The position numbers and the translations under genes were made by a program. The notes under the pieces were generated by a model. It saw only the letters and a program-made list of their open reading frames with translations, made no database searches and was not told the origin of the DNA. From Candidatus Methylomirabilota bacterium (GTDB lineage: Bacteria; Methylomirabilota; Methylomirabilia; Methylomirabilales; Methylomirabilaceae): a DNA stretch of 64,000 nt. Positions 1 to 64,000 of this stretch are shown here, one piece after another (the stretch's first letter is position 1; the number at the start of each line of letters is the position of its first letter). The stretch lies in assembly GCA_003104975.1 (NCBI GenBank), contig PQAM01000010.1, forward strand, positions 610,577-674,576. The letters are read 5' to 3'.

Positions 1-814
1 CGAGGAACTCTGCGTCGAGCGCAAGAATGACATCGGCCTTGTCGACGCGATAGTAGGTGTGAATCGCTTCGCCGAACGCAAGACGGGCCCCGGCTCGAGC
101 GGCGTCGCGCCCCGCCGGCTCGTATTGGTGCCATCGGGCCGAGGGGAACCTGGCGAGCAGCGCCTGGAGTTGATGGGCCAGGGTGGGTGAGGTGACCGTC
201 TCGGTGAGGATCCGCAATCCGGCGCCTCGGCCGGCCTGTTGGGCCTGCAGCGCGAGGTCAACCTCGTTAAAAAAGGCGCTCCAGGTGCTGATACGTCCTG
301 CGCGAGCGACGACCTGCGAGCGATCAGGATCATACATCGTCAGGATAGAGGCCTGCGCGAAGGCATCGGTAGCGCCGAGGCTGGCGGGGTGATCAGGATT
401 GCCTTCGATCTTCGTGGGGCGTCCTTCGTGGCTCTCGACCAGCACGCCGCTCACGAATCCGGCCAGGGGCATAGCAGTTGCGAAGAAGAGCGGTTTCCCC
501 GGGATGATCTCCTCGGGTTGCTTGACATAGGGAACGATCTTCTCATTGGTGGGCGCCGGGGCGGCGCTGCCACACCCGCCGAGGCCGGCCAACGCAAGCG
601 AGGCGCCCATGAGCTGGAGAAACCGGCGGCGACTTACGCCATCCATCCAGTCGAACGCAAACGTTGCCAATTCATGGTCCAGGAACTCCTGCCATTCCTC
701 GCTGCCGGCCAACTCCTCGAGGCTCCGCCAGTACCCCTTTCCCCTTGCCCCACCCAGTCGAGCCCGGATCGCAGCCAGGTCAAGCCGAGTTCTTTTCGAA
801 TATGAAGTGGTCAT
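1..814 (-). CDS. actB: Alternative complex III molybdopterin/Fe-S subunit ActB, N-terminal part (cut by window edge)
   Basis: The frame is open from an ATG at 814 to the left edge, giving 271 residues without a stop. A Tat-type motif SRRRFLQLM lies at about residues 61-69, some 60 residues inside the protein. It is followed by a hydrophobic run ending in a Gly-Gly-Cys. This late, internal twin-arginine signal is typical of ActB/MoCo-type subunits of alternative complex III. Later stretches such as EGNPDHP resemble the molybdopterin oxidoreductase fold, which in ActB no longer carries molybdenum. ActB works with ActA as a periplasm-facing electron-transfer subunit of quinol:cytochrome c oxidoreductase. 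The start overlaps the stop of actA by ATGA, so the two are translationally coupled. The iron-sulfur half lies outside the window. Confidence 0.85.
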   Translation of the reverse strand, partial: MTTSYSKRTRLDLAAIRARLGGARGKGYWRSLEELAGSEEWQEFLDHELATFAFDWMDGVSRRRFLQLMGASLALAGLGGCGSAAPAPTNEKIVPYVKQPEEIIPGKPLFFATAMPLAGFVSGVLVESHEGRPTKIEGNPDHPASLGATDAFAQASILTMYDPDRSQVVARAGRISTWSAFFNEVDLALQAQQAGRGAGLRILTETVTSPTLAHQLQALLARFPSARWHQYEPAGRDAARAGARLAFGEAIHTYYRVDKADVILALDAEFL

Positions 815-1461
815 CGGTGGCAGATGGAGCAGCTCGTCAGTTTCCGGATGTGATACGCCTGTACCAGCTTCCGCCCACGCGCCAGTTGATCCGCAGGCGG
901 CTCCCAGTCCATGCTGAAGACATATTCGCGTGGCCTCACGAAGCGCTCGGGCGCGCGATGGCACTCCAGACACCACTCCATGTAGAGTGTGTTTGCCCGC
1001 CACATGATCGGCATCTGATCGACCGGTCCGTGGCAGGTGGAACACCCGATCCCCTTTCGCACGTGGATGCTGTGATCGAAATAGACGAACCCGGGCAGGT
1101 TGTAGACCCGTGTCCATTCGATCGACTTCCCTGTGCGCAGACTCTCCCGAACCGGTTCCAGTATGGGACTGTCGGCCCAGATAAGCGAGTGGCAATTCAT
1201 GCAGGTCTTTGTCGGGGGGATGCCGGCGAATGGCCCCTCCTCGACCGAGGTGTGACAGTAGCGGCAGTCGATCCCGTCATCGGTGACGTGGTGCTTGTGA
1301 CTGAACGCCACAGGCTGATTGCGGATGACCCCGACCTCTGTCACGTAGTCCGAGCGGTTGACCATTGCAGTGGCTGTAACCACGACCGCCAGGAGGACGA
1401 GGCCGCCGACTACACTCGCCCTTGCGATCGTATTGGTGCTCGGATGAAAGAGCTGAGCCAT
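811..1461 (-). CDS. actA: Alternative complex III pentaheme cytochrome c subunit ActA
   Basis: The protein has 216 residues, with the start chosen at the ATG at 1461, whose product begins MAQLFHPSTN as is usual for this family. An AGGAG lies very close upstream. One membrane anchor covers about residues 16-33. Five CxxCH heme-binding motifs follow (CRYCH 66-70, CMNCH 87-91, CSTCH 140-144, CLECH 164-168, CSICH 211-215), which matches pentaheme ActA. It would pass electrons from menaquinol or ubiquinol oxidation to a downstream cytochrome c or oxidase at the periplasmic side. The open frame extends upstream to 1506, but that extension is not family-like. It overlaps actB at its stop. Confidence 0.9.
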   Translation of the reverse strand: MAQLFHPSTNTIARASVVGGLVLLAVVVTATAMVNRSDYVTEVGVIRNQPVAFSHKHHVTDDGIDCRYCHTSVEEGPFAGIPPTKTCMNCHSLIWADSPILEPVRESLRTGKSIEWTRVYNLPGFVYFDHSIHVRKGIGCSTCHGPVDQMPIMWRANTLYMEWCLECHRAPERFVRPREYVFSMDWEPPADQLARGRKLVQAYHIRKLTSCSICHR

Positions 1462-1544
1462 AGGCTCCTGGGACGACGGCTCCGTGGAGGGGAAGCCGCG
1501 CGTCACGCCGTTCGTACGTCTCTTCCCTGGTTGAGTGGCTCGCG

Positions 1545-1958
1545 TCAGCGCAAGCTGTGCAGCCGTTGTCGCAACTCGGAAATCTCCTGGCGGAGTTCGT
1601 CAGCAAGCTGGCTCGATTCTTTCCCGCTCCGCCTTAAGGCGTCCAGGCGCTGCTCGAGGTGTATGAGGTGACTGTCGTACAGGCGGACCTGAGCCTCGAG
1701 TGTGGCATTCGTGGCGTGGAGATGCGCCAGGTGCGATTCCCGCTCCGTGACAAGCGCGGCGGTGACCAGCGCCGTCGCAACCAGGATGCCGCCGATTCCG
1801 ACAAGGAGCAGCATCGCGATCTGCGGGCCTTCGGGGATCGAACCCTCAGCGGCGGCACGCGGACGCAGGGCACGCACTGTCAGGATCGCCGCGGTCGTGA
1901 CGAGTGCGGCCGCCCAAATGACCACCGCTACGGTCACGACGATCGGCAGGATAGTCAA
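1545..1958 (-). CDS. Small membrane protein with C-terminal coiled coil, unknown function
   Basis: This 137-residue protein has two predicted membrane segments (about residues 5-30 and 46-68), followed by a charged heptad-rich helix to the C terminus, so a membrane-anchored coiled coil is likely. The start is a TTG at 1958 with an AAGGTGGAG stretch upstream. It lies 83 bases upstream of actA on the same strand and is the first gene after the palindrome at 2167-2184. It is therefore probably co-transcribed with the alternative complex III genes. I do not recognise a family. A role in assembling or tethering the complex is only a guess from position. Confidence 0.6.
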   Translation of the reverse strand: MTILPIVVTVAVVIWAAALVTTAAILTVRALRPRAAAEGSIPEGPQIAMLLLVGIGGILVATALVTAALVTERESHLAHLHATNATLEAQVRLYDSHLIHLEQRLDALRRSGKESSQLADELRQEISELRQRLHSLR

Positions 1959-2278
1959 TGCCCGTTCTCCACCTTTGGCCCGCTCGTTCCTGTCTCTTCA
2001 GCGGGTTGCCGGCTCGACGTTGATCCCCTGCCACCTTATGCGCCTTCTGTGGATGGCTAGGAGCATCTTCGCAGTTGTGTCGCAGCAGGTCTCCGCGCAA
2101 CCTCGCTGACGTAGCGCCGATTTTCGCAATACACAACCTGAGCTTATATCCTCTCATGGAAGAATTCTGTGAAAGGTGTCACAGCGAGCTAGCGTCGGGA
2201 GGAGAGACAGACGCCGGTGCAATGGACAAGGATGAGGGGCGACACTCGGTTGGTGATGCGTGTGATGAATAAGGGCGA
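1959..2278. other. Intergenic region between the act genes and sucB
   Basis: I see no convincing gene in these 320 bases. They hold the CRP-type palindrome at 2167-2184. On the minus strand there is a TATAAG at 2148-2143 that could be a -10 element for the act transcript. Confidence 0.5.
2167..2184. promoter_or_regulatory. CRP/FNR-superfamily-type operator upstream of the act genes
   Basis: The sequence is CTGTGA-AAGGTG-TCACAG, a perfect 6+6 inverted repeat matching TGTGA-N6-TCACA. On the minus strand a TATAAG at 2148-2143 would place the palindrome centre about 39.5 bases upstream of the predicted transcript start. That is close to the class II activator position. It probably controls the minus-strand alternative complex III genes. 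No plus-strand gene starts nearby. It is the first of three such sites in the window. Confidence 0.6.
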
Positions 2279-3346
2279 TCAGGCTTCGAGCAGCCAGGCC
2301 GCCGGATCCTCGATCAGCTCCTTGAGCCGTACCAGGAACTGCACCGCCTCGCGACCATCCACCAGGCGGTGATCGTAGCTGAGCGCGATGTACATCATGG
2401 CTCTGATGACGACCTCGCCATTGCGCGCAACCGGCCGATCGTGGATCCGATGAAGGCCAAGGATCCCCACCTGCGGCGGGTTCAAGATGGGAGTGCTCAG
2501 CAGCGACCCGAAGACGCCGCCATTGGTAATGGTAAAGGTGCCGCCACGAAGTTCGTCCAGGGACAGGGTTCCGTCAGCCGCCTTCCGGACAAACACCTCG
2601 ATGGCTCGCTCGATCCCGGCGAAGGACATCCGATCCGCGTCGCGCAGGACCGGCACCACAAGCCCATCCGAGGCCGCGATAGCGATACCAATGTCGTGAT
2701 GACGTTTGAGGACCATCTCGTCGCCCTGGATCTCGGCATTGAGCCGAGGGACCGCTTTCAAAGCGACGATCGCGGCATGAATGAAGAACGGCATGATACC
2801 CAAGCTCACGCCATATTTCGCCCGGAATGATTCCTTATGACGGGTCCGGACATCGTTCACCGCGCTCATATCGATCTCGTTGAAGGTGGTGAGCATGGCC
2901 GCCGTCCGCTGGGCCTCGACGAGGCGACGCGCGATCGTCTGCCGGCGGCGCGACATACGCACACGTTCTTCTCGGTCCTCGAGCTCAATCCGAGGCGGCT
3001 GCTGGACGGGAGCGGCTTCTGCGGGCGCCGTCGGCATGCCGGCAGGCATGGCTTCCTGTACGGCTGGCGGCGCGGTCTCGGGGATCCTCGGCGCTTCCAT
3101 GGCCTCTGCTGTCTCCTCGATCAGGCCCAACACGTCACCGGGCTTCACGTCTTGGCCCTGCTGTGTCTCGATCCGGACCAGCACGCCTGCGTGCTCGGCG
3201 CCGACCTCCAGATTGATCTTATCGGTTTCGAGTTCGACCAACGATTCCCCGACAGCCACGCGGTCACCTTCCCGCTTCAGCCAGCGAAGCACCGTAGCGT
3301 CGATAACCGATTCGCCGAGCTCGGGGACGACGATCTTGGTCGACAT
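2279..3346 (-). CDS. sucB: 2-oxoglutarate dehydrogenase E2, dihydrolipoyl succinyltransferase
   Basis: The protein has 355 residues. The ATG at 3346 is preceded by AGGAGAAGGGG, and the product begins with the family pattern [11 protein letters not shown] lipoyl domain covers about residues 1-76, with the lipoylated lysine in [10 protein letters not shown] Pro/Ala-rich linker covers about 77-125, and the catalytic acyltransferase domain runs from about 128 to 355 with the HRLVDG active-site motif near residue 327. Unlike typical bacterial E2 proteins of about 400 residues, I see no peripheral-subunit (E3)-binding domain between linker and catalytic domain. It transfers succinyl groups to CoA in the TCA cycle. 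It lies 23 bases after sucA. No E3 (lpd) gene is in the window. Confidence 0.93.
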
Positions 3347-3369
3347 AGACCCCTTCTCCTTCTCCGCGC

Positions 3370-6171
3370 CTATGTCTTCTCCGACGAGATGATCAGATCC
3401 TGGACGGCTTTTGCCGTGAGGTCGTACGCATGCTCGATCAAGAGCTTCTGGTGTGCGGCATGCCAGGCGGCCGAGCCCTCCGCGGGACTGGAGTTCGGTG
3501 GCCGGCCGATGTAGCGCAGAGGCCAGCGCCCCTTGAGCCATTCGTGGAGGTGGGGCTGCACGTATGTCCAGGCGCCCATATTCTCCGGCTCCTCTTGAAC
3601 CCAGGTTACCTCTTCCAGGCCGGGATAGGCAACCGGTATCGCCTGGAGATCGTCTGCAGGGAAAGGATACAGTTGCTCCATGCGTACAATGGCGACCGCG
3701 GAAGTGTGAGCTCGCAGTTCACTGGTCACCAGATCGGTGTAGAGCTTGCCGCTGCACAGGATCAGCCGCCGCACTGCTCCGGAGCGTTGCCGGGCCGTGG
3801 CGTCATCAATCACCGGCTGCCAGCCTCCCTCGGACAGGTCCCGGAGAGATGCACCGGCGAGCGGGTGGCGCAGCAGACTCTTGGGAGTCAATACCACGAG
3901 CGGCAAGGGATCTGTCCGCAACAGAACAGCCTGCCGCCGCAGCAGGTGAAAGTATTGAGCGGCGGTCGTGCAGTTGGCCACCCGGATGCTGATCTCGGCT
4001 GCCAGCTCAAGGAAGCGCTCGACTCGAGCGCTGGAGTGGTCCGGCCCCTGACCTTCATACCCATGGGGAAGCAGCAGGACCAACGAAGGGGTCTGACCCC
4101 ACTTGGCCCTGGCGGACGCGACGAACTCGTCGATCACCATCTGCGCGCCGTTGACAAAGTCACCGTACTGCGCCTCCCAGATGGTCAGATGGTCGGGCGC
4201 CTGGAGATTGTACCCGTATTCATAACCTATGGCGGCGTTCTCGGTCAGCGGGCTGTTGAAGACGTCGAAGGCGGCGGTCGCCTGGGGGAGCGCCTGCAGC
4301 GGCGTGTAGGTGTCGCCTGTCTTCATGTCATGGAAGACGGCGTGACGCTGACTGAATGTGCCGCGTTCGACATCCTCGCCCGTCAGTCGGATCGCAATGC
4401 CGTCTTCCAGGATCGACGCAAATGCCAGTTGTTCGGCGGCGGCCCAATCGATGCTCGGCTGATCGAGATTATCCAGGACGTTACGCCGCCGCTGCATGGC
4501 GCGCTCGATCTTCGGATGAAGCGTAAAGCCTTGCGGCACCTGCAGCAGCGCCTGATGCGCGTCGCGCAGGCGCTGGGCGGGCACGGCAGTGGTAACCCGA
4601 CGGGCGATGCCGCGAGGTGGGGCCTCGGGTTGCCGCTGGGCCAGGTCTGCCTCAGGATGCAGTGACTCCAGCACACGTTGAAGCTCTTGCATCCGGCGCT
4701 GCGTCAGTAGGGCCGTCCGGTCGCCCGTCACGCGGCCCCGCTTCAACAGCGTCTCAGCCCACCGCTCGCGGACGGTGGGATGATTGTCAATAACGGCATA
4801 CATCAGCGAGTGGGTGAACCGAGGCTCGTCGCCCTCGTTGTGACCGTAGCGACGATAGCCGATCAGATCGATGAGGAAATCCTTTCGGAATATCCTGCGA
4901 TAGGCGAAGGCCAGGCGGGCCACCTCAATGCAGGCTTCCGGATCGTCGGCATTGACGTGAACGATCGGAATCTCAAAACCCTTTGCCGGATCGCTGGCAT
5001 ACAGCGTGCTTCGCGATTCCTTGGGATCGGTGGTGTAGCCCAACTGGTTGTTGGCGATGAGATGGATGGTGCCGCCGGTGTGATAGCCCGGCAATCGGGA
5101 CAGATTGAGCGTCTCTGCGACTACCCCTTGGCCGGTGAAGGCGGCGTCGCCATGAATAAGGATCGGCAAGGCTGCGGCGGGGTCATAGCGGCCAGGACCC
5201 GCCTGATTCACACGGGTGCCGGCGGCCCGGGCCATGCCCTCCACTACAGGATTGGCAGATTCCACATGGCTGGGATTGGGCGGCATACAGACCACGACGT
5301 TGATCGGCCGACCCTCCTTGAGCGCGCGGCGCGCTCCCATATGGTAGGTCACATCTCCGGTCCAGCTCAGATCTTCGCGGATCGTGAAGTTGCGTCCCCG
5401 CATCGGGTCTTGGAACTCCGCGAGGATCAGGCTGTAGGGGGTGTTCAGGACATGGGCCAGCACATTGAGCCGACCCCGGTGCGCCATTCCGATCATGACA
5501 TTCCGGATGCCGGATTCCGCGGCGCCGCCGATGACTTCATCCAGGATCGGCACCAGCATATCCAGGCCCTCGAGCGAAAAGCGTGTTTTTCCTGGAAAGA
5601 CGCGATGCAGGAACTGCTCAAAGGCTTCGATCTGCGTGAGACGCTCCAACAGCGCCTCCTGGTCGATGGGGTCGTTAGGCGGTCGGAACCGGCCGGATTC
5701 AGCGGCGTCTCGCAGCCAGTCTCGCTCCTCCGGAACCCGGATCTGGCCATAATCATAACCGATGCCGGAGGTATAGATCGTGCGGAGGATCTGCACGACC
5801 TCGAAGGCGGTACGCGATCCCTCCGTCACCGGGCCGCCGATCAGGCCGGCCGGGAGCGAGTGGAGGTCTTCCTCGGTGACGCCGTGAAAAGCCGGCTCGA
5901 GCGAGGGATCACCGGTTGACCCGCGACCCAGCGGGTCAAGCTGCGCCGCGAGATGGCCGTAGGTTCGGATGGCCTGGGTGAGATGAATAACGCCGACAAT
6001 CTTGTCCAGGGTAAGCGCGGAAATGGGCGGTGCGCGATCTACAGGTGGCGTCCAGTGAGCAAAGTACGCTCTGGTGGCGGCGTCGACTGAATCGGGATCC
6101 TGCCGATACCGTTCATACAGCTCCAGTACGTACGCCGCGTTCGGTCCATGGAAGTCACGCCAGAAATCCAT
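3370..6171 (-). CDS. sucA: 2-oxoglutarate dehydrogenase E1 (thiamine diphosphate dependent)
   Basis: The protein has 933 residues, starting [11 protein letters not shown] at the ATG at 6171, a normal E1o N terminus. An in-frame start at 6219 would lie inside the palindrome and is rejected. Visible motifs include GMAHRGRLN near residue 227, the thiamine diphosphate site GDAAFTGQG with NNQLGY near residue 340, and the C-terminal MEQLYPFP. It decarboxylates 2-oxoglutarate and succinylates the E2 lipoyl arm, in an operon with sucB. No Shine-Dalgarno sequence is visible before 6171, while a promoter-like arrangement ends exactly at the start codon, so a leaderless transcript is plausible. Confidence 0.95.
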
Positions 6172-6221
6172 AATTGAAACATAGCATGAACGTGGCGAGA
6201 GTCCTGTGAGACCTCTCACAG
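6171..6221 (-). promoter_or_regulatory. Predicted class II CRP/FNR-type promoter of sucAB, possibly leaderless
   Basis: A palindrome CTGTGA-GACCTC-TCACAG lies at 6204-6221. On the minus strand TATGTT occupies 6183-6178. If transcription starts at the A of the sucA ATG (6171), TATGTT falls exactly at -12 to -7 and the palindrome centre (6212.5) at -41.5. That is the canonical class II position for CRP-type activators. The 16-base core TGTGAGACCTCTCACA recurs identically at 13616-13631. The geometry is seen in the sequence; the start site is inferred. Confidence 0.55.
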
Positions 6222-6490
6222 AATATGAGGGTATGGGAGGATATCATCGCAAAAAGAAATGCCGGGGAGCGCGACGCAGGGATGTCCGCCGTGGCGAAGG
6301 CGGATATAATGAGGACGAAGAATACTTTGGGGAACTCGCCAACATGTGATGCGTGGCCGACGCACAATCAACGCAGCCGAGTCGTAGTGATGACGCGTCG
6401 ATCGCGGGTCGCGGGAGCTGACCATTGAAGCGTGACCAAGACTGCCGTGCGCGCAGGTCGGCGCGGTCGGCTATGTGTGAATAGGCGCGA

Positions 6491-7477
6491 ATGACTGTGA
6501 GCGCGTCTGCCACGTTCTGGCTGCGGCCGGTCGCACCGTTTCGCCTGGATCTGACGGCTTGGGCATTGAGACGACGGCCGCACAACGTGATGGATCGTTG
6601 GAATGGTCGGGTCTATGGGCGGGCGCTGGTAGTGAAGGGCAGCGCCGTCGAAGTCGCCGTCGCGCAGGTCGGCTCGTTAGATTCGCCGCGCCTGCGGGTC
6701 ACGCTTACGGGTCCGCGAATCGAAACCGACGCGAAGGCGACGGTCAGGGAGTCCCTGGAGCGCCTGCTGGGGCTGCGCATCAACCTGGCGCCGTTCTATC
6801 GGCGCGCGGCAGCCGACCCGAAACTGCAGGCGCTGGTTAGCCGATTTCGCGGACTCAAACCGCCGCGGTTTCCGACGATGTTTGAAACCCTGGCCAACGC
6901 CCTCGCCTGCCAACAGATGTCATTGTCGGTTGGCATGCTGCTGTTGAACCGACTGACGGAGCAGTGCGGCCTTACGGTTGAGGGCGCTGGTGAGATCGTT
7001 TACGCATTCCCGCGACCCGAAGACGTAGCGCCCCTACGCGCGGCGACATTGCGGCGCCTCGGCTTCAGCCGGCAAAAAGGTTCGTCGCTGATCGCGTTGG
7101 CCCGCGCGTGCGTGGGTGAACAGATCGATTGGGACGCGCTGAACGATCCGGACGACGACGCCGTCGTGGAGCGTCTGGTCAGATTTCAGGGCATCGGGCG
7201 TTGGAGTGCCGAGTACGCACTGCTACGAGGACTCGGACGGCTGAATGTGTGTCCCGGTGACGACGTCGGCGCCCGCAACAACCTGCGGCGCTGGCTGGGC
7301 CTGAGACGACCGTTGGCCTACACCGACGTGCGCCGGCTCACCGCACGATGGCAACCGTACGCCGGGTTGGTCTATTTTTACATGCTGCTCGATCGCCTTG
7401 ATGCCGCCGGACGGTTGGCCGCTGACCGCCTGCCGGAACAGGATGCTGCCGAACATGTCACGCATACGCCGGTATAG
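6491..7477 (+). CDS. alkA: DNA-3-methyladenine glycosylase II / AlkA-type HhH-GPD glycosylase
   Basis: The protein has 328 residues and starts at the ATG at 6491. The C-terminal half carries the helix-hairpin-helix and GPD region: [11 protein letters not shown] near 232-242, then [11 protein letters not shown] near 254-264 with the catalytic aspartate. NALACQQMS near 136-144 is the usual helix before it. The N-terminal 100 residues fit the AlkA/8-oxoguanine-glycosylase beta domain. It would remove alkylated purines from DNA. It is divergent from sucAB, with about 320 bases between the starts, and is separate from the pgm run downstream. The exact substrate (AlkA versus another HhH-GPD member) is less certain than the fold. 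Confidence 0.82.
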
Positions 7478-7659
7478 ACAGCGTGGAGGGACAAAGAAAC
7501 GTTCCATGCGTCGCATACACGCTATCGATCTCATGTGGGTCGGCCGTACCCTTGTCTGTAACGCGGACCGACGCGTCTCGGCGTCGAACGCGAGGCGAAA
7601 CCACACGAGCAGATGATGGTCGCGAAGGTTGTGATCCAACGTATCAGGGGAGAGAGGCT
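7478..7659. other. Short intergenic region before pgm
   Basis: These 182 bases hold no supported gene. The pgm frame is open upstream from a GTG at 7483, but that extension is not family-like. The purine-rich ribosome binding site at 7647-7656 (GGGGAGAGAG) favours the ATG at 7660. Confidence 0.5.
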
Positions 7660-9324
7660 ATGAAGCACAGTCCGCAAGCCGGCCGGCCGGCCGATCTCAG
7701 TATGCTGGTGAACGTCCCGCGGCTGATCACGGCGTATTATTCCGAGGCGCCGGACCCGGCTGTGCCGGCTCAGCGCGTGGCGTTCGGCACGTCGGGGCAC
7801 CGCGGCTCGGCGTTCGAGCAGTCGTTCAACGAGGCGCATATTCTGGCGATCACACAGGCCATCTGTCAGTACCGTCGCGCGCAGCATATCGAGGGCCCGC
7901 TCTTCCTCGGCATGGATACGCATGCGTTGTCGGTGCCCGCGCGGGTGAGCGCGCTGGAGGTGCTGGCCGCCAACGAGGTCGAGGTTATGATTGCCGGCCC
8001 GGATGAGTTCACGCCCACGCCGGCGATTTCCCTTGCGATTCTCACCTACAACCGCGGGCGCACAACCGGTTTGGCCGACGGCATTGTGATCACGCCGTCG
8101 CACAATCCGCCCGAGGACGGCGGGTTTAAATACAATCCGCCGCACGGCGGGCCGGCCGACACCGAGATCACGGGTTGGATCGAGCGGCAGGCAAATGCGT
8201 ATCTCGAAACCGGTCTGCGCGACGTGAAACGAGTGCCGTACGAGAGGGCCCGATGCGCAGCGACGACGCACCGGTATGACTACCGCGCAACCTATGTCAA
8301 CGACCTGAGCAATGTGATTGATGTCGAGGTCATTCGTGACGCGAAGATCAGGTTGGGAGTCGATCCTCTGGGCGGCGCGGGTGTGCATTATTGGCAGCCG
8401 ATTACCGACCGTTACGGCTTGAATCTGCAGATCGTCAGCGACGTTGTTGACCCGACCTTCCGGTTTATGACGCTGGACTGGGACGGCCGGATTCGGATGG
8501 ATTGCTCGTCGCCGGATGCCATGCAACGGCTGATCGGGCTGAAGGACCGGTTTGAGGTGGCTTTTGCCTGCGACACCGACCATGACCGGCATGGCATCGT
8601 GACGCGCAGCGCCGGGCTGCTCCAGCCGAATCAGTATCTGGCGGCGGCGATCTTTTATCTGTTCCAGCACCGGCCCGCCTGGTCGAAGGAGGCGGCCGTG
8701 GGCAAGACCATCGTCAGCAGCCAGATGATGGACCGCGTGGCGGCCCGGCTGGGGCGCAAGCTGTACGAGACGCCGGTCGGATTCAAGTATTTCGTCGAAG
8801 GGCTGCGTGACGGTTCGCTCGGGTTCGGCGGCGAAGAAAGCGCGGGGCTGTCGTTTGCCCGCCGCGATGGAACGGTCTGGACTACAGACAAGGATGGGAT
8901 CATCGCGGCGTTGTTGGCGGCGGAAATGACGGCGCGGCTCGGGCGCGACCCCGGCGAGATGTACCAGGAGCTCACGCAGGAATTCGGCGCGCCGGCTTAC
9001 GAGCGATTGGACGCCCCAGCGACGCCCGAACTGAAGGAGCGGCTCAAGAACATCAGGTCCGAACAGGTGGAGTTCGAGGAACTGGCGGGCGAGAAGATCC
9101 AGGCGATCCTCACCACGGTGCCGGGCACGGGCGCGCCGATCGGCGGCCTGAAAGTGATCGCCGAGAACGGCTGGTTCGCGACCCGGCCCTCGGGGACGGA
9201 GGAGTTGTACAAGATATACGCCGAGAGCTTTCGGGGGCCGGATCACCTGCGGCGCATCCTCGAAGAGGCGCAAGTCATCGTCGGCAAGACGGTGAATGTT
9301 GCGCTGCCCAAGGAGGGCATATGA
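7660..9324 (+). CDS. pgm: Phosphoglucomutase, alpha-D-glucose-phosphate specific
   Basis: The protein has 554 residues from the ATG at 7660. The substrate loop FGTSGHRG (42-49), the phosphoserine motif [11 protein letters not shown] (Ser147), the metal loop CDTDHDRHG near 300 and the sugar loop [10 protein letters not shown] near 390 are all present in family order. It interconverts glucose-1-phosphate and glucose-6-phosphate. The stop overlaps the glgP start by ATGA. Glucose-1-phosphate released by GlgP can therefore be turned into the substrate of the downstream zwf product. Confidence 0.95.
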
Positions 9325-11867
9325 GCACGCCTGAGACATCGTGCGATCCCAGAGACCCGTGTTCGTCCGTCGATATCGTCGGGGCGGATGCGTTGCGGGA
9401 GCTGGCGCTCGACATGCGCTGGTCCTGGAATCATGCTGCCGACGAGGTGTGGCAGCGGCTCGATCCGGCGCTGTGGGAGCTGACCCACAACCCCTGGGTT
9501 GTCCTGCAGACGGTGTCGCGGGACACCCTCGCGCGCGCGATGGCCGACCCTACATTTCGCGACACGGTGGCCGGCCTGGTGCGCGCCAAGCGCCAGGCGG
9601 CGGAGACGCCCGGGTGGTTCCAGCAACAGCACCCGCAGTCGCCGCTGACCTGCGTCGCCTATTTCAGTATGGAATTTATGTTGAGCGAAGCGCTCCCGAT
9701 CTACTCGGGCGGGTTGGGCAATGTGGCGGGCGATCAGCTCAAGGCCGCCAGCGACCTGGGCGTGCCGGTCGTGGGCGTGGGACTGCTGTACCAGCAAGGC
9801 TATTTTCGGCAGGTGATCGACACAGAGGGGGCGCAACAGGCGCTCTTTCCCTACAACGAGCCCGGGCAATTGCCGATCACGCCGGTGCGCGAAGCGAACG
9901 GCGAGTGGTTGCGCCTGGAGATCGCCTTGCCCGGTTATTCGGTGTGGCTGCGGGCCTGGCAGGTCCAGGTCGGCCGCGTGACGTTGTACCTGCTCGATAC
10001 CAATGACGCAGCGAACTCCCCGACGCATCGCGGGATCACCAGCGAATTGTACGGCGGCGGACCGGAGCTGCGCTTGGAGCAGGAGCTGCTGCTCGGCATC
10101 GGCGGCTGGCGGCTGCTCTGCGCGCTCGGCCTCCGACCGGAGGTCTGTCATCTGAATGAAGGGCATGCGGCCTTTGCCGTGGTGGAGCGCGTTCGGACGT
10201 GCATGGACGAGACCGGTCAGCCCTTCGCTGCGGCGTTGGCCGTCACGCGCGCCGGCAACCTCTTTACCACGCATACCGCCGTGCCGGCCGGGTTCGACCG
10301 CTTCGCGCCGGCGCTCATAGAGCAATACCTGAGCCGGTACGCCCGCATGCAGCTTGGCATTTCGGTGCAGGAGCTGCTGGCATTGGGTCGGCGGCAACCC
10401 AATGACGCGACGGAGGAGTTCAATATGGCGTACCTGGCGATCCGCGGCAGCGGCGCGATTAATGGTGTGAGCCGGCTCCACGCGACGGTGAGCCGGCGCC
10501 TTTTTCAGCCGTTGTTTCCCCACTGGCCGCAGGCCGAAGTGCCGGTGCAACACGTGACCAACGGCATCCACGTCCCAAGCTGGGACTCGGCGGCAGCCGA
10601 CGCGCTGTGGACCGAGACCTGCGGCAAGGGCCGCTGGCTGGGCATGACGGACACCTTGGAGGAGGACTTCTGCCGCGTCTCCGATACGCAGCTCTGGCAG
10701 ATGCGCGCGGCTGCCAGCAAGACCTTTGTCGAATACGTGCGCGAACGATTGGCCCGCCAATTAATCGCCTCCGGGGCGCCGCCCGCGGCCGTGGCCGAGG
10801 CGCAGCATCTTCTGGATCCGGACGCCTTGACGCTCGGCTTCGCCCGCCGGTTCGCGACCTACAAGCGGCCCAACCTGCTGCTGCACGACCCGGAACGGCT
10901 GCTGCGCCTGCTGGCCGATCCGCAGCGTCCAGTGCAACTGATCATTGCCGGTAAGGCCCACCCGGCCGACCTGGCTGGGCAGGCCATGATCCGGGAATGG
11001 ATCCGGTTCATCCGGCGGCCCGACGTGCGGCCGCATGTGATCTTCCTGAGCGATTACGACATGCTGTTGACCGAGCGCTTGGTGCAAGGGGCGGATGTGT
11101 GGCTCAACACCCCCCGGCGACCGTGGGAAGCCTGCGGCACGAGCGGCATGAAGGTGCTTGTCAACGGCGGCCTGAATGTGTCGGAATTGGACGGCTGGTG
11201 GGCGGAAGCCTATACGCCAGAAGTCGGCTGGGCGTTGGGCGACGGCCGGGAGCACAACGACGATCCGACGTGGGACGCGGCCGAAGCGGAGGCGTTGTAC
11301 GCCCTGCTCGAACGCGAGGTGATCCCCGCGTTTTACACCCGCGACGCGAACGGCATGCCCGGGGCGTGGGTCGCGCGGATGCGGGCAAGCATGGCGCAGT
11401 TGACGCCGCGGTTTGCCGCCGGGCGCGCCGTACGTGAGTACACGGAACAGCACTACCTGCCGGCCGCCACGGCCTACCGGGCGCGCGCTGCCGACAACGG
11501 CGCCGGGGGCCGGCAGATGTTCGAGTGGCAGCGCACGCTTGCAGACAAGTGGGCCGCGCTGCGATTTGGCGACGTAACGATCGACACCAACGGGGCGCAG
11601 CATGATTTCGAGGTGCATGTGTACCTCGATGATCTCGATCCGGATACCGTGCGGGTGCAACTCTACGCCGACAGCGCTGACGGAGAACCGCCGTCCCTGC
11701 ACGCCATGCAACGTGTCCGACAACTGGTGGGCGCGGTCAGCGGCCGTGTGTACCGCGCCACGTTGCCGGCAAGCCGGCCGGCGAGCGACTACACCGCGAG
11801 GATCGTCCCGTATCACGACGGCGTCGCTGTTCCCCTGGAAGCCGCCCAGATCCTGTGGCAGCGATGA
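9321..11867 (+). CDS. glgP: Alpha-glucan (glycogen) phosphorylase, DUF3417-type
   Basis: The protein has 848 residues. The N-terminal segment, with [17 protein letters not shown] near 27-43, is the DUF3417 region found in the shorter, archaeal/bacterial type of alpha-glucan phosphorylase. The phosphorylase body contains [20 protein letters not shown] near 114-133 and the pyridoxal-phosphate-end motif EACGTSGMK near 603-611. It releases glucose-1-phosphate from glycogen or maltodextrins in the cytoplasm. It overlaps pgm at its start and is followed within about 30 bases by the gnd remnant. Confidence 0.95.
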
Positions 11868-11899
11868 GGCAAGCGTCAATTCTCGAGGCGGACACGCTC

Positions 11900-12148
11900 A
11901 TGGGTAGGAAAACAAGACTGAAGGAGACCGTGGCGCGGCTGCTCTGGATCACGTGGCCGAGATCGGCGAATGCACGGACATTCGGAGAGGCGCTGCGGGA
12001 TGAGGGTGTGCCGGTGCCGGTGTTGACCGCCGCGCTCTACGCACGGTTCGCCTCGCGCGGCGAAGCGGATTGTCAGGACACACTGCTTTCGGCCATGCGC
12101 CTCGGCTTCGGCGGGCATCTGGAACAACCGGAGGCAACACAACCGTGA
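11900..12148 (+). pseudogene. 3' remnant of 6-phosphogluconate dehydrogenase (gnd)
   Basis: The open frame from 11900 encodes 82 residues. The last 50 or so match the C terminus of NAD-type 6-phosphogluconate dehydrogenase: a stretch like [20 protein letters not shown], then [12 protein letters not shown] near the end. The Rossmann domain and all catalytic residues are absent, and the first 30 residues have no gnd character. Full-length gnd normally exceeds 300 codons and often sits directly before zwf, as this fragment does. It is best read as a deletion remnant. A small translated product cannot be excluded, because its stop overlaps the zwf GTG start and could support translational coupling. 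Confidence 0.75.
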
Positions 12149-13524
12149 ACCCCGACGCTTTTCGTTCGGACACGTTGGTGTTTTTTGGGGCCACTGGCGA
12201 TCTGGCCTACAAGAAGGTCTTCCCGGCATTGCAGGCGATGGTCAGGCGCGGGACGCTCCGGGCACCGATCATCGGCGTCGCCAAATCAGGTTGGAACCTG
12301 GACCAACTGAAGGCTCGGGCGAAGGACAGTGTGGAGAGACACGGTGGATTGGACCCGGCCGCCTTTGAGCAACTGTGCTCTTACCTGCGCTATGTGGACG
12401 GCGACTACAACGATGCCGAGACGTTTCAGGCCTTGCGTCGCGAGTTAGGCGGGGCCCAGCGGCCGGCCTATTACCTCGCCATCCCGCCTGCGGCGTTCGG
12501 TGCGGTGGTGGAACAACTGGCCCGAATGGGCGACACCGCTAACGCGCGCGTCATCATCGAAAAGCCTTTCGGCCGCGACCTGTCCTCGGCGCGGGCCCTG
12601 AATCACATTCTGCTCAACACGTTCACCGAGAGCGCGATCTTTCGCATCGACCACTACCTCGGTAAGCAGCCCGTGCACAGTATGTTGTTCTTCCGGTTCG
12701 CCAACGCGATGCTGGAACCGTTCTGGAATCGTTCCCACGTCGAAAGCGTGCAGATTACCATGGCGGAAGAGTTCGGTGTGCAAGGCCGGGGGGTGTTTTA
12801 CGAGCAGGTCGGCGCGATCCGCGACGTGGTGCAAAACCATCTGTTTCATATCCTGGCCAATCTGGCGATGGAACCGCCCGTGCGCACCGATAGTGAATCG
12901 ATCCGAGACGAGAAGGTGAAGGTACTCAAGGCCATTCCGCCGCTCGCGCCGTCGGATCTGGTGCGCGGACAGTTTCGAGACTACCGGAACGAGGCGGGCG
13001 TGGCGTCGGATTCCAGAGTGGAGACGTTTGCCGCTCTCAAGCTGGAGGTCGATTCCTGGCGGTGGCGCGGGGTTCCCTTTTATATCCGCGCCGGTAAATG
13101 CCTCGCCGTCACCTGCACCGAGATTGTCATCCGGTTGCGACGTCCGCCAACGATGTACGAGCAGTACGATCTGCAATCGAACTACGTTCGGTTGCGGATC
13201 AGTCCCGATATCGTGCTGGCCTTCGGCTTGAATGTTACCTCGCCCCTTGAAGAATCGCAGAGCCTGCTCTCGGAGCTGCTGGCGAGCCGCCATCCATTCG
13301 CCAAGGAGATGGACGCCTACGAACGCGTCCTCACCGACGCGATGGCGGGGGACGCTACATTGTTCGCCCGCGAGGATTACGTCGAGGAGGCCTGGCGCAT
13401 CGTTGATCAGGCGCTGAACGTTGAGACGCCGCCACGCGAATATGCACCGAAGACCTGGGGGCCGGCGGAAGCCGAATTACTCGCGCCGCCAGGCGGCTGG
13501 TCCAACCCGGTCGTAACCGGTTGA
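12145..13524 (+). CDS. zwf: Glucose-6-phosphate 1-dehydrogenase
   Basis: The protein has 459 residues from a GTG at 12145 with GGAGG about 10 bases upstream. An in-frame ATG at 12070 would lie inside the gnd remnant. The coenzyme loop [12 protein letters not shown] begins near residue 10, and the catalytic [11 protein letters not shown] near 167-177. It oxidises glucose-6-phosphate to 6-phosphogluconolactone and yields NAD(P)H. The run pgm-glgP-(gnd')-zwf feeds glycogen carbon into the oxidative pentose phosphate route, but no intact gnd follows here. Confidence 0.94.
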
Positions 13525-13770
13525 ATGTCTTTGTGTGGAGGTTCCTGTGCCTGCTGATGTGGACGCGGTCGCCCGTCAGTCGGCGACACTGGCGAATACG
13601 ACAGCTTGTAGGATATGTGAGACCTCTCACAGCATATTGGGGTGTTGCCGCGTATACAATAATGGTAGGTCGCTGACGTGAGAGGCTGGGTAAACAAAAC
13701 CGGCGACACCGACACTCAACTGTCGGGGTGGCGCGTGTATGAATGATGTGCTGCGAGCAGGAGCATACTG
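13525..13770. other. Intergenic regulatory region before usp-nuo
   Basis: There is no supported gene in these 246 bases. They contain the CRP-type palindrome at 13616-13631 and, on the plus strand, the -10-like TACAAT at 13655-13660, overlapped by TATACA at 13653-13658. Confidence 0.5.
13616..13631 (+). promoter_or_regulatory. CRP/FNR-superfamily-type operator upstream of usp and nuo
   Basis: TGTGAGACCTCTCACA is a perfect 7+2+7 inverted repeat, identical over all 16 bases to the site before sucA. A TACAAT at 13655-13660 would give a start near 13667 and put the operator centre near -43. The overlapping TATACA at 13653-13658 would give a start at 13665 and exactly -41.5. Either is class II geometry for a plus-strand promoter driving usp and probably nuoA-N. 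Confidence 0.6.
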
Positions 13771-14277
13771 ATGGACCAGAGCAAAAGGATTCTCGTGGCG
13801 GTAGATGACTCAGAGGCGTCCAGTCGGGCTGTAACCTATGTCGCGACAATGATCGGACGTCGAAGTGGATTTCGTGTGCGACTGGTTCACGTCCTCCCCT
13901 CTGTGCCTCCCGCGCTGCTTGAGTGTGGCGGATCTGAAAATCCGGAGCAGGAGGAGAGACGTGAAGCGGCGGAGCACGCGGCGCAGACCCGATGGCTTGA
14001 TCAGGCAGAAAACGCTGCCCGGCCCGTACTTGCCCGGGCCAAGTGGATCCTCCGAAAGGCTGGAATGCCGATTTCAGGCGTGGAGACCCAGTTGTGCACA
14101 TCGACGAGCGGGGAGGAGGTAGTGCGGGAGATCCTCGAGACGGCGCGCGCATCGCGGTGCGGTACCGTTGTCGTCGGTCGAGAGTCGCTTCCCGGGCTGA
14201 AGGGGCTGTTTCAGCATCATGTGGGAGACGAGTTGATCAAGAGAGGACAGGGCATTACCGTATGGGTTGTCGAGTAG
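13771..14277 (+). CDS. Universal stress protein (UspA family)
   Basis: The protein has 168 residues, beginning with the family pattern RILVAVDDSEASSRAV. VRLVHVLP follows near 36-43, and the C-terminal TVVVGRESLPGLKGLF replaces the canonical G-x2-G-x9-G-S/T ATP-binding loop. ATP binding is therefore doubtful and it may be a UspA-like non-nucleotide form. It is cytoplasmic. It lies directly behind the CRP-type operator and 81 bases before nuoA, in the same direction, so it is probably the first gene of the nuo transcript. A stress- or redox-linked role is inferred from that position. Confidence 0.88.
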   Translation: MDQSKRILVAVDDSEASSRAVTYVATMIGRRSGFRVRLVHVLPSVPPALLECGGSENPEQEERREAAEHAAQTRWLDQAENAARPVLARAKWILRKAGMPISGVETQLCTSTSGEEVVREILETARASRCGTVVVGRESLPGLKGLFQHHVGDELIKRGQGITVWVVE

Positions 14278-14358
14278 ACACCATGCCTGATGTGGTGTCG
14301 GCTGCCAGGTAAAGGGCAGTTGAGGAGTGGGAGGGGCAGGAGGGCTGTGGAGGTGAGC

Positions 14359-14751
14359 ATGGAGCCGGTGTGGCCATTCGCCCTGTATTGTGCGGCTGTG
14401 ATCGCGGTCGTTGGCGCGATGATCGGCCTCTCCGCCCTGCTGGGCCAACGTCACAGCGAGACCTCGACGGGGGAGCCATATGAGTCCGGTATCCTCTCAA
14501 CGGGATCCGCGCGCGTGCGGCTCTCTGTCAAGTTTTACCTTGTCGCCGTATGCTTCGTGATCTTCGACGTGGAGGCGGTGTTCCTGTTCGCCTGGGCAAT
14601 AGCACTAGACGATGTGGGCTGGACAGGGTTCGTCGAGATCCTGATCTTTGTCGGCGTCCTGATTGCTGCGCTCGTCTATCTCTGGCGCCTGGGTGCGCTC
14701 GATTGGGGACCGCTTGGGCGGCGGCCGACACGCTCGCCGGAAGCAGGGTAG
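14359..14751 (+). CDS. nuoA: NADH-quinone oxidoreductase subunit A
   Basis: The protein has 130 residues, from the ATG at 14359 behind a GGAGGTGA ribosome binding site. Three membrane helices fit NuoA, and [20 protein letters not shown] with [15 protein letters not shown] is the conserved core. It is part of the membrane arm near the quinone channel of complex I. The frame stays open upstream to 14290, but that part is not NuoA-like. nuoB starts five bases after its stop. Confidence 0.94.
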
Positions 14752-14755
14752 GCTG

Positions 14756-15397
14756 ATGAGCTGGCGCATGAGTCAAGCGGGCGTTTCACAGCCGTCGGGG
14801 TGGGGCGGCGACGCGCCGTTCGATGAAGAGGTCCGCCGCTGCTTCATCCTGGCCCGTCTGCAGGACCTCCTGGCGTGGGGCCGGAAGAACTCGATCTGGC
14901 CGTTCAACTTCGGCCTGTCGTGCTGTTTCGTAGAGATGGCGACCAGCATCACCAGTAAATACGACATCGCTCGTTTCGGCGCCGAGGTTATTCGCGGTAC
15001 CCCCAGAGAGGCGGATGTCATCGTCATCGCCGGCACCGTATTCATCAAGATGGCGCCGATTGTCAAGCGCCTGTACGAGCAGATGATGGAGCCTCGTTGG
15101 GTGATCTCCATGGGCTCATGCGCCAACTCCGGCGGGATGTACGACATCTATAGCGTCGTTCAGGGGGTGGACAAGTTCCTGCCGGTCGATGTCTATGTGC
15201 CGGGCTGTCCGCCGTCGCCGCAGGCCTTTATGGAGGGCCTGCTCCTCCTGCAGCAGGCTGTAGGCGCCGAGCGTCGGCCGCTGAGTTGGATGGTGGGGCC
15301 ACAATCGGTGACGCGACCGCCGCTGCCGTCCATGCGCGACGGCAACCGTGCTGCGCGACAGCGGACCACCGTGCTGCGCGCACCGAATGACGTCTGA
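14756..15397 (+). CDS. nuoB: NADH-quinone oxidoreductase subunit B
   Basis: The protein has 213 residues from the ATG at 14756. Ligands of the N2 [4Fe-4S] cluster are visible in [10 protein letters not shown] near 60-69, [13 protein letters not shown] near 119-131 and [10 protein letters not shown] near 148-157. It forms the quinone-reducing tip of the hydrophilic arm of complex I. The C-terminal 45 residues are longer than in short NuoB forms and are basic. It is followed 50 bases later by nuoCD. Confidence 0.95.
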
Positions 15398-15447
15398 CCG
15401 ATCACACCCGAAGGCCCCATGACAGTTCGAGACGAGTGACGCCGCTG

Positions 15448-17196
15448 ATGGCTACGGAAGGCGTGATTACCGATGAGTTGAAGACACGTGACGCGGCGGC
15501 GGTCATCGCGGTGCAACAGACGCGAGATGAGATTCCCACCGTGTGGGTCGCTCGTGAGGCGATCCGGTCCGTTCTCCGCTACCTCAAGGCAGAGGTGAAT
15601 CGCCCGTACCGGATGCTGTATGACCTGACCGCCATCGACGAGCGGGCTCGAAAGACTCGCCGGGGCCAGCCTAAGAGCGACTTCACCGTGGTCTATCATC
15701 TCCTCTCCTTTGAAAGAAACCAGGATATCCGGCTGAAGGTCCCGCTCCAAGGCGATTCCCTTTCCTGTCCCACGGTAACCGATATCTGGCCATCGGCGAA
15801 CTGGTACGAGCGCGAGACGTGGGATATGTTCGGCATTCGATTCGAGGGTCATCCGCATCTGAAACGAATCCTGATGCCCGACACCTGGACGGGGCACCCG
15901 CTGCGCAAGGAGCATCCCGCTCGCGCTACCGAGATGGACCCCTTTCGCCTGCCGGAGGAGAAGGAGGAGGTCGAGCAGGCGGCGTTGCAATTCCGGCCGG
16001 AGGAGTGGGGGTTGAAGCGCCGCGACGAGGACACGGAGTTCATGTTTCTCAACCTGGGACCGCAGCATCCCGGAACCCACGGCGTCCTGCGCATCGTGCT
16101 CCAGCTTGACGGCGAAGAGATCATCAATGCCGTTCCCGACATCGGCTTTCATCATCGGGGAGCGGAAAAGATGGGGGAGCGGCAGTCGTGGCACACCTTC
16201 ATCCCTTACACTGATCGGGTGGACTACCTCGGCGGGGTCATGAATAATCTGGCGTATGTCCTGGCCGTGGAGCGGCTGGCAGGGATCGAAGTACCCGATC
16301 GGGTGAAGGTGATCCGGATCATGATGGCGGAGCTATTCCGGATTGCGAGCCACCTGGTCTGGTATGGCACCTTCGCCCAGGATGTGGGCGCGCTTTCGCC
16401 GGTGTTCTACATGTTCAACGATCGGGAGCGCATCTTCGACATCGTCGAGGCGATCACCGGCGGTCGGATGCATCCGAGCTGGTTCCGCATCGGAGGGGTG
16501 GCGCAAGACCTTCCGAAGGGCTGGGACCGACTGGTGCGGGAGTTCGTCGAATACATGCCGCGGCGGCTGACCGAATATGACAGTCTCGTGATGGAGAACC
16601 GGATCTTCAAGGCCCGCACCCAGGGCGTGGGCAGCTATACCCCGGACGAGGCCATTGACTGGGGCGTCACCGGTCCTAATCTGCGGGCCTGTGGATTCGA
16701 GTGGGATTTTCGCAAGAGGCGACCCTATTCCGGTTATGACCAGTTCGAGTTCGCGATTCCGACTGCGAAACGCGGCGACTGCTACGGCCGAGCGACCGTC
16801 AGGGTCGAGGAGATCCGACAAAGCCTGCGTATCGTCGAGCAATGCCTGAATGCCATGCCTCCTGGCCCGTACAAGTCGGCGCATCCCCTCGCGACCCCGC
16901 CCCGTAAAGAGCGCACGATGTACGATATCGAAACGCTCATCGCGCACTTCCTCAGCGTCAGTTGGGGGCCGGTCATCCCGCCGGGTGAGGCGTTCGTCGG
17001 TATCGAGGCGACCAAGGGCAACAACGGCTACTACCTGGTCAGCGATGGCGGCACGATTGCCTACCGGGTACGTATCCGGACGCCGTCGTTTCCGCACCTG
17101 CAGATGATCCCGCTGATCAGTCGCGGGATGATGATTCCTGATCTGCTGGCGATCCTGGGCAGCCTCGATTACGTGCTGGCGGATGTGGACCGATGA
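15448..17196 (+). CDS. nuoCD: NADH-quinone oxidoreductase fused subunits C and D
   Basis: The protein has 582 residues from the ATG at 15448 (an in-frame GTG/ATG pair reaches 15436). Residues to about 190 are NuoC, with [18 protein letters not shown]. From about 200 comes NuoD, with [14 protein letters not shown], the quinone-site [10 protein letters not shown] and the terminal DVDR. Fusion of C and D, as in enterobacteria, makes this a 13-gene complex I operon. The protein sits at the junction of peripheral and membrane arms and lines the quinone site with NuoB. Confidence 0.95.
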
Positions 17197-17228
17197 GGCA
17201 TGCGTGGCCCGGCGATTGAGGAGAGGGC

Positions 17229-17762
17229 ATGATGCTTCCCAAGGAGATTGAGCAGACGATCGAGGCCGCGACACGGCGCTACCCGCAGAGGCGGGGCGCG
17301 TGCATCGAGGCGTTGCAGATCGTACAACGACATCACAGTTGGGTCTCGGATGATGATCTCAAGGAGCTGGCTCGGCTGCTGCAGATGACGACGGACGAGC
17401 TTGATGGCGTCGCAACATTCTATAACCTGATCTTTCGAAAGCCCGTGGGGACGCACGTGATCCTGCTCTGCAACAGTATCTCCTGCTGGATCATGGGATA
17501 TGAGCGTCTCCGCGAACAGGTAACGGCCCGGCTTGGAATCGCATTCGGGGAGACGAGCGCCGATGGCCGGTTCACGCTGCTTCCGAATGTCTGTCTTGGC
17601 GCCTGTGATCATGCGCCTGCGATGATGGTCGATGAGGACCTCTATGGCGACGTGAGCCCAGCAACGCTGGACCCGATCCTTCACCAGTACGGCTGCGCGG
17701 GCACGCCGGGAAAGGGAGATGGGGAACGAACGACCGCTGACCATGAACATCAGGCCCGGTGA
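17229..17762 (+). CDS. nuoE: NADH-quinone oxidoreductase subunit E
   Basis: The protein has 177 residues. It carries the thioredoxin-like [2Fe-2S] (N1a) domain with cysteines in CNSISC near 81-86 and CLGAC near 120-124. The four-helix N terminus, with ATFYNLIFRKPVG near 61-73, is typical. It is part of the NADH-oxidising module with NuoF and NuoG. Its 3' end overlaps the longest nuoF frame by 44 bases. The C-terminal hydrophilic tail of about 20 residues lies in that overlap. Confidence 0.94.
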   Translation: MMLPKEIEQTIEAATRRYPQRRGACIEALQIVQRHHSWVSDDDLKELARLLQMTTDELDGVATFYNLIFRKPVGTHVILLCNSISCWIMGYERLREQVTARLGIAFGETSADGRFTLLPNVCLGACDHAPAMMVDEDLYGDVSPATLDPILHQYGCAGTPGKGDGERTTADHEHQAR

Positions 17763-18999
17763 GCCGCCTCCTGACCTGAAGGGGTACGAACGGGCAGGGG
17801 GGTATACGGCGGTCCGCAAGGCCCTTCGTGATATGACACCCAAAGGCGTGACCGCGCTGGTAAAGGACTCCAACTTGCGCGGGCGCGGCGGGGCCGGCTT
17901 CCCCACCGGTCTGAAGTGGAGCTTTGTGCCGATGGGTGAGGAGGCGCCTCGACCCAAGTACTTTATCGCCAATGCCGATGAGATGGAGCCGGGAACCTTC
18001 AAGGATCGCCTCCTCCTCGAAGGTAATCCGCATCAACTCATCGAGGGCATGATCGTCGGCTCATACGCCATCGAGGCTGAGGTGGCCTACATCTTTCTGC
18101 GGTGGGAGTATCGGGAGGCGGAGCGGCTCCTGACCAAAGCCATCGCTGAGGCCTACGCGGGCGGCTATCTTGGCAGGAACATCCTCGGGTCCGACTATCA
18201 TCTGGAACTCCATGTGCACATCAGCGCCGGCCGCTATATGTGCGGTGAGGAGACGGGCCTGCTCAATGCCCTCGAAGGCAAGCGGGCCACGCCGCGATAC
18301 AAGCCTCCTCATCCGGTGATCTCCGGCCTGTGGGGCAAGCCTACCGTTGTGAACAATGTCGAGACACTTTGCAATATCCCTCACATCGTCAACAATGGGG
18401 TCGAGTGGTTCAAAGGCTTGAGTGATACACGCGACAGCGGGACCAAGCTCTATGGCGTCAGTGGCAGGGTCAGGCGGCCGGGCGTGTGGGAGTTGCCGAT
18501 GGGTACGACGATCGGGGCGCTCCTTGAAGAGCATGCGGGGGGTATGCGCGACGGATTCAGATTTCATGGTCTGCTGCCCGGCGGCGCCTCAACCGATTTC
18601 CTTACCGAAGCACACCTCAATGTCAAGATGGATTTTGAGTCGGTCTCGAAAGCCGGGAGCCGGATGGGCACCGGTACGATGATCATTCTGGACGATCGGA
18701 CCTGTCCGGTCGGCTTTGTAGGGAATCTGGAGGCTTTCTTTGCGCAGGAATCGTGCGGGTGGTGCACGCCCTGCCGTGAGGGACTGCCGTGGACGGCCAA
18801 GATCCTTCAGGCGCTCGAAGAGGGGAGTGGACAGGCAGGCGATCTGGAGCGGCTGGCTCTCCACACCAAGTTCCTTGGTCCGGGGTTGACATTCTGCCCG
18901 CTTGCTCCCGGCGCTATGGAGCCGCTCGGGAGCGCCCTGAAATACTTCCGCGAAGACTTCGAACGGCATATCCGCGAGAGGCGTTGCCCGTGGAGATAG
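17719..18999 (+). CDS. nuoF: NADH-quinone oxidoreductase subunit F
   Basis: The protein has 426 residues. The FMN/NADH-binding glycine-rich stretch NLRGRGGAGFPTGLKW (near 52-67), the GRYMCGEETGLLNALEG motif near 170-186 and the N3 [4Fe-4S] ligands SCGWCTPC near 342-349 plus a later TFC are all present. It oxidises NADH and passes electrons to FMN. The start is either the ATG at 17719, inside nuoE, or the ATG at 17743. Both keep the whole domain. Confidence 0.95.
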   Translation: MGNERPLTMNIRPGEPPPDLKGYERAGGYTAVRKALRDMTPKGVTALVKDSNLRGRGGAGFPTGLKWSFVPMGEEAPRPKYFIANADEMEPGTFKDRLLLEGNPHQLIEGMIVGSYAIEAEVAYIFLRWEYREAERLLTKAIAEAYAGGYLGRNILGSDYHLELHVHISAGRYMCGEETGLLNALEGKRATPRYKPPHPVISGLWGKPTVVNNVETLCNIPHIVNNGVEWFKGLSDTRDSGTKLYGVSGRVRRPGVWELPMGTTIGALLEEHAGGMRDGFRFHGLLPGGASTDFLTEAHLNVKMDFESVSKAGSRMGTGTMIILDDRTCPVGFVGNLEAFFAQESCGWCTPCREGLPWTAKILQALEEGSGQAGDLERLALHTKFLGPGLTFCPLAPGAMEPLGSALKYFREDFERHIRERRCPWR

Positions 19000-19002
19000 C
19001 CG

Positions 19003-21723
19003 ATGGCCGTGATCTACATCGACAAGCTGCCGTACGAGGTTGATGCCGGCGATAATCTTCTGCACGCCTGCCTGTCGCTGGGCTTCGACCTTCCGTACTT
19101 CTGCTGGCACCCGGCATTGAACTCAGTGGGCGCCTGTCGCCAATGCGCCATTAAGCAGTTCGAGGATGAGGAGGACACGAAGGGCAGGATCGTCATGGCC
19201 TGCATGACGCCGGCCGTCGACGGAACACATATCTCGATCGACGATCCGGAGGCGGCAGCATTCCGGGCCGGCGTGATCGAGTGGTTGATGGAGAACCACC
19301 CGCACGATTGTCCCGTCTGCGATGAAGGAGGCGAGTGCCACCTGCAGGATATGACGGTGATGACGGGTCATATCTATCGCCGCTGTCGGTTCAAGAAGCG
19401 AACACACCGGAATCAGTACCTCGGCCCCTTTCTCAATCATGAAATGAATCGATGTATCCAGTGTTACCGGTGCGTTCGCTTCTATCGGGATTATGCGGGA
19501 GGCCGGGACCTCGACGTCTTTGCCGCGCGCAATTACGTCTACTTCGGCCGTCATGAGGACGGGGTGCTGGAAAACGAGTTCAGCGGCAATCTGGTGGAGA
19601 TCTGCCCCACAGGGGTCTTCACCGATAAGACCCTGAAGCGTCATTACACCCGCAAATGGGATCTTCAGACGGCTCCCTCCATCTGCGTCCACTGCGGGCT
19701 GGGCTGTAACACAATCCCGGGCGAGCGCTACGGTACGCTGCGACGCATTCGCAACCGTTACAACGGCGAGGTCAACGGCTATTTCCTGTGCGACCGCGGG
19801 CGCTACGGCTACGAGTGCGTAAACAGTGAGCGCCGGATCCGCCGCCCGATGCTCCGCACCGGGCGCGGTGAGGAGAAGCAGCCTATCTCCAAGGACAGCA
19901 TCCTTCCGCATCTGGTCCGGCTTCTTTCAGATCGGTCGAGGGTGATCGGGATCGGATCGCCTCGGGCCTCGATCGAAGCGAACTTTGCATTGCGTACCCT
20001 CGTCGGTCCGGACCAGTTTTCTGTCGGCATCTGCGAACGGGACGTGCGCCTGCTGTCCGCGATCGTCGCGATTCTGCAAGACGGGCCGGCGCGATCGCCG
20101 TCGCTCCGGGACATTGAGCTATCCGATGCCGTGTTCGTGCTGGGTGAGGACGTGACCAACACGGCGCCGCGACTGGCGCTGGCCCTTCGCCAATCGGTGC
20201 GGCAAGCGCCGATGAAGATCGCCGACGCGTTGCGCATCCCCGTGTGGCACGATGCTGCCGTCCGGACAGCGATCCAGCACGCGAACGGGCCGCTGTTCCT
20301 CGCCGCCACAAGCAGCACGGGACTGGACGACGTGACGACGGAGAGCTATCGGGCAGCCCCTGACGATCTGGCCCGGCTCGGGTTCGCGGTCGCTCACGAG
20401 GTGAGCGACGACGCTCCACCAGTGCCTGATCTGCCGGCAGAACTGCGACCTGTGGCCAGGCGTATTGCGCAGGCGTTAGCGAGCGCCGCACGTCCGCTTG
20501 TGATCTCCGGGATCGGTTGTGGGAGCGAGCCCGTGATCCAGGCTGCCGCCAACGTGGCCTGGGCCCTGTGCGGGAAAGGCCGGCCCGCCGGCTTGTGCTT
20601 CACGATGCCGGAGTGCAACAGCCTTGGTCTTGCGCTCATGGGCGGCGACAGTCTCGGTCGGGCCTTCGAAATGGCGCAGCAGGGACGGGCGGATACGGTC
20701 ATCGTTCTGGAGAACGATCTTTACCGGCGGGCCGATGCTGTCGCTGTGGACGCGTTCCTGGACACGGTCCGCAACATTATTGTGATCGATCACCTGGACC
20801 ACGCGACTGTCTCAAAAGCCGACGTCACGCTCCCGGCCGCGACGTTTGCCGAGACGAGCGGCACACTGCTCAGCAGTGAAGGACGCGCTCAACGCTTTTA
20901 TAGCGTCATGACGCCGGATGGGGAGATTCAGGAAAGCTGGAAATGGGTTCGCGATCTGTTGACAGCCGCTGGCCGCGCGGACGGCCCCGTCTGGCGGACC
21001 CTGGACGAGATTGTTGCTGCGTGCGCGCATACCGTGCCGGCGTTCAAGCGGCTCCGGGAGGCGGCGCCGTCGGCTGACTTTCGCATGGCGGGTCAGAAGA
21101 TTCCGCGCGAGCCGGCCCGGTACAGCGGCCGTACGGCCATGCACGCCCAAGTGAGCGTTCACGAGCCGAAGGCGTCCGACGATCCCGACTCGCCTTTCGC
21201 CTTTTCGATGGAAGGGTACCCGGGTGAACCGCCGTCCCCGCTCATCCCGTTCTTCTGGGCGCCAGGCTGGAACTCCGTTCAGTCGGTCAACAAGTTCCAG
21301 AGCGAGGTGGGTGGCCCATTACACGGTGGAGATCCCGGCGTACGGCTGCTTGAGCCGGCCGGGAATGGAACAGCGCGCTACTTCAGCGACCCTCCTCGAG
21401 CCTTCGAGCGCAGGAGCGATGCGTGGCTGGTGGCGCCGTTCTTTCACATCTTCGGGACCGAGGAGCTGAGCATGCTGGCCCCTGCCGTGGCGGAACGCGC
21501 GCCCCGGCCCTATCTGGCGCTGAATCCTACCGATGCCGTAGCGCTCGATGCCGGTCCTGGTGAGGAGGTGAACCTGGTCCTGGGCGAGGTTGGTTACCGC
21601 CTGCCGGTGATCCTCAATGCGTCGCTGCCTGTTGGGTTAGCCGGACTCCCTGTCGGCGTGCCCGGCTTGATCGGGATCGACCTGCCTGCGTGGGGTAGGA
21701 TAGTGAAAGCCGAGTCGGCATGA
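19003..21723 (+). CDS. nuoG: NADH-quinone oxidoreductase subunit G
   Basis: The protein has 906 residues. The N terminus has the [2Fe-2S] ferredoxin domain with the cysteines of CWHPAL, CRQC and ACMTPA. Then come the His-Cys ligand set [14 protein letters not shown], the N4/N5 motif CIQCYRC and CPTG. The extra N7 cluster set CVHC-x3-C-x27-C is intact. The molybdopterin-oxidoreductase-like body follows. It carries electrons from NuoF towards NuoI. Its stop overlaps the nuoH ATG by four bases. Confidence 0.95.
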
Positions 21724-22682
21724 ATGAACTGATGCGATCGGGCGCGAATATCGTCGCTGTGCTCATCGGGGCGCTCACCACGGCTGCGTTCCTGATCTGG
21801 CTCGAGCGGCGCCTGCTGGCGCTCTGGCAGGATCGGTACGGTCCGAACCGTGTCGGGCCCTTCGGCCTGCTGCAGGTGCCGGCCGACGCGATCAAACTGT
21901 TCGCCAAGGAGGACTGGGTTCCCCCATTCGCCGAGAAGGCGGTCTTCATTCTCGCGCCGGCTGTGATCATGGTCGCCGTGCTGCTGTCGTTCGCGGTCGT
22001 GCCTATCGCGCCGGGCATCGGCGTGACGGATCTGAACATCGGGCTGCTGTTCTTCCTGGCGATGTCGTCGCTCGGAGTCTACAGCATCGTTCTGGCGGGC
22101 TGGGCGTCCAATAACAAGTATGCCCTCCTGGGAGGGCTGCGCGCGTCAGCGCAGATGCTGAGCTATGAGGTCTTCATGGGGCTTTCGGTGATGGGGGTGG
22201 TTATGCTGGCCGGAACGTTTGATCTGCGCAGCATCGTGGACGCCCAGAAAGATCTGTGGTTCTGTATTCCGCAGGCGCTTGGCCTGTTCGTCTTCGTTGT
22301 GGCGGGCATCGCTGAGACGCGCCGTCTGCCGTTCGATCTGCCCGAGGCGGAAAGCGAGCTCGTCGCGGGCTTTCACACAGAGTACTCCGGCATGAAGTTC
22401 GGGATGTTCTTTGTGGGTGAGTATCTCGGGATGACCCTGATATCAACCATGATCGTGACACTCTTCTTTGGCGGGTGGCTGGGCCCCTGGCTGCCGCCGC
22501 TCGTCTGGTTCCTGCTGAAGACCTTCGTCTTCGTCTGTTTCTTCATCCTGCTTCGGGCCGCGCTTCCGAGGCCGCGCTACGACCAGCTCATGGCGTTCGC
22601 ATGGAAGGTCATGCTGCCGCTTGCGTTGCTGAACCTGATCGTCACGGGCGGCATTGTGCTGGCGCTGAGTTCGAGGACATGA
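21720..22682 (+). CDS. nuoH: NADH-quinone oxidoreductase subunit H
   Basis: The protein has 320 residues with about eight membrane helices. Conserved loops [14 protein letters not shown] near 39-52, [17 protein letters not shown]-like near 125, and [20 protein letters not shown] near 200 mark NuoH. It holds the quinone chamber and links the hydrophilic to the membrane arm. It overlaps nuoG at its start. Confidence 0.96.
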
Positions 22683-22698
22683 CAATGGGTGGTGCGCG

Positions 22699-23214
22699 AT
22701 GCTCAGCCTTGTGAAAACTCTGTGGCGCGTCTGTGTGCACGCCCTTCGACGGCGGGTTACGGTCCAGTACCCGGAGCAGAAACCCTACCTGCCGCCCAGG
22801 TGGAGAGGGCGAATCGTTCTCACCCGTGACCCGGACGGCGGCGAGCGCTGCGTGGCCTGTTACCTCTGCGCCGCGGCATGCCCGCCGGACTGCATCTCGC
22901 TTCAGGCCACGGAGGACGAGCACGGCAGACGATACCCGCAGTTTTTCCGCATCAACTTCTCGCGCTGCATCTTTTGCGGGTTTTGCGAAGAGGCGTGTCC
23001 CACCTACGCGATCCAACTCACCCCCGACATTGAGATGGGCGAATACAATCGACGCAACCTGGTCTACGAGAAGGCAGACCTGTTGATCAGCGGCCCCGGC
23101 AAGTATCCCGAGTACAACTTCTACCGGGTTGCCGGAGTGGCCATCGGTGGGAAAGGCAAGGGCGAGAATGAGAATGAGGAGACGCCGGTCGATGTTCGAA
23201 GTCTCATGCCGTAA
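22699..23214 (+). CDS. nuoI: NADH-quinone oxidoreductase subunit I
   Basis: The protein has 171 residues with two [4Fe-4S] ferredoxin motifs, [12 protein letters not shown] near 52-63 and [12 protein letters not shown] near 93-104, for clusters N6a and N6b. It passes electrons to NuoB. It lies 16 bases after nuoH. The C-terminal tail is rich in Gly, Lys and Glu and is probably unstructured. Confidence 0.95.
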
Positions 23215-23241
23215 TGGGAATCTCGCGCCGGCGTAACGTCG

Positions 23242-23745
23242 ATGGACGTGGCGTTCTATATCGCGGCGAGTGTAGCCATCGGCTCCACCGTCATGGTGGT
23301 CACAGCCTTGAGAGCGGTGCACGCCTTGCTCTATCTGATCGTCTCGCTGCTCTCCGTGGCAGTGATCTTCTTTATGCTTGGCGCTCCATTTATCGCGGCC
23401 CTGGAGGCGATCGTATACGCCGGGGCCATCATGGTCCTGTTCGTCTTCGCGATCATGCTCCTCAACCTCGGTTCGGCAGAGGCGGCGCAGGAGCGGCAGT
23501 GGTTGAACCCCCGGATGTGGGCGGGTCCGTCGATCCTGTGTGTCGTGCTGCTGGGGGAACTGATCTACATCCTGTCCCGCGGTGAGAGCCATGGATCCAG
23601 CGCGACCGTCGTCGGTCCAAAACAGGTGAGCGTCGTCCTGTTGGGACCGTACCTGATCGGCGTCGAGCTGGCCTCGATGCTGCTGCTGGCGGGTCTGATC
23701 GGCGCCTACCACCTTGGCCGGCCTAGCCAGAGGGAGCGCGGATAA
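23242..23745 (+). CDS. nuoJ: NADH-quinone oxidoreductase subunit J
   Basis: The protein has 167 residues with five membrane helices. [20 protein letters not shown] near 53-72 contains the pi-bulge helix typical of NuoJ. It is part of the proton-pumping membrane arm. It lies between nuoI and nuoK with only short gaps. Confidence 0.94.
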
Positions 23746-23749
23746 TCTC

Positions 23750-24058
23750 ATGGTCTCGATCCCTGTAGAACACGGATTGCTGCTGGCCGGGATCCTCTTT
23801 GGAGTGGGGCTGATCGGTCTGCTTGTCCGCCGCAATATCATCTTCATCCTGATGTCGATCGAAATTATGCTGAACGCAGCCGGCCTCGCCTTTGTCGTGG
23901 CCGGCGCGCGGTGGGGACAGGCCGACGGACAGGTCATGTTCATCTTCATCCTGACGATGGCGGCTGCGGAGGTCTCGGTTGGGCTGGCGCTGGTTCTGCA
24001 GATGTATTCCCGCCTCAAGACGCTTGACGTAGACGCCGCCAGCGGTATGCGGGGATGA
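23750..24058 (+). CDS. nuoK: NADH-quinone oxidoreductase subunit K
   Basis: The protein has 102 residues from the ATG at 23750, four bases after the nuoJ stop. The frame opens earlier at 23714 but would overlap nuoJ with a non-NuoK sequence. Three helices are seen, with the conserved membrane glutamates in [12 protein letters not shown] and in [12 protein letters not shown], as expected for a proton channel subunit. Confidence 0.95.
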
Positions 24059-24059
24059 G

Positions 24060-25952
24060 ATGCTCCAATCGCTCTGGCTGATTCCAGCGTTGCCGTACGG
24101 CGGTTTCCTTGTGCTGGCCGTGGCAGGAGGTCGGCTCTCGCGAAGGCGTGCGGCTGTGGTTGGGGTTGGGTCGGTGGGCCTCTCGGCGCTGGTGGCGTTC
24201 CTGGTAGCGATCCGGTTTCTTCTGTTGCCTCCTCCCGGCGGGGCCTTTGCCCAGTCGCTCTGGATCTGGATGGACGTCGGCGGGTTCGCGTCCCGGATCG
24301 GGCTTTACCTCGATCCGCTGTCACTGGTCATGACGCTGGTGATCACCTTCGTCAGTGTTCTCATTCACCTCTACTCCTCAGAGTTCATGATCGACGACGA
24401 AGGATACAGCCGCTTCTTCGCCTACATGAATCTGTTCGTGGGCTCGATGCTGACGCTGGTGCTGGCCGACAACCTGCTGCTCCTGTACCTCGGCTGGGAA
24501 GGGGTCGGCCTGTGCAGCTATCTCCTTATCGGGTTCTGGTATACGGACCCGGCCAACGGGCGGGCCGCCCAGAAGGCCTTCATTGTCACACGGATCGGCG
24601 ACAGCGCGATGGCGATCGGCCTGTTCCTCCTCTTCTGGCATCTGGGCACCCTGGACCTTCAGGAGATGATGGTCCGGGCCTCCCGGCAGTGGCCCGTCGG
24701 ATCGGGCCTGGCCACCGCCGCGGCGGCTCTACTCCTGGCAGGCGCGCTCGGCAAGTCGGCCCAGCTTCCATTGCAGACCTGGCTGCCCGATGCCATGGCA
24801 GGCCCGACGCCGGTGAGCGCGCTCATCCACGCGGCGACGATGGTAACCGCCGGGGTCTATCTGATCGCGCGGGTTCATCCGCTCTACACCCTGACGCCTC
24901 ACGTTCAGTTCGCGGTCGCCGTCATCGGCGCGCTGACACTGCTGGTGGCGGGCTGCAGCGCGCTGGTCCAGCGGGACATCAAGCGCGTCCTGGCCTACTC
25001 GACGATCAGTCAGATCGGGTACATGTTCCTGGCGCTTGGGGTGGGAGCTTGGTCTGCCGCCATGTTCCACTTCGTGACCCATGCCTTCTTCAAGGCGCTG
25101 CTCTTCCTGGCGGCCGGCGCCGTGATTCAGAGCCTGCATCACGAACATGACATCTTCAGGATGGGAGGCTTGCGGAAAGAGCTTCCCCTGACCTTTTGGA
25201 CCTTTCTTATCGGCAGCGCCTCGCTGGCGGGGTTCCCCCTCGTCACGGCGGGCTTCTACAGCAAAGATTGGATCTTGTGGGAGAGCTGGTCCTCCAGCAT
25301 CGGCAGCCACTGGTTGTGGGCGGCGGGATGGCTTGGCGCCTTACTCACCTCGCTCTACATCTTTCGGGTAGTCTTTGTCGTATTTTTCGGCGCGCCCGTC
25401 TCACGAGCGAGCGTCAAGCCCGGCCTCAGGATCACCATCCCCCTGGTCATCCTGGCCATCCTGTCGGCAGGAGCAGGTTTCCTGGAGGTGCCGCATTCGC
25501 TAGGCGGCGTATCCCTTTTCTCAAGTTTCATTGAGTCCGCCTTGCCGCGGATGGGGACCCCGCATGCAGGCGCGGGGGCTGAAATGCGGCTGTTGATTCT
25601 GGCTATGACGGCTTCGCTGCTCGGGATCTACCTGGCCTACCTGTTGTGGCATCGAAGCCCACATCTGGGCGAGCGGATCGCCCAATCCGCTGCAGGTGCA
25701 GCGTTGCACCGCTTCTGGTTCGCTGGCTGGGGGTGTGATTGGCTGTACGATCGGTTGGTGGTGCGACCATTCGTATGGGCCGCCCTCGCGAACAAAGACG
25801 ACGTCATCGACACGATCTACCAGGGTACCGCTGTGGTCAGTCAGCGGTCCCACCGCGTGCTCCGTCTCTCGCAGACCGGACGGGTACGATCATACGCGGC
25901 GGTGATCGTGGCCGGCTCAGTGCTCATCGTGGCCATTGTGTTGCTGACATGA
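24060..25952 (+). CDS. nuoL: NADH-quinone oxidoreductase subunit L
   Basis: The protein has 630 residues of an antiporter-like proton pump subunit. LLYLGWEGVGLCSYLLIGFW holds the helix-5 glutamate, and LPLQTWLPDAMAGPTPVSAL and the HDIFRMGGL loop are conserved. The C terminus forms the long lateral helix that braces the membrane arm. Its stop overlaps the nuoM ATG by ATGA. Confidence 0.95.
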   Translation: MLQSLWLIPALPYGGFLVLAVAGGRLSRRRAAVVGVGSVGLSALVAFLVAIRFLLLPPPGGAFAQSLWIWMDVGGFASRIGLYLDPLSLVMTLVITFVSVLIHLYSSEFMIDDEGYSRFFAYMNLFVGSMLTLVLADNLLLLYLGWEGVGLCSYLLIGFWYTDPANGRAAQKAFIVTRIGDSAMAIGLFLLFWHLGTLDLQEMMVRASRQWPVGSGLATAAAALLLAGALGKSAQLPLQTWLPDAMAGPTPVSALIHAATMVTAGVYLIARVHPLYTLTPHVQFAVAVIGALTLLVAGCSALVQRDIKRVLAYSTISQIGYMFLALGVGAWSAAMFHFVTHAFFKALLFLAAGAVIQSLHHEHDIFRMGGLRKELPLTFWTFLIGSASLAGFPLVTAGFYSKDWILWESWSSSIGSHWLWAAGWLGALLTSLYIFRVVFVVFFGAPVSRASVKPGLRITIPLVILAILSAGAGFLEVPHSLGGVSLFSSFIESALPRMGTPHAGAGAEMRLLILAMTASLLGIYLAYLLWHRSPHLGERIAQSAAGAALHRFWFAGWGCDWLYDRLVVRPFVWAALANKDDVIDTIYQGTAVVSQRSHRVLRLSQTGRVRSYAAVIVAGSVLIVAIVLLT

Positions 25953-27460
25953 TCCTCGCTTGGGTGATTGCTATTGTACTTTCCGGCGGGCTTCTGGCAT
26001 GGTCCCTTGAACGGATGGGTCCCCACTGGCCGCGATGGATCTCAGTGGCCGCCCTCGTGATCGACCTGGTGCTGGCGCTGACCATGTGGTGGATGGGGTA
26101 TGTTGGCCTTACCAAAATGGAGCATAGCGGAGGGTGGCTGGCAGAGGCGGATTGGGACTGGATCCCACGGTTCGGCATCCGCTTCCACCTGGCGGCAGAT
26201 GGTCTGAGTCTGCTGCTAGTCCTGCTGACGCTTTTCCTGGGTATCGCGTCCGTCGGCGCGTCGTGGACCGAGGTGAAGGAACGAGTGGGCTTCTTCCACT
26301 TCAACCTGATGTGGGTCCTGGGGGGGGTGCTTGGCGTCTTTCTGGCCCTGGACCTGTTCCTCTTCTATTTCTTCTGGGAGATGATGCTGGTCCCGATGTA
26401 TTTCCTCATCGGCATCTGGGGCCATGAGAATCGGGTCTATGCGGCGATCAAATTCTTCCTCTTCACACAGGCCAGCGGCCTCCTGATGCTGGTGGCTATC
26501 GTCAGCCTGTACTTCGTTCATCATGCCAGTACCGGCGTCTATACCTTCGACTATTTTCGGCTGCTCGGCACGCCGCTGCAGTCATCGACCGGGATGTGGA
26601 TGATGCTGGGCTTCTTCATCGCCTTTGCCGTCAAGCTGCCGGCCGTGCCGTTCCACACCTGGCTCCCTGACGCTCACACCGAGGCCCCGACCGCCGGCAG
26701 TGTGATCCTCGCGGGCCTGCTGTTGAAGACCGGCGCATACGGTCTTATGCGCTTTGTGGTCCCACTGTTTCCAGAGGCGGCGCACGCCTTTGCGCCAATG
26801 GGAATGGCGCTGGGCGTCATCGGGATTCTGTACGGCGCCGTCATGGCCTTCGCCCAGACCGATCTCAAGCGGCTCGTGGCCTACACCAGCGTCAGTCATC
26901 TTGGCTTCGTCCTCATCGGGGTCTTCGCCTGGAATGAGCTTGCGCTGCAAGGCGCCATCATGCAGATGATCTGCCACGGCATCAGCACGGGGGCGCTATT
27001 CATCCTTGTCGGCGCGCTTGCCGAGCGGATCCATACCCGCGACATCCGGCGCATGGGCGGTCTCTGGTCCGTCGTGCCTCGAATGGCCGGGGTCGGGATG
27101 ATCTTTGCCCTCGCCTCGTTGGGATTGCCGGGTCTGGGCAACTTCGTGGCCGAATTCCTGGTCCTCTTGGGCGCCTATCGAGCCAACATCATCTTGGCGG
27201 CGATTGCTACGGTCGGTCTCGTCACCGCCACCATCTATTCACTCAGCCTGGTTCAGAGGACATTTCACGGTCCCAACACGGCAGGGTGGGCGCCCCCTGA
27301 CTTCTCGATTCGGGAGATGGCCGTCATGGCGGCGATGATCGCTGCGATCGTCTGGCTAGGGCTTTACCCTCAGCCGGTGCTCGCTACGGCTCGTCCGACA
27401 CTGACCGGCCTCCAACAATATGCGGTCCAGGGCCTCCATCTGCGAGAGGATATACCGTGA
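25949..27460 (+). CDS. nuoM: NADH-quinone oxidoreductase subunit M
   Basis: The protein has 503 residues from the ATG at 25949, which overlaps the nuoL stop. FYFFWEMMLVPMYFLIGIWG contains the key helix-5 glutamate, and KLPAVPFHTWLPDAHTEAPT is the conserved helix-7 region. It is the central antiporter-like subunit of the membrane arm. A longer upstream frame inside nuoL is not used. It overlaps the nuoN GTG start by four bases. Confidence 0.95.
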   Translation: MILAWVIAIVLSGGLLAWSLERMGPHWPRWISVAALVIDLVLALTMWWMGYVGLTKMEHSGGWLAEADWDWIPRFGIRFHLAADGLSLLLVLLTLFLGIASVGASWTEVKERVGFFHFNLMWVLGGVLGVFLALDLFLFYFFWEMMLVPMYFLIGIWGHENRVYAAIKFFLFTQASGLLMLVAIVSLYFVHHASTGVYTFDYFRLLGTPLQSSTGMWMMLGFFIAFAVKLPAVPFHTWLPDAHTEAPTAGSVILAGLLLKTGAYGLMRFVVPLFPEAAHAFAPMGMALGVIGILYGAVMAFAQTDLKRLVAYTSVSHLGFVLIGVFAWNELALQGAIMQMICHGISTGALFILVGALAERIHTRDIRRMGGLWSVVPRMAGVGMIFALASLGLPGLGNFVAEFLVLLGAYRANIILAAIATVGLVTATIYSLSLVQRTFHGPNTAGWAPPDFSIREMAVMAAMIAAIVWLGLYPQPVLATARPTLTGLQQYAVQGLHLREDIP

Positions 27461-28908
27461 GCGGTGCAGACGTCGTCACCCTGTTGCCGCTGATGGTGAT
27501 CGGTGCGGCTGCCGTGACGATCATGCTGCAGGCGGCATTCTATCGCCATCACCTTGCAGCGGTCGTCCTGACGTTGTTGGGGCTTGCGCTGAGCCTCGCA
27601 TCACTCCTGCCCGCATCACGCTATCTGCCACGCCCTGTGACGCCTCTCCTGGTACTCGATCGCTTCGCGCTCTTTTATGTGGGGTTGATCCTGGCCGCGT
27701 GCATTGGCGTGACGCTCCTTTCGTACGGTTATCTCAAGATACGAACGGGCGAGTACGAAGAGTTTTATGCCTTATTGCTCCTGGCGACACTGGGCGCCAT
27801 GGTGCTGGTGACCAGCAGTCACTTTGTCTCGTTTTTCCTGGGATTGGAGCTGTTGAGCGTGTCCCTCTATGTCCTGATTGCCTACGTCCGGACCGAAGGG
27901 CGGCCGCTCGAGGCAGGCCTGAAATATCTGATCCTGGCTGCGGCCTCCTCCGCATTTCTGCTGTTCGGGATGGCACTAATCTACGCACAGGCCGGGACGC
28001 TGGCGTTCGGAGGCGCGGCATCGTGGGTTCGCGCCGGGACAGACGCGCCCAGCCTCTACCTGATGACTGGTCTCGCCTTGATGATCACAGGAATCGGATT
28101 TAAGTTGGCGGTTGTCCCGTTCCACATGTGGACGCCTGATATCTACGAGGGGGCCCCTGCGCCGGTCACAGCCTTTGTGGCGACAGTCTCTAAGGGCGCG
28201 ATGTTTGCCTTCGCGCTTCGCTTCTTCAACCAGACAGAGGGACACGGCTATCGTTCGCTGACCCTAGTCTTCAGTCTGATGGCCATCGCGTCGATGTTCG
28301 CTGGCAATCTGCTGGCGCTCATGCAGGACAACGTTAAGCGGATCCTCGCCTACTCATCGATTGCCCACCTGGGCTACCTGCTGGTGGCGTTGCTGGCTGC
28401 CGGTTCTTTGGCGGTGGAGGCCGTCACCTTCTATCTGGTTGCCTACTTCGTGACAACGCTGGGCGCCTTCGGTATTGTCGCTGTCTTGTCTGGGAGGGAG
28501 GGCGATGCGGACGCAATGGCTGATTACCGGGCTCTGTTCTGGCAGCGGCCGGGCATCGCCTGTGTCTTTACGGCGATGCTCGTCTCGCTAGCCGGTATCC
28601 CACTGACGGCCGGGTTTGTCGGTAAGTTCTTTATCGTGACCGCCGGGATCGGATCGGCTTTGTGGGGGCTGGTACTCGTCCTCGTACTCAACAGCGCGAT
28701 CGGGATGTTTTACTATCTGCGGATTATTGTGACGATGTTCTCTCAGCCTTCGGCGGGGCATCTCGCGACGACTCCAGCGCCGCTTCCGGCCTATACTCAT
28801 GGAGGGGCGATGGTCCTGGCCGTCCTCATGCTCTTGCTGATCTGGCTGGGGGTCTTTCCTGGCTTCATGCTCCGTATGATCCAGCAAACGGCCCAGAGCC
28901 TCTTGTGA
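27457..28908 (+). CDS. nuoN: NADH-quinone oxidoreductase subunit N
   Basis: The protein has 483 residues with a GTG start at 27457 overlapping the nuoM stop. It is the third antiporter-like subunit, with FFLGLELLSVSLYVLIAY near 127-144 and VVPFHMWTPDIYEGAPAPVT near 218-237. It completes a nuo operon with no gene missing. Only 18 bases separate its stop from the stop of the convergent ComA-like gene, and I see no strong terminator hairpin there. Confidence 0.95.
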   Translation: MSGADVVTLLPLMVIGAAAVTIMLQAAFYRHHLAAVVLTLLGLALSLASLLPASRYLPRPVTPLLVLDRFALFYVGLILAACIGVTLLSYGYLKIRTGEYEEFYALLLLATLGAMVLVTSSHFVSFFLGLELLSVSLYVLIAYVRTEGRPLEAGLKYLILAAASSAFLLFGMALIYAQAGTLAFGGAASWVRAGTDAPSLYLMTGLALMITGIGFKLAVVPFHMWTPDIYEGAPAPVTAFVATVSKGAMFAFALRFFNQTEGHGYRSLTLVFSLMAIASMFAGNLLALMQDNVKRILAYSSIAHLGYLLVALLAAGSLAVEAVTFYLVAYFVTTLGAFGIVAVLSGREGDADAMADYRALFWQRPGIACVFTAMLVSLAGIPLTAGFVGKFFIVTAGIGSALWGLVLVLVLNSAIGMFYYLRIIVTMFSQPSAGHLATTPAPLPAYTHGGAMVLAVLMLLLIWLGVFPGFMLRMIQQTAQSLL

Positions 28909-28926
28909 CTTCAGAAAACAGGACCT

Positions 28927-29769
28927 TCAACCCTTGTAGGTGACGACTCGACCCCAGAGGCTTTTCGTCCCCCAGATGCCCGACCGGAGACATTCGAGCT
29001 GAACGATCTGGCTGTGATCTACGAACAGGTTCACCTCGGGGCCGTAATTCTTGATATACCACGCGAAGACCTCCGGATCAGCAGCCTCGAACATCACCCT
29101 TTCCAGCCCCAGCGCATTGATGATCTTGGCTACTGCATCGGTGCGCCAGATCGTGACGTTTTCCGTGATCCCCTCCGATTCGATCATAATCAGATAGGCC
29201 CCGACCTCCAGGAAACGCTTGGCCTGCAGGATGGCCCACTCGGGATCTCGCGTGCCCTCGGCTTCCAACTCTGCGGAGGCCGTCGCGCCGCCGGCGCCGA
29301 ACTGAATACCGATCTCTGGCTTGGCCTTCATCCCTGCCTTATGCACGGCCTCCACCAGCCGAAGCCAATCATCGGTGGGAATCGTGATGAAACCGGCGGA
29401 GATTTCGATGATGTCGAATTCCAGCTCCCGGCAGGTGTCGATGTACCGTTTGACGGCCTGCGGCCCCTGCGCCACGACTCGTTCGATGAATCCTCCGGTA
29501 GAGACCAGGACATTATACCGGTGGCAGAGGTCGATGAGCTCCTTGACGGCTGTCCGTGGCATCAGGCTGAACGATCCGCCGGCGAACTTCAAGGCATCAA
29601 CGTAGGTTCCCATCGTCTCCAGCAGGTCCTCCAGGTATCGCTTGCCAATCGGAGTGTAGTAGGGCCCGCGGATCTCGGTGACGCCGCTTCTGCGCGGCTT
29701 TGCCGGCCGCTCATTGAGCCTGAGAAAGTCAAACGCCCGCTCATCGTGCGTGGATTGTAATCGGGCCAT
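28927..29769 (-). CDS. Phosphosulfolactate synthase (ComA)-like protein
   Basis: The protein has 280 residues and begins at an ATG behind AAAGGAGGA. The barrel motifs fit the ComA family: TYVDALKFAGGSF near 55-67, VLVSTGGFIERV near 87-98, DIIEISAGFITI near 119-130, KPEIGIQFG near 149-157 and MIESEGITEN near 195-204. The founding enzyme adds sulfite to phosphoenolpyruvate in coenzyme M synthesis, and plant and bacterial relatives exist whose substrates are unclear. No comB, comC or comDE is in the window. Its neighbour is a MmgE/PrpD protein, so a role in coenzyme M synthesis is unproven. The fold is clear; the reaction is less so. Confidence 0.8.
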   Translation of the reverse strand: MARLQSTHDERAFDFLRLNERPAKPRRSGVTEIRGPYYTPIGKRYLEDLLETMGTYVDALKFAGGSFSLMPRTAVKELIDLCHRYNVLVSTGGFIERVVAQGPQAVKRYIDTCRELEFDIIEISAGFITIPTDDWLRLVEAVHKAGMKAKPEIGIQFGAGGATASAELEAEGTRDPEWAILQAKRFLEVGAYLIMIESEGITENVTIWRTDAVAKIINALGLERVMFEAADPEVFAWYIKNYGPEVNLFVDHSQIVQLECLRSGIWGTKSLWGRVVTYKG

Positions 29770-29794
29770 TGTCTATCCTCCTTTTGTGGGCCGT

Positions 29795-31165
29795 TCATCC
29801 GCTCCGGCGCACCTGGCCGAGCAGCCGCATCAGATCTGAGATGCGAAGTGATTCGATGTCGGCGACGGCATCCACGATTGCGCGACGGAGCGAGACATCG
29901 CTGTATGGGGCGCTGAGCCGCTCGAACTTCTGAACGACTGTCTCCCATGTTGTCGGCCGAGTGTGAAACCCCTCGTAGTCCAGTTTCTCTTTGACCAGGG
30001 TCCGGCCGTCAGCCAGCAACACCGTGAGGCGACATGGCATCCGATCCGGAAAGTACTGGCTATACACATCCGACGGCCTCACCGAGACCTTTCGGAGCAA
30101 CGCCTGAACGTCCTCCCGACGGATCCGCTCCGACCGATACTGTTCCGGCATGACTTGGCCATCCAGCATGGCGACGGCCACCAGGTACGGCAAACTGTGG
30201 TCGGCCTCTTCCTTCGAGCGAACGATGGTCTTATTCCCTTCCTTGCCGCCGCCGATAATATGGTACGCCACGTCAAAAATCTCGATCTCAACGAGCGACA
30301 CCTCTTCCACGCGAAGAGTGTGCTCGCGCGTCAGTTCGAGGATTCCCTCGAGGGCCGACTGGGAGTGGATCTCGGCATTATATTTCTTGAGGATGGTGTG
30401 CGTCACGCGTTCGAGATCCTCTTTGGACCAGTCGATCTCGAAGGGTCCGGCGATGGTATCCATGAATCCGTTTTTACCCTCGAAGACCTCCAGTGGACCG
30501 GTGATGCCGCGCATGGCCAGGAAGGCCGAGTGAGTAGCGCCAAACGCAGTGTTGGGGTAGGCCAAACCTTTCCAGTGTGATAACGCCCCAGTGCGTGTGA
30601 CTCGCAGCGCAGGGAACGCGGTCCCGCTGATGGCGATCGCATTCGCAGTTTGCGAGCGGCTCAACCCCAGGGCCTTCGACACGCCGGCCGCAGCGGCGTA
30701 CGCCCCCTGGGTTGTGTGGTCAAAGCCTCTGCCTCGCACAGGCGCCACATCGCTCAGGCGGCACTGAACCTGGTAGGCGACCGCGAGGGCGGTGAGAAGC
30801 CCTCGGCCGTCCTGGTTCGCATACTCAGCGGCGGCCAGGACCGCACCGAGGTTATCGCTCGGATGGCAGGTTTCCCCCTTGGCCAGATAACTGTCGTTGA
30901 AATCGAGATAGCGCACCAGCGCGCCGTTATAGAGTGCCGTACGGTCAGGGGCCGTCTGCCCTCCGCCGATCAGGGTACAGTGTTGAGCGCCCCCGAACTC
31001 CTCAGTCTGCGCTCGGAGCGACCGGATGGGCTCTCCATCAAGCGCCCCGATTGCGCAACCAAGTGCGTCCAGGATCCTGATCTTGAGCTGTTGTCGCGCC
31101 GCACGGGAGAGATCGGAATAGGAAGATCTCAGAACGAGTGCCGCCAACCGTTCGGCCATCGTCAT
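29795..31165 (-). CDS. MmgE/PrpD family protein (2-methylcitrate dehydratase-like)
   Basis: The protein has 456 residues. It has the PrpD layout: an all-helical N-terminal domain with RILDALGCAIGAL near 29-41, VRYLDFNDSYL near 83-93 and ETCHPSDNLGAVLAAAEYA near 97-115, then a lid domain with VAYHIIGGGKEGNKT. Family members dehydrate 2-methylcitrate or decarboxylate cis-aconitate, and many have unknown substrates. No prpB or prpC is nearby, so a methylcitrate cycle role is not supported. It is 25 bases upstream of the ComA-like gene and probably co-transcribed. An in-frame ATG at 31159 is an equally good start. Confidence 0.88.
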   Translation of the reverse strand: MTMAERLAALVLRSSYSDLSRAARQQLKIRILDALGCAIGALDGEPIRSLRAQTEEFGGAQHCTLIGGGQTAPDRTALYNGALVRYLDFNDSYLAKGETCHPSDNLGAVLAAAEYANQDGRGLLTALAVAYQVQCRLSDVAPVRGRGFDHTTQGAYAAAAGVSKALGLSRSQTANAIAISGTAFPALRVTRTGALSHWKGLAYPNTAFGATHSAFLAMRGITGPLEVFEGKNGFMDTIAGPFEIDWSKEDLERVTHTILKKYNAEIHSQSALEGILELTREHTLRVEEVSLVEIEIFDVAYHIIGGGKEGNKTIVRSKEEADHSLPYLVAVAMLDGQVMPEQYRSERIRREDVQALLRKVSVRPSDVYSQYFPDRMPCRLTVLLADGRTLVKEKLDYEGFHTRPTTWETVVQKFERLSAPYSDVSLRRAIVDAVADIESLRISDLMRLLGQVRRSG

Positions 31166-31214
31166 CTGGATTCCCCACTACCTTTTCGTACGCCCACCAT
31201 ATCGGGAGCGCTCG

Positions 31215-31397
31215 TCACGCAGCCTTACAGAACTGTCGATACAGAAACTCCTCCTGCAGCGGGGTAAGATTGAACTCCTTGCTGGCCTCATCGATCAGTT
31301 TCCCGCGATTGCTCTCCGGCTGCTCTTCTATGCGTTCACTCAGCCATTCAATTGCCCGTTCCAACGCTCGGTCCCGCAATGCTCGTTGTGCTCTCAT
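31215..31397 (-). CDS. Small helical protein, unknown function
   Basis: This 60-residue protein has a very good ribosome binding site (GGGAGGAAGAACCG before the ATG at 31397). The sequence is charged and helical, ending in LTPLQEEFLYRQFCKAA. It resembles a small helix-turn-helix-like or adaptor fold, but I recognise no family. It lies 49 bases upstream of the PrpD-like gene on the same strand and may be the first gene of that small operon. The signal for translation is better than for most short frames in this genome. Confidence 0.6.
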   Translation of the reverse strand: MRAQRALRDRALERAIEWLSERIEEQPESNRGKLIDEASKEFNLTPLQEEFLYRQFCKAA

Positions 31398-31489
31398 CGG
31401 TTCTTCCTCCCTTCACATTTTAGCGCAATGTCGCACTCCGTGAAACGGAGGCCGGCTTACCTCCGCCTTGGCCCTGGGGCAGTGCAGCG

Positions 31490-31705
31490 TTACCCCACCT
31501 TGACCTCGACCGTCTTGGCGTCCGGAGTGACGGCAGATACGGTCCCAGATACCGTCCGGATCACGACGGGCGCCGTCGTGCCGGCCTCAGACTGTGCGGC
31601 GGGGGTAGCATCTTCTGCACCAGACGCGAGGCTCGCCCCCGCGGCCCGGCTTCTCCGAGAATCGCTGACCAGGCGCAGTTCCTCCGCCCGGCAGTGCCTG
31701 ATCAT
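31490..31705 (-). pseudogene. Possible degraded gene fragment
   Basis: The frame encodes 71 residues. The last 27, VVIRTVSGTVSAVTPDAKTV and a short tail, look like a real beta-strand-rich C terminus found in small exported proteins with a GTV-type repeat. The first 40 residues have no such character and no signal peptide. A short hairpin (CTCCGT-GAA-ACGGAG) lies downstream near 31438-31452. It is read as a remnant and only weakly supported. Confidence 0.3.
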
Positions 31706-31740
31706 CTCCCCGACCTCGATTCAACTGTTCCACACCGGAC

Positions 31741-32700
31741 TGGGGTAGTCCGTATCCACGCTGACAAGCGATGACGTGATGACAGGTTAGACCCGCGGCA
31801 CAGATCGCAGCTATCAGGTAAAACCTTGAATAGGGGACAGGAAATCCCTGATTGCGATGGCGGTAGGCCGTGTGCTCAGCGACTCACCGTCACGAGATCG
31901 GTCGACCCGCGTTGGCGACCCCAGCGGACGGCCTCCGGCAGACCTCCTGTACGTTTATGCTTGGGACCCGTCAGGCACGGAGCATCCCCGCTTCCAGTTC
32001 CTTGGCTACGGCCTCCAGCCCGATGGGAATGAGAGCCTGGATGAGGGCGGCCGTTGGGGAAGCGGTTACCGTGGCGGGACGCCACCCCGATCTCGGGGTT
32101 CATCTGCGGGCCTGGTGCCGGGTTGAGGGACATGAGTTCCGATCGGGGGAGGACTGTGGAACCGGCCATGCCCGGATCGTCCGAGGCCCTGCGGCGGACC
32201 AACGGTGGTGCGCCGCGGAGCGGGCCGGCCGGGCCGATCCTCAAGAAAGCGGAGCCGTGTTGGATAGACCGTCGCAGCGCAGGATGAAGCCCGCCACGTC
32301 GCCTTCGGGATGTCGCACCTCCTCGAGCATCTGCAGGCCGTTCCCTCGCTGGGAGCCACGCTGATGAACTCTGTCCGGCGGCGGCATGAAAGCCTCCGTC
32401 ATACCGCGGGCCTGAACACCGAGGTATTCGACGCCATGGTTCTGCTCGCCGCGGGATCATGGGACTGTGGGGATATCGGCAGGGGTCACGATGCCGTGTC
32501 CGCTCTCGTTCAGGAGATGCACAACGGCCGCAAGAGTCGGCTCCTGAAGCTCGGATTCAGCGACGCGGATGCGGACGAGATGTCCGCTCTTCACACTCGG
32601 AATTTCATGTAGACTGAAGGCCGTTCCTTCCTTAGCGAGCGGATTACGCCACTCTCCAGCGGTTTCTGCCGCCCCTTGCCCGGGAAGGCGTAGGCCTCGT
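31741..32700. other. Gene-poor, decayed region
   Basis: No full gene can be supported here. A plus-strand frame at 32310-32612 ends in a coherent stretch (MHNGRKSRLLKLGFSDADAD, then a short tail) that looks like a true protein C terminus of a family I cannot name. The sequence before it is mosaic. The base composition stays GC-rich. The area probably holds several overlapping remnants. Confidence 0.4.
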
Positions 32701-32775
32701 CTCAGCTCTTCTGCTCCCGCTTCCAGCGCGTCAGCAGCGTATGGTGGATGCCGAGATCTCGGGCGGCTTGGGTTG
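32701..32775 (-). pseudogene. Fragment of an IS3-type transposase OrfA (helix-turn-helix)
   Basis: Read on the minus strand, this piece encodes QAARDLGIHHTLLTRWKREQ followed by a stop. That is the recognition-helix pattern of IS3-family OrfA proteins. Frames upstream break off at once, and no OrfB or terminal repeats are visible. It is a scrap of an insertion sequence and explains some of the decay around it. Confidence 0.4.
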
Positions 32776-33174
32776 CCGATGGCGCAGCTTTTCTTTCAGC
32801 TCGTCCGGGGGCTTTGGTGACCACAATGTTGCCGGATCGGACCACGTAGACCGGCTGATCTGGCTGGGGATCGTGGCGAGGTCGGCAGTGCGTTGGGGCT
32901 GCCGGAGGCGATCGGTGTACCGTAACACCACTTTGTTATTGACACAACGATCCCCATGCTATTAAATACTATCACCCTATACCTTACTCCGTAGAATCGC
33001 AGTAGGCCATAGCGAAACGAATTCGCCCCTGTGCGCTTCAGGGTTCGACGCCGGCCTTTGGGAAACCGGCCCTGTAAGTGACAGGGCGAAAGCCCACCCA
33101 GACCCGGACCTCCTCCGTCTCCTCGTCATACCGAATGCAATCCATGCAACCAACGCCATAGACGCAATCGACGC

Positions 33175-33300
33175 ATGAAAATCGTCATCCTCGCCGGGGG
33201 TCTCGGCGCCGGCCTCAGCGACGAGACCGATACGCGCCCCAAACCGATGGTCGTAATCGGCGGGCGGAGAGTTCGCAATTCGGCTACGGGCCCGTACTGA
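33175..33300 (+). pseudogene. 5' fragment of glucose-1-phosphate cytidylyltransferase (rfbF-like)
   Basis: From an ATG at 33175 the frame encodes 41 residues. They open with the nucleotidyltransferase signature KIVILAGGLGAGLSDETDTR, followed by PKPMVVIGG. This matches the first 30 residues of RfbF-type cytidylyltransferases, which make CDP-glucose for deoxysugars. Even so, the conserved G-T-R of the signature reads G-A-G. The protein then runs into unrelated residues and a stop that overlaps the next start (tgATG). More than 200 residues are missing. It lies at the edge of the polysaccharide cluster and is a relic of a deoxysugar pathway. Confidence 0.7.
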
Positions 33301-33982
33301 TGTGCGGCATTGCCGGCATTGCGAGATTCGACGGGCAGGTTACATCAAGAGATGTAACGGGTGTCCTGCGGATGATGGACGCTCAGGTACATCGAGGACC
33401 GGATGACTGGGGACTTCTGTTGCCTGAAGCCGCGCTTCGAAACACAGAGAATCGTGCAGTGCTCGAACGCCGGGGCATGGACCACGTCCGGACGTATGTC
33501 GCGTCAGCCCCAGCAGTCGTTCTGGGCTCTCGCCGTCTTTCCATCATCGATCTGTCTCGTTGGGGGCGAATGCCGATGGGAAACGCCGACGGGCGAGTGT
33601 GGATCACCTATAACGGTGAGATCTGCAACACTCGCGAACTACAACCGAACTTCAGCGCCTGGGGTATTCGTTCCAGTCTGACGCCGACACCGAGATTATC
33701 CTCCACGGCTACGAAGAGTGGGGCGAAGAGGTGCTCTCACGCCTCCGTGGGATGTTTGCCTTTGCCGTACTGGATACCCGGGAGTTGCCCTGTCTACTGC
33801 TCGCCCGGGACCGCGTTGGGGTCAAGCCTCTGTACTATTACCAGGATGGCGATGCCATGATCTTCGCATCCGAGGTCAGAGCCCTCGTGAAAAGCGAACT
33901 TGTGCAGAGCATGCAGGCCTCATCCGATTCGGACCATAAACTGGTCGAGGCCGTGGGCGCTCGCTGTGCTGGATCGGTGTGA
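33300..33982 (+). pseudogene. Asparagine synthetase (glutamine-hydrolysing), frameshifted and truncated
   Basis: The frame from 33300 starts MCGIAGIARFDG with the N-terminal cysteine of class II glutaminase domains, and continues through HRGPDDWG and LSIIDLSRWG to WITYNGEI. Near 33656-33660 a one-base loss shifts the frame. The expected continuation (LGYSFQSDADTEIILHGYEE) is read in another frame, which then carries RLRGMFAFAVLDTRE, LLLARDRVGVKPLYYY and IFASEVRALVKS up to a stop at 33982. The whole ATP-dependent synthetase domain, about 350 residues, is absent. AsnB paralogues are common in polysaccharide loci. This one cannot make a complete enzyme even if the frameshift is a sequencing error. 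Confidence 0.8.
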
Positions 33983-34020
33983 GTCGGGCCGCACCGCAAG
34001 CGCGAAGATATGAAACGCGT

Positions 34021-34041
34021 GCTGCTGCTGCTGCTGCTGCT
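34021..34041 (+). repeat. GCT trinucleotide microsatellite, seven units
   Basis: Seven perfect GCT units lie between the asparagine synthetase remnant and the first glycosyltransferase gene. They are not in a supported reading frame. Confidence 0.8.
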
Positions 34042-34104
34042 ATCGATTGATTCGATGCGGCTGAGTGATGGGCGGTGGAAACTCGTAATATCGAGGCCCA
34101 TGCC

Positions 34105-35235
34105 ATGGACCTGAATCAGGTACGGCGGATTCTGGTCTACCGGATCGGCCAGTTGGGCGATACGATCGTTGCGCTGCCTGCGATGTGGGTAGTACGCAGG
34201 ACGTTTCCGAACGCTTACTTGGCGCTCCTGAGCGATCGACACTCCGAGTCGGGGTATGTATGCGCAGAGGAGGTGCTGCCCTCAAAGGGGCTGTTTGACG
34301 AGTACCTTTCATACGACGCTGGGATAAATGGGACCGACCCGCGAAACCCGTTGACCGTTCTTCCAGTATTGCGTCAACGTCGATTCGATACGTTGGTTTA
34401 TTTAGCGCCCCGTCTGCGCCGCCATTGGCAAGTCTGCCGAGATCTGCTTTTCTTTCGCTTAGCCGGTATTCAGCGCTTTATTGGACATAAAGGGTTCGAT
34501 TCGCTACCTGCACGTGCGCCGGGTACTGAGCTGGCGCGAGTCAACCATGAAGCGGATCATCTCCTGGATAGGCTGGCGATAAGTGGTATCCAGGTGAAGA
34601 CCAGTGATCGCGGATACATGGACCTGGGATTAACTCGGGGGGAATTATTGAAAGCGGAAAAGTGGCTAGATGCACACAGAGACGATGGGTGCCCAGGTCC
34701 CGTGATTGCCTTTGGCCCCGGCAGTAAATCTCCCGCCAAAACCTGGCCCATAGAACGGTATGCGATGTTGGGGCGGCGACTGATAAAAGAATACAACGCT
34801 TTTCCCATGGTGTTCGGTGGTCCTCGAGATCGGTCGCTGGGAGAATACTTGCTTACGCAGTGGAAATGTGGTGTAAACGCGGCTGGAGAGTTGAGCGTAC
34901 GTCAGGCGGCGCCTGTTATAGGACTGTCTCAACTCTATGTGGGAAATGATACAGGTACTATGCACTTGGCTACCGCCGTGGGTACGACCTGCGTTGTAGC
35001 ATTCGCTGCACTGGATTGGCCTGGTCGCTGGTATCCCTATGGGGACCAACAGATGGTGTTGCGCCGTCCGGTATCATGTGAGGGATGTATGCGCAGTGTC
35101 TGTACAGACTATGGGATGGCTTGTATGACGGAAATCAGCGTAGAGGATATGTGGCGCGCCTGTCAACGGGTACTGACAAGAGAGACTCGACAGCCCATGA
35201 AGTCGGTGCTCCTTCAACCGTCTGTAAAAGCATGA
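34105..35235 (+). CDS. Glycosyltransferase family 9 (heptosyltransferase-like)
   Basis: The protein has 376 residues from the ATG at 34105. A GTG at 34075 is in frame but adds residues unlike the family. It begins RRILVYRIGQLGDTIVALPA, the GT9 N-terminal signature. The ADP-sugar site region AFGPGSKSPAKTWPIERYA near 211-229 and the late motif YVGNDTGTMHLATAVGTTCV near 280-300 follow. Such enzymes add heptose or related sugars to lipopolysaccharide core or other glycans at the inner membrane. It opens the one-directional polysaccharide cluster. Confidence 0.88.
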   Translation: MDLNQVRRILVYRIGQLGDTIVALPAMWVVRRTFPNAYLALLSDRHSESGYVCAEEVLPSKGLFDEYLSYDAGINGTDPRNPLTVLPVLRQRRFDTLVYLAPRLRRHWQVCRDLLFFRLAGIQRFIGHKGFDSLPARAPGTELARVNHEADHLLDRLAISGIQVKTSDRGYMDLGLTRGELLKAEKWLDAHRDDGCPGPVIAFGPGSKSPAKTWPIERYAMLGRRLIKEYNAFPMVFGGPRDRSLGEYLLTQWKCGVNAAGELSVRQAAPVIGLSQLYVGNDTGTMHLATAVGTTCVVAFAALDWPGRWYPYGDQQMVLRRPVSCEGCMRSVCTDYGMACMTEISVEDMWRACQRVLTRETRQPMKSVLLQPSVKA

Positions 35236-35374
35236 GATGCTGTTGACCTTTCGAAGTTGCGGCGGGGATTCGCCCAACCACCCAACGAGCCTGTTCCAAC
35301 TCTCGATGTTGAGGCCAGAAGTCAGGGTGAGGAAATTGCTTGGTCCGTCTGGAAGTTCAGCAGAAGAACCTGGC

Positions 35375-36565
35375 ATGGGGAAGCAAGGGCCTTATCGGTT
35401 AGCTGTGCTCGCCTCACATCCGATTCAGTACCACGCACCGTTGTTTCGAGCGCTCGCGGCGACCAATCAGATCGATCTCACAGTCTACTTTTGCCTGGAT
35501 TGGGGCGCCAACGAATATTTCGATCCTGGCTTTGAAACGCGATTCAAATGGGACCTTCCGCTTCTCACTGGCTACTATCACCGGTTTCTGCGGAATTGGG
35601 CGTGGTCACCAACCACTGGCCGTTTCACCGGAGCGATTAATCCTGGCATCATAAAGGAGCTATGCATACGGCAGTTTGACGGAATTATGATTCCTGGCTA
35701 TGCCTTGGCCAGTTATTGGCTGGCTTATTTCGGAGCATGGATCAGTAGAACGCCGGTGCTCTTCCGTGGCGAGACTGTCTTGCGTCACAATCGACCATGG
35801 TGGGTAAAGGCATTTAAACGTGGTTTGCTGTCGCTTCTGTTTCGTGGAACGGCCGCCTTCCTCCCGATCGGTAGCCCAAGTAAAGAGTTTTATAGAGATT
35901 TCGATATAGGTGATGAGAAGATCTTTTTTTCACCGTACTGTGTCGATAATGCCTTTTTTACAAAGACTAGTGTCGCATGGCGGCACAAAAGAAGCGAACT
36001 AAGGAGTGCTTTCGGCTTTGATGACCGCCCAATCGTACTCTTCGTTGGGAAGCTCGTTGACCGAAAGCGGCCACTCGATCTGCTGCAAGCCTATGAGACC
36101 ATTCATGAACAAGCAGGACTTATGTTTGTCGGTGACGGGCCGCTTCGTTTGTCTTTGGAACGGTACGCTACGGACCGAGGGTTGGCGCGTGTCTGCTTTG
36201 CGGGCTTCAGGAACCAGTCGGAATTACCGCAATTTTACGCCATGGCTGATCTTTTTGTGCTTCCGTCATCTACGGATGAGGTCGCGCCTCTCGTTATTAA
36301 TGAAGCTATGTGTTCTGGATTGCCGGTGGTTATCAGTGACGCTGTTCCATCCGCTGTTGATTACGTGCGAAATGGAGAAAACGGGTACACATATCCGTGC
36401 GGTAACGTGGCGGCTCTCCGGGATGTATTGGTACGTCTTCTTGCTGATTCGGATCGATTGGTCACGCTCGGCGAACGGTCTCTGATGATAATCGGTCAGT
36501 GGGATGTCGAGGCGGCAGCGAAGGGAATTGTGAGAGCGCTAGAACGAGTCGTGCCTCGCAAATAA
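35375..36565 (+). CDS. Glycosyltransferase family 4
   Basis: The protein has 396 residues from the ATG at 35375, where the product begins MGKQGPYRLAVLASHPIQYH. The open frame reaches back to 35237 with unrelated residues. The C-terminal GT-B domain has VLFVGKLVDRKRPLDLLQAY, MFVGDGPLR and the sugar-nucleotide E-x7-E region VLPSSTDEVAPLVINEAMCS. The N-terminal SHPIQYHAPLFRAL pattern occurs in GT4 enzymes of polysaccharide loci. Acceptor and sugar are unknown. The gene composition is AT-richer than in the nuo region. Confidence 0.88.
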   Translation: MGKQGPYRLAVLASHPIQYHAPLFRALAATNQIDLTVYFCLDWGANEYFDPGFETRFKWDLPLLTGYYHRFLRNWAWSPTTGRFTGAINPGIIKELCIRQFDGIMIPGYALASYWLAYFGAWISRTPVLFRGETVLRHNRPWWVKAFKRGLLSLLFRGTAAFLPIGSPSKEFYRDFDIGDEKIFFSPYCVDNAFFTKTSVAWRHKRSELRSAFGFDDRPIVLFVGKLVDRKRPLDLLQAYETIHEQAGLMFVGDGPLRLSLERYATDRGLARVCFAGFRNQSELPQFYAMADLFVLPSSTDEVAPLVINEAMCSGLPVVISDAVPSAVDYVRNGENGYTYPCGNVAALRDVLVRLLADSDRLVTLGERSLMIIGQWDVEAAAKGIVRALERVVPRK

Positions 36566-36568
36566 ACG

Positions 36569-37531
36569 ATGTCTGTTACGTCACCAACGGTAGTCAGTAT
36601 CGTCGTTCCGACCTATAACGAGCAAGAAGACATCACGCGTACGGTTGAGTCCTTACTCGCGCTAAAGTATCCGCATAAAGAGATCATCATTGTTGACGAC
36701 TCGACGGATGCAACACCAACAATTCTCGAGCGGTATCGGACGCGTGGGGTACAGATCTACCGCGAGAAACATGCCGGTGGCCGATGTGGCGCGAGAAATC
36801 TCGGTATACGGATGGCAAGAGGCGATGTTGTAGTCATTCTCAACGCCGACGTATGCCCGGAGCCGGATTTCCTGGACCGTGTTCTGGCGCACTACCGATC
36901 CGGTGCGGAATATCTCATAGTCGGCAATCGGGTCGCGAACATAGAGTATCTATTTCCCAGATATCTCGATGCGGTCCACAACAGAGATGTAGATCTCAGC
37001 CGATACGAATGGACGGAGGGATTTTCGTGCAAGCGCGAGGCTGCCCTGACTGTTGGTCTTTTCCCAGTCGATACGCCATTGCCGTATTGTGGCGGTGAGG
37101 ATGTCATATTTGGCCAAAAGTTGCGAGAAAACTTTCGACGAGCGGTAGACGGTTCCATTGTCGTTCCACACCACAGTCCGGCGAGGTTCACAGAATTCTG
37201 GGCGAACCGGCGGCAGCGAGGCTGGGGGAGCCCGGTCTTCAAGTACTTTTGCTTGCGGCAAGGGCTTCTCTGGATTGTAATCGTTGCCGTGGGCAAGACG
37301 GCCATCAATGTGCTTCGTATCGGTTTAGGCCTGCCGGCATCGATTCGAGCGTACCGCACGGCGAGCTATTCCAATAGGGGGCTCATGGATTGTGTGCCGT
37401 TCCTAATCGTAGACGGAATCGAGACGGTCGCAATGACAATCGGAGAATGGGCCGGCATCATCGACGTGTTTCGGTATCGGAAATGGCCAGAATTGAGAAC
37501 GGATAAATGGCTGCTTGATGGCAAGAGCTGA
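36569..37531 (+). CDS. Glycosyltransferase family 2 with C-terminal membrane segments
   Basis: The protein has 320 residues. VSIVVPTYNEQEDITRTVES near 9-28, IIIVDDSTD near 39-47 and the DxD-like NADVCPEPDF near 92-101 mark a GT-A catalytic domain. GGEDVIFGQKL near 177-187 supplies the ED acid. The C terminus has two or three hydrophobic segments that could hold it at the membrane. It starts three bases after the previous stop, and its stop overlaps the next start by one base. Confidence 0.9.
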   Translation: MSVTSPTVVSIVVPTYNEQEDITRTVESLLALKYPHKEIIIVDDSTDATPTILERYRTRGVQIYREKHAGGRCGARNLGIRMARGDVVVILNADVCPEPDFLDRVLAHYRSGAEYLIVGNRVANIEYLFPRYLDAVHNRDVDLSRYEWTEGFSCKREAALTVGLFPVDTPLPYCGGEDVIFGQKLRENFRRAVDGSIVVPHHSPARFTEFWANRRQRGWGSPVFKYFCLRQGLLWIVIVAVGKTAINVLRIGLGLPASIRAYRTASYSNRGLMDCVPFLIVDGIETVAMTIGEWAGIIDVFRYRKWPELRTDKWLLDGKS

Positions 37532-38271
37532 TGGCCGACATCATAAGAACGGTTTATAACGAATACGCGGCTTCTGCGCGGCGTGAGGACTTTTCCGTGG
37601 AGCCGACACCAAGACAGGTACAGTTGGGAAGACTTGTGGGTAGTGATAAGCGCGTTCTTGATCTTGGCTGCTCCGTCGGCAACAACGCTGTTTACTTAAG
37701 AGATCTCGGAAATGAGGTAGTCGGCTTTGATATTGCTGGGCCATATCTTGAGATCGCTCGCCAAAGAGGGATCGATGTCTATGACGTGAATATCGAGTCC
37801 GATGAACTCCCAGTGTTGCCCCCATTTGACGTGGTCATCATGACCGAGTTCCTTGAGCATCTGATTGATCCGATAAAAGTGCTAAACGGACCTGTACGGC
37901 AGCTGCTTAAGGATGGTGGCCAACTTGTTGTATCTACCATCAACTGCGGATTTCTCCGCTACAGAATCACCTTGCTATGCGGCGAGCTTCCGGATTTCGG
38001 TGAAAATCGAGTGCTGTCCGGACGCCGATACAATCTCCATCATAAAACCCTACTCACATACGAAACATTTCTTGATCTCTTGAAGACGACAGGTTTTCGT
38101 CCGGTCGTTCTCGAGCCTGTCGCCCATGTGGGACGGTGGTCACGGTCCATACGCAGCGTTGTCAAGCGCCTTTTGCAATATCTCAATCCTCGTCTATTTG
38201 TCTCGGATATCCTGGCGGTGGCCGTCAAAGAGGCCGTGGTACCAGATGTGGTGCCCTGGAGATCTCGATGA
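37531..38271 (+). CDS. Class I SAM-dependent methyltransferase
   Basis: The protein has 246 residues. The SAM-binding motif I is VLDLGCSVGNNAVYLRDLG near 41-59, followed by the acidic motif VVGFDIAG. FDVVIMTEFLEHLIDP near 99-114 resembles the post-motif of Methyltransf_11/23 enzymes. It probably methylates a sugar or the glycan end group, judging by its place between glycosyltransferases. It overlaps the genes on both sides (TGATG and ATGA). Confidence 0.85.
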   Translation: MADIIRTVYNEYAASARREDFSVEPTPRQVQLGRLVGSDKRVLDLGCSVGNNAVYLRDLGNEVVGFDIAGPYLEIARQRGIDVYDVNIESDELPVLPPFDVVIMTEFLEHLIDPIKVLNGPVRQLLKDGGQLVVSTINCGFLRYRITLLCGELPDFGENRVLSGRRYNLHHKTLLTYETFLDLLKTTGFRPVVLEPVAHVGRWSRSIRSVVKRLLQYLNPRLFVSDILAVAVKEAVVPDVVPWRSR

Positions 38272-39407
38272 AAGTGACAATCTCGGTTCTCGGCGCTTTC
38301 CAGGCGTATCAGCTCGCTAATCAGATCGAGAAACTTGGCGTATTGCGCCGGCTTTATACGTCAAACGCTAGGGTGACAGATAGAGTACCTCGTAGTAAGG
38401 TCTGGAATTTCTGGCCCATTATGGGTGCGCATTATGCGGCCTCAAGAGTAGCAGGACTAGACCTGTCGCTGAGGGCGTCGCAGATGTTCGACTTCGTGGT
38501 TGCCAAAATGCTACATATTGGCGATATCGCTCAGGACGACGTATTTCACGGGTGGGCGAGCTTCTGCGCTCAGAGCTTTGCCGTCGCAAACCGGCGCGGC
38601 TACAAGACCATTGTCGATCGCGCTTGTCCGCATATCCGCTTTCAACAGGAGCTGCTTCGAGAGGAGGCGGACCGACAAGGTCTCGGCTTCCCAGAGGATG
38701 GATTCGCTGTCGCTGATCGAATGCTGGAGGAGTACGAATTGGCACACTTTATTGTCGTACCCTCGCGATACTCTTATGACAGCTTTATTGCGCATGGTGT
38801 TGACCCTCGCAAGCTTCGCATTGTACCGCTGGGAGTCGAGCAGACCGAGTTTCAGCGAAGGCGTCGGGACCAAGCTGAAAAGGTGCGAGTTCTTTTTGTG
38901 GGTGGAAACCCTCTCCGGAAAGGACTACGAGATCTCCTTGAGGCATGGCATCGTTTACGCCTACCCGGGGCCGAGTTGCTCATCCGCGGTACCGTCCCTC
39001 CGGAGCTACGGGGGCTCGCGACTCATAGTACTATTCGGATCGTACCAAAGCTTTCGAAAACCGAGCTTTGGGAACTGTATCGTAGCGCCGTCTTCTTTTG
39101 TCTGCCGTCTGTCGATGACGGTTTTGGGATGGCGGTTCTCGAGGCAATGGCCTATGGCCTTCCGGTTATCATAACGGAAAATGTTGGGGCTAGAGACCTG
39201 GTTCGTCGCGGCGTTGACGGTTTTGTAGTGCCGGTTGGTGATGTGAGCGCTCTCATGGAAAAATTGGAGTTCCTGTATCTTCACGGAGAGGTGCGCGAAT
39301 CGATGGGTCAGGCAGCCTTTGAGAGGGCCGGCGAGTTTCCGTGGTCGAAGTACGCTGAGTCAATGACAGCGGTATACCGTGAAGTGCTAACCTCGACCGT
39401 ACGGTAA
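38268..39407 (+). CDS. Glycosyltransferase family 4
   Basis: The protein has 379 residues from the ATG at 38268, which overlaps the stop of the methyltransferase gene. It begins MKVTISVLGAFQAYQLANQI. The C-terminal half has VRVLFVGGNPLRKGLRDLL, RIVPKLSKTELWELYRSAVF, then FCLPSVDDGFGMAVLEAMAY with the E-x7-E type motif and GLPVIITENVGARDLV. This is the usual GT-B nucleotide-sugar domain. Substrates are unknown. Confidence 0.9.
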   Translation: MKVTISVLGAFQAYQLANQIEKLGVLRRLYTSNARVTDRVPRSKVWNFWPIMGAHYAASRVAGLDLSLRASQMFDFVVAKMLHIGDIAQDDVFHGWASFCAQSFAVANRRGYKTIVDRACPHIRFQQELLREEADRQGLGFPEDGFAVADRMLEEYELAHFIVVPSRYSYDSFIAHGVDPRKLRIVPLGVEQTEFQRRRRDQAEKVRVLFVGGNPLRKGLRDLLEAWHRLRLPGAELLIRGTVPPELRGLATHSTIRIVPKLSKTELWELYRSAVFFCLPSVDDGFGMAVLEAMAYGLPVIITENVGARDLVRRGVDGFVVPVGDVSALMEKLEFLYLHGEVRESMGQAAFERAGEFPWSKYAESMTAVYREVLTSTVR

Positions 39408-39423
39408 GTCAGAGACGAGGACT

Positions 39424-40314
39424 GTGGTGTCGCGTGTTTCTGTACTCATTCCGAACTGGAACGGCGCTGCCGATACCATAGAGTGCCTCGAGTCTCTGGC
39501 GCGGCAGGATTGTGGACCGAATGCGATGGAGGTTCTTGTCGTCGACAACGGGTCGGTTGATGGCTCGATCGAGCTACTGCGCGAGAAGTTAGCGGCGTTG
39601 CACCGATGCTTCAGGCGGGCAGTTCTCATCCCCCTCAAAGAGAACCTGGGCCCGGCTGGTGCCTACAACGCCGCCTATGACGCCGTATCAGCAGACTGCT
39701 CCGCAATACTTCGACTGGATAACGATGTCGTATTGCCGCCAAATGCGATCAGTTGTCTCTTGGCCAGACTTGATACCAACATGGATGTGGCAGCCGTAGG
39801 GTGCCGCATCATTTCCGATGATCGGTCGCACCGTATGGAGCACCACTTTGGGGCCATGATTGTTGACTGGTGGCGAGGTCGGACTGCCGTTGTCTATCCC
39901 CAGGATGACCTTGTGTGTGATGGAGTGGCTGGATGCGCCATGCTCATTCGACGAGCGGCATTGGCGAACCTTTCGTTCTTCTTCGATTCGTCACGCTTTC
40001 TTGCTAACGAGCTCGAGTTATGCCTGCGACTCAAAAACTGTGGATGGAAGATCCTCTACACGCCAAATATTGAAATCTATCATAAAGGGGCGCGGTCGTC
40101 GAATAAAGTAACCCGCCTTATCGACTACGAAGCTCGGAGGGATGGGGTCCTCGTACATCTGCAGTACAACAGGGGGCTTCGCCGCTCTTTCTGTCTATTG
40201 GGCTTGGCTGTCCGTGGCGGTATTAAGTATTTGCGAGGTCAGCCGATTACGTTTCAGGCGCTGGTAGCGGCGGTAAGATACTATCGAGCGGCATCGAGAG
40301 AGGTGCGACCGTGA
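39424..40314 (+). CDS. Glycosyltransferase family 2 (rhamnosyltransferase-like)
   Basis: The protein has 296 residues from a GTG at 39424. It begins VSVLIPNWNGAADTIECLES, then VLVVDNGSVDGSIELL and the metal site LRLDNDVVLPPNAI. The WNG and DNGS patterns are those of GT2 enzymes of the rhamnosyltransferase/WcaA type. The membrane association is weak. Its stop overlaps the start of the next gene by four bases. Confidence 0.88.
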   Translation: MVSRVSVLIPNWNGAADTIECLESLARQDCGPNAMEVLVVDNGSVDGSIELLREKLAALHRCFRRAVLIPLKENLGPAGAYNAAYDAVSADCSAILRLDNDVVLPPNAISCLLARLDTNMDVAAVGCRIISDDRSHRMEHHFGAMIVDWWRGRTAVVYPQDDLVCDGVAGCAMLIRRAALANLSFFFDSSRFLANELELCLRLKNCGWKILYTPNIEIYHKGARSSNKVTRLIDYEARRDGVLVHLQYNRGLRRSFCLLGLAVRGGIKYLRGQPITFQALVAAVRYYRAASREVRP

Positions 40315-41246
40315 CGGCAAGAGGGAGCGCAGCGTGTCCGCTCTGCGCTAGTACGACAGCGGCCCTAGTAACGATGGGGCGAGACCGGTCATTCGGCAAT
40401 TCGGGAGCATTTGCGATCCAGCAATGTGGCGCTTGTCATGTGATGTATTTGACACCTCGAGCGCCCATCGACGCTGTATTAGCCTACTATCATGGCGCCG
40501 GTGATACCGTATCGTGCCGTCTTACCTCGGGGTGGACCCGCTGGCTCGAAAGCACACCCTTCAAGAGGCGGATGCGCCGAATCAACGGGGAAATCTCTGA
40601 GTTTGTTAGCGGGGGTACGCTGCTCGATGTCGGTTGTGGCCGTGGTGAGTTCCTCTTCGGCATGAGTAAATACAGACAATGGACATTGCGCGGTCTAGAG
40701 ATGAATCCCAGTCTCGCGCAGTTCGTGACAGAGATGTTTTATGTCCCCGTTCTCACCGGACGGCTGGATCAGGTGTTGCCGGGAAGCGTGACGTACGATG
40801 TGATAACCCTGTGGGACGTGTTCGAGCACCTGAGCGATCCAGACGATGCTCTTGGTCGTCTAAAGGAAAGTCTGAGTCGGGACGGCCTTCTTATTATTAA
40901 GATGCCCAATCCGGAGTCGCTCGGCGCAAGTCTTTTTGGCGCATGCTGGTCTGGGTGGGGCGTCCCACAGCATTACTTTACCTGGCCGCCGAATGTGTTT
41001 GAGGCATTTGTCCAAAAGCGAGGTCTGAGGATCGTTCGAGGTAGGTATCTCTACGGGGCCTACAGCGACTTCATAACCTCGGTTAGCTTTGCCCTGCATG
41101 GGATCTTCCGGGAGCGAGTACGGAAATTGCTTACGCGGGTCCTTTCGCTGCCGCCATTCATGATTGGGTTGTCCCCATTCATGGCGCTGGAACGCGCTTT
41201 AGGCCGGCCATCGAGCGTGACATATTTCATTCAGCATGCTGAGTAA
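40311..41246 (+). CDS. SAM-dependent methyltransferase with N-terminal zinc-ribbon-like motif
   Basis: The protein has 311 residues. A CPLC near residues 7-10 and CGAC near 42-45 form a likely zinc site. The SAM motif GTLLDVGCGRGEFLFGM near 100-116 and the later LWDVFEHLSDPDDALG near 164-179 mark a Methyltransf_23-type enzyme. The C-terminal region is hydrophobic. Genes of this type are common in polysaccharide clusters, where they modify sugars. It overlaps the flippase gene by 11 bases. Confidence 0.88.
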   Translation: MTARGSAACPLCASTTAALVTMGRDRSFGNSGAFAIQQCGACHVMYLTPRAPIDAVLAYYHGAGDTVSCRLTSGWTRWLESTPFKRRMRRINGEISEFVSGGTLLDVGCGRGEFLFGMSKYRQWTLRGLEMNPSLAQFVTEMFYVPVLTGRLDQVLPGSVTYDVITLWDVFEHLSDPDDALGRLKESLSRDGLLIIKMPNPESLGASLFGACWSGWGVPQHYFTWPPNVFEAFVQKRGLRIVRGRYLYGAYSDFITSVSFALHGIFRERVRKLLTRVLSLPPFMIGLSPFMALERALGRPSSVTYFIQHAE

Positions 41247-42813
41247 TCCCTCTGCACAAACCAACACGGAGTCCATTATCACCCTACCGGCTCGCAAACA
41301 GATGTACTCCCAAATCGCTTTGGGCACGTTAACGGGGCTTGTTCACTCCGGCTGTCTGGCATTAATCGGCGTTGTTCTTTCTCCAATCCTCATCAGTCGA
41401 TTGGGTGTGGCAGGGTATGGGACGTGGGTCTTCCTCACATCCCTCACAAGTTACCTAAATCTTTTTGAACTCGGGCTGAGTACGGCCCTGGCAAAACTCT
41501 GGGGTGAGTACAGGTCGACGCCGGACCTGCCACGACTGAAGTCGGGCGCAACGTCTGCAATCACGCTCCTCACGGTGATTGGCGCCCTGGCTGTCACTAT
41601 GACGTTCGTTGCAGCTCGAAGATGGCCGGATACACTTACTCTCCTACCGTATTTTACTGTCGGTACGATATTGATGCTCTGGGGTGAGCCGATAGCTGGC
41701 ATCCTACGAGGCCTGGATCGGCCACACTGGGTCAACCTAACGGGCACCGCGTCAACTATCTTTAATGCCGGACTGATCGTTTGGCTCCTGCTTGTGGGCT
41801 GGGGATTAGAAGCATTAGCGCTGGCGCTGGTTGCATCGTCAGGCCTGCGTCTAGTCAGCCTCGCTGTCCTGCTTCGGCAAGCTATACCTGGTGGACGACT
41901 GTTCCACAGGCCGAACTTAGGAATTCTCCGCGAGATGCTGAAGTTGGGAGCGACCGACCAGATTACGCGCGTCTGGGTCGTTGTCATCTCGCCGACAAAT
42001 CGCATTGTGCTTTATAGCATCCTGGGTAGTTCAGTTCTTACAGCGTATGACCTGGGAAGCAGACTTGTATCCGCGATAGCTCTGATTCCTGCCGTCATGC
42101 TGCCAACGCTTTTGCCCGCCTTTTCTCGCTTGGGACGGGACAAGGACGCGGTCGGCATCGATAATCTGCTCCGTCGAGCCACACGGTACATGGGTCTGAT
42201 GAGTCTGCCGATTTGTGTGTTCCTCCTCGTCTTCGCCGATCCAATTGTAACAGCATGGATTAGCTGGCCGTCCCCAGACATCGCACTGGCTACGCGTATC
42301 TTGCTCGTGGGGGCGTTTATAAATCTTATGACCGGCCCCTTTGCTCAGATGCTACTCGGCTTAGGACGTCCATCGCTCTGCGTCAAAAAAATCATTATTG
42401 GGTGTGTATTGGGGCTGTCCGTACCAACCGTACTGGCCGTTATGCTTGGACTGTCCGGATTCCTGATTGGTGAAAGCCTTGCCGCCGCCGTACCGGCCAT
42501 TATATTCCTGTGGATGTTCAGGGGTATGACCGGGTTCGCGGCTCTGCAGTTCATTATGCGCACCACATGTCGAATCACGCTCGCTCTCATACCCCCGATC
42601 GGACTTCTGCTCCTTGTCTATCGAATCACACTATTCGATCCCGCATGGCGATCGTTATGGGCGTGGTGTTGGTTGTTTGCGGTGTTCTTGGCGGGCGGCT
42701 TGGCAACTTTCTGGCCCACTGGGGTGCTGACGGTGGAGGAGATTGGCAAGCTGTTCTGGACGCTTCGCCTTCCGCGCCTTCTGCCTCGGTTGAATCAGCG
42801 GAGCGGCCAGTGA
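41236..42813 (+). CDS. Oligosaccharide flippase, Wzx-like (MOP superfamily)
   Basis: The protein has 525 residues with about 12-14 membrane segments. The N-terminal region GTLTGLVHSGCLALIGVVLS, then RLGVAGYGTWVFLTSLTSYL and FELGLSTALAKLWGEY, matches polysaccharide flippases. It would move lipid-linked repeat units across the inner membrane. It lies directly before the polymerase gene, whose GTG start overlaps its stop. Confidence 0.88.
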   Translation: MLSNPSAQTNTESIITLPARKQMYSQIALGTLTGLVHSGCLALIGVVLSPILISRLGVAGYGTWVFLTSLTSYLNLFELGLSTALAKLWGEYRSTPDLPRLKSGATSAITLLTVIGALAVTMTFVAARRWPDTLTLLPYFTVGTILMLWGEPIAGILRGLDRPHWVNLTGTASTIFNAGLIVWLLLVGWGLEALALALVASSGLRLVSLAVLLRQAIPGGRLFHRPNLGILREMLKLGATDQITRVWVVVISPTNRIVLYSILGSSVLTAYDLGSRLVSAIALIPAVMLPTLLPAFSRLGRDKDAVGIDNLLRRATRYMGLMSLPICVFLLVFADPIVTAWISWPSPDIALATRILLVGAFINLMTGPFAQMLLGLGRPSLCVKKIIIGCVLGLSVPTVLAVMLGLSGFLIGESLAAAVPAIIFLWMFRGMTGFAALQFIMRTTCRITLALIPPIGLLLLVYRITLFDPAWRSLWAWCWLFAVFLAGGLATFWPTGVLTVEEIGKLFWTLRLPRLLPRLNQRSGQ

Positions 42814-44321
42814 GGGCAGCGTCATACAATCGCGTTCGGTTGGCTAGGTCGCCTTGGCGATTTCTGGCTATCTTGACTTTCTTACTTGTCGGTCTGGTCG
42901 CGGTATTGGTGATGACAAATCTTCTGGACGACGTCGTCTCTGTATTCATCCTGGCATCCATGTTGGTGATGTTGTCGATTCCTTTCGTACAAGGATACGC
43001 GCGCGGCGACTTCTGCCTTTTTGAGCCTGTGAACGTTACCGCCATTGTGTTCTTACTCGCTTACCCGTTTCAAGTGCTGTACGGCCTCGCCTTCTCTAAC
43101 TATTCAGTGCCGTCGGTCCTTAGGTACTTGGAGGATCCAGAACTCCTGCGCCGAGGACTCTTGTATTGCGCGATCGGGTTCGGCATTTACTTTCTTGCGT
43201 ATTATCGGACACCTCGGGTTATCCTTCAGATCTGGAGTCACCCGTCGCCCAATAGCGATGTGCACATCTCCGAATGGCGGATCATAGCGGTGTTCCTTAT
43301 CGGCTGGTTATTCCGGGTCGTAATGATTGTCACCGGGAACTTCGGAACGTTCTATACATGGTCCGGGTATGATCCGAATACCGCTACGCTCTTGTGGATC
43401 CTATCGCATCTCATATGGTTCGCCTATATCCTCGCGTGGGTCACCTGGCTTCAGACGCCGACACGTCGGACCGTGCTTGTACTGGTTCTCGCTTTGACGC
43501 TGGCAGAGGGAGGGTATCATCTTGTTATTTCGGCGAGCAAAACCTTCCTCGCCTATCTGTTCCTGTTTCCGATCATGGCCTTTTCACTCGTCAGACGTAG
43601 GATCTCCTCTGTTGCCATTCTCGCATTTGCTGTGACGCTCGTCTTCTTTGTATTCCCGTTTATCGCCAACATCCGCCTCCTGCACGGCGATTGGAAACCT
43701 GAGAGCGGTAACCTTGCGGGCCAGGTCGAGGTAGCGTGGCAGGCAGCGAAAAACACTATCGATCATTTGCACGAGTCAGCGACGCAAGATGTTGTAGAGT
43801 CCACCATTGGGCGATGGCACGGCTTTCAGTCGCTCGCGGTGATTGTGGCTGAGGTACCGGATCAGATTGATTATCTATATGGGCGCGACGCTTTACTCTT
43901 ACCTTTTGCATTGATTCCACGTGCCATTTTTCCTTGGAAGCCGGAATCACAAGGAGGTGAGGTCTTTTCGTCTCGAATCTATCAGGGCGGTGCGGCTGTG
44001 AGCCCATATCCGATTGGCGAAGGATATCTTAACGGCGGATTGGTGGGGATCATAGTGTTAATGGCCATTCTCGGATGTCTTCAGCGGTGGTATTACAGTA
44101 GCTTTTATAAGCCTAGGGAGGGGAGACCATTCGTACTCGCCGCGTATATCTATCTATTTTTCACTATGAGCAACTTTGATTCCTCGCTGATCGTTGGTTA
44201 TGTAGCACTGGTTCAGAACGTAGCGATTGTGGCGCTGATATTTTTCCTTCTTTTTCGACCGATGGGGACTCGGGGAGGCGAATTTCCTTCACCATCGATT
44301 GCAGATCGAGACCATAAATAG
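42810..44321 (+). CDS. O-antigen/exopolysaccharide polymerase, Wzy-like
   Basis: The protein has 503 residues with a GTG at 42810 overlapping the flippase stop (GTGA). A longer frame back to 42510 lies wholly inside the flippase gene. It is strongly hydrophobic with about 11-12 membrane helices and one larger periplasmic loop with RLLHGDWKPESGN and IFPWKPESQGGEVFSSRIYQ. This architecture fits Wzy-type polymerases, which show little sequence conservation. The call rests on topology plus the place next to wzx. Confidence 0.72.
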   Translation: MRAASYNRVRLARSPWRFLAILTFLLVGLVAVLVMTNLLDDVVSVFILASMLVMLSIPFVQGYARGDFCLFEPVNVTAIVFLLAYPFQVLYGLAFSNYSVPSVLRYLEDPELLRRGLLYCAIGFGIYFLAYYRTPRVILQIWSHPSPNSDVHISEWRIIAVFLIGWLFRVVMIVTGNFGTFYTWSGYDPNTATLLWILSHLIWFAYILAWVTWLQTPTRRTVLVLVLALTLAEGGYHLVISASKTFLAYLFLFPIMAFSLVRRRISSVAILAFAVTLVFFVFPFIANIRLLHGDWKPESGNLAGQVEVAWQAAKNTIDHLHESATQDVVESTIGRWHGFQSLAVIVAEVPDQIDYLYGRDALLLPFALIPRAIFPWKPESQGGEVFSSRIYQGGAAVSPYPIGEGYLNGGLVGIIVLMAILGCLQRWYYSSFYKPREGRPFVLAAYIYLFFTMSNFDSSLIVGYVALVQNVAIVALIFFLLFRPMGTRGGEFPSPSIADRDHK

Positions 44322-44597
44322 TTGAGCGGGCCAGCCGATGCTTTAAAGGCAATAGGCCGGATTATTGAAGCTTGCATAAGTAATGGAAAACGAACCGGAC
44401 ACCTATCCGTTCAGCCTGAACTTGTCGAAGGCCGTTCCGTTCATGGTTCGACTGGCTCACCACGAACGGAAATGAGAAATCAACACCGTGCATTACTTAT
44501 GCAAGGATCAATAGATCAACATGGGTAGCTTTGAATCGACGTCGCTGGGTCGTCCTGGTTCCGTAGGAATATCACATACAGCGGTAAGTGGGGATGT
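44322..44597. other. Intergenic gap inside the polysaccharide cluster
   Basis: There is no gene in these 276 bases. They are mostly filled by the inverted-repeat-bounded element at 44363-44513. Confidence 0.6.
44363..44513. mobile_element. 151-bp element with terminal inverted repeats (MITE/REP-like)
   Basis: The left end (44363-44385) and right end (44491-44513) are inverted repeats of 23 bases with two mismatches. CTTGCATAAGTAATG at 44371-44385 pairs exactly with CATTACTTATGCAAG at 44491-44505. Inside, 44406-44472 is a second palindromic unit with AACTTGTCGAAGG and GGTTCGACTGGCTCACCACG, a pattern known from widespread intergenic repeats. No reading frame is present. The element splits the polymerase gene from the next glycosyltransferase gene. 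Confidence 0.65.
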
Positions 44598-45740
44598 ATG
44601 ATGAAGGCCCTTCACCTGTCGCCGTCTTTCTACCCTGCCCACGTCTACGGCGGGCCTATCGAGTCGCTGTATCAGCTCTGTCGGCACCTGGCTCATAATG
44701 GATGCAAAGTGCGTGTACTAACAACCGATGCAAACGGGGCGCATAGGTCTCTGGAGGTCGAGAAGGAACGAGAGGTTGAATTAGTTGATGGCCTGTACGT
44801 CCGCTATTGCCGCAGACTGGCGCGACATTCGGTGTCGCCAATGCTTGTGCGGCTTCTGCCTTCATATCTTCGCTGGGCCGATGTTGTACATCTCACGGCT
44901 GTCTACTCATTTCCGACGATTCCAACTCTTTTGGCTGCTAGGCTCTATGGCAAACCGGTCGTCTGGTCGCCACGCGGAGCACTACAACGCTGGCGGGGTT
45001 CAAGTCGGCTCCGAGCTAAGGCCGTGTGGGAATGGGCGTGCAGGTTAACGGCGCCAGGGCGCGTGATACTTCACACGACCTCGAACGAGGAAGCGAAAGA
45101 AAGTGTGGAGAGAGTTCGTGGTATTGAGGCGTTCGTTCTTCCCAACGGAGTTGAGATCCCAGAGAAGATAAGGCGTGTCGATAGAGACGGGACCCTTCGG
45201 CTCGCGTATCTTGGCCGTCTGCATTCAAAAAAAGGTATTGAAAACCTCCTTGCGGCCTGCCACCGTCTTTCACTGGAAACACACCTTGACTGGTCACTGA
45301 CGATTGCGGGGGGCGGGGAGACCGATTACGTGGCAAGCCTGAATCGGCTCATTGGTGAACTGGAACTCTCACCGCGGGCCATGATGATCGGCGAAGTCAC
45401 TGGCGAGTCCAAGACGCGTCTCTTTGAGCGGGCAGACGTCGTTGTGGTTCCGTCTTACACGGAGAACTTCGGGATGGTGGTCGGAGAGGCCCTCGCTCAC
45501 GGTGTACCAGTCATCGCGAGCCGGGGTACCCCTTGGCGGCGCCTGGAGGAGACCAGATCTGGCCTCTGGGTCGACAATACCCCAGACTCGCTGGCTGCTG
45601 CCATCGAGTCGATCGGTCGGATGTCTCTTTGCGAAATGGGGGTAAGAGGGCGGAGTTGGATGCAGCGAGAATTCTCCTGGGAGCAGCGAGCAACCGAGAT
45701 GACCGATATTTACTCGAGGCTCATCAATGGCCCTACGTGA
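44598..45740 (+). CDS. Glycosyltransferase family 4
   Basis: The protein has 380 residues and starts at the ATG at 44598 (tandem ATG-ATG). KALHLSPSFYPAHVYGGPIE near 3-22 is the donor-domain N terminus. LRLAYLGRLHSKKGIENLLA, MMIGEVTGESKTRLFERADV and VVPSYTENFGMVVGEALAHG, with the E-x7-E motif, give a typical GT-B C-terminal domain. It is the first gene after the inverted-repeat element. Confidence 0.92.
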   Translation: MMKALHLSPSFYPAHVYGGPIESLYQLCRHLAHNGCKVRVLTTDANGAHRSLEVEKEREVELVDGLYVRYCRRLARHSVSPMLVRLLPSYLRWADVVHLTAVYSFPTIPTLLAARLYGKPVVWSPRGALQRWRGSSRLRAKAVWEWACRLTAPGRVILHTTSNEEAKESVERVRGIEAFVLPNGVEIPEKIRRVDRDGTLRLAYLGRLHSKKGIENLLAACHRLSLETHLDWSLTIAGGGETDYVASLNRLIGELELSPRAMMIGEVTGESKTRLFERADVVVVPSYTENFGMVVGEALAHGVPVIASRGTPWRRLEETRSGLWVDNTPDSLAAAIESIGRMSLCEMGVRGRSWMQREFSWEQRATEMTDIYSRLINGPT

Positions 45741-45805
45741 GCCCTATGCTGCCGTGTTACGGTTGCGCGACGCCGCTGGAAGTCGATGATGATGATGGCA
45801 GAGAA

Positions 45806-46243
45806 ATGAAGATCTGTATCGTGTCATCGTGTGGTGGCCACCTCGCGGAGGTACGAGCATTGAGACCGGCTTACGAACAGTATGACCACTTTTATGTCCT
45901 GAACAACCGGATTCTACTACCGGAGGACATGAAGGGCAGGACGTACTTCATCCGCCATTCCGAGCGCGACTGGCTATTCATGGTCAATCTGTGGGAGGCG
46001 TGGCAGATTCTACGACGAGAGCGCCCACGGTTAATCCTAAGCACGGGGGCTGGACCGATCGTCCCGTTCGCGCTCGTGGGCAAACTCCTTGGCGTCCGCA
46101 CCCTGTTCATCGAAACTGCCGCGCAGGTGACGGAGCCATCCCTCACCGGCCGAGTGATGTATCACCTGGCCGATAGGTTTTTCTATCAGTGGAAGACGTT
46201 AGCGCGTCATTTTCCGCGCGGAGTCTATGGGGGGCTGGTGTGA
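45806..46243 (+). CDS. PssD/Alg14-like glycosyltransferase membrane partner
   Basis: The protein has 145 residues from the ATG at 45806. An upstream in-frame extension to 45533 overlaps the previous gene and is not family-like. MKICIVSSCGGHLAEVRALR is the classic start of PssD/EpsE/Cps14F proteins, which anchor a split GT-B enzyme at the membrane as Alg14 does. LSTGAGPIVPFALVGKLLGV near 70-89 is the hydrophobic donor-side strand. It works with the next gene product. Confidence 0.9.
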   Translation: MKICIVSSCGGHLAEVRALRPAYEQYDHFYVLNNRILLPEDMKGRTYFIRHSERDWLFMVNLWEAWQILRRERPRLILSTGAGPIVPFALVGKLLGVRTLFIETAAQVTEPSLTGRVMYHLADRFFYQWKTLARHFPRGVYGGLV

Positions 46244-46742
46244 CGTGACATTCGTGACGGTCGGTAACCCTAAGCAGGGTTTCGGCAGGCTCCTCGATGC
46301 GGTTGAAGACCTTGCCGGGAAAGGCGTATCAGTCCCGGTGCCAGTCTTCGTTCAGGCTGGACACAACGTCGATTTTCGGCCGGTGTACTGCGAGTGGACA
46401 AGTTTCCTGTTGGCGGAAGAGTTCCAGCGACGAATGGCGCAGTCAGATCTGATCATCACCCATGGGGGTGCGGGAACGCTTCTCCATGCACTCCGACTTG
46501 GTAAGGTGCCGGTAGTCATGCCGCGCAGGAAGAAGTACGGAGAGCATGTCAACGATCACCAGGTGCAACTCGTAGAGGCTTTTGCCTCGGATGGATGGAT
46601 CGTACCGGCCTACGAGCCGGAAGACCTCCCGGTCGCGATCGCTAAAGCACGTGAGTGCGGGAGACGGAATGGGCCACGGTCGCCGTCGCGCATGGCAACG
46701 CTCGTCGGGCAGGCTATCGATGAGTTGATCGGCCCAAAATGA
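46227..46742 (+). CDS. PssE/Alg13-like glycosyltransferase catalytic partner
   Basis: The protein has 171 residues from the ATG at 46227, overlapping pssD. A GTG at 46245 gives the more family-like start VTFVTVGNPKQGF. The nucleotide-sugar site SDLIITHGGAGTLLHALRLG followed by KVPVVMPRRKKYGEHVNDHQ is that of Alg13/PssE. Together with the PssD-like protein it would form one two-part glycosyltransferase. It ends the one-directional cluster. Confidence 0.9.
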   Translation: MGGWCDVTFVTVGNPKQGFGRLLDAVEDLAGKGVSVPVPVFVQAGHNVDFRPVYCEWTSFLLAEEFQRRMAQSDLIITHGGAGTLLHALRLGKVPVVMPRRKKYGEHVNDHQVQLVEAFASDGWIVPAYEPEDLPVAIAKARECGRRNGPRSPSRMATLVGQAIDELIGPK

Positions 46743-46782
46743 GAGGACGATGTAATGTCTGCCGCCACTTGGTCATCTGTTC

Positions 46783-46820
46783 GAGGAGCCGATGCATTAT
46801 CGGTTGGCGAGGCAGTTGGC
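46783..46820 (+). repeat. 38-bp direct repeat, left copy beside VapBC
   Basis: It begins GAGGAGCCGATGCATTAT and ends GCAGTTGGC. The copy at 47626-47663 differs at two positions only. Both copies run on into G-rich sequence and a heptamer array. The vapBC pair lies between them. Confidence 0.8.
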
Positions 46821-46828
46821 TGGGAGGG

Positions 46829-46863
46829 AAGTAAGGAGTCAGGAGTAAGGAGAGGAGAGGAAC
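46829..46863 (+). repeat. GTRAGGA-type heptamer array A
   Basis: Degenerate tandem heptamers (GTAAGGA, GTCAGGA, GTAAGGA, then GAGGAGAGG) lie between the polysaccharide cluster and vapC. This is one of six arrays between 46.8 and 51.1 kb. Confidence 0.65.
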
Positions 46864-46911
46864 GAGGGGTAACGGGTTGGCAGGGATGGGCGGGCGGGAA
46901 GATGAAGAGGA

Positions 46912-47319
46912 TTAATGGCGCCTGAGCTTTTCGATGGCAACGATCCCTTTGAGTTGGAGCAATTCTGGGTCTCCGGTCAGTAACGTGCCATGGACATCTT
47001 GTGCCGTCACGACGGCAAACGCATCTGCGTAGGAAAGGGAATAGTGAATCTTCAGTCGTGCGGCCTGCATCACCGTCTGCGGCTTTGGCGATACGATGGT
47101 GAGGGGAAGGTGTTGCAGTTCTTGAAGGGTCTCCTCGGCGGCTTGCTCACCTTTGCGTCTTCCTATTCTGTAAAACACCTCACCCACATTGATAAGGGAC
47201 GCGAAAAGGGTAACATGGTGGGTTGCGGCTTCTTTCAGGACGACTCTGACTCGGGATGCGGCTGGTTCCTCGCGTTGCAGATACGCGAGGATGGCCCACG
47301 CATCAAGAACGGTCTTCAC
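46912..47319 (-). CDS. vapC: PIN-domain ribonuclease toxin, VapC family
   Basis: The protein has 135 residues. The four acidic PIN residues are visible: D6 in VLDAWAIL, E47 in NVGEVFYR, D99 in SYADAFAV and D117 in LLTGDPEL. VapC toxins cleave tRNA or rRNA and are held inactive by VapB. It overlaps the antitoxin gene by 17 bases and lies downstream of it, the usual order. Confidence 0.88.
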   Translation of the reverse strand: MKTVLDAWAILAYLQREEPAASRVRVVLKEAATHHVTLFASLINVGEVFYRIGRRKGEQAAEETLQELQHLPLTIVSPKPQTVMQAARLKIHYSLSYADAFAVVTAQDVHGTLLTGDPELLQLKGIVAIEKLRRH

Positions 47320-47542
47320 GGAGTAGTTCCTGACGATGCTCAGTTTCGAGATCTTTCAGGAATCCTTCGCCGGAGTACTTGCCATAGAGACGATCGATCA
47401 TCGACGTCGTCACTGGCTCGATGAGGATTCTGTGGCCCCTGCGGGCGATCTTGAGGATGGTGCCGGGTTCGATTCCCAAGGCGGCCCGGATCTGCTTAGG
47501 AAGCACCAACTGCCCCTTGGACGAGAGCTTGACGAGATTCAT
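47303..47542 (-). CDS. vapB: AbrB/MazE-type antitoxin, VapB family
   Basis: The protein has 79 residues. The N-terminal swapped-hairpin domain reads VKLSSKGQLVLPKQIRAALG, followed by GTILKIARRGHRILIEPV. The C terminus would wrap the toxin. A strong ribosome binding site (AAAGGAGG) precedes the ATG. AT-rich promoter-like sequence (TATTATAAAAT on the minus strand near 47563-47573) lies just upstream, where VapBC complexes usually autoregulate. Confidence 0.88.
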   Translation of the reverse strand: MNLVKLSSKGQLVLPKQIRAALGIEPGTILKIARRGHRILIEPVTTSMIDRLYGKYSGEGFLKDLETEHRQELLREDRS

Positions 47543-47625
47543 CTTACCTCCTTTTGTGGTGTGATTTTATAATATTGTAAGACGCTTTCGGCAACCCGTC
47601 AAGGAGACTTCAAAGACAGGATGCT

Positions 47626-47663
47626 GAGGAGCCGATGCATTACCGGTTGGCGAAGCAGTTGGC
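47626..47663 (+). repeat. 38-bp direct repeat, right copy beside VapBC
   Basis: It matches 46783-46820 at 36 of 38 bases. The shared order of 38-bp unit, then G-run, then heptamer array, then AACGRG on both sides of vapBC suggests a duplication boundary. Confidence 0.8.
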
Positions 47664-47671
47664 GGGGAGGG

Positions 47672-47755
47672 GGTAGAGAGTAAGGAGTAAGGGGTCAGGA
47701 GTGAGGAGTGTAAAGGCAGTGAGGAGTGAGGAGTGAGGGGTAAGAGGAACGGGTG
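47672..47755 (+). repeat. GTRAGGA-type heptamer array B
   Basis: This is the longest array, with about ten units of GTAAGGA or GTGAGGA interrupted by a short TAAAGGCA. It lies just upstream of the Uma2-type gene. Confidence 0.75.
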
Positions 47756-47840
47756 GTAATGGCTGGTAGGGCATAAAGAGTGAAAAGAATGCTTGCGTGA
47801 GTCGTGGGCTCCGGCTATCGTATACCCCAGGAGGGACGGT

Positions 47841-48404
47841 ATGGCCGTTGAAGTTCTCAGGCGTTCGTTTACGGTAGACGAGTACCATCGGATGGGCGAA
47901 GCCGGCATCCTGCGCGAAGACGACCGCGTGGAACTCATCGAGGGAGAGCTCATCACGATGACGCCGATTGGGAGTAGACACGCGGCATGCGTCGATCGAC
48001 TGAATCATCTGTTCTCGCAGCGAATAGGGCGCCAGTGCATCGTTCGTGTCCAGAGCCCGATCCGTCTTGGAGAGCACTCCGAGCCGCAGCCAGACCTGGC
48101 CATCCTGAGGCTGCATGCAGATTTCTATGCCCAGGCCCACCCAACAGCGAAGGATGTTCTGTTCGTCGTGGAGGTCGCTGAAACCTCGGCGGGGTATGAT
48201 CGAGAGGTGAAGCTCCCGCTCTATGCCAGGTCCGGTATTGCAGAGGTCTGGCTAGTCGATCTCACAGAGGGGCGGGTTGAGGTCTACCGACAACCGTCCC
48301 CTCAGGGGTACCAGGACGTTCGGATGCTCCGACGTGGCGAAGTAGTGGTGCCTCTCACCGTGTGTGATCTCCCGCTGGCGGTCAATGAGGTGCTGGGGAG
48401 TTAG
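47841..48404 (+). CDS. Uma2 family (DUF820) PD-(D/E)XK nuclease-like protein
   Basis: The protein has 187 residues from the ATG at 47841 behind GGAGG. Upstream in-frame residues to 47793 fall in repeat DNA. FTVDEYHRMGEAGILREDDR and VELIEGELITMTPIGSRH, then QPDLAILR and VLFVVEVAETSAGYDREVK, form the Uma2 core with the acidic and lysine residues of the nuclease fold. The function is unknown. These genes are often multicopy and mobile in cyanobacteria and other phyla. It stands alone between two repeat-rich gaps. Confidence 0.85.
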   Translation: MAVEVLRRSFTVDEYHRMGEAGILREDDRVELIEGELITMTPIGSRHAACVDRLNHLFSQRIGRQCIVRVQSPIRLGEHSEPQPDLAILRLHADFYAQAHPTAKDVLFVVEVAETSAGYDREVKLPLYARSGIAEVWLVDLTEGRVEVYRQPSPQGYQDVRMLRRGEVVVPLTVCDLPLAVNEVLGS

Positions 48405-48805
48405 ACCACCAGCAAGTTGAGACGAAAGCTGCGGCGCTGACAGGCAAGATGGTCCTGTTGGGCGTGACGCCTCCCGCGGCCGCCGTCCTCCGTCAGCGTC
48501 AGATCCACTTACTACGCTTCGCTTCTTCGTACAACGATCCTAACCCGCTCATCAGCTAACCGTCCATTACCGAATTCCCACGAATAGGTTAGTATCGGCT
48601 CTCCATCTGCGTGCTCTTCTGGGGTCGACTACTGGCCGTTACCCGGGAGGGTCTCATGGTGATTCCTAGGGTGATGTCTCGCATGAATACAGGGAAAAGG
48701 GGAGGAGCGGGTTGGCAAGGGTGGTAGGGAGGGCGGGTAAGGAGTGAGGAGTGTGGAGACGAGAGGCACGAATGGTGATGAGTAGAAACGAGTTGTGAGC
48801 GATCG
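48405..48805. other. Intergenic region with heptamer array C
   Basis: I see no supported gene in these 401 bases. The part from 48690 resembles the tail of repeat copy A (GGGTTGGCAAGGGTGG, then GGGCGGG) followed by array C. Confidence 0.5.
48736..48756 (+). repeat. GTRAGGA-type heptamer array C
   Basis: Two to three units (GTAAGGA, GTGAGGA, GTGTGGA) lie about 50 bases upstream of the carbamoyltransferase gene. Confidence 0.6.
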
Positions 48806-50569
48806 ATGATGATTCTCGGGATCAACGCCTACCATGGGGATGCGTCGGCGGTGCTGCTGCGCGATGGAGAGCTGGTCGCGGCGGTAGAGGAGGAGCGGTT
48901 CCGACGCATCAAGCACTGGGCCGGATTCCCGCGTGAGGCGATCCGTGCTTGCCTCGACATGGCAGGCATCACAGTCCCAGCTATCGATCATATTGCCATC
49001 TCGCGCGATCCGCGAGCGAATCTGCTGCAGAAAACGATGTTCGCGGTGCGGAAGCGGCCGAGCCTTGGGTTGGTGGCGGATCGGGTGAAGAATGCCGGGC
49101 GGATTCAGGATGTGGCTGGGACTTTAGGTAAGGAGTTAGGCGTCGGGACTGAGGAGATTAAGGCAACAATACACTGGGTGGAGCATCACCCCGCACACTT
49201 AGCGAGTAGCTTCTTCGCGTCGCCATTCGAAGATGCCGCGGTCTGCGCCATCGACGGATTCGGCGACTTCGTCAGTACCTCGCTGGCAGTCGGCCGCGGG
49301 ATCAGACTTGACGTTATCGAGAAAGTCTACTTCCCGCACTCGCTGGGTCTCTTGTACCTCGCACTCACTCAGTACCTTGGCTTCCTGAAGTACGGTGATG
49401 AGTTTAAGGTCATGGGACTGGCCCCGTACGGGCAACCCGAGTACGTCGATGCCGTCCGTCGACTCCTCCACCTCACACCCGGGGGCGGCTTCGAACTGGA
49501 CCTGCCCTATTTCCGGCATTGGTCCGACAGCGTGAGCATGACCTGGGAGGACGGCGAGCCGACGATGGGGGTGGTGTATACGCCGAAGATCGAGCGGCTC
49601 CTGGGACCGGCCCGAAAGCCCAAAGAGCCGATTACGTCCCGACACGAGGCAATTGCGGCATCGCTTCAGGTCGTCTTTGAGGAGGCGGCCCTCCACGTGC
49701 TGAGCGCGCTTTACGAGAAGACGCAGCTTCCGCGGCTCTGCCTCGCCGGTGGCTGCGCCATGAACAGCGTTGCCAACGGAAAGATCCGCGAACGTACGCC
49801 ATTTAAAGAGGTCTATATCCAGCCGGCGTCCGGTGACAACGGCACCGCCCTTGGGGCCGCGCTGTACGTCCAGCACCATCTGCTTGGGCAGCGGCGGCGC
49901 TTTGTGATGGAGCATGGGTATTGGGGGCCGGAGTTTGGGGAAGCCGAGGTAAGTAAGGTGTTAGGAGTGAGGAGTGAGGAGTTAAGAAGACGGGGATACC
50001 GAACAAAGAGGATGGAGGACGAGGAGGAGCTGTGCCGATGGACAGCGGAGCGGATTGCGGAAGGGAAGATCGTCGGCTGGTTCCAGGGGCGGATGGAGTG
50101 GGGCGCCCGCGCCCTCGGCAACCGAAGCATCCTGGCCGACCCGCGTCGCCGTAATATGCGCGCGATCATCAATACGAAGATCAAGTGTCGGGAGAAGTTC
50201 CGGCCGTTCGCGCCGTCGGTGGTTGAAGAGGCCGTGGACGACTACTTTGTCGGGGCGGTTCCGGATTCCTTTATGATTCAAGTCTATCCGGTCCGGACGG
50301 ATAAACGAGATGTGATCCCGGCGGTGACCCACGTGGACGGCTCGGGACGGCTCCAGACGGTAAACCGAAGCACGAATTCGCTGTACTGGCAGCTCCTCAC
50401 GACGTTTGAAAAGCTGACAGGCGTTCCAGTGCTCCTCAACACCTCTTTCAACGAGAACGAGCCGATCGTCCATAAGCCCGAGGAAGCCATGGACTGCTTC
50501 TTGCGGACGGACATGGATGTGTTAGTGATGGGCCGGTATGCCGTAGAGAAAGTGAGGAGTAAGGAGTAA
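48806..50569 (+). CDS. NodU/CmcH-family carbamoyltransferase
   Basis: The protein has 587 residues. The N-terminal ILGINAYHGDASAVLLRDGE and VAAVEEERFRRIKHW form the Kae1-like fold. CLAGGCAMNSVANGKI near 312-327 and GRMEWGARALGNRSILADPR near 429-448 are the conserved C-terminal stretches. Such enzymes carbamoylate sugars or other hydroxyls and fit a polysaccharide-modifying role. A heptamer array at about 49950-49986 is translated in frame (EVSKVLGVRSEELRR) in place of a usually shorter loop. The last residues KVRSKE also come from repeat DNA. Confidence 0.9.
   Translation: MMILGINAYHGDASAVLLRDGELVAAVEEERFRRIKHWAGFPREAIRACLDMAGITVPAIDHIAISRDPRANLLQKTMFAVRKRPSLGLVADRVKNAGRIQDVAGTLGKELGVGTEEIKATIHWVEHHPAHLASSFFASPFEDAAVCAIDGFGDFVSTSLAVGRGIRLDVIEKVYFPHSLGLLYLALTQYLGFLKYGDEFKVMGLAPYGQPEYVDAVRRLLHLTPGGGFELDLPYFRHWSDSVSMTWEDGEPTMGVVYTPKIERLLGPARKPKEPITSRHEAIAASLQVVFEEAALHVLSALYEKTQLPRLCLAGGCAMNSVANGKIRERTPFKEVYIQPASGDNGTALGAALYVQHHLLGQRRRFVMEHGYWGPEFGEAEVSKVLGVRSEELRRRGYRTKRMEDEEELCRWTAERIAEGKIVGWFQGRMEWGARALGNRSILADPRRRNMRAIINTKIKCREKFRPFAPSVVEEAVDDYFVGAVPDSFMIQVYPVRTDKRDVIPAVTHVDGSGRLQTVNRSTNSLYWQLLTTFEKLTGVPVLLNTSFNENEPIVHKPEEAMDCFLRTDMDVLVMGRYAVEKVRSKE
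49950..49986 (+). repeat. GTRAGGA-type heptamer array D, inside the carbamoyltransferase gene
   Basis: Units GTAAGGT, GTTAGGA, GTGAGGA and GTGAGGA lie in frame within the coding sequence around codon 385. Three heptamers add 21 bases, which keeps the frame. Confidence 0.7.
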
Positions 50570-50603
50570 GCAGTAAGGGGTAAAGAGTGAGGGGTGAGGG
50601 GTG
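50551..50603 (+). repeat. GTRAGGA-type heptamer array E
   Basis: The array supplies the last codons and stop of the carbamoyltransferase gene. With its GTG it also supplies the start of the next gene at 50601. Confidence 0.75.
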
Positions 50604-50984
50604 GAGAAGCCGCATAAAAGGTTGGAGGTCTGGAAGAAGGGAATGGAGATCGTTCTGGACGTCTACCGGATTACAAAGAGGTTCCCAGCCGAAGAGAAGT
50701 GCGGATTAATCCCTCAGATTCGCCGAGCGGCAGTCAGCATCCCGAGCAACATCGCGGAAGGCGCAGCCCGTCATACGCAACGAGAATTTGTAAACTTCCT
50801 CCATACCGCGCAAGGGTCTCTGAGCGAGTTGGATACGCAACTGGAATTGAGTGTCGGATTGGGCTACGTCAGCAACGAATCTCTGGAATCCGTCCAGAAG
50901 CTTATAGAGGTTGTCGATAAGATGCTCACGGGACTGATCAAGTCTTTGAAACGGTCAAGGGTGGCGGCAGGGGGTAAGGAGTAA
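50601..50984 (+). CDS. S23 / four-helix-bundle protein (23S rRNA intervening-sequence type)
   Basis: The protein has 127 residues from a GTG at 50601. KRLEVWKKGMEIVLDVYRIT near 7-26, then LIPQIRRAAVSIPSNIAEGA near 46-65 and LSELDTQLELSVGLGY near 94-109, are the hallmarks of the family first seen in intervening sequences of 23S rRNA. These proteins form pentameric four-helix bundles and are also related to the Avd accessory protein of diversity-generating retroelements. No reverse transcriptase is nearby. Heptamer arrays lie at both ends, and its stop codon is made by repeat DNA. Confidence 0.88.
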   Translation: MEKPHKRLEVWKKGMEIVLDVYRITKRFPAEEKCGLIPQIRRAAVSIPSNIAEGAARHTQREFVNFLHTAQGSLSELDTQLELSVGLGYVSNESLESVQKLIEVVDKMLTGLIKSLKRSRVAAGGKE

Positions 50985-51080
50985 ATAACAAAGAGTTAGG
51001 AGTCAGGAGTGAGTAGTAAGGAGTTCTCCTGACCCCTTACTCCTTACTGTTTACCCCTGACTCCTCACTCCTGACTTTCA
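50973..51080. repeat. Heptamer array F, head-to-head inverted
   Basis: A plus-orientation array (50973-51024) is followed at once by the same heptamers in reverse orientation (51024-51080). AGTCAGGAGTGAG at 51001-51013 pairs exactly with 51064-51076, and AGTAAGGAGT at 51015-51024 pairs with 51039-51048. The RNA could therefore form a long nested hairpin between the S23 gene and the next glycosyltransferase gene. Confidence 0.75.
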
Positions 51081-51094
51081 GTGTCTCACCGACA

Positions 51095-52336
51095 ATGCAC
51101 ATCGCCTTCTTCAACCGTTCTTACTATCCCGACCAGGGCGCCACTGGGCAGCTCTTGACGGAGTTGGCGGAGAGCCTTGTCCGCGACTATGGCTGCCGAG
51201 TATCGGTCGTGGCTGGGCGCCCCCTCCTTCCGAGCAGAGAGTCTCGATCCGGCGCAAGGTGGTGGAGGCCGGTTCAGTGGGAGCATCACAACGGGGTAGA
51301 GATCATTCGGACGGGAGGTACGACTTTTCGACCCCGAACCTTCGCAGGGCGAGCTGCCAATTACGTTACATACTTTCTGTCGGCCTGCGTTGCCGGATTA
51401 ATGATTTCACGCCCTGATATCGTCGTCTCGTTGACGGATCCGCCGGTCATTGGCCTGGCGGCGCTCATGACCGCCGGACGCGCTCACGCGAAATTTGTCT
51501 TTCTCTGTCAGGACATCTTCCCCGAGGTCGCAGTTCTCCTGGAGGACTTTCAGAGTCCAACGGTCAATCGGCTCCTGGAGCGCATCAACCGGTTGCTGAT
51601 CCGCAACGCCGACCGGGTCATAGTCCTCGGTGAGACCATGAAAGCACGCCTGATCACAAAGAAGGGTGCCGATCCAGGGAAGGTCAGGGTGATCCATAAC
51701 TGGGCCGATTGTTCCGCGATCACGCCTGGGGATAAACAGAATCCTTGGTCAAGGGCCACGAAGCTGGCTGACCGATTCGTCGTCATGCATTCGGGGAATA
51801 TGGGGCTGTCACAGAATTTGGATGCGTTGCTGGAGGCCGCCGGCCGTTTGCACAGCTACACGGACATTGTGATGGCGATGGTGGGAGACGGAGCGAAACG
51901 GAAAGCGCTGGAGGCTTGCGCGCGAAGTCAAGGGCTTACCAATGTCCGGTTCCTGCCGTATCAACCGAAGGCGCGATTGACGGAGTCGTTCGCCACGGCC
52001 GATGTCTTCATTATCTCGCTAAAGGAAGGGCTGGCAGGCTGTATCGTACCGAGCAAGCTCTACGGCATCCTGGCGGCCGGTCGGCCGTACGTGGCCGCTG
52101 TGGAAGAGGCGTGTGAGGTCGCGGCGATTACCAGAAAGTACGAGTGCGGCATGCTGGCCAGGCCGGGCGACCCCGACGATCTGACCGAGAAGATCCTGAC
52201 CCTGTATCATGACCGTGATTTGGCGAGCCGACTTGGGGCTCATGCGAGGCGGGCGGCGCTGGAGTTCGATCGTCCGGATCAGATACGAGCGTACTACGAT
52301 CTGTTTCGGGAGGCGTACGAGGGTAGCGGATTGTAA
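51095..52336 (+). CDS. Glycosyltransferase family 4 (WbuB-like)
   Basis: The protein has 413 residues. HIAFFNRSYYPDQGATGQLL near 2-21 and DIVVSLTDPPVIGLAALMTA near 108-127 are typical of WbuB-type N-acetyl-fucosamine transferases. VVMHSGNMGLSQNLDALLEA, MVGDGAKRKALE and KLYGILAAGRPYVAAV complete the GT-B fold. It probably adds the second sugar to the lipid-linked unit started by the next gene product. The start follows array F by about 15 bases. Confidence 0.88.
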   Translation: MHIAFFNRSYYPDQGATGQLLTELAESLVRDYGCRVSVVAGRPLLPSRESRSGARWWRPVQWEHHNGVEIIRTGGTTFRPRTFAGRAANYVTYFLSACVAGLMISRPDIVVSLTDPPVIGLAALMTAGRAHAKFVFLCQDIFPEVAVLLEDFQSPTVNRLLERINRLLIRNADRVIVLGETMKARLITKKGADPGKVRVIHNWADCSAITPGDKQNPWSRATKLADRFVVMHSGNMGLSQNLDALLEAAGRLHSYTDIVMAMVGDGAKRKALEACARSQGLTNVRFLPYQPKARLTESFATADVFIISLKEGLAGCIVPSKLYGILAAGRPYVAAVEEACEVAAITRKYECGMLARPGDPDDLTEKILTLYHDRDLASRLGAHARRAALEFDRPDQIRAYYDLFREAYEGSGL

Positions 52337-52393
52337 TGGTTCGACGCGGGGAGACGTGGGGTACAGGAGAGGCTGGCGGGTAAGGAAGAGCAG

Positions 52394-53128
52394 ATGAAAC
52401 GATGGCGACAGACCTTCATTCCCGGTCGATCCGGACGACTGCTGGACATCGAGATCGATGCCGTGGGAACGGGGCCGGGGCAGGTCCTGAGCGGAAACGG
52501 GGTCAAGCGCCTGTTCGATCTGACGGTGTCCGGCGTTGGACTATTGGCCTCACTGCCGCTGTGGGGGGTGGTCGCCGCAGCCATCAAATGGGAGGATCGC
52601 GGGCCGGTCTTTTTTCGGGATCGCCGGGTGGGACAGGGTGGCCAGTGCTTTACAGCGCTGAAATTCCGGACTATGGTATCGGAGGCCGATCGTCTGTTCG
52701 GGCCCCGTCAGGCAACTGAGGATGATCCGCGCGTGACGCGGGTGGGCCGGATACTGCGGGCCACGGCGATGGATGAGTTACCCCAGCTCTGGAATATTTT
52801 CCTGGGCGAGATGAGTGTCGTTGGACCGCGGGCGCTGCGACCGGAGGAGATAGAGGTAAAAAGTCCAATGTGTACCGTTCAACGTTCAACGAGGGAGGTG
52901 ACGGCGCTGGAACAGGTACCGGGGTATTGGCAGCGACATCTGGTGCCGCCGGGGCTGACGGGGATCGCGCAGATCTTTGCCGATCGGGACATCCCCAGCC
53001 GTCAGAAGTTCCGCTATGACCTCCTCTACATCCGGCGACAAAGCTTCTGGCTGGACCTCCGGCTGGTGGCGATCTCGTTCTGGGTCACGTTTCGGGGGCG
53101 TTGGGAAATGCGGGGGACGAAGTTTTAG
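52394..53128 (+). CDS. Polyprenyl-phosphate sugar-1-phosphate transferase (initiating sugar transferase)
   Basis: The protein has 244 residues. After about 35 hydrophilic residues, one hydrophobic segment VSGVGLLASLPLWGVVAAAI leads into the catalytic region. KWEDRGPVFFRDRRVGQGG, KFRTMVSEAD and DELPQLWNIFLGEMSVVGPR are the Bac_transf signatures. The protein is the short, PglC-like form with a single re-entrant segment. It would start the glycan by loading sugar-1-phosphate on undecaprenyl phosphate. A stretch near residues 157-167 (SPMCTVQRSTR) is encoded by GTTCAAC repeat DNA and is absent from normal family members. Confidence 0.9.
   Translation: MKRWRQTFIPGRSGRLLDIEIDAVGTGPGQVLSGNGVKRLFDLTVSGVGLLASLPLWGVVAAAIKWEDRGPVFFRDRRVGQGGQCFTALKFRTMVSEADRLFGPRQATEDDPRVTRVGRILRATAMDELPQLWNIFLGEMSVVGPRALRPEEIEVKSPMCTVQRSTREVTALEQVPGYWQRHLVPPGLTGIAQIFADRDIPSRQKFRYDLLYIRRQSFWLDLRLVAISFWVTFRGRWEMRGTKF
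52877..52890 (+). repeat. GTTCAAC heptamer repeat inside the sugar transferase gene
   Basis: Two perfect GTTCAAC units lie in frame in the coding sequence. The same heptamer family recurs at 53133-53153. Confidence 0.7.
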
Positions 53129-53132
53129 AGAC

Positions 53133-53153
53133 GTTCAAGGTTCAACGTTCAAT
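53133..53153 (+). repeat. GTTCAAN heptamer repeat between sugar transferase and FAD reductase genes
   Basis: The units GTTCAAG, GTTCAAC and GTTCAAT lie in direct succession. The last unit contributes the A and T of the ATG start codon at 53152. Confidence 0.75.
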
Positions 53154-54411
53154 GTATGACGTATTAATCGTTGGGGGTGGGCCGGCGGGGCTGTATGCGG
53201 CCTATTGTCTGGCCAAGGCCGGACGCCGCGTGGCGCTCTTCGAGGAGCATCCGGAGATCGGTAGCCCCATGCATTGTACGGGGCTGGTGGCCTCGGAGTG
53301 TTTCTCGCGGTTCGACCTGCCCACGCAGGCGAACCAGGCGTCGCTTCGACGCGCACGGTTTCATTCGCCGGGCGGGCTCGTCCTGGCCGTCGCCTCGGAC
53401 AAGGACGAAACCGTTGTCCTGGACCGATCGACATTCGACCGGGCACTGGCGGAGCAGGCCCTCGCTTCCGGCGCGGATCTTTTTCCTGGCCACCGGGTGG
53501 AAGGGCTGCGTCGTCTACGACGCAGCCTGGTCGTCCGGACCTCAACCCACAACGGAGGAGGACGGCTGGTCAGCGGGCGGCTGGGGATCCTGGCGACCGG
53601 GGCCTCGTATGGCCTGCATCGCGGGCTCGGGTTGCCGGTGCCCACTCGGTTTGTCTATGGCGCGCAGGTCGAGGTGGCGTTCGAGGAGGCGGCCGAGGTG
53701 GACGTGTGCTTCGGCAATGAGGTCGCGCCGCAATCGTTTGCCTGGATCGTCCCGTTCACGCGAAACGGGACGGCGATGGCCAAGATCGGGGTCCTGGCGT
53801 CCAGGGAGGCTCCCCGATATCTAACCCGTTTTCTGCAGTCGCCCCCGGTAGCGTCCAGGGTCCGACCGGGTCGCAGCAGGCCGTACCTGCGCCGCCCGAT
53901 CCCGGTCTGGCCGCTGTCGGCGACCTTTACCGACCGTGTTCTGGCGATCGGCGATGCCGCCGGCCTGGCTAAACCGACCACCGGCGGCGGGGTCTATTAC
54001 AGCTTATTGAGTGCCGAGTTGGCGGCAGCGACCCTTGGCGAGGCGCTGGACTCGGGCGACGGCTCCGCCCGATGCCTGAGTCGGTATCAGAGGGCCTGGC
54101 GGACCGTTATCGGCTCGGAGATTCGGACGGGTACGCTATTCCGGAGCTTTGCCTCGCAGCTTTCCGACGCGCAGATCGACGAGGCGTTTCACTTGGTGGC
54201 GGGAGAGCCGCTGGCTCGCCTGATCCGCGACTACGCCTCCTTTAACTGGCATAAACAGATCATTGTGGCGCTCTGGCGCAGTTCGGCGATGCGTGGATTC
54301 CTGTGGCAAGCGCTGATGCGTCGAGGCGGGCGGATGATCGGCGCGCTTCGACCGTCGACGCCGAAGTCTCCCGTCTTCGAGTGTCCGGAGGAGGGCGCTG
54401 TGACCGACTGA
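53152..54411 (+). CDS. FAD-dependent geranylgeranyl-reductase-family oxidoreductase
   Basis: The protein has 419 residues from the ATG at 53152. The dinucleotide site VLIVGGGPAGLYAAYCLAKA lies near 4-23, and the second FAD motif VLAIGDAAGLAKPTTGGG near 263-280. The CTG of MHCTGLVASE and the KPTTGGGVYYS stretch are usual in geranylgeranyl reductases, which saturate isoprenoid chains of lipids, quinones or polyprenols. The position right after an initiating sugar transferase would allow reduction of a polyprenyl carrier, but that is speculation. The frame reaches back to 53101 inside the previous gene. Confidence 0.85.
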   Translation: MYDVLIVGGGPAGLYAAYCLAKAGRRVALFEEHPEIGSPMHCTGLVASECFSRFDLPTQANQASLRRARFHSPGGLVLAVASDKDETVVLDRSTFDRALAEQALASGADLFPGHRVEGLRRLRRSLVVRTSTHNGGGRLVSGRLGILATGASYGLHRGLGLPVPTRFVYGAQVEVAFEEAAEVDVCFGNEVAPQSFAWIVPFTRNGTAMAKIGVLASREAPRYLTRFLQSPPVASRVRPGRSRPYLRRPIPVWPLSATFTDRVLAIGDAAGLAKPTTGGGVYYSLLSAELAAATLGEALDSGDGSARCLSRYQRAWRTVIGSEIRTGTLFRSFASQLSDAQIDEAFHLVAGEPLARLIRDYASFNWHKQIIVALWRSSAMRGFLWQALMRRGGRMIGALRPSTPKSPVFECPEEGAVTD

Positions 54412-54514
54412 CGAGACGAAAAGAGGGGAAGGGTGATTGGTGCCTCGCGGTGACGGCCGCGGGGTATGTTTATTTGGGAAGCGTCGATCGCGTCGACAAG
54501 GCGCACCTGCACGG

Positions 54515-56173
54515 TCACAGCAGTCCCAGCACGCCATGCAGCAGGTACAGGCTGCCCCAGATAATGAAGAAGCCTGCGATATCGAACAGGACACCGGCGC
54601 GCACCATCTTCGGCAGGGCGACGAGACCCGAGCCGTATACGATGGCGTTGGGGGGGGTCGAGACGGGGAGCATGAACCCAAAGCTGGCGCCGAGGCATGC
54701 CCCCAGAGCGGGCGGCAGCGGATTGATGCCGGCGGCCTGCGCGATCGCGATGACGACGGGGATAATCATATTCGCCGATGCGGTGTTGCTGGCGGCCTCG
54801 GAGATCACAATCGCCAGCGCGATCGATAAACCGGTCAGCCCCCAGAGCGACGTCACGCCGAGTAATCCGGTAAGGGTATTGCCCAACGCCTCGGCCACGC
54901 CGGTTTTAAACATTAATGAGCCGAGCGCCAGCCCTCCGCCGAACAGCAGGATGGTACCCCAGTCGATCTTGACCGCCTCAGGCCAGCTTAACGTGAACTC
55001 CCAGCGCGACAGATTGACTGGAAGCAGGAACAGGAGGATTGCAGCACCGAGCGCGACGACCGACTCCGGCAGGTGCGCGCCCATCCAACGGCCCCATCCG
55101 ATTCCTGCAAACCAGGGTAGTTGCAGGATGCCCGGCATGACCCACAGTGTCACCGCCACGCTGAATCCGATAACCGTGTTGACCTGCCCACGCGTCCACG
55201 ATCCGAGTTTGCGACGTTCGGAACTGATGTAATCCAGCAAATGAGTGCCAGGATCGGTAGTTGAGATGCCTTGGGTGATGGACGCTGTGCGACCTTCTCG
55301 ATTGGACGCTGTCCGATCGGCGTCCTGATCCGGAGGGTGGAGCAGATACAGTACCGTAAACAACGTCACGCCCATCACCAGGAGCAATGGGACGGCTAAC
55401 GTCATCCATCGGAAAAAACCGATGTCGATGCCTAGTGCCGAACGGATGAGCCCGATGCCGATCAGATTGGGTGGCGACCCGACAGGGGTTCCGATGCCGC
55501 CGATCGACGCGCCGAACGCCACCATCAGCATCATGCCCGTGGCGAACGGCCAGTGACTCGTCTCCATCGAACCCTGCGCCAACCCTCGGGCGACGCGTAC
55601 GTCGTGCAGCGCGCGCAGGATGCCCAAGGCAATCGGAAGCATCATGGCGGTGGTGGCGCTGTTGCTGACCCACATAGAGATGACGGCCGTCACTAATCCG
55701 AGGCCCACCATGGTTTTCATCGGAGACGATCCGACCGATGGGATCGACAGGACACCCAACGCGATACGGCGGTCAAGTCCGTGGACCGTCATTGCCCGCG
55801 CGATCATGAACCCGCCGATGAATACGAAGATGATCGGATCGCCGAAGTGGGCCAACACCATGGTGGCGGGCGACTTGCCGGACTCCGCCGGCACCGCCCC
55901 TAGCACGACACACAGCACCGTACCGAGTAATGCCGTTACCGGGAGCGGGATGGTCTCGCTGATCCACAACACTGTCACGGTCGTAAGAATCGCTGCCAGC
56001 GTCCGGCCTTCCGGCCTGAGGCCGCTGCACAGAAGATAGGTCAGGACAAACGCGGGGAGGGCAAGGATTGCGCCCAGCCGTTTTCGCCAGGTTTCGAATA
56101 GCTGCTCGCCGGCGGAGATACGGGCTTCCGATATAGACGAGGTGGGTTCAACTGGCGACTCTATCTGTGGCAT
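54515..56173 (-). CDS. DASS/SLC13-family dicarboxylate (anion) transporter
   Basis: The protein has 552 residues with about 12 membrane segments in two repeats. The paired signature sequences are SNSATTAMMLPIALG near 169-183 and SEAASNTASANMIIPV near 462-477. These hold the sodium and carboxylate sites of SLC13 proteins. Likely substrates are succinate, malate, citrate or sulfate. The large hydrophilic loop in the middle (about residues 275-315) is longer than usual. It converges with the reductase gene. Confidence 0.9.
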   Translation of the reverse strand: MPQIESPVEPTSSISEARISAGEQLFETWRKRLGAILALPAFVLTYLLCSGLRPEGRTLAAILTTVTVLWISETIPLPVTALLGTVLCVVLGAVPAESGKSPATMVLAHFGDPIIFVFIGGFMIARAMTVHGLDRRIALGVLSIPSVGSSPMKTMVGLGLVTAVISMWVSNSATTAMMLPIALGILRALHDVRVARGLAQGSMETSHWPFATGMMLMVAFGASIGGIGTPVGSPPNLIGIGLIRSALGIDIGFFRWMTLAVPLLLVMGVTLFTVLYLLHPPDQDADRTASNREGRTASITQGISTTDPGTHLLDYISSERRKLGSWTRGQVNTVIGFSVAVTLWVMPGILQLPWFAGIGWGRWMGAHLPESVVALGAAILLFLLPVNLSRWEFTLSWPEAVKIDWGTILLFGGGLALGSLMFKTGVAEALGNTLTGLLGVTSLWGLTGLSIALAIVISEAASNTASANMIIPVVIAIAQAAGINPLPPALGACLGASFGFMLPVSTPPNAIVYGSGLVALPKMVRAGVLFDIAGFFIIWGSLYLLHGVLGLL

Positions 56174-56248
56174 CGCTCATTCCCTCACGCGGCCGAGCGC
56201 GCCTGCTTGTGAATGACGACAGCTCGCTGGTGGTGGAGGACCGATCAG

Positions 56249-57118
56249 TCAGCCTGTGTCCGTATCGATCGAAGTCGCTTTCTCCAGGTCGGTCGTCGCC
56301 GCCTTGACCGCCTTCGGGAGGTCGGTGATGGCCTGTTCCAGCGTCGAGAACCCGTACGGCGTCATTTTGTGAGTTTTGTATTCCTCCCACAGCGTTGCAC
56401 ACGACGTATTTGTCTGCCCACGACCCACAATAGATTGCAGCTTTGCTATCAACGATCCTGGTTGAGGGAGTTCTGTTGGCTGAAACGGCAGCGGTGGAAA
56501 TGTGTGTTGGCGACCTCTTAGGGCGCTGGCGTAGCGATCGACGCGACGTGTGAGTTCTTGTGAGGTGTTGCAACATCGCGCCAGGTACGCCGCACTGGTC
56601 TGCACCGCATCCCAAAACGGCGCCGGGGCGTTATTGGAAAGGTGGTCTTCGGCAGATCGCAGCCACGTACCGGCGGTGTCCAAGTCGTGAGGGATTTGTC
56701 CAATCAGTTGCTGGGAGGTCTCCCTGATCTGCAACAAATCTGCTGTAAGCGCCTTGGCCTCCTTTTCTGCGGATTGGCGAGCTTCAAGCGCTTGCTGTTG
56801 CAGTTCGCGTCGTTCGCCCCTGCGTCTCCATAGCTTCACTACGATAGTTGCGGTAAAGGCAAGGATCCCCGAAGGCACAATCCACCAATCGAGCATACGG
56901 CGGCCCGTTGGGCTGTCGGTGAGACCTGTGCCCAGCAAGACGGTGACAAAGAGGAAGCCGAAAAAAAAGTAAATAATCATCCATGCGAGGCATCCCCATG
57001 CCCCAACGTTCCTCCAACTTAGTGGCCCTTGGACCAGAGCAGCCGGATCAGGCGGCTCGGGAAATACCCGGTATTCTTCCGGTGAGTTGCCTTGAGGACG
57101 ATCGAATGACTGTTCCAT
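56249..57118 (-). CDS. Membrane protein with coiled-coil cytoplasmic part, unknown function
   Basis: The protein has 289 residues. Two membrane helices (about 41-63 and 78-96) are followed by an arginine-rich positive-inside patch, then a long charged helix (about 100-145) predicted as coiled coil and a helical C-terminal half. I do not recognise a family. The codon use and a sensible topology support a real gene. It is the first of a series of single minus-strand genes without obvious partners. Confidence 0.65.
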   Translation of the reverse strand: MEQSFDRPQGNSPEEYRVFPEPPDPAALVQGPLSWRNVGAWGCLAWMIIYFFFGFLFVTVLLGTGLTDSPTGRRMLDWWIVPSGILAFTATIVVKLWRRRGERRELQQQALEARQSAEKEAKALTADLLQIRETSQQLIGQIPHDLDTAGTWLRSAEDHLSNNAPAPFWDAVQTSAAYLARCCNTSQELTRRVDRYASALRGRQHTFPPLPFQPTELPQPGSLIAKLQSIVGRGQTNTSCATLWEEYKTHKMTPYGFSTLEQAITDLPKAVKAATTDLEKATSIDTDTG

Positions 57119-57225
57119 CAGACCGACAATACCATCCCTATCTCAGCAATAAAGGATGCTGTTTTTTGTCCAAGTGTAGTGCACGTCCGAAAGCCTCGCC
57201 TATCCGTCTCGCCGTATGTCACCGC

Positions 57226-57597
57226 TCACCGTCGCCGATGCGCGCCAGGGGTTTCCACATGTGATGTCATATCGGGCGTTGCCAGGTGCTCAGGATACAG
57301 GTGAATGGCCAGCCAGATCGCGCCGTGGGAGGTACGCTCCACCGTATGCGGGACACCGGCCGGCAGGAACAGGTGATCGCCGGGTGTGAGTGTGAGCGAC
57401 TCGTCGGCGACGCGAAGGGCGGCTTCACCCTTGACGAGGAGTACCCATTCATCTTGCGGCTGAACGTACTCACGGGGCGTGATGATCGAAGAGCTGACGA
57501 TTCGCTCAACGACCAGGTTCTTATGACGGAGGAGCGTATCGAAGCACTCTCCCTCATAAGGAGGCTCTGTGTTGGTAAAGAGGTTGTGAATTCGCAT
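57226..57597 (-). CDS. Small cupin-domain protein
   Basis: The protein has 123 residues forming one cupin barrel. YVQPQDEWVLLVKGEAALRV near 43-62 and LTPGDHLFLPAGVPHTVERT near 70-89 are cupin motifs 1 and 2. Motif 1 has Gln and Glu where metal-binding histidines often lie, and motif 2 keeps the PxGxPH histidine. It may bind a metal or small molecule. The substrate is unknown. Confidence 0.82.
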   Translation of the reverse strand: MRIHNLFTNTEPPYEGECFDTLLRHKNLVVERIVSSSIITPREYVQPQDEWVLLVKGEAALRVADESLTLTPGDHLFLPAGVPHTVERTSHGAIWLAIHLYPEHLATPDMTSHVETPGAHRRR

Positions 57598-57863
57598 ACT
57601 TCAGCGATCGAAATCTACGGTGGCTATCATCTCGTGAAGACGTGTCCTTGATCCCCGTAAGCCTTCACGCCCGTCGACCGATTCATCCTCAGCGGTCAAC
57701 ATTGTCCTTAAGCGGTTCCCTCTTTGATCGATGCGCACTAGTATGCATTACTGAAATGGATGTGACAAGAGCGATATTGTGAAGATCTCGGCTATGAGTT
57801 GAGTGTAGCCGGACGATTTCGGACAGAATACCTGGCTGAGGCTGTGCGCGCTCCAGCGATCGG
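57598..57863. other. Intergenic gap without supported gene
   Basis: Frames that cross these 266 bases are antisense or out-of-frame extensions of the DUF2784 gene. I see no RNA gene, repeat or strong terminator. Confidence 0.5.
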
Positions 57864-58271
57864 TCAGTCGGAGCGATGGTTGTGATGGCTGTGGTGCGGC
57901 GGACAGTACCACCAAGCGGCCAGAACCAGCACCCCGAATATAGTGTACACCAGCGTGAACACCCAGAAGGGAGCCTCGTAGAAGATGAGCCGTTGGACCC
58001 AATGCTCGACAAAGCTCTTGGTGTAGGCGGGTGAGCCGGCCTGGACCCGCAGCCAGGATTCCAACGTTGTAAGCGGGCAGAGCTGCCCCAGCCACGTCTG
58101 CAGGACGACAAACGCGATAGCTGCCACGTGCGCCAGTCTGAACCGCCGATCATTAACCCACCGCCAGGACAGCCGGTTTCCGACCAATATCACTACGAGC
58201 CCGCCGACGACGAATACCACAACGCCGAAGTGCACGAGGAGGATGATATCAGCAAGAAGCTGGTATGGCAC
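57864..58271 (-). CDS. DUF2784 family small membrane protein
   Basis: The protein has 135 residues with three to four membrane helices. LLADIILLVHFGVVVFVVGG near 5-24, then RLAHVAAIAFVVLQTWLGQL and CPLTTLESWLR, match DUF2784. The C terminus is His-rich (HHSHHNH), possibly metal-binding. The function is unknown. It lies just downstream of the DUF523-DUF1722 gene on the same strand, with 37 bases between. Confidence 0.88.
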   Translation of the reverse strand: MPYQLLADIILLVHFGVVVFVVGGLVVILVGNRLSWRWVNDRRFRLAHVAAIAFVVLQTWLGQLCPLTTLESWLRVQAGSPAYTKSFVEHWVQRLIFYEAPFWVFTLVYTIFGVLVLAAWWYCPPHHSHHNHRSD

Positions 58272-58308
58272 GGTAAGGGGTATTTCAGCACTATGGCGGC
58301 GAGCCGCG

Positions 58309-59277
58309 TCACACGTGGTGTCGCAGTGCCAGCTCCTTCGGATGCGGGTTCAGATACGCTTGCCCCTTGAGGTACGTCACATCATACAGGCGAGCGTAAT
58401 GGGCGATGAGCGTGATCGGGACGATCAGCGGCATGAGGCCGCGACGGTAATCGTCGATGGCGTTGGCCAACTCACGGCGTGACGCGTCGTCGAGTTGCCG
58501 GCGGAAATGGCCGACCATGTGTTGCAGGACGTTGGCATGTCGCCCGCGCGTAGCCGGTGTCGTCAGCGCTGCCATGAACTCGCGTTCGTACTGCTCGCGC
58601 AGGTCGCGGCGCGGTGGCGGTTTTGCGGCAGCGACAAGCCGGCCGAGTTCCTGGTAGGCGCGGGGCGAGTGTGCGAGCAACAGGAGCTTATGCGATGTGT
58701 GCAATGCGATCAGGTCGCCGATCCGCCATCGCGCCGCCCACAGCGCCTGCAAGCGGTGATATGCGAAGACTCGCTCGATCCAATTCTCCCGCAGTCGCGG
58801 CTCGCAGAGACGACCCTCCTCTTCGATCGGCAGGTTCGGAAGCTGATCGGCGAGCTCCGCGGCGAACAGGCCGCGGCCCGTTTGCGTCACCGGCCCTTTG
58901 TCATCATGAACTCGGACCCGCTCAAGCCCGCAACTCGGTGAATTCTTCTTGAGAATGAATCCGCTGAGATCGAGGGCGGAGAGTTGTCTGATCCGATGGC
59001 GCGCGTACTTCCGCATCGTATCCGTATGATCCGTCCGGGTCCGCGTACCGACCAGCCGGATCTGACTGCCATTCCGCAATAAATGGATCGCCTCGCGCGG
59101 CGTACCCATGCCCACCTCGACCTCGGGGCAGATCGAGACCCACTCGAAAAACCGGCCGAGCGTATCGGTGAGGAACCGATCATGTTTGTGGCCGCCGTCG
59201 TGGCGCACCGGTTCCCCCAACAGGCACGCGGAAATGCCGATACGGATCGGCGCATGGGATCGTTCAGTCTCGGTCAT
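58309..59277 (-). CDS. DUF523-DUF1722 fusion protein (YbgA-like)
   Basis: The protein has 322 residues. The N-terminal DUF523 domain contains GISACLLGEPVRHDGGHK, WVSICPEVEVGMGTPREAIH and KKNSPSCGLERV, with three conserved cysteines. The C-terminal DUF1722 (YbgA) domain has LIALHTSHKLLLLAHSPRAY and HMVGHFRRQLD. In other bacteria such fusions often lie beside photolyase genes, and DUF1722 has been linked to DNA-damage or thiouracil functions. No photolyase gene is here. Confidence 0.88.
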   Translation of the reverse strand: MTETERSHAPIRIGISACLLGEPVRHDGGHKHDRFLTDTLGRFFEWVSICPEVEVGMGTPREAIHLLRNGSQIRLVGTRTRTDHTDTMRKYARHRIRQLSALDLSGFILKKNSPSCGLERVRVHDDKGPVTQTGRGLFAAELADQLPNLPIEEEGRLCEPRLRENWIERVFAYHRLQALWAARWRIGDLIALHTSHKLLLLAHSPRAYQELGRLVAAAKPPPRRDLREQYEREFMAALTTPATRGRHANVLQHMVGHFRRQLDDASRRELANAIDDYRRGLMPLIVPITLIAHYARLYDVTYLKGQAYLNPHPKELALRHHV

Positions 59278-59576
59278 CGATGACCCTTGTCCGCCTGACG
59301 ATTCTACAGGTCCATAATACCATCAACCCAAGGATCCTTGCGGTGTGCGGAATTGTCCTGCACTTCCCAAACGTGTCAATGGCCGCCTCTAGACCTGCCG
59401 AGCACCATGTGTGAGAAGATGCGCAGCAAAGGGCTGTCAAACAGCAATGAAAGTCGCGGCTGGGGGCGGTGGCGAGGTCGACGGCGCCCGGACTCGACTG
59501 AGAAGGTTTTCAAAAGGGGTGTGTGGACGACCTGAGGGACCTGACCGTTGCGAACCAGGTCGTTCGCGGCCATCGG
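59278..59576. other. Intergenic boundary region of the integron-like island
   Basis: No gene is supported. The region holds the shortest dnaE2 3'-end copy at 59448-59479 and marks where the minus-strand single-gene series changes to the island. Confidence 0.5.
59448..59479 (-). repeat. dnaE2 3'-end repeat, copy 1 (32 bp)
   Basis: All 32 bases are identical to 63503-63534, the last codons of the dnaE2 gene on the right (TGAAAGTCGCGGCTGGGG and following). On the minus strand it encodes the terminal SRDFH, but the TAA stop is not conserved. Sequence on both sides is unrelated to dnaE2. Confidence 0.8.
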
Positions 59577-59954
59577 TTACGATCGCTGGACACGGTACTG
59601 CACCCCCGGCAGGTCCTTGAAGTCGGCATCCTGGGTCCATAACGTCGCGTCGTAGGCGCGGGCCGTCGCCAGAATCACGCTATCTGCCATCGGCAGGCGG
59701 TGGTCTACACTCAGCTTCGCGGCCCGCAGCGCGATTGATGTGTCCAAGTCGATCACGATTCCTTGCCTCATGACAGCAACGACCTGCAGAGCATCTCCTT
59801 CCGTGCGCTGCTGCAACACCCGCTTCAATACCTCGACAATCGCCAAAGTGGGGACGACGAGCCACTGCGCGTCCTCGATGGGTTTCGCGAAGACGCTCGC
59901 ATTCGGTCCGTTGGCAAAGTATTCAAGCCAGGCGCTCGAGTCGACGACGTTCAT
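59577..59954 (-). CDS. vapC: PIN-domain ribonuclease toxin, VapC family
   Basis: The protein has 125 residues. PIN acidic residues are seen at VVDSSAWLEYF (D5), AIVEVLKR (E41), LPMADSVILATAR (D91) and LWTQDADF. It is in a different PIN subfamily from the toxin at 46912-47319. Its start overlaps the antitoxin stop by four bases. It lies next to dnaE2 repeat copy 1, at the far end of the integron-like region. Confidence 0.88.
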   Translation of the reverse strand: MNVVDSSAWLEYFANGPNASVFAKPIEDAQWLVVPTLAIVEVLKRVLQQRTEGDALQVVAVMRQGIVIDLDTSIALRAAKLSVDHRLPMADSVILATARAYDATLWTQDADFKDLPGVQYRVQRS

Positions 59955-60157
59955 ACCCGATCGGCCTCACGCTCCACGGTGGTGTCAATGCCCTTGAGAA
60001 AGCCCCGCATCTGACGCGTAGGCCGAACGGGGATGAGCTCGATCCGGTCGTCGTACATCAACGCCTCAACCTTCTGCCCCGGTTCAAGTCCGAGCTTTTC
60101 GCGTATTTCTTTTGGAATCACCACTTGGAACTGTGGCGAGATCGTCACTTGTCCCAC
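59951..60157 (-). CDS. vapB: AbrB-type antitoxin, VapB family
   Basis: The protein has 68 residues. VTISPQFQVVIPKEIREKLG near 4-23 and PGQKVEALMYDDRIELIPV complete the swapped-hairpin DNA-binding domain. The short C-terminal tail would bind the PIN toxin. It is translationally coupled to the downstream vapC. Confidence 0.88.
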   Translation of the reverse strand: MGQVTISPQFQVVIPKEIREKLGLEPGQKVEALMYDDRIELIPVRPTRQMRGFLKGIDTTVEREADRV

Positions 60158-60273
60158 GGATCACCTATCGATTCATTATACGTTATACACACACTATATC
60201 TATGCTAATCTCGTATGTCACGCTCTGAGTTGGACGAGATGGCGGCAAGCCCCAAGATATTCATATTTGGCAA

Positions 60274-60350
60274 GCTAACGCCGCGCATGAGCCGCCGAGC
60301 AGGCGGGCAAAGCCCGCTTGCGAAGGCCGGGCTCGATGCGCTTATTAGCC
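60274..60350 (-). other. attC-like integron recombination site B
   Basis: Read on the minus strand this is an imperfect palindrome of 77 bases. GGCTAATAA leads, GCGCATCGAGCC pairs with GGCTCATGCGC leaving one extrahelical C, a central GCGGGC-TTT-GCCCGC hairpin follows, and the end is GCGTTAGC. The arm lengths, the single extrahelical base on the 5' arm and the GTTAG end match attC folding. The leading box departs from RYYYAAC (GGCTAAT). It lies 46 bases downstream of the methyltransferase stop, where a cassette attC belongs. Confidence 0.55.
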
Positions 60351-60396
60351 ATGATTGGATTGTCCCCACTTTCTGAGTCGCCCGGTAATCCCCTCA

Positions 60397-61143
60397 TCAC
60401 CGCGTCATCAGCGCGAACACGCCCCAGCCCAGGTATTCACGCGTGTAAGCGGCGTAGCGCTCGGGTTCCGAGGTTAGTTTGGCTCGAACATCTTTCGCGA
60501 ACTCGTCGTCGGGATTGGCTTCAAGCCATCGGCGCATGGTGAGCCACTTGGCCGCCTCGTATCTGTCCCAACTGTCTTGGTCTGCCAAAACCATTTCGAC
60601 GACGTCGTAGCCGAGGTGGCCGAACGACGCGAGAAGTTCTGGAAGCAGGAGAAAGTCGGAGATTGAGCCGGCAAGACACCCCCGGGCAACATCTTCCGTC
60701 GGCGGTAACTGCCGCCAGTAGGGTTCGCCGATGAGGATGATCCCTCCCGGGCGGAGGCTCTGCGCCAGAAGCTCGATGGTGCCGACGACTCCCCCACCGA
60801 TCCACGTAGCACCAAGGCAGGCTGCCACACCGGCCTTCTCGTCAGAGACGTAGCCGGCAGCGTCGCCATGGATGAACTCGACTTGATCGGCGACACCGAG
60901 TTCGTCAGCGCGGAGTTTCGCTTGTTCGGTGAACAACTGGCTCATGTCGATGCCGGTGCCGATGACTCCGTAATCGCGTGCCCAGGTGCACAGCATCTCC
61001 CCCGAACCGCTGCCGAGGTCGAGTATTCGGGTTCCCGTTTCCAGACTCAGCGCCGCGCCGAGAGTGGCGAGCTTCTCGGGTGTGAACGGGTTATGGATCC
61101 GATGAGCACTTTCGGTGATGTTGAAGATCCACGGAATATCCAA
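60397..61143 (-). CDS. SAM-dependent methyltransferase, probable gene-cassette cargo
   Basis: The protein has 248 residues with a TTG start at 61143 and AAGGAG ten bases upstream. Motif I is ILDLGSGSGEMLCTWARDYG near 40-59, with the acidic GTGIDMSQ next, VEFIHGDAAGYV near 88-99 and a LRPGGIILIGEPYWR strand near 131-145. This is a UbiE/Methyltransf_11-type enzyme acting on an unknown small molecule. attC-like sites lie on both sides, and only about 40 bases separate its start from the upstream one. It therefore looks like a single-gene integron cassette without its own promoter. Confidence 0.85.
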   Translation of the reverse strand: MDIPWIFNITESAHRIHNPFTPEKLATLGAALSLETGTRILDLGSGSGEMLCTWARDYGVIGTGIDMSQLFTEQAKLRADELGVADQVEFIHGDAAGYVSDEKAGVAACLGATWIGGGVVGTIELLAQSLRPGGIILIGEPYWRQLPPTEDVARGCLAGSISDFLLLPELLASFGHLGYDVVEMVLADQDSWDRYEAAKWLTMRRWLEANPDDEFAKDVRAKLTSEPERYAAYTREYLGWGVFALMTR

Positions 61144-61184
61144 TGCAGAAAATCTCCTTACGGGTGTGAATGGATTCGGTCACT

Positions 61185-61253
61185 GGCTAACGTTCAAGGT
61201 AACCGGCCTTGCGCGGCTTTATGCGCAAGGTCCGGTTGACCGCAGGGTTGGGC
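61185..61253 (-). other. attC integron recombination site A
   Basis: Read on the minus strand (69 bases), it begins with GCCCAAC, a perfect RYYYAAC core box. AACCGGACCTTGCGC then pairs with GCGCAAGGCCGGTT leaving one extrahelical A, around an ATAAAGCC loop. It ends with GTTAGCC, close to GTTRRRY. The unpaired 9-base spacers between core boxes and inner stem are of equal length. This is the architecture of environmental integron attC sites. It directly follows the stop of the truncated methyltransferase at 61255. Confidence 0.75.
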
Positions 61254-61254
61254 A

Positions 61255-61863
61255 TCATGTCGCTCCAGCCGCCGGGCTTTTCCCGATGAGCAGCATTTCG
61301 TTGCCACCCCGCTGAAATTCATATGCAACGTGCTTAGTTACAATGTTGAAACCGTGATCGGCCAAGCGCCTCGCAACGAAGTCGTGATGCGGAGAAGGTT
61401 TGCCGTCGAGAGTGAGCAAGGGGAATATCCGTACCTCGCGGGCCACGCGCAGCATTTCCTGAATAGCGCGAAGATGGAATTCTGCCGACAGGTGGGCGCT
61501 ATACAGAAACAGAAAATGCGACGATAAGGCGATCTCGAATTCTCCGTCATTGAAGGGAAGCGACGGGAGCTCTCCGGCGACATATCTTTCCTCGCGCTTT
61601 CCTGTCTCGAAATCCGATAGGAATGAGTTCATCGCGGACATGCGCACATGACCGAGATCTTCAATGGAAGGGATGGCCTTCCAAACGTAGTCGGTCTGGT
61701 TCTTGCGCATCTGATCCATCACGGTTTCATAGGTTTCGGAAATGCGCTTCCGAATCTGCGCGGTACCGAACTCGTAGATTGGGTCGACCGAGACGACATT
61801 GCCGCGCTCCCGTTGGTCGCTCGCAATGACGGCCGGTGCCCGATAGCACACTTGGGTTTCCAT
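61255..61863 (-). pseudogene. SAM-dependent methyltransferase, 5'-truncated cassette gene
   Basis: The frame from 61863 encodes 202 residues. From NVVSVDPIYEFGTAQIRKRI onwards it follows a methyltransferase family in which VRMSAMNSFLSDFETGKREE and LSSHFLFLYS are conserved. In full-length relatives about 40-60 residues with the SAM-binding CGDGP motif precede this point. Here the sequence before VVSVDP (METQVCYRAPAVIASDQRER) has no such motif, and the coding start lies only 23 bases from dnaE2 repeat copy 2. The gene appears to have been cut by that junction. Its stop abuts attC site A, as in a cassette. Confidence 0.6.
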
Positions 61864-61886
61864 GGGTGTACCAGTTCCCTACGACA

Positions 61887-62097
61887 GGTTAGTGAAAGTC
61901 GCGGCTGGGGGCGGTGACGAAGTCGGCGTGCAGGTGTGGCTGCCAGAGGCGCTCGGCGATGAGATGGACGATACCCTGGTCAGCTTGCAAAGTTCCGGTG
62001 ACGCCCAGGAAGGTAGCCGTCTTGGCCAGGGTCGCGTACCGTGCGAAGACCTTGGGCCAGAGGACGAGGTTCACGAAGCCGGTCTCGTCCTCCAGGG
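61887..62097 (-). repeat. dnaE2 3'-end repeat, copy 2 (211 bp)
   Basis: The segment matches 63497-63707 with about 17 differences in 211 bases and no gaps. It encodes the last 60 or so residues of the error-prone polymerase (VLWPKVFARYATLAKTATFL to SRDFH) with its stop intact, then breaks off abruptly at 62097. It cannot be a working gene. Differences cluster at two spots, near 61916-61935 and near 61988-61994. Confidence 0.85.
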
Positions 62098-62226
62098 GTA
62101 TGGTCGCCGAGCATTACCCTGTGACGTTCGTGCGGATGATTGACCCTTGCAAAATGAATGCAACGCGGCCCTTCTTGGAATCTCCCAGAAAATCAGGCCC
62201 GTGCGCGTATAGGTGCGTTACGTTAC
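62098..62226. other. Short gap between dnaE2 copy 2 and the exported-protein gene
   Basis: No gene, attC-like fold or terminator can be supported in these 129 bases. Confidence 0.4.
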
Positions 62227-62661
62227 TTACTCAATCTTCAAGAATCCATATTTGTCCGGGAAGATGCTATCACCGTCGATCACGTGCAGCATCGCCCCGG
62301 GATACAGTTCGCGGCCACCCCGCTGAGGCGGCTGGACCGCGCGCAGGATCCCGATGAAAATCCCCTCTTCCTCCATCAGGAAATCCACCGTCGCCCCCTT
62401 GTGCGGCTCAACGGTCAGACTCTTGCTGGCCCCCGCAAGGGGGCCGTCAGTGATGTCCACAAGGGCGATGACCACGAGTTCTGAAGCATTCGTGGCGTTA
62501 AAGAGGCTGACGCGAACCGTCTGCCCAGCCTTGACGGGGAATGGGCCCGCGGCGTACTCCACCGCGGTGGGGGCGAAGGCGGACGAGCTCCATAGGAAGC
62601 CGACCAAGGTAAGGAAAAGGAGTACCGCTACACCGTTCCTCGTGCTAATCCTTCGTTTCAT
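62227..62661 (-). CDS. Small exported protein, unknown function
   Basis: The protein has 144 residues. A signal peptide is clear: KRR, then VAVLLFLTLVGFLWSSSAFA, with cleavage likely near residue 29-30. The mature part is a beta-rich domain with VKAGQTVRVSLFNATNASEL and GPLAGASKSLTVEPHKGATV. It resembles a small immunoglobulin- or cupredoxin-like fold but lacks copper ligands. It lies between the broken integrase and dnaE2 copy 2, so it may be island cargo. AGGAGGG precedes the ATG. Confidence 0.7.
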   Translation of the reverse strand: MKRRISTRNGVAVLLFLTLVGFLWSSSAFAPTAVEYAAGPFPVKAGQTVRVSLFNATNASELVVIALVDITDGPLAGASKSLTVEPHKGATVDFLMEEEGIFIGILRAVQPPQRGGRELYPGAMLHVIDGDSIFPDKYGFLKIE

Positions 62662-62819
62662 GGCACCCTCCTTTGAGCATGGGAATCATAGAAGCCCTAA
62701 GCGGCCCCCCCGTCTCCCCAATCGGGGAGCCCACGACACAGGGACGGAGCGTCGGAAAAGTACCTGTACGCCAAGGGTAGGAGCAGAGGAGAGGGCTGTC
62801 AAGGAGAAAGTCGGCGCGG

Positions 62820-63355
62820 GTGGAATCTTAGACGGCAGCACTCCATCACACGCAGGCCGGCTCCGTACAGGAGCATCCGCCATTAACCACGGCGTACCCT
62901 TTAAATTGCGAAGGACTCTTTTCACCTCCTCTCTTGTAAGTACCACAGGTAACTTTCGTGGCCGTTTGGCTCGGACAACGCCGTTCACGTAGCCGATCTC
63001 CTTGTGCAAGACGTCGCGGTAGAGGAACAGGAGCGCATTCAGGGCTTGGTTCTGCGTAGAGGCGCTCACGTGAGCGTCGCGGGCGAGGGTAGAGAGAAAC
63101 TGACCGATCTCGGCTTCTGCCATCTCTGCGGGATGGCGCTTGTTATGGAAGAAGATGAACCGCTTGATCCAGCCGACATACGCCTCCTCGGTTTTGACGC
63201 TGTAGTGCCGCGTGCGAATTGCCAAGCGGACTTGGTCGAGCAACCTGGGTTTTGGTGCTTCGGGAGTGAGGGTGGCGCCGACGGGGTGGTTGTAGATTCC
63301 GACGTGTTGCGTTGGGCGTGTAATCAATCAGGCGTCTTACGTTGGAAGTTTGCAT
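62820..63355 (-). pseudogene. Integron-type tyrosine integrase, frameshifted and truncated
   Basis: An AAGGAGG and ATG at 63355 start a frame that does not match an integrase. The integrase body is read in another frame from about 63270: RLLDQVRLAIRTRHYSVKTE, WIKRFIFFHNKRHP, VSASTQNQALNALLFLYRDV and VVRAKRPRKLPVVLTREEV, which are signatures of integron integrases. Near 62878 a further shift is needed to read LLYGAGLRVMEC, the box I region with its catalytic arginine. A stop soon follows, so the HxxR and tyrosine boxes are lost. It is non-functional. It points in the same direction as the cassette genes, like the inverted integrons of some phyla. Confidence 0.8.
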
Positions 63356-63391
63356 GTAGACCTCCTTTTCGTTTGCATTGTCTTGAAGCTT

Positions 63392-63444
63392 CCCCCTCAC
63401 CCGCACCCTCTCCCGCACCCAGAGGGTACCCGGGGGGCGAGGGG
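63392..63444. repeat. Imperfect palindromic C-rich/G-rich intergenic repeat
   Basis: CCCCCTCACCCGCACCCTC is followed by its near reverse complement GAGGGTACCCGGGGGGCGAG. The CCCTCACCC to GGGTGAGGG type of palindrome is a common extragenic repeat in GC-rich genomes. It lies between dnaE2 and the broken integrase. Confidence 0.6.
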
Positions 63445-63498
63445 AACTGGGGGGGCTGTCATACTCATAAGCCGTGCCTCCGAGGCATGCGGGATTGG

Positions 63499-64000
63499 TT
63501 AGTGAAAGTCGCGGCTGGGGGCGGTGGCGAGGTCATGCTGGAGTTGCGGCTGCCAGAGGCGCTCGGCGATGAGATGGACGATACCCTGGTCAGCTTGGAG
63601 GATCCCGGTGACGCCCAGGAAGGTAGCCGTCTTGGCCAGGGTAGCGTACCGTGCGAAGACCTTGGGCCAGAGGACGATGTTGACGAAGCCGGTCTCGTCC
63701 TCCAGGGTCATGAATGTGACTCCCCCTGCGGTGCCGGGCCGCTGGCGACAGATGACCAGGCCGGCGTAGCGGACGCGCGAGCCATGGCGCATCGAAGTGA
63801 TCGTGCGAGCATCCAAGAGCCCTTGGGCTTTCAGCGCCTTCCGCAACGGCGCGAGGGGGTGACCCCTGGGGCTGTGATCCGTGCGCCGGTAGTCCCAAGC
63901 GATCTCTTCGGCAGCGCCAAGCGGTGTAAAGGTGGGCCGGTTTTCGTTGGCGGCCCTTGAGAGAGAAGCTGCTCGTGACTCGAATTCACGACATCGGCAG
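63499..64000 (-). CDS. dnaE2: Error-prone DNA polymerase DnaE2/ImuC, C-terminal part (cut by window edge)
   Basis: The minus-strand frame stays open from the right edge to TAA at 63499-63501, giving about 166 residues. EEIAWDYRRTDHSPRGHPLA near 63860-63920, then VRYAGLVICRQRPGTAGGV and FMTLEDETGFVNIVLWPKVF, form the OB-fold end of DnaE2. The protein closes with the family-typical SRDFH. DnaE2 acts with ImuA/ImuB in SOS mutagenesis. A hairpin with GCCTCGGAGGC (63473-63485) follows the stop. The rest of the gene lies beyond the window. Confidence 0.88.
   Translation of the reverse strand, partial: CRCREFESRAASLSRAANENRPTFTPLGAAEEIAWDYRRTDHSPRGHPLAPLRKALKAQGLLDARTITSMRHGSRVRYAGLVICRQRPGTAGGVTFMTLEDETGFVNIVLWPKVFARYATLAKTATFLGVTGILQADQGIVHLIAERLWQPQLQHDLATAPSRDFH

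Follow-up and report, generated by a model that had tools for sequence, protein, structure and literature searches.

The window analysed here, a 64,000-nucleotide stretch of a Candidatus Methylomirabilota contig, carries on its minus strand a gene of the MmgE/PrpD family (29795..31165, 456 aa), followed after a gap of 25 bases by a ComA-like TIM-barrel gene (28927..29769, 280 aa), which we refer to as ComA2. The original prediction had assigned the two open reading frames (ORFs) to these families, and the Pfam scores bear this out. In particular, the PrpD-family protein matches both domain models (MmgE_PrpD_N, 243 bits; MmgE_PrpD_C, 141 bits) and falls in the clade of ComA2-linked PrpDs described below, and ComA2 scores 280 bits on the Pfam ComA model against a cut-off of 25.2 and differs from M. 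jannaschii ComA by the replacements K137Q and R170E. The motif AGGAGG (29777..29782, minus strand), located within the 25-base gap, is probably the ribosome-binding site of ComA2. Downstream of ComA2, and convergent with it, lies a NuoN-like gene (27457-28908; Pfam Proton_antipo_M) at the edge of a nuo operon (21720-28908). This operon is divergent: in each of 14 congeners, the best match to its NuoN-like protein reaches no more than 39-44% identity, and further NuoN-like matches on contig C4 of the window genome probably mark a second nuo set. At 33300-33982, a glutamine amidotransferase (asparagine-synthase-like) domain is split between two frames, adjoining a glycosyltransferase cluster, and resembles a gene remnant.

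A 60-aa ORF (31215..31397, minus strand) lies 49 bases upstream of PrpD, and it had been grouped with the two genes into a three-gene operon, with the proposal to look for the same grouping in other genomes. The PrpD-ComA2 part of that operon stands, with its 25-base gap and the conservation reported below; the small protein is not conserved with the pair, as a tblastn match at E<=0.01 is absent from the 92 loci compared (the window's own locus, L001, ends before the ORF). The 60-aa protein was found in two of 14 congeners, at 63-64% identity, and ComA was found in neither of the two, one of which is an 80% complete draft; in one congener its gene follows MlaC-like and RND-type genes (ORFs as read). 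It was rejected as a third member of the unit on the grounds of its absence from related loci and its other context in congeners, and its position upstream of the window PrpD is probably incidental.

Conservation and spread of the PrpD-ComA2 pair

A scan of genome contigs with the window ComA2 protein yielded 96 encoded relatives, the best 80 of which were analysed. These are 69-83% identical to the window protein and occur in Chloroflexota, Nitrospirota, Acidobacteriota, Armatimonadota, Myxococcota, Balneolota, Calditrichota, Planctomycetota, Verrucomicrobiota and other phyla. PrpD adjoins ComA2 in 47 of these best 80 loci, and the linked PrpDs are 59-76% identical to that of the window, some of them being truncated at the end of a contig (L018, L037 and L061) or interrupted (L020 and L071). 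The 80 loci are not independent, nine of the linked ones belonging to Balneolaceae and 23 of the unlinked ones to a single Verrucomicrobia clade. The gap between the two genes lies between -60 and +100 bases in 50 of the 56 linked loci measured, with a median of 24, the start of ComA being extrapolated from that of the window gene; in L063 the order of PrpD and ComA2 is reversed.

Furthermore, 35 records of a plasmid collection match the ComA2 protein, and six close ones were examined. An annotated MmgE/PrpD gene adjoins ComA2 or lies within 2 kb of it in five of them (Salinibacter, Methylosinus, Halorussus, Methylocystis and Haladaptatus), and in the sixth, from Natrinema halophilum, a PrpD annotation is absent and just one fragment matches. 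The Halorussus limi plasmid (L115) carries, between PrpD and ComA2, a gene annotated as a CGCGG-family rSAM-modified RiPP.

Within the window's own phylum, ComA2 and a PrpD of at least 70% identity co-occur in the same three of 95 genomes, a short ComA fragment (L091) being left unclassified, and the next best PrpD among the matches at E<=1e-60 is 39% identical. None of the 14 congeners, several of whose genomes are incomplete, yielded a ComA, and this absence fits an acquisition by transfer. The pairing of ComA2 with PrpD far exceeds chance, and its patchy occurrence over distant phyla suggests that the pair was spread by horizontal transfer. Our literature search found no paper joining ComA or phosphosulfolactate synthase with MmgE/PrpD.

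ComA2 has no adjoining PrpD in 33 of the 80 loci, which comprise the 23 of the Verrucomicrobia clade, three Manganitrophus-like ones and seven scattered ones. Among the 33 genomes concerned, many of which are drafts, three encode a 72% identical PrpD elsewhere, 28 have a best match of at most 41% and two have no match; for 17 of the 28 the match was placed in the tree and falls outside the ComA2-linked clade. Identity alone is no proof of a missing partner, because haloarchaeal members of the clade are just 42-44% identical to the window PrpD. The distribution of unlinked ComA2 looks like repeated loss of PrpD, and since 30 of the 33 genomes have no PrpD above 41%, ComA2 can act alone or with another partner. 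The 20 flanking proteins compared, of which 17 belong to unlinked loci, revealed no common replacement for PrpD. Manganitrophus has PrpD in two forms: the first is accompanied by prpB, and the second, which is 72% identical to the window's, lies apart from ComA2; in L105 and L107 such a linked-clade PrpD is located near DJ-1/PfpI and GH123-like genes and not near ComA2.

The Pfam tallies of the other neighbours cover 137 and 103 ORFs, that is, 240 of 284, with all those of L058, L064 and L114 and some others left out. No family exceeds four members in either tally except DUF488 (5/137 and 3/103). Within the sequence covered, 12 of 86 loci contain DUF488, and PrpD is linked in every one of these; DUF488 lies directly downstream of ComA2 in L004, L005, L058, L062 and L064 and nearby in the seven others. 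This frequency is too weak for DUF488 to be included as a third conserved partner, and our literature search gave no useful lead on its role.

Features of the ComA2 and PrpD proteins

ComA2 has the Pfam ComA domain and the TIM barrel in common with the canonical ComAs of M. jannaschii (1qwg), B. subtilis (1u83) and Xanthobacter (XcbB1). Among the best 1000 Foldseek chains, within which the VIA-align structure comparisons of both ComA2 and PrpD were made, the predicted ComA2 model matches 1qwg with a Z of 28.3 and an rmsd of 2.4 over 240 residues, and its best match outside the ComA family is pyruvate carboxylase (Z 16.6). The sequence alignment consists of 89 ComA2 rows (88 distinct, the window gene having been entered twice) and 11 canonical ComAs, namely, XcbB1, the M. 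jannaschii protein, one from Bradyrhizobium and eight from the window's phylum; the ComA tree is a quick one. ComA2 is 24-26% identical to ten canonical rows, and 89 of its 280 positions, the conserved acids included, are invariant across 43 rows.

The original prediction had proposed to check whether the active-site residues of ComA are kept, and the answer is divided. Many charged residues are retained, as the ComA2 rows (n = 89) have K24, R26, K61, the GG pair, E96, E122, S124, E152, E197, E228 and R262, with equivalents of M. jannaschii K43, E79, E103, E133, E168 and E205. However, in each of the 88 distinct members, Q156 and E199 stand in place of M. jannaschii K137, which we take to be catalytic, and R170; the canonical rows have a lysine at the first of these positions in 10 of 11 cases and an arginine at the second in 8 of 11. 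In the predicted structure, Q156 and E199 both follow barrel strand ends, which is where the active site of such a barrel would be expected. Because K137 and R170 are replaced throughout, ComA2 appears not to be a canonical phosphosulfolactate synthase, and sequence and model together describe it as a ComA fold with a putatively altered pocket. On the arch_ComA equivalog model (TIGR03849) it scores 95.3 bits against a cut-off of 280, the model being named for archaeal ComA, so that bacterial ComAs may fail it too. That we are dealing with a conserved two-gene unit whose ComA pocket is altered is, in our judgment, very probable.

The fold of the window PrpD matches 11 solved MmgE/PrpD members (Z 33.2 to 38.7), the best being the cis-aconitate decarboxylase IRG1 (Z 38.7) and iminodisuccinate epimerase, a likeness that says nothing of function. 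With the 2-methylcitrate dehydratase of prpDBC loci, which is also its nearest group by identity, it shares the family and the catalytic-type residues: D88, D91, H101, PSDN, H150, K199, K260 and E265 do not vary across 34 rows comprising linked and prpB-type PrpDs. The nearest PrpDs (34-41% identity) are the second Manganitrophus copy and Verrucomicrobia ones, and the two whose neighbours were scored (Manganitrophus and Verrucomicrobium) both have a prpB over the cut-off and a citrate-synthase-II-type gene. Different from these, the window PrpD belongs to a clade of its own, and neither prpB nor prpC was found beside it. The ComA2-linked PrpDs, haloarchaeal ones included, form this one clade with an SH-aLRT of 99, in a quick tree in which long branches are flagged and the fork joining the clade to its relatives is not fixed; unlinked Manganitrophus copies fall inside it. 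Moreover, 23 positions are near-fixed with differing residues between the groups (55 versus 10 rows), and loop insertions and deletions occur as well. On the NCBIfam prpD models the window protein scores between 108 and 145 bits, where the cut-offs range from 458 to 950, and two prpB-adjacent PrpDs also stay below them (131 to 217).

The window genome has a single PrpD match and no prpB match, both at E<=0.001, and for this reason we see no methylcitrate cycle here; that cycle was rejected as an explanation, given that the two related PrpDs scored have prpB alongside. Across 19 ComA2 genomes, prpB is over the cut-off in five, and eight, the window's included, have no match at E<=0.001.

Possible chemistry of the pair

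PrpD and ComA2 thus constitute a real, conserved and uncharacterised two-gene module. The locus had been described as unlike the known coenzyme M and methylcitrate loci and as a candidate for an undescribed pathway, and we agree on both counts. In the coenzyme M cluster of Xanthobacter pXAUT01, the partners of XcbB1 are two fumarate lyases beside it, in place of the PrpD that accompanies ComA2, and the cluster also has a desulfhydrase-type PLP gene; genes of these two types are absent beside the window ComA2 and among the 25 commonest Pfam families listed for each neighbour tally (137 and 103 ORFs). The arrangement is likewise unlike prpDBC, and a ComA-PrpD pairing conserved over phyla may fairly be taken to reflect an undescribed pathway.

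In the reading that we prefer, the two proteins would act successively on one small carboxylic acid. PrpD would remove the proton beside the carboxylate and, as 2-methylcitrate dehydratase does, add or eliminate either water or a different beta leaving group; we select this elimination or hydration from several known chemistries, because PrpD-family enzymes can also decarboxylate or epimerise. ComA2 could then perform enolate chemistry in its barrel on the PrpD product, the likeliest reactions being a retro-Michael or retro-aldol cleavage, or else the corresponding addition, and would so stand in for PrpB in a sequence of the PrpD-to-PrpB type. Since neither a transporter nor a kinase nor a CoA enzyme is conspicuous next to the two genes, their products would probably salvage an endogenous or damaged metabolite and act neither on sulfite plus PEP nor on an imported sulfonate. 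Taken as a whole, the proposal of a horizontally spread unit of a PrpD paralogue and ComA2, acting in sequence on a small carboxylic acid by the chemistry outlined, falls a little short of an even chance.

The idea of a sulfonate pathway, raised in the original prediction, comes out weakened. Coenzyme M synthesis in Xanthobacter passes from phosphosulfolactate to sulfoacrylate by means of a lyase; ComA2 would here join sulfite and PEP, and PrpD would replace that lyase by taking the phosphate off phosphosulfolactate to give sulfoacrylate. The ComA fold is retained in ComA2, as are most of the acidic residues of the active site, and what keeps a sulfolactate or sulfonate reading alive is a ComB-family gene (PF04029) located elsewhere in 13 of 19 ComA2 genomes, including that of the window, where it lies on the same contig at a distance of about 189 kb; however, the family is also present in 7 of 14 control genomes. 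PrpD and ComA have, in addition, met at least twice, as a Bradyrhizobium guangxiense plasmid (L119, one of seven such records examined) holds a PrpD-PrpF-canonical ComA cluster. Like the window, it has PrpD and the ComA family in one gene run, but its PrpD is 22-23% identical to the window's, its ComA is closer to XcbB1 and PrpF stands between them; judged by these features, the pairing is independent of the PrpD-ComA2 one. The cluster, in whose vicinity lie a tricarboxylate-transporter substrate-binding gene and an IclR regulator, is perhaps a catabolic use of a ComA. Against the sulfonate pathway stand the two canonical cationic residues turned into Q and E in all 88 distinct ComA2 members, the arch_ComA score of 95 against 280 and the absence of later sulfonate or coenzyme M enzymes from the 25 commonest neighbour families listed per tally, and we hold it to be improbable.

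A different lead comes from plant HSA32, for which we know of neither a PrpD partner nor a reaction. A provisional stretch of the HSA32 sequence, used as the query, shares 36-46% identity with 89 full-length ComA2 rows, as against 19-26% with 10 canonical ComAs; we treat this closer resemblance to ComA2 as a lead and not as a test. A review states that heat-stress memory requires HSA32 and that this protein stabilises HSP101 (PMC11840417), and a sudangrass study assigns a gene matching a maize phosphosulfolactate-synthase-related protein to Pfam ComA (PMC5415614). The successive action of PrpD and ComA2 on a carboxylic acid might then be carried further: ComA2 and HSA32 would make up one enzyme family other than phosphosulfolactate synthase, with this PrpD as its ancestral bacterial partner, and the operon would point to the chemistry of HSA32, a carboxylate dehydratase-lyase pair clearing a stress-formed metabolite and spread horizontally via bacteria and haloarchaea into plants. 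We consider this extension rather unlikely. The conserved PrpD partner offers a tangible way into a protein family that has a plant relative important for heat memory.

The HSA32 resemblance and the stabilisation of HSP101 could also be taken to mean that ComA2 protects against stress mainly by protein-protein contact, not catalysis, with PrpD as an accessory, and the Dps and DsrE genes that flank the pair on the Salinibacter plasmid are consistent with this. However, the 89 invariant positions, acids included, form an enzyme-like pattern, and heat-shock families are missing from the 25 commonest ones listed per neighbour tally (down to two members); such a role seems distinctly improbable. 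An ordinary methylcitrate-cycle PrpD adjoining a ComA relative by accident would account for the retained PrpD fold and catalytic-type residues, but it is largely refuted, and its probability is very small, in view of the clade apart from prpB-linked PrpDs, the eight of 19 ComA2 genomes with no prpB match and the ComA2 pairing kept across phyla.

If ComA2 has a chemistry other than that of ComA, the label phosphosulfolactate synthase would be wrong in many phyla. An Alicyclobacillus genome paper applies it, in the excerpted text, without an assay, to a gene that may belong to either subfamily (PMC10562698). In the plasmid annotations, the two genes are labelled "phosphosulfolactate synthase" and "MmgE/PrpD family protein."
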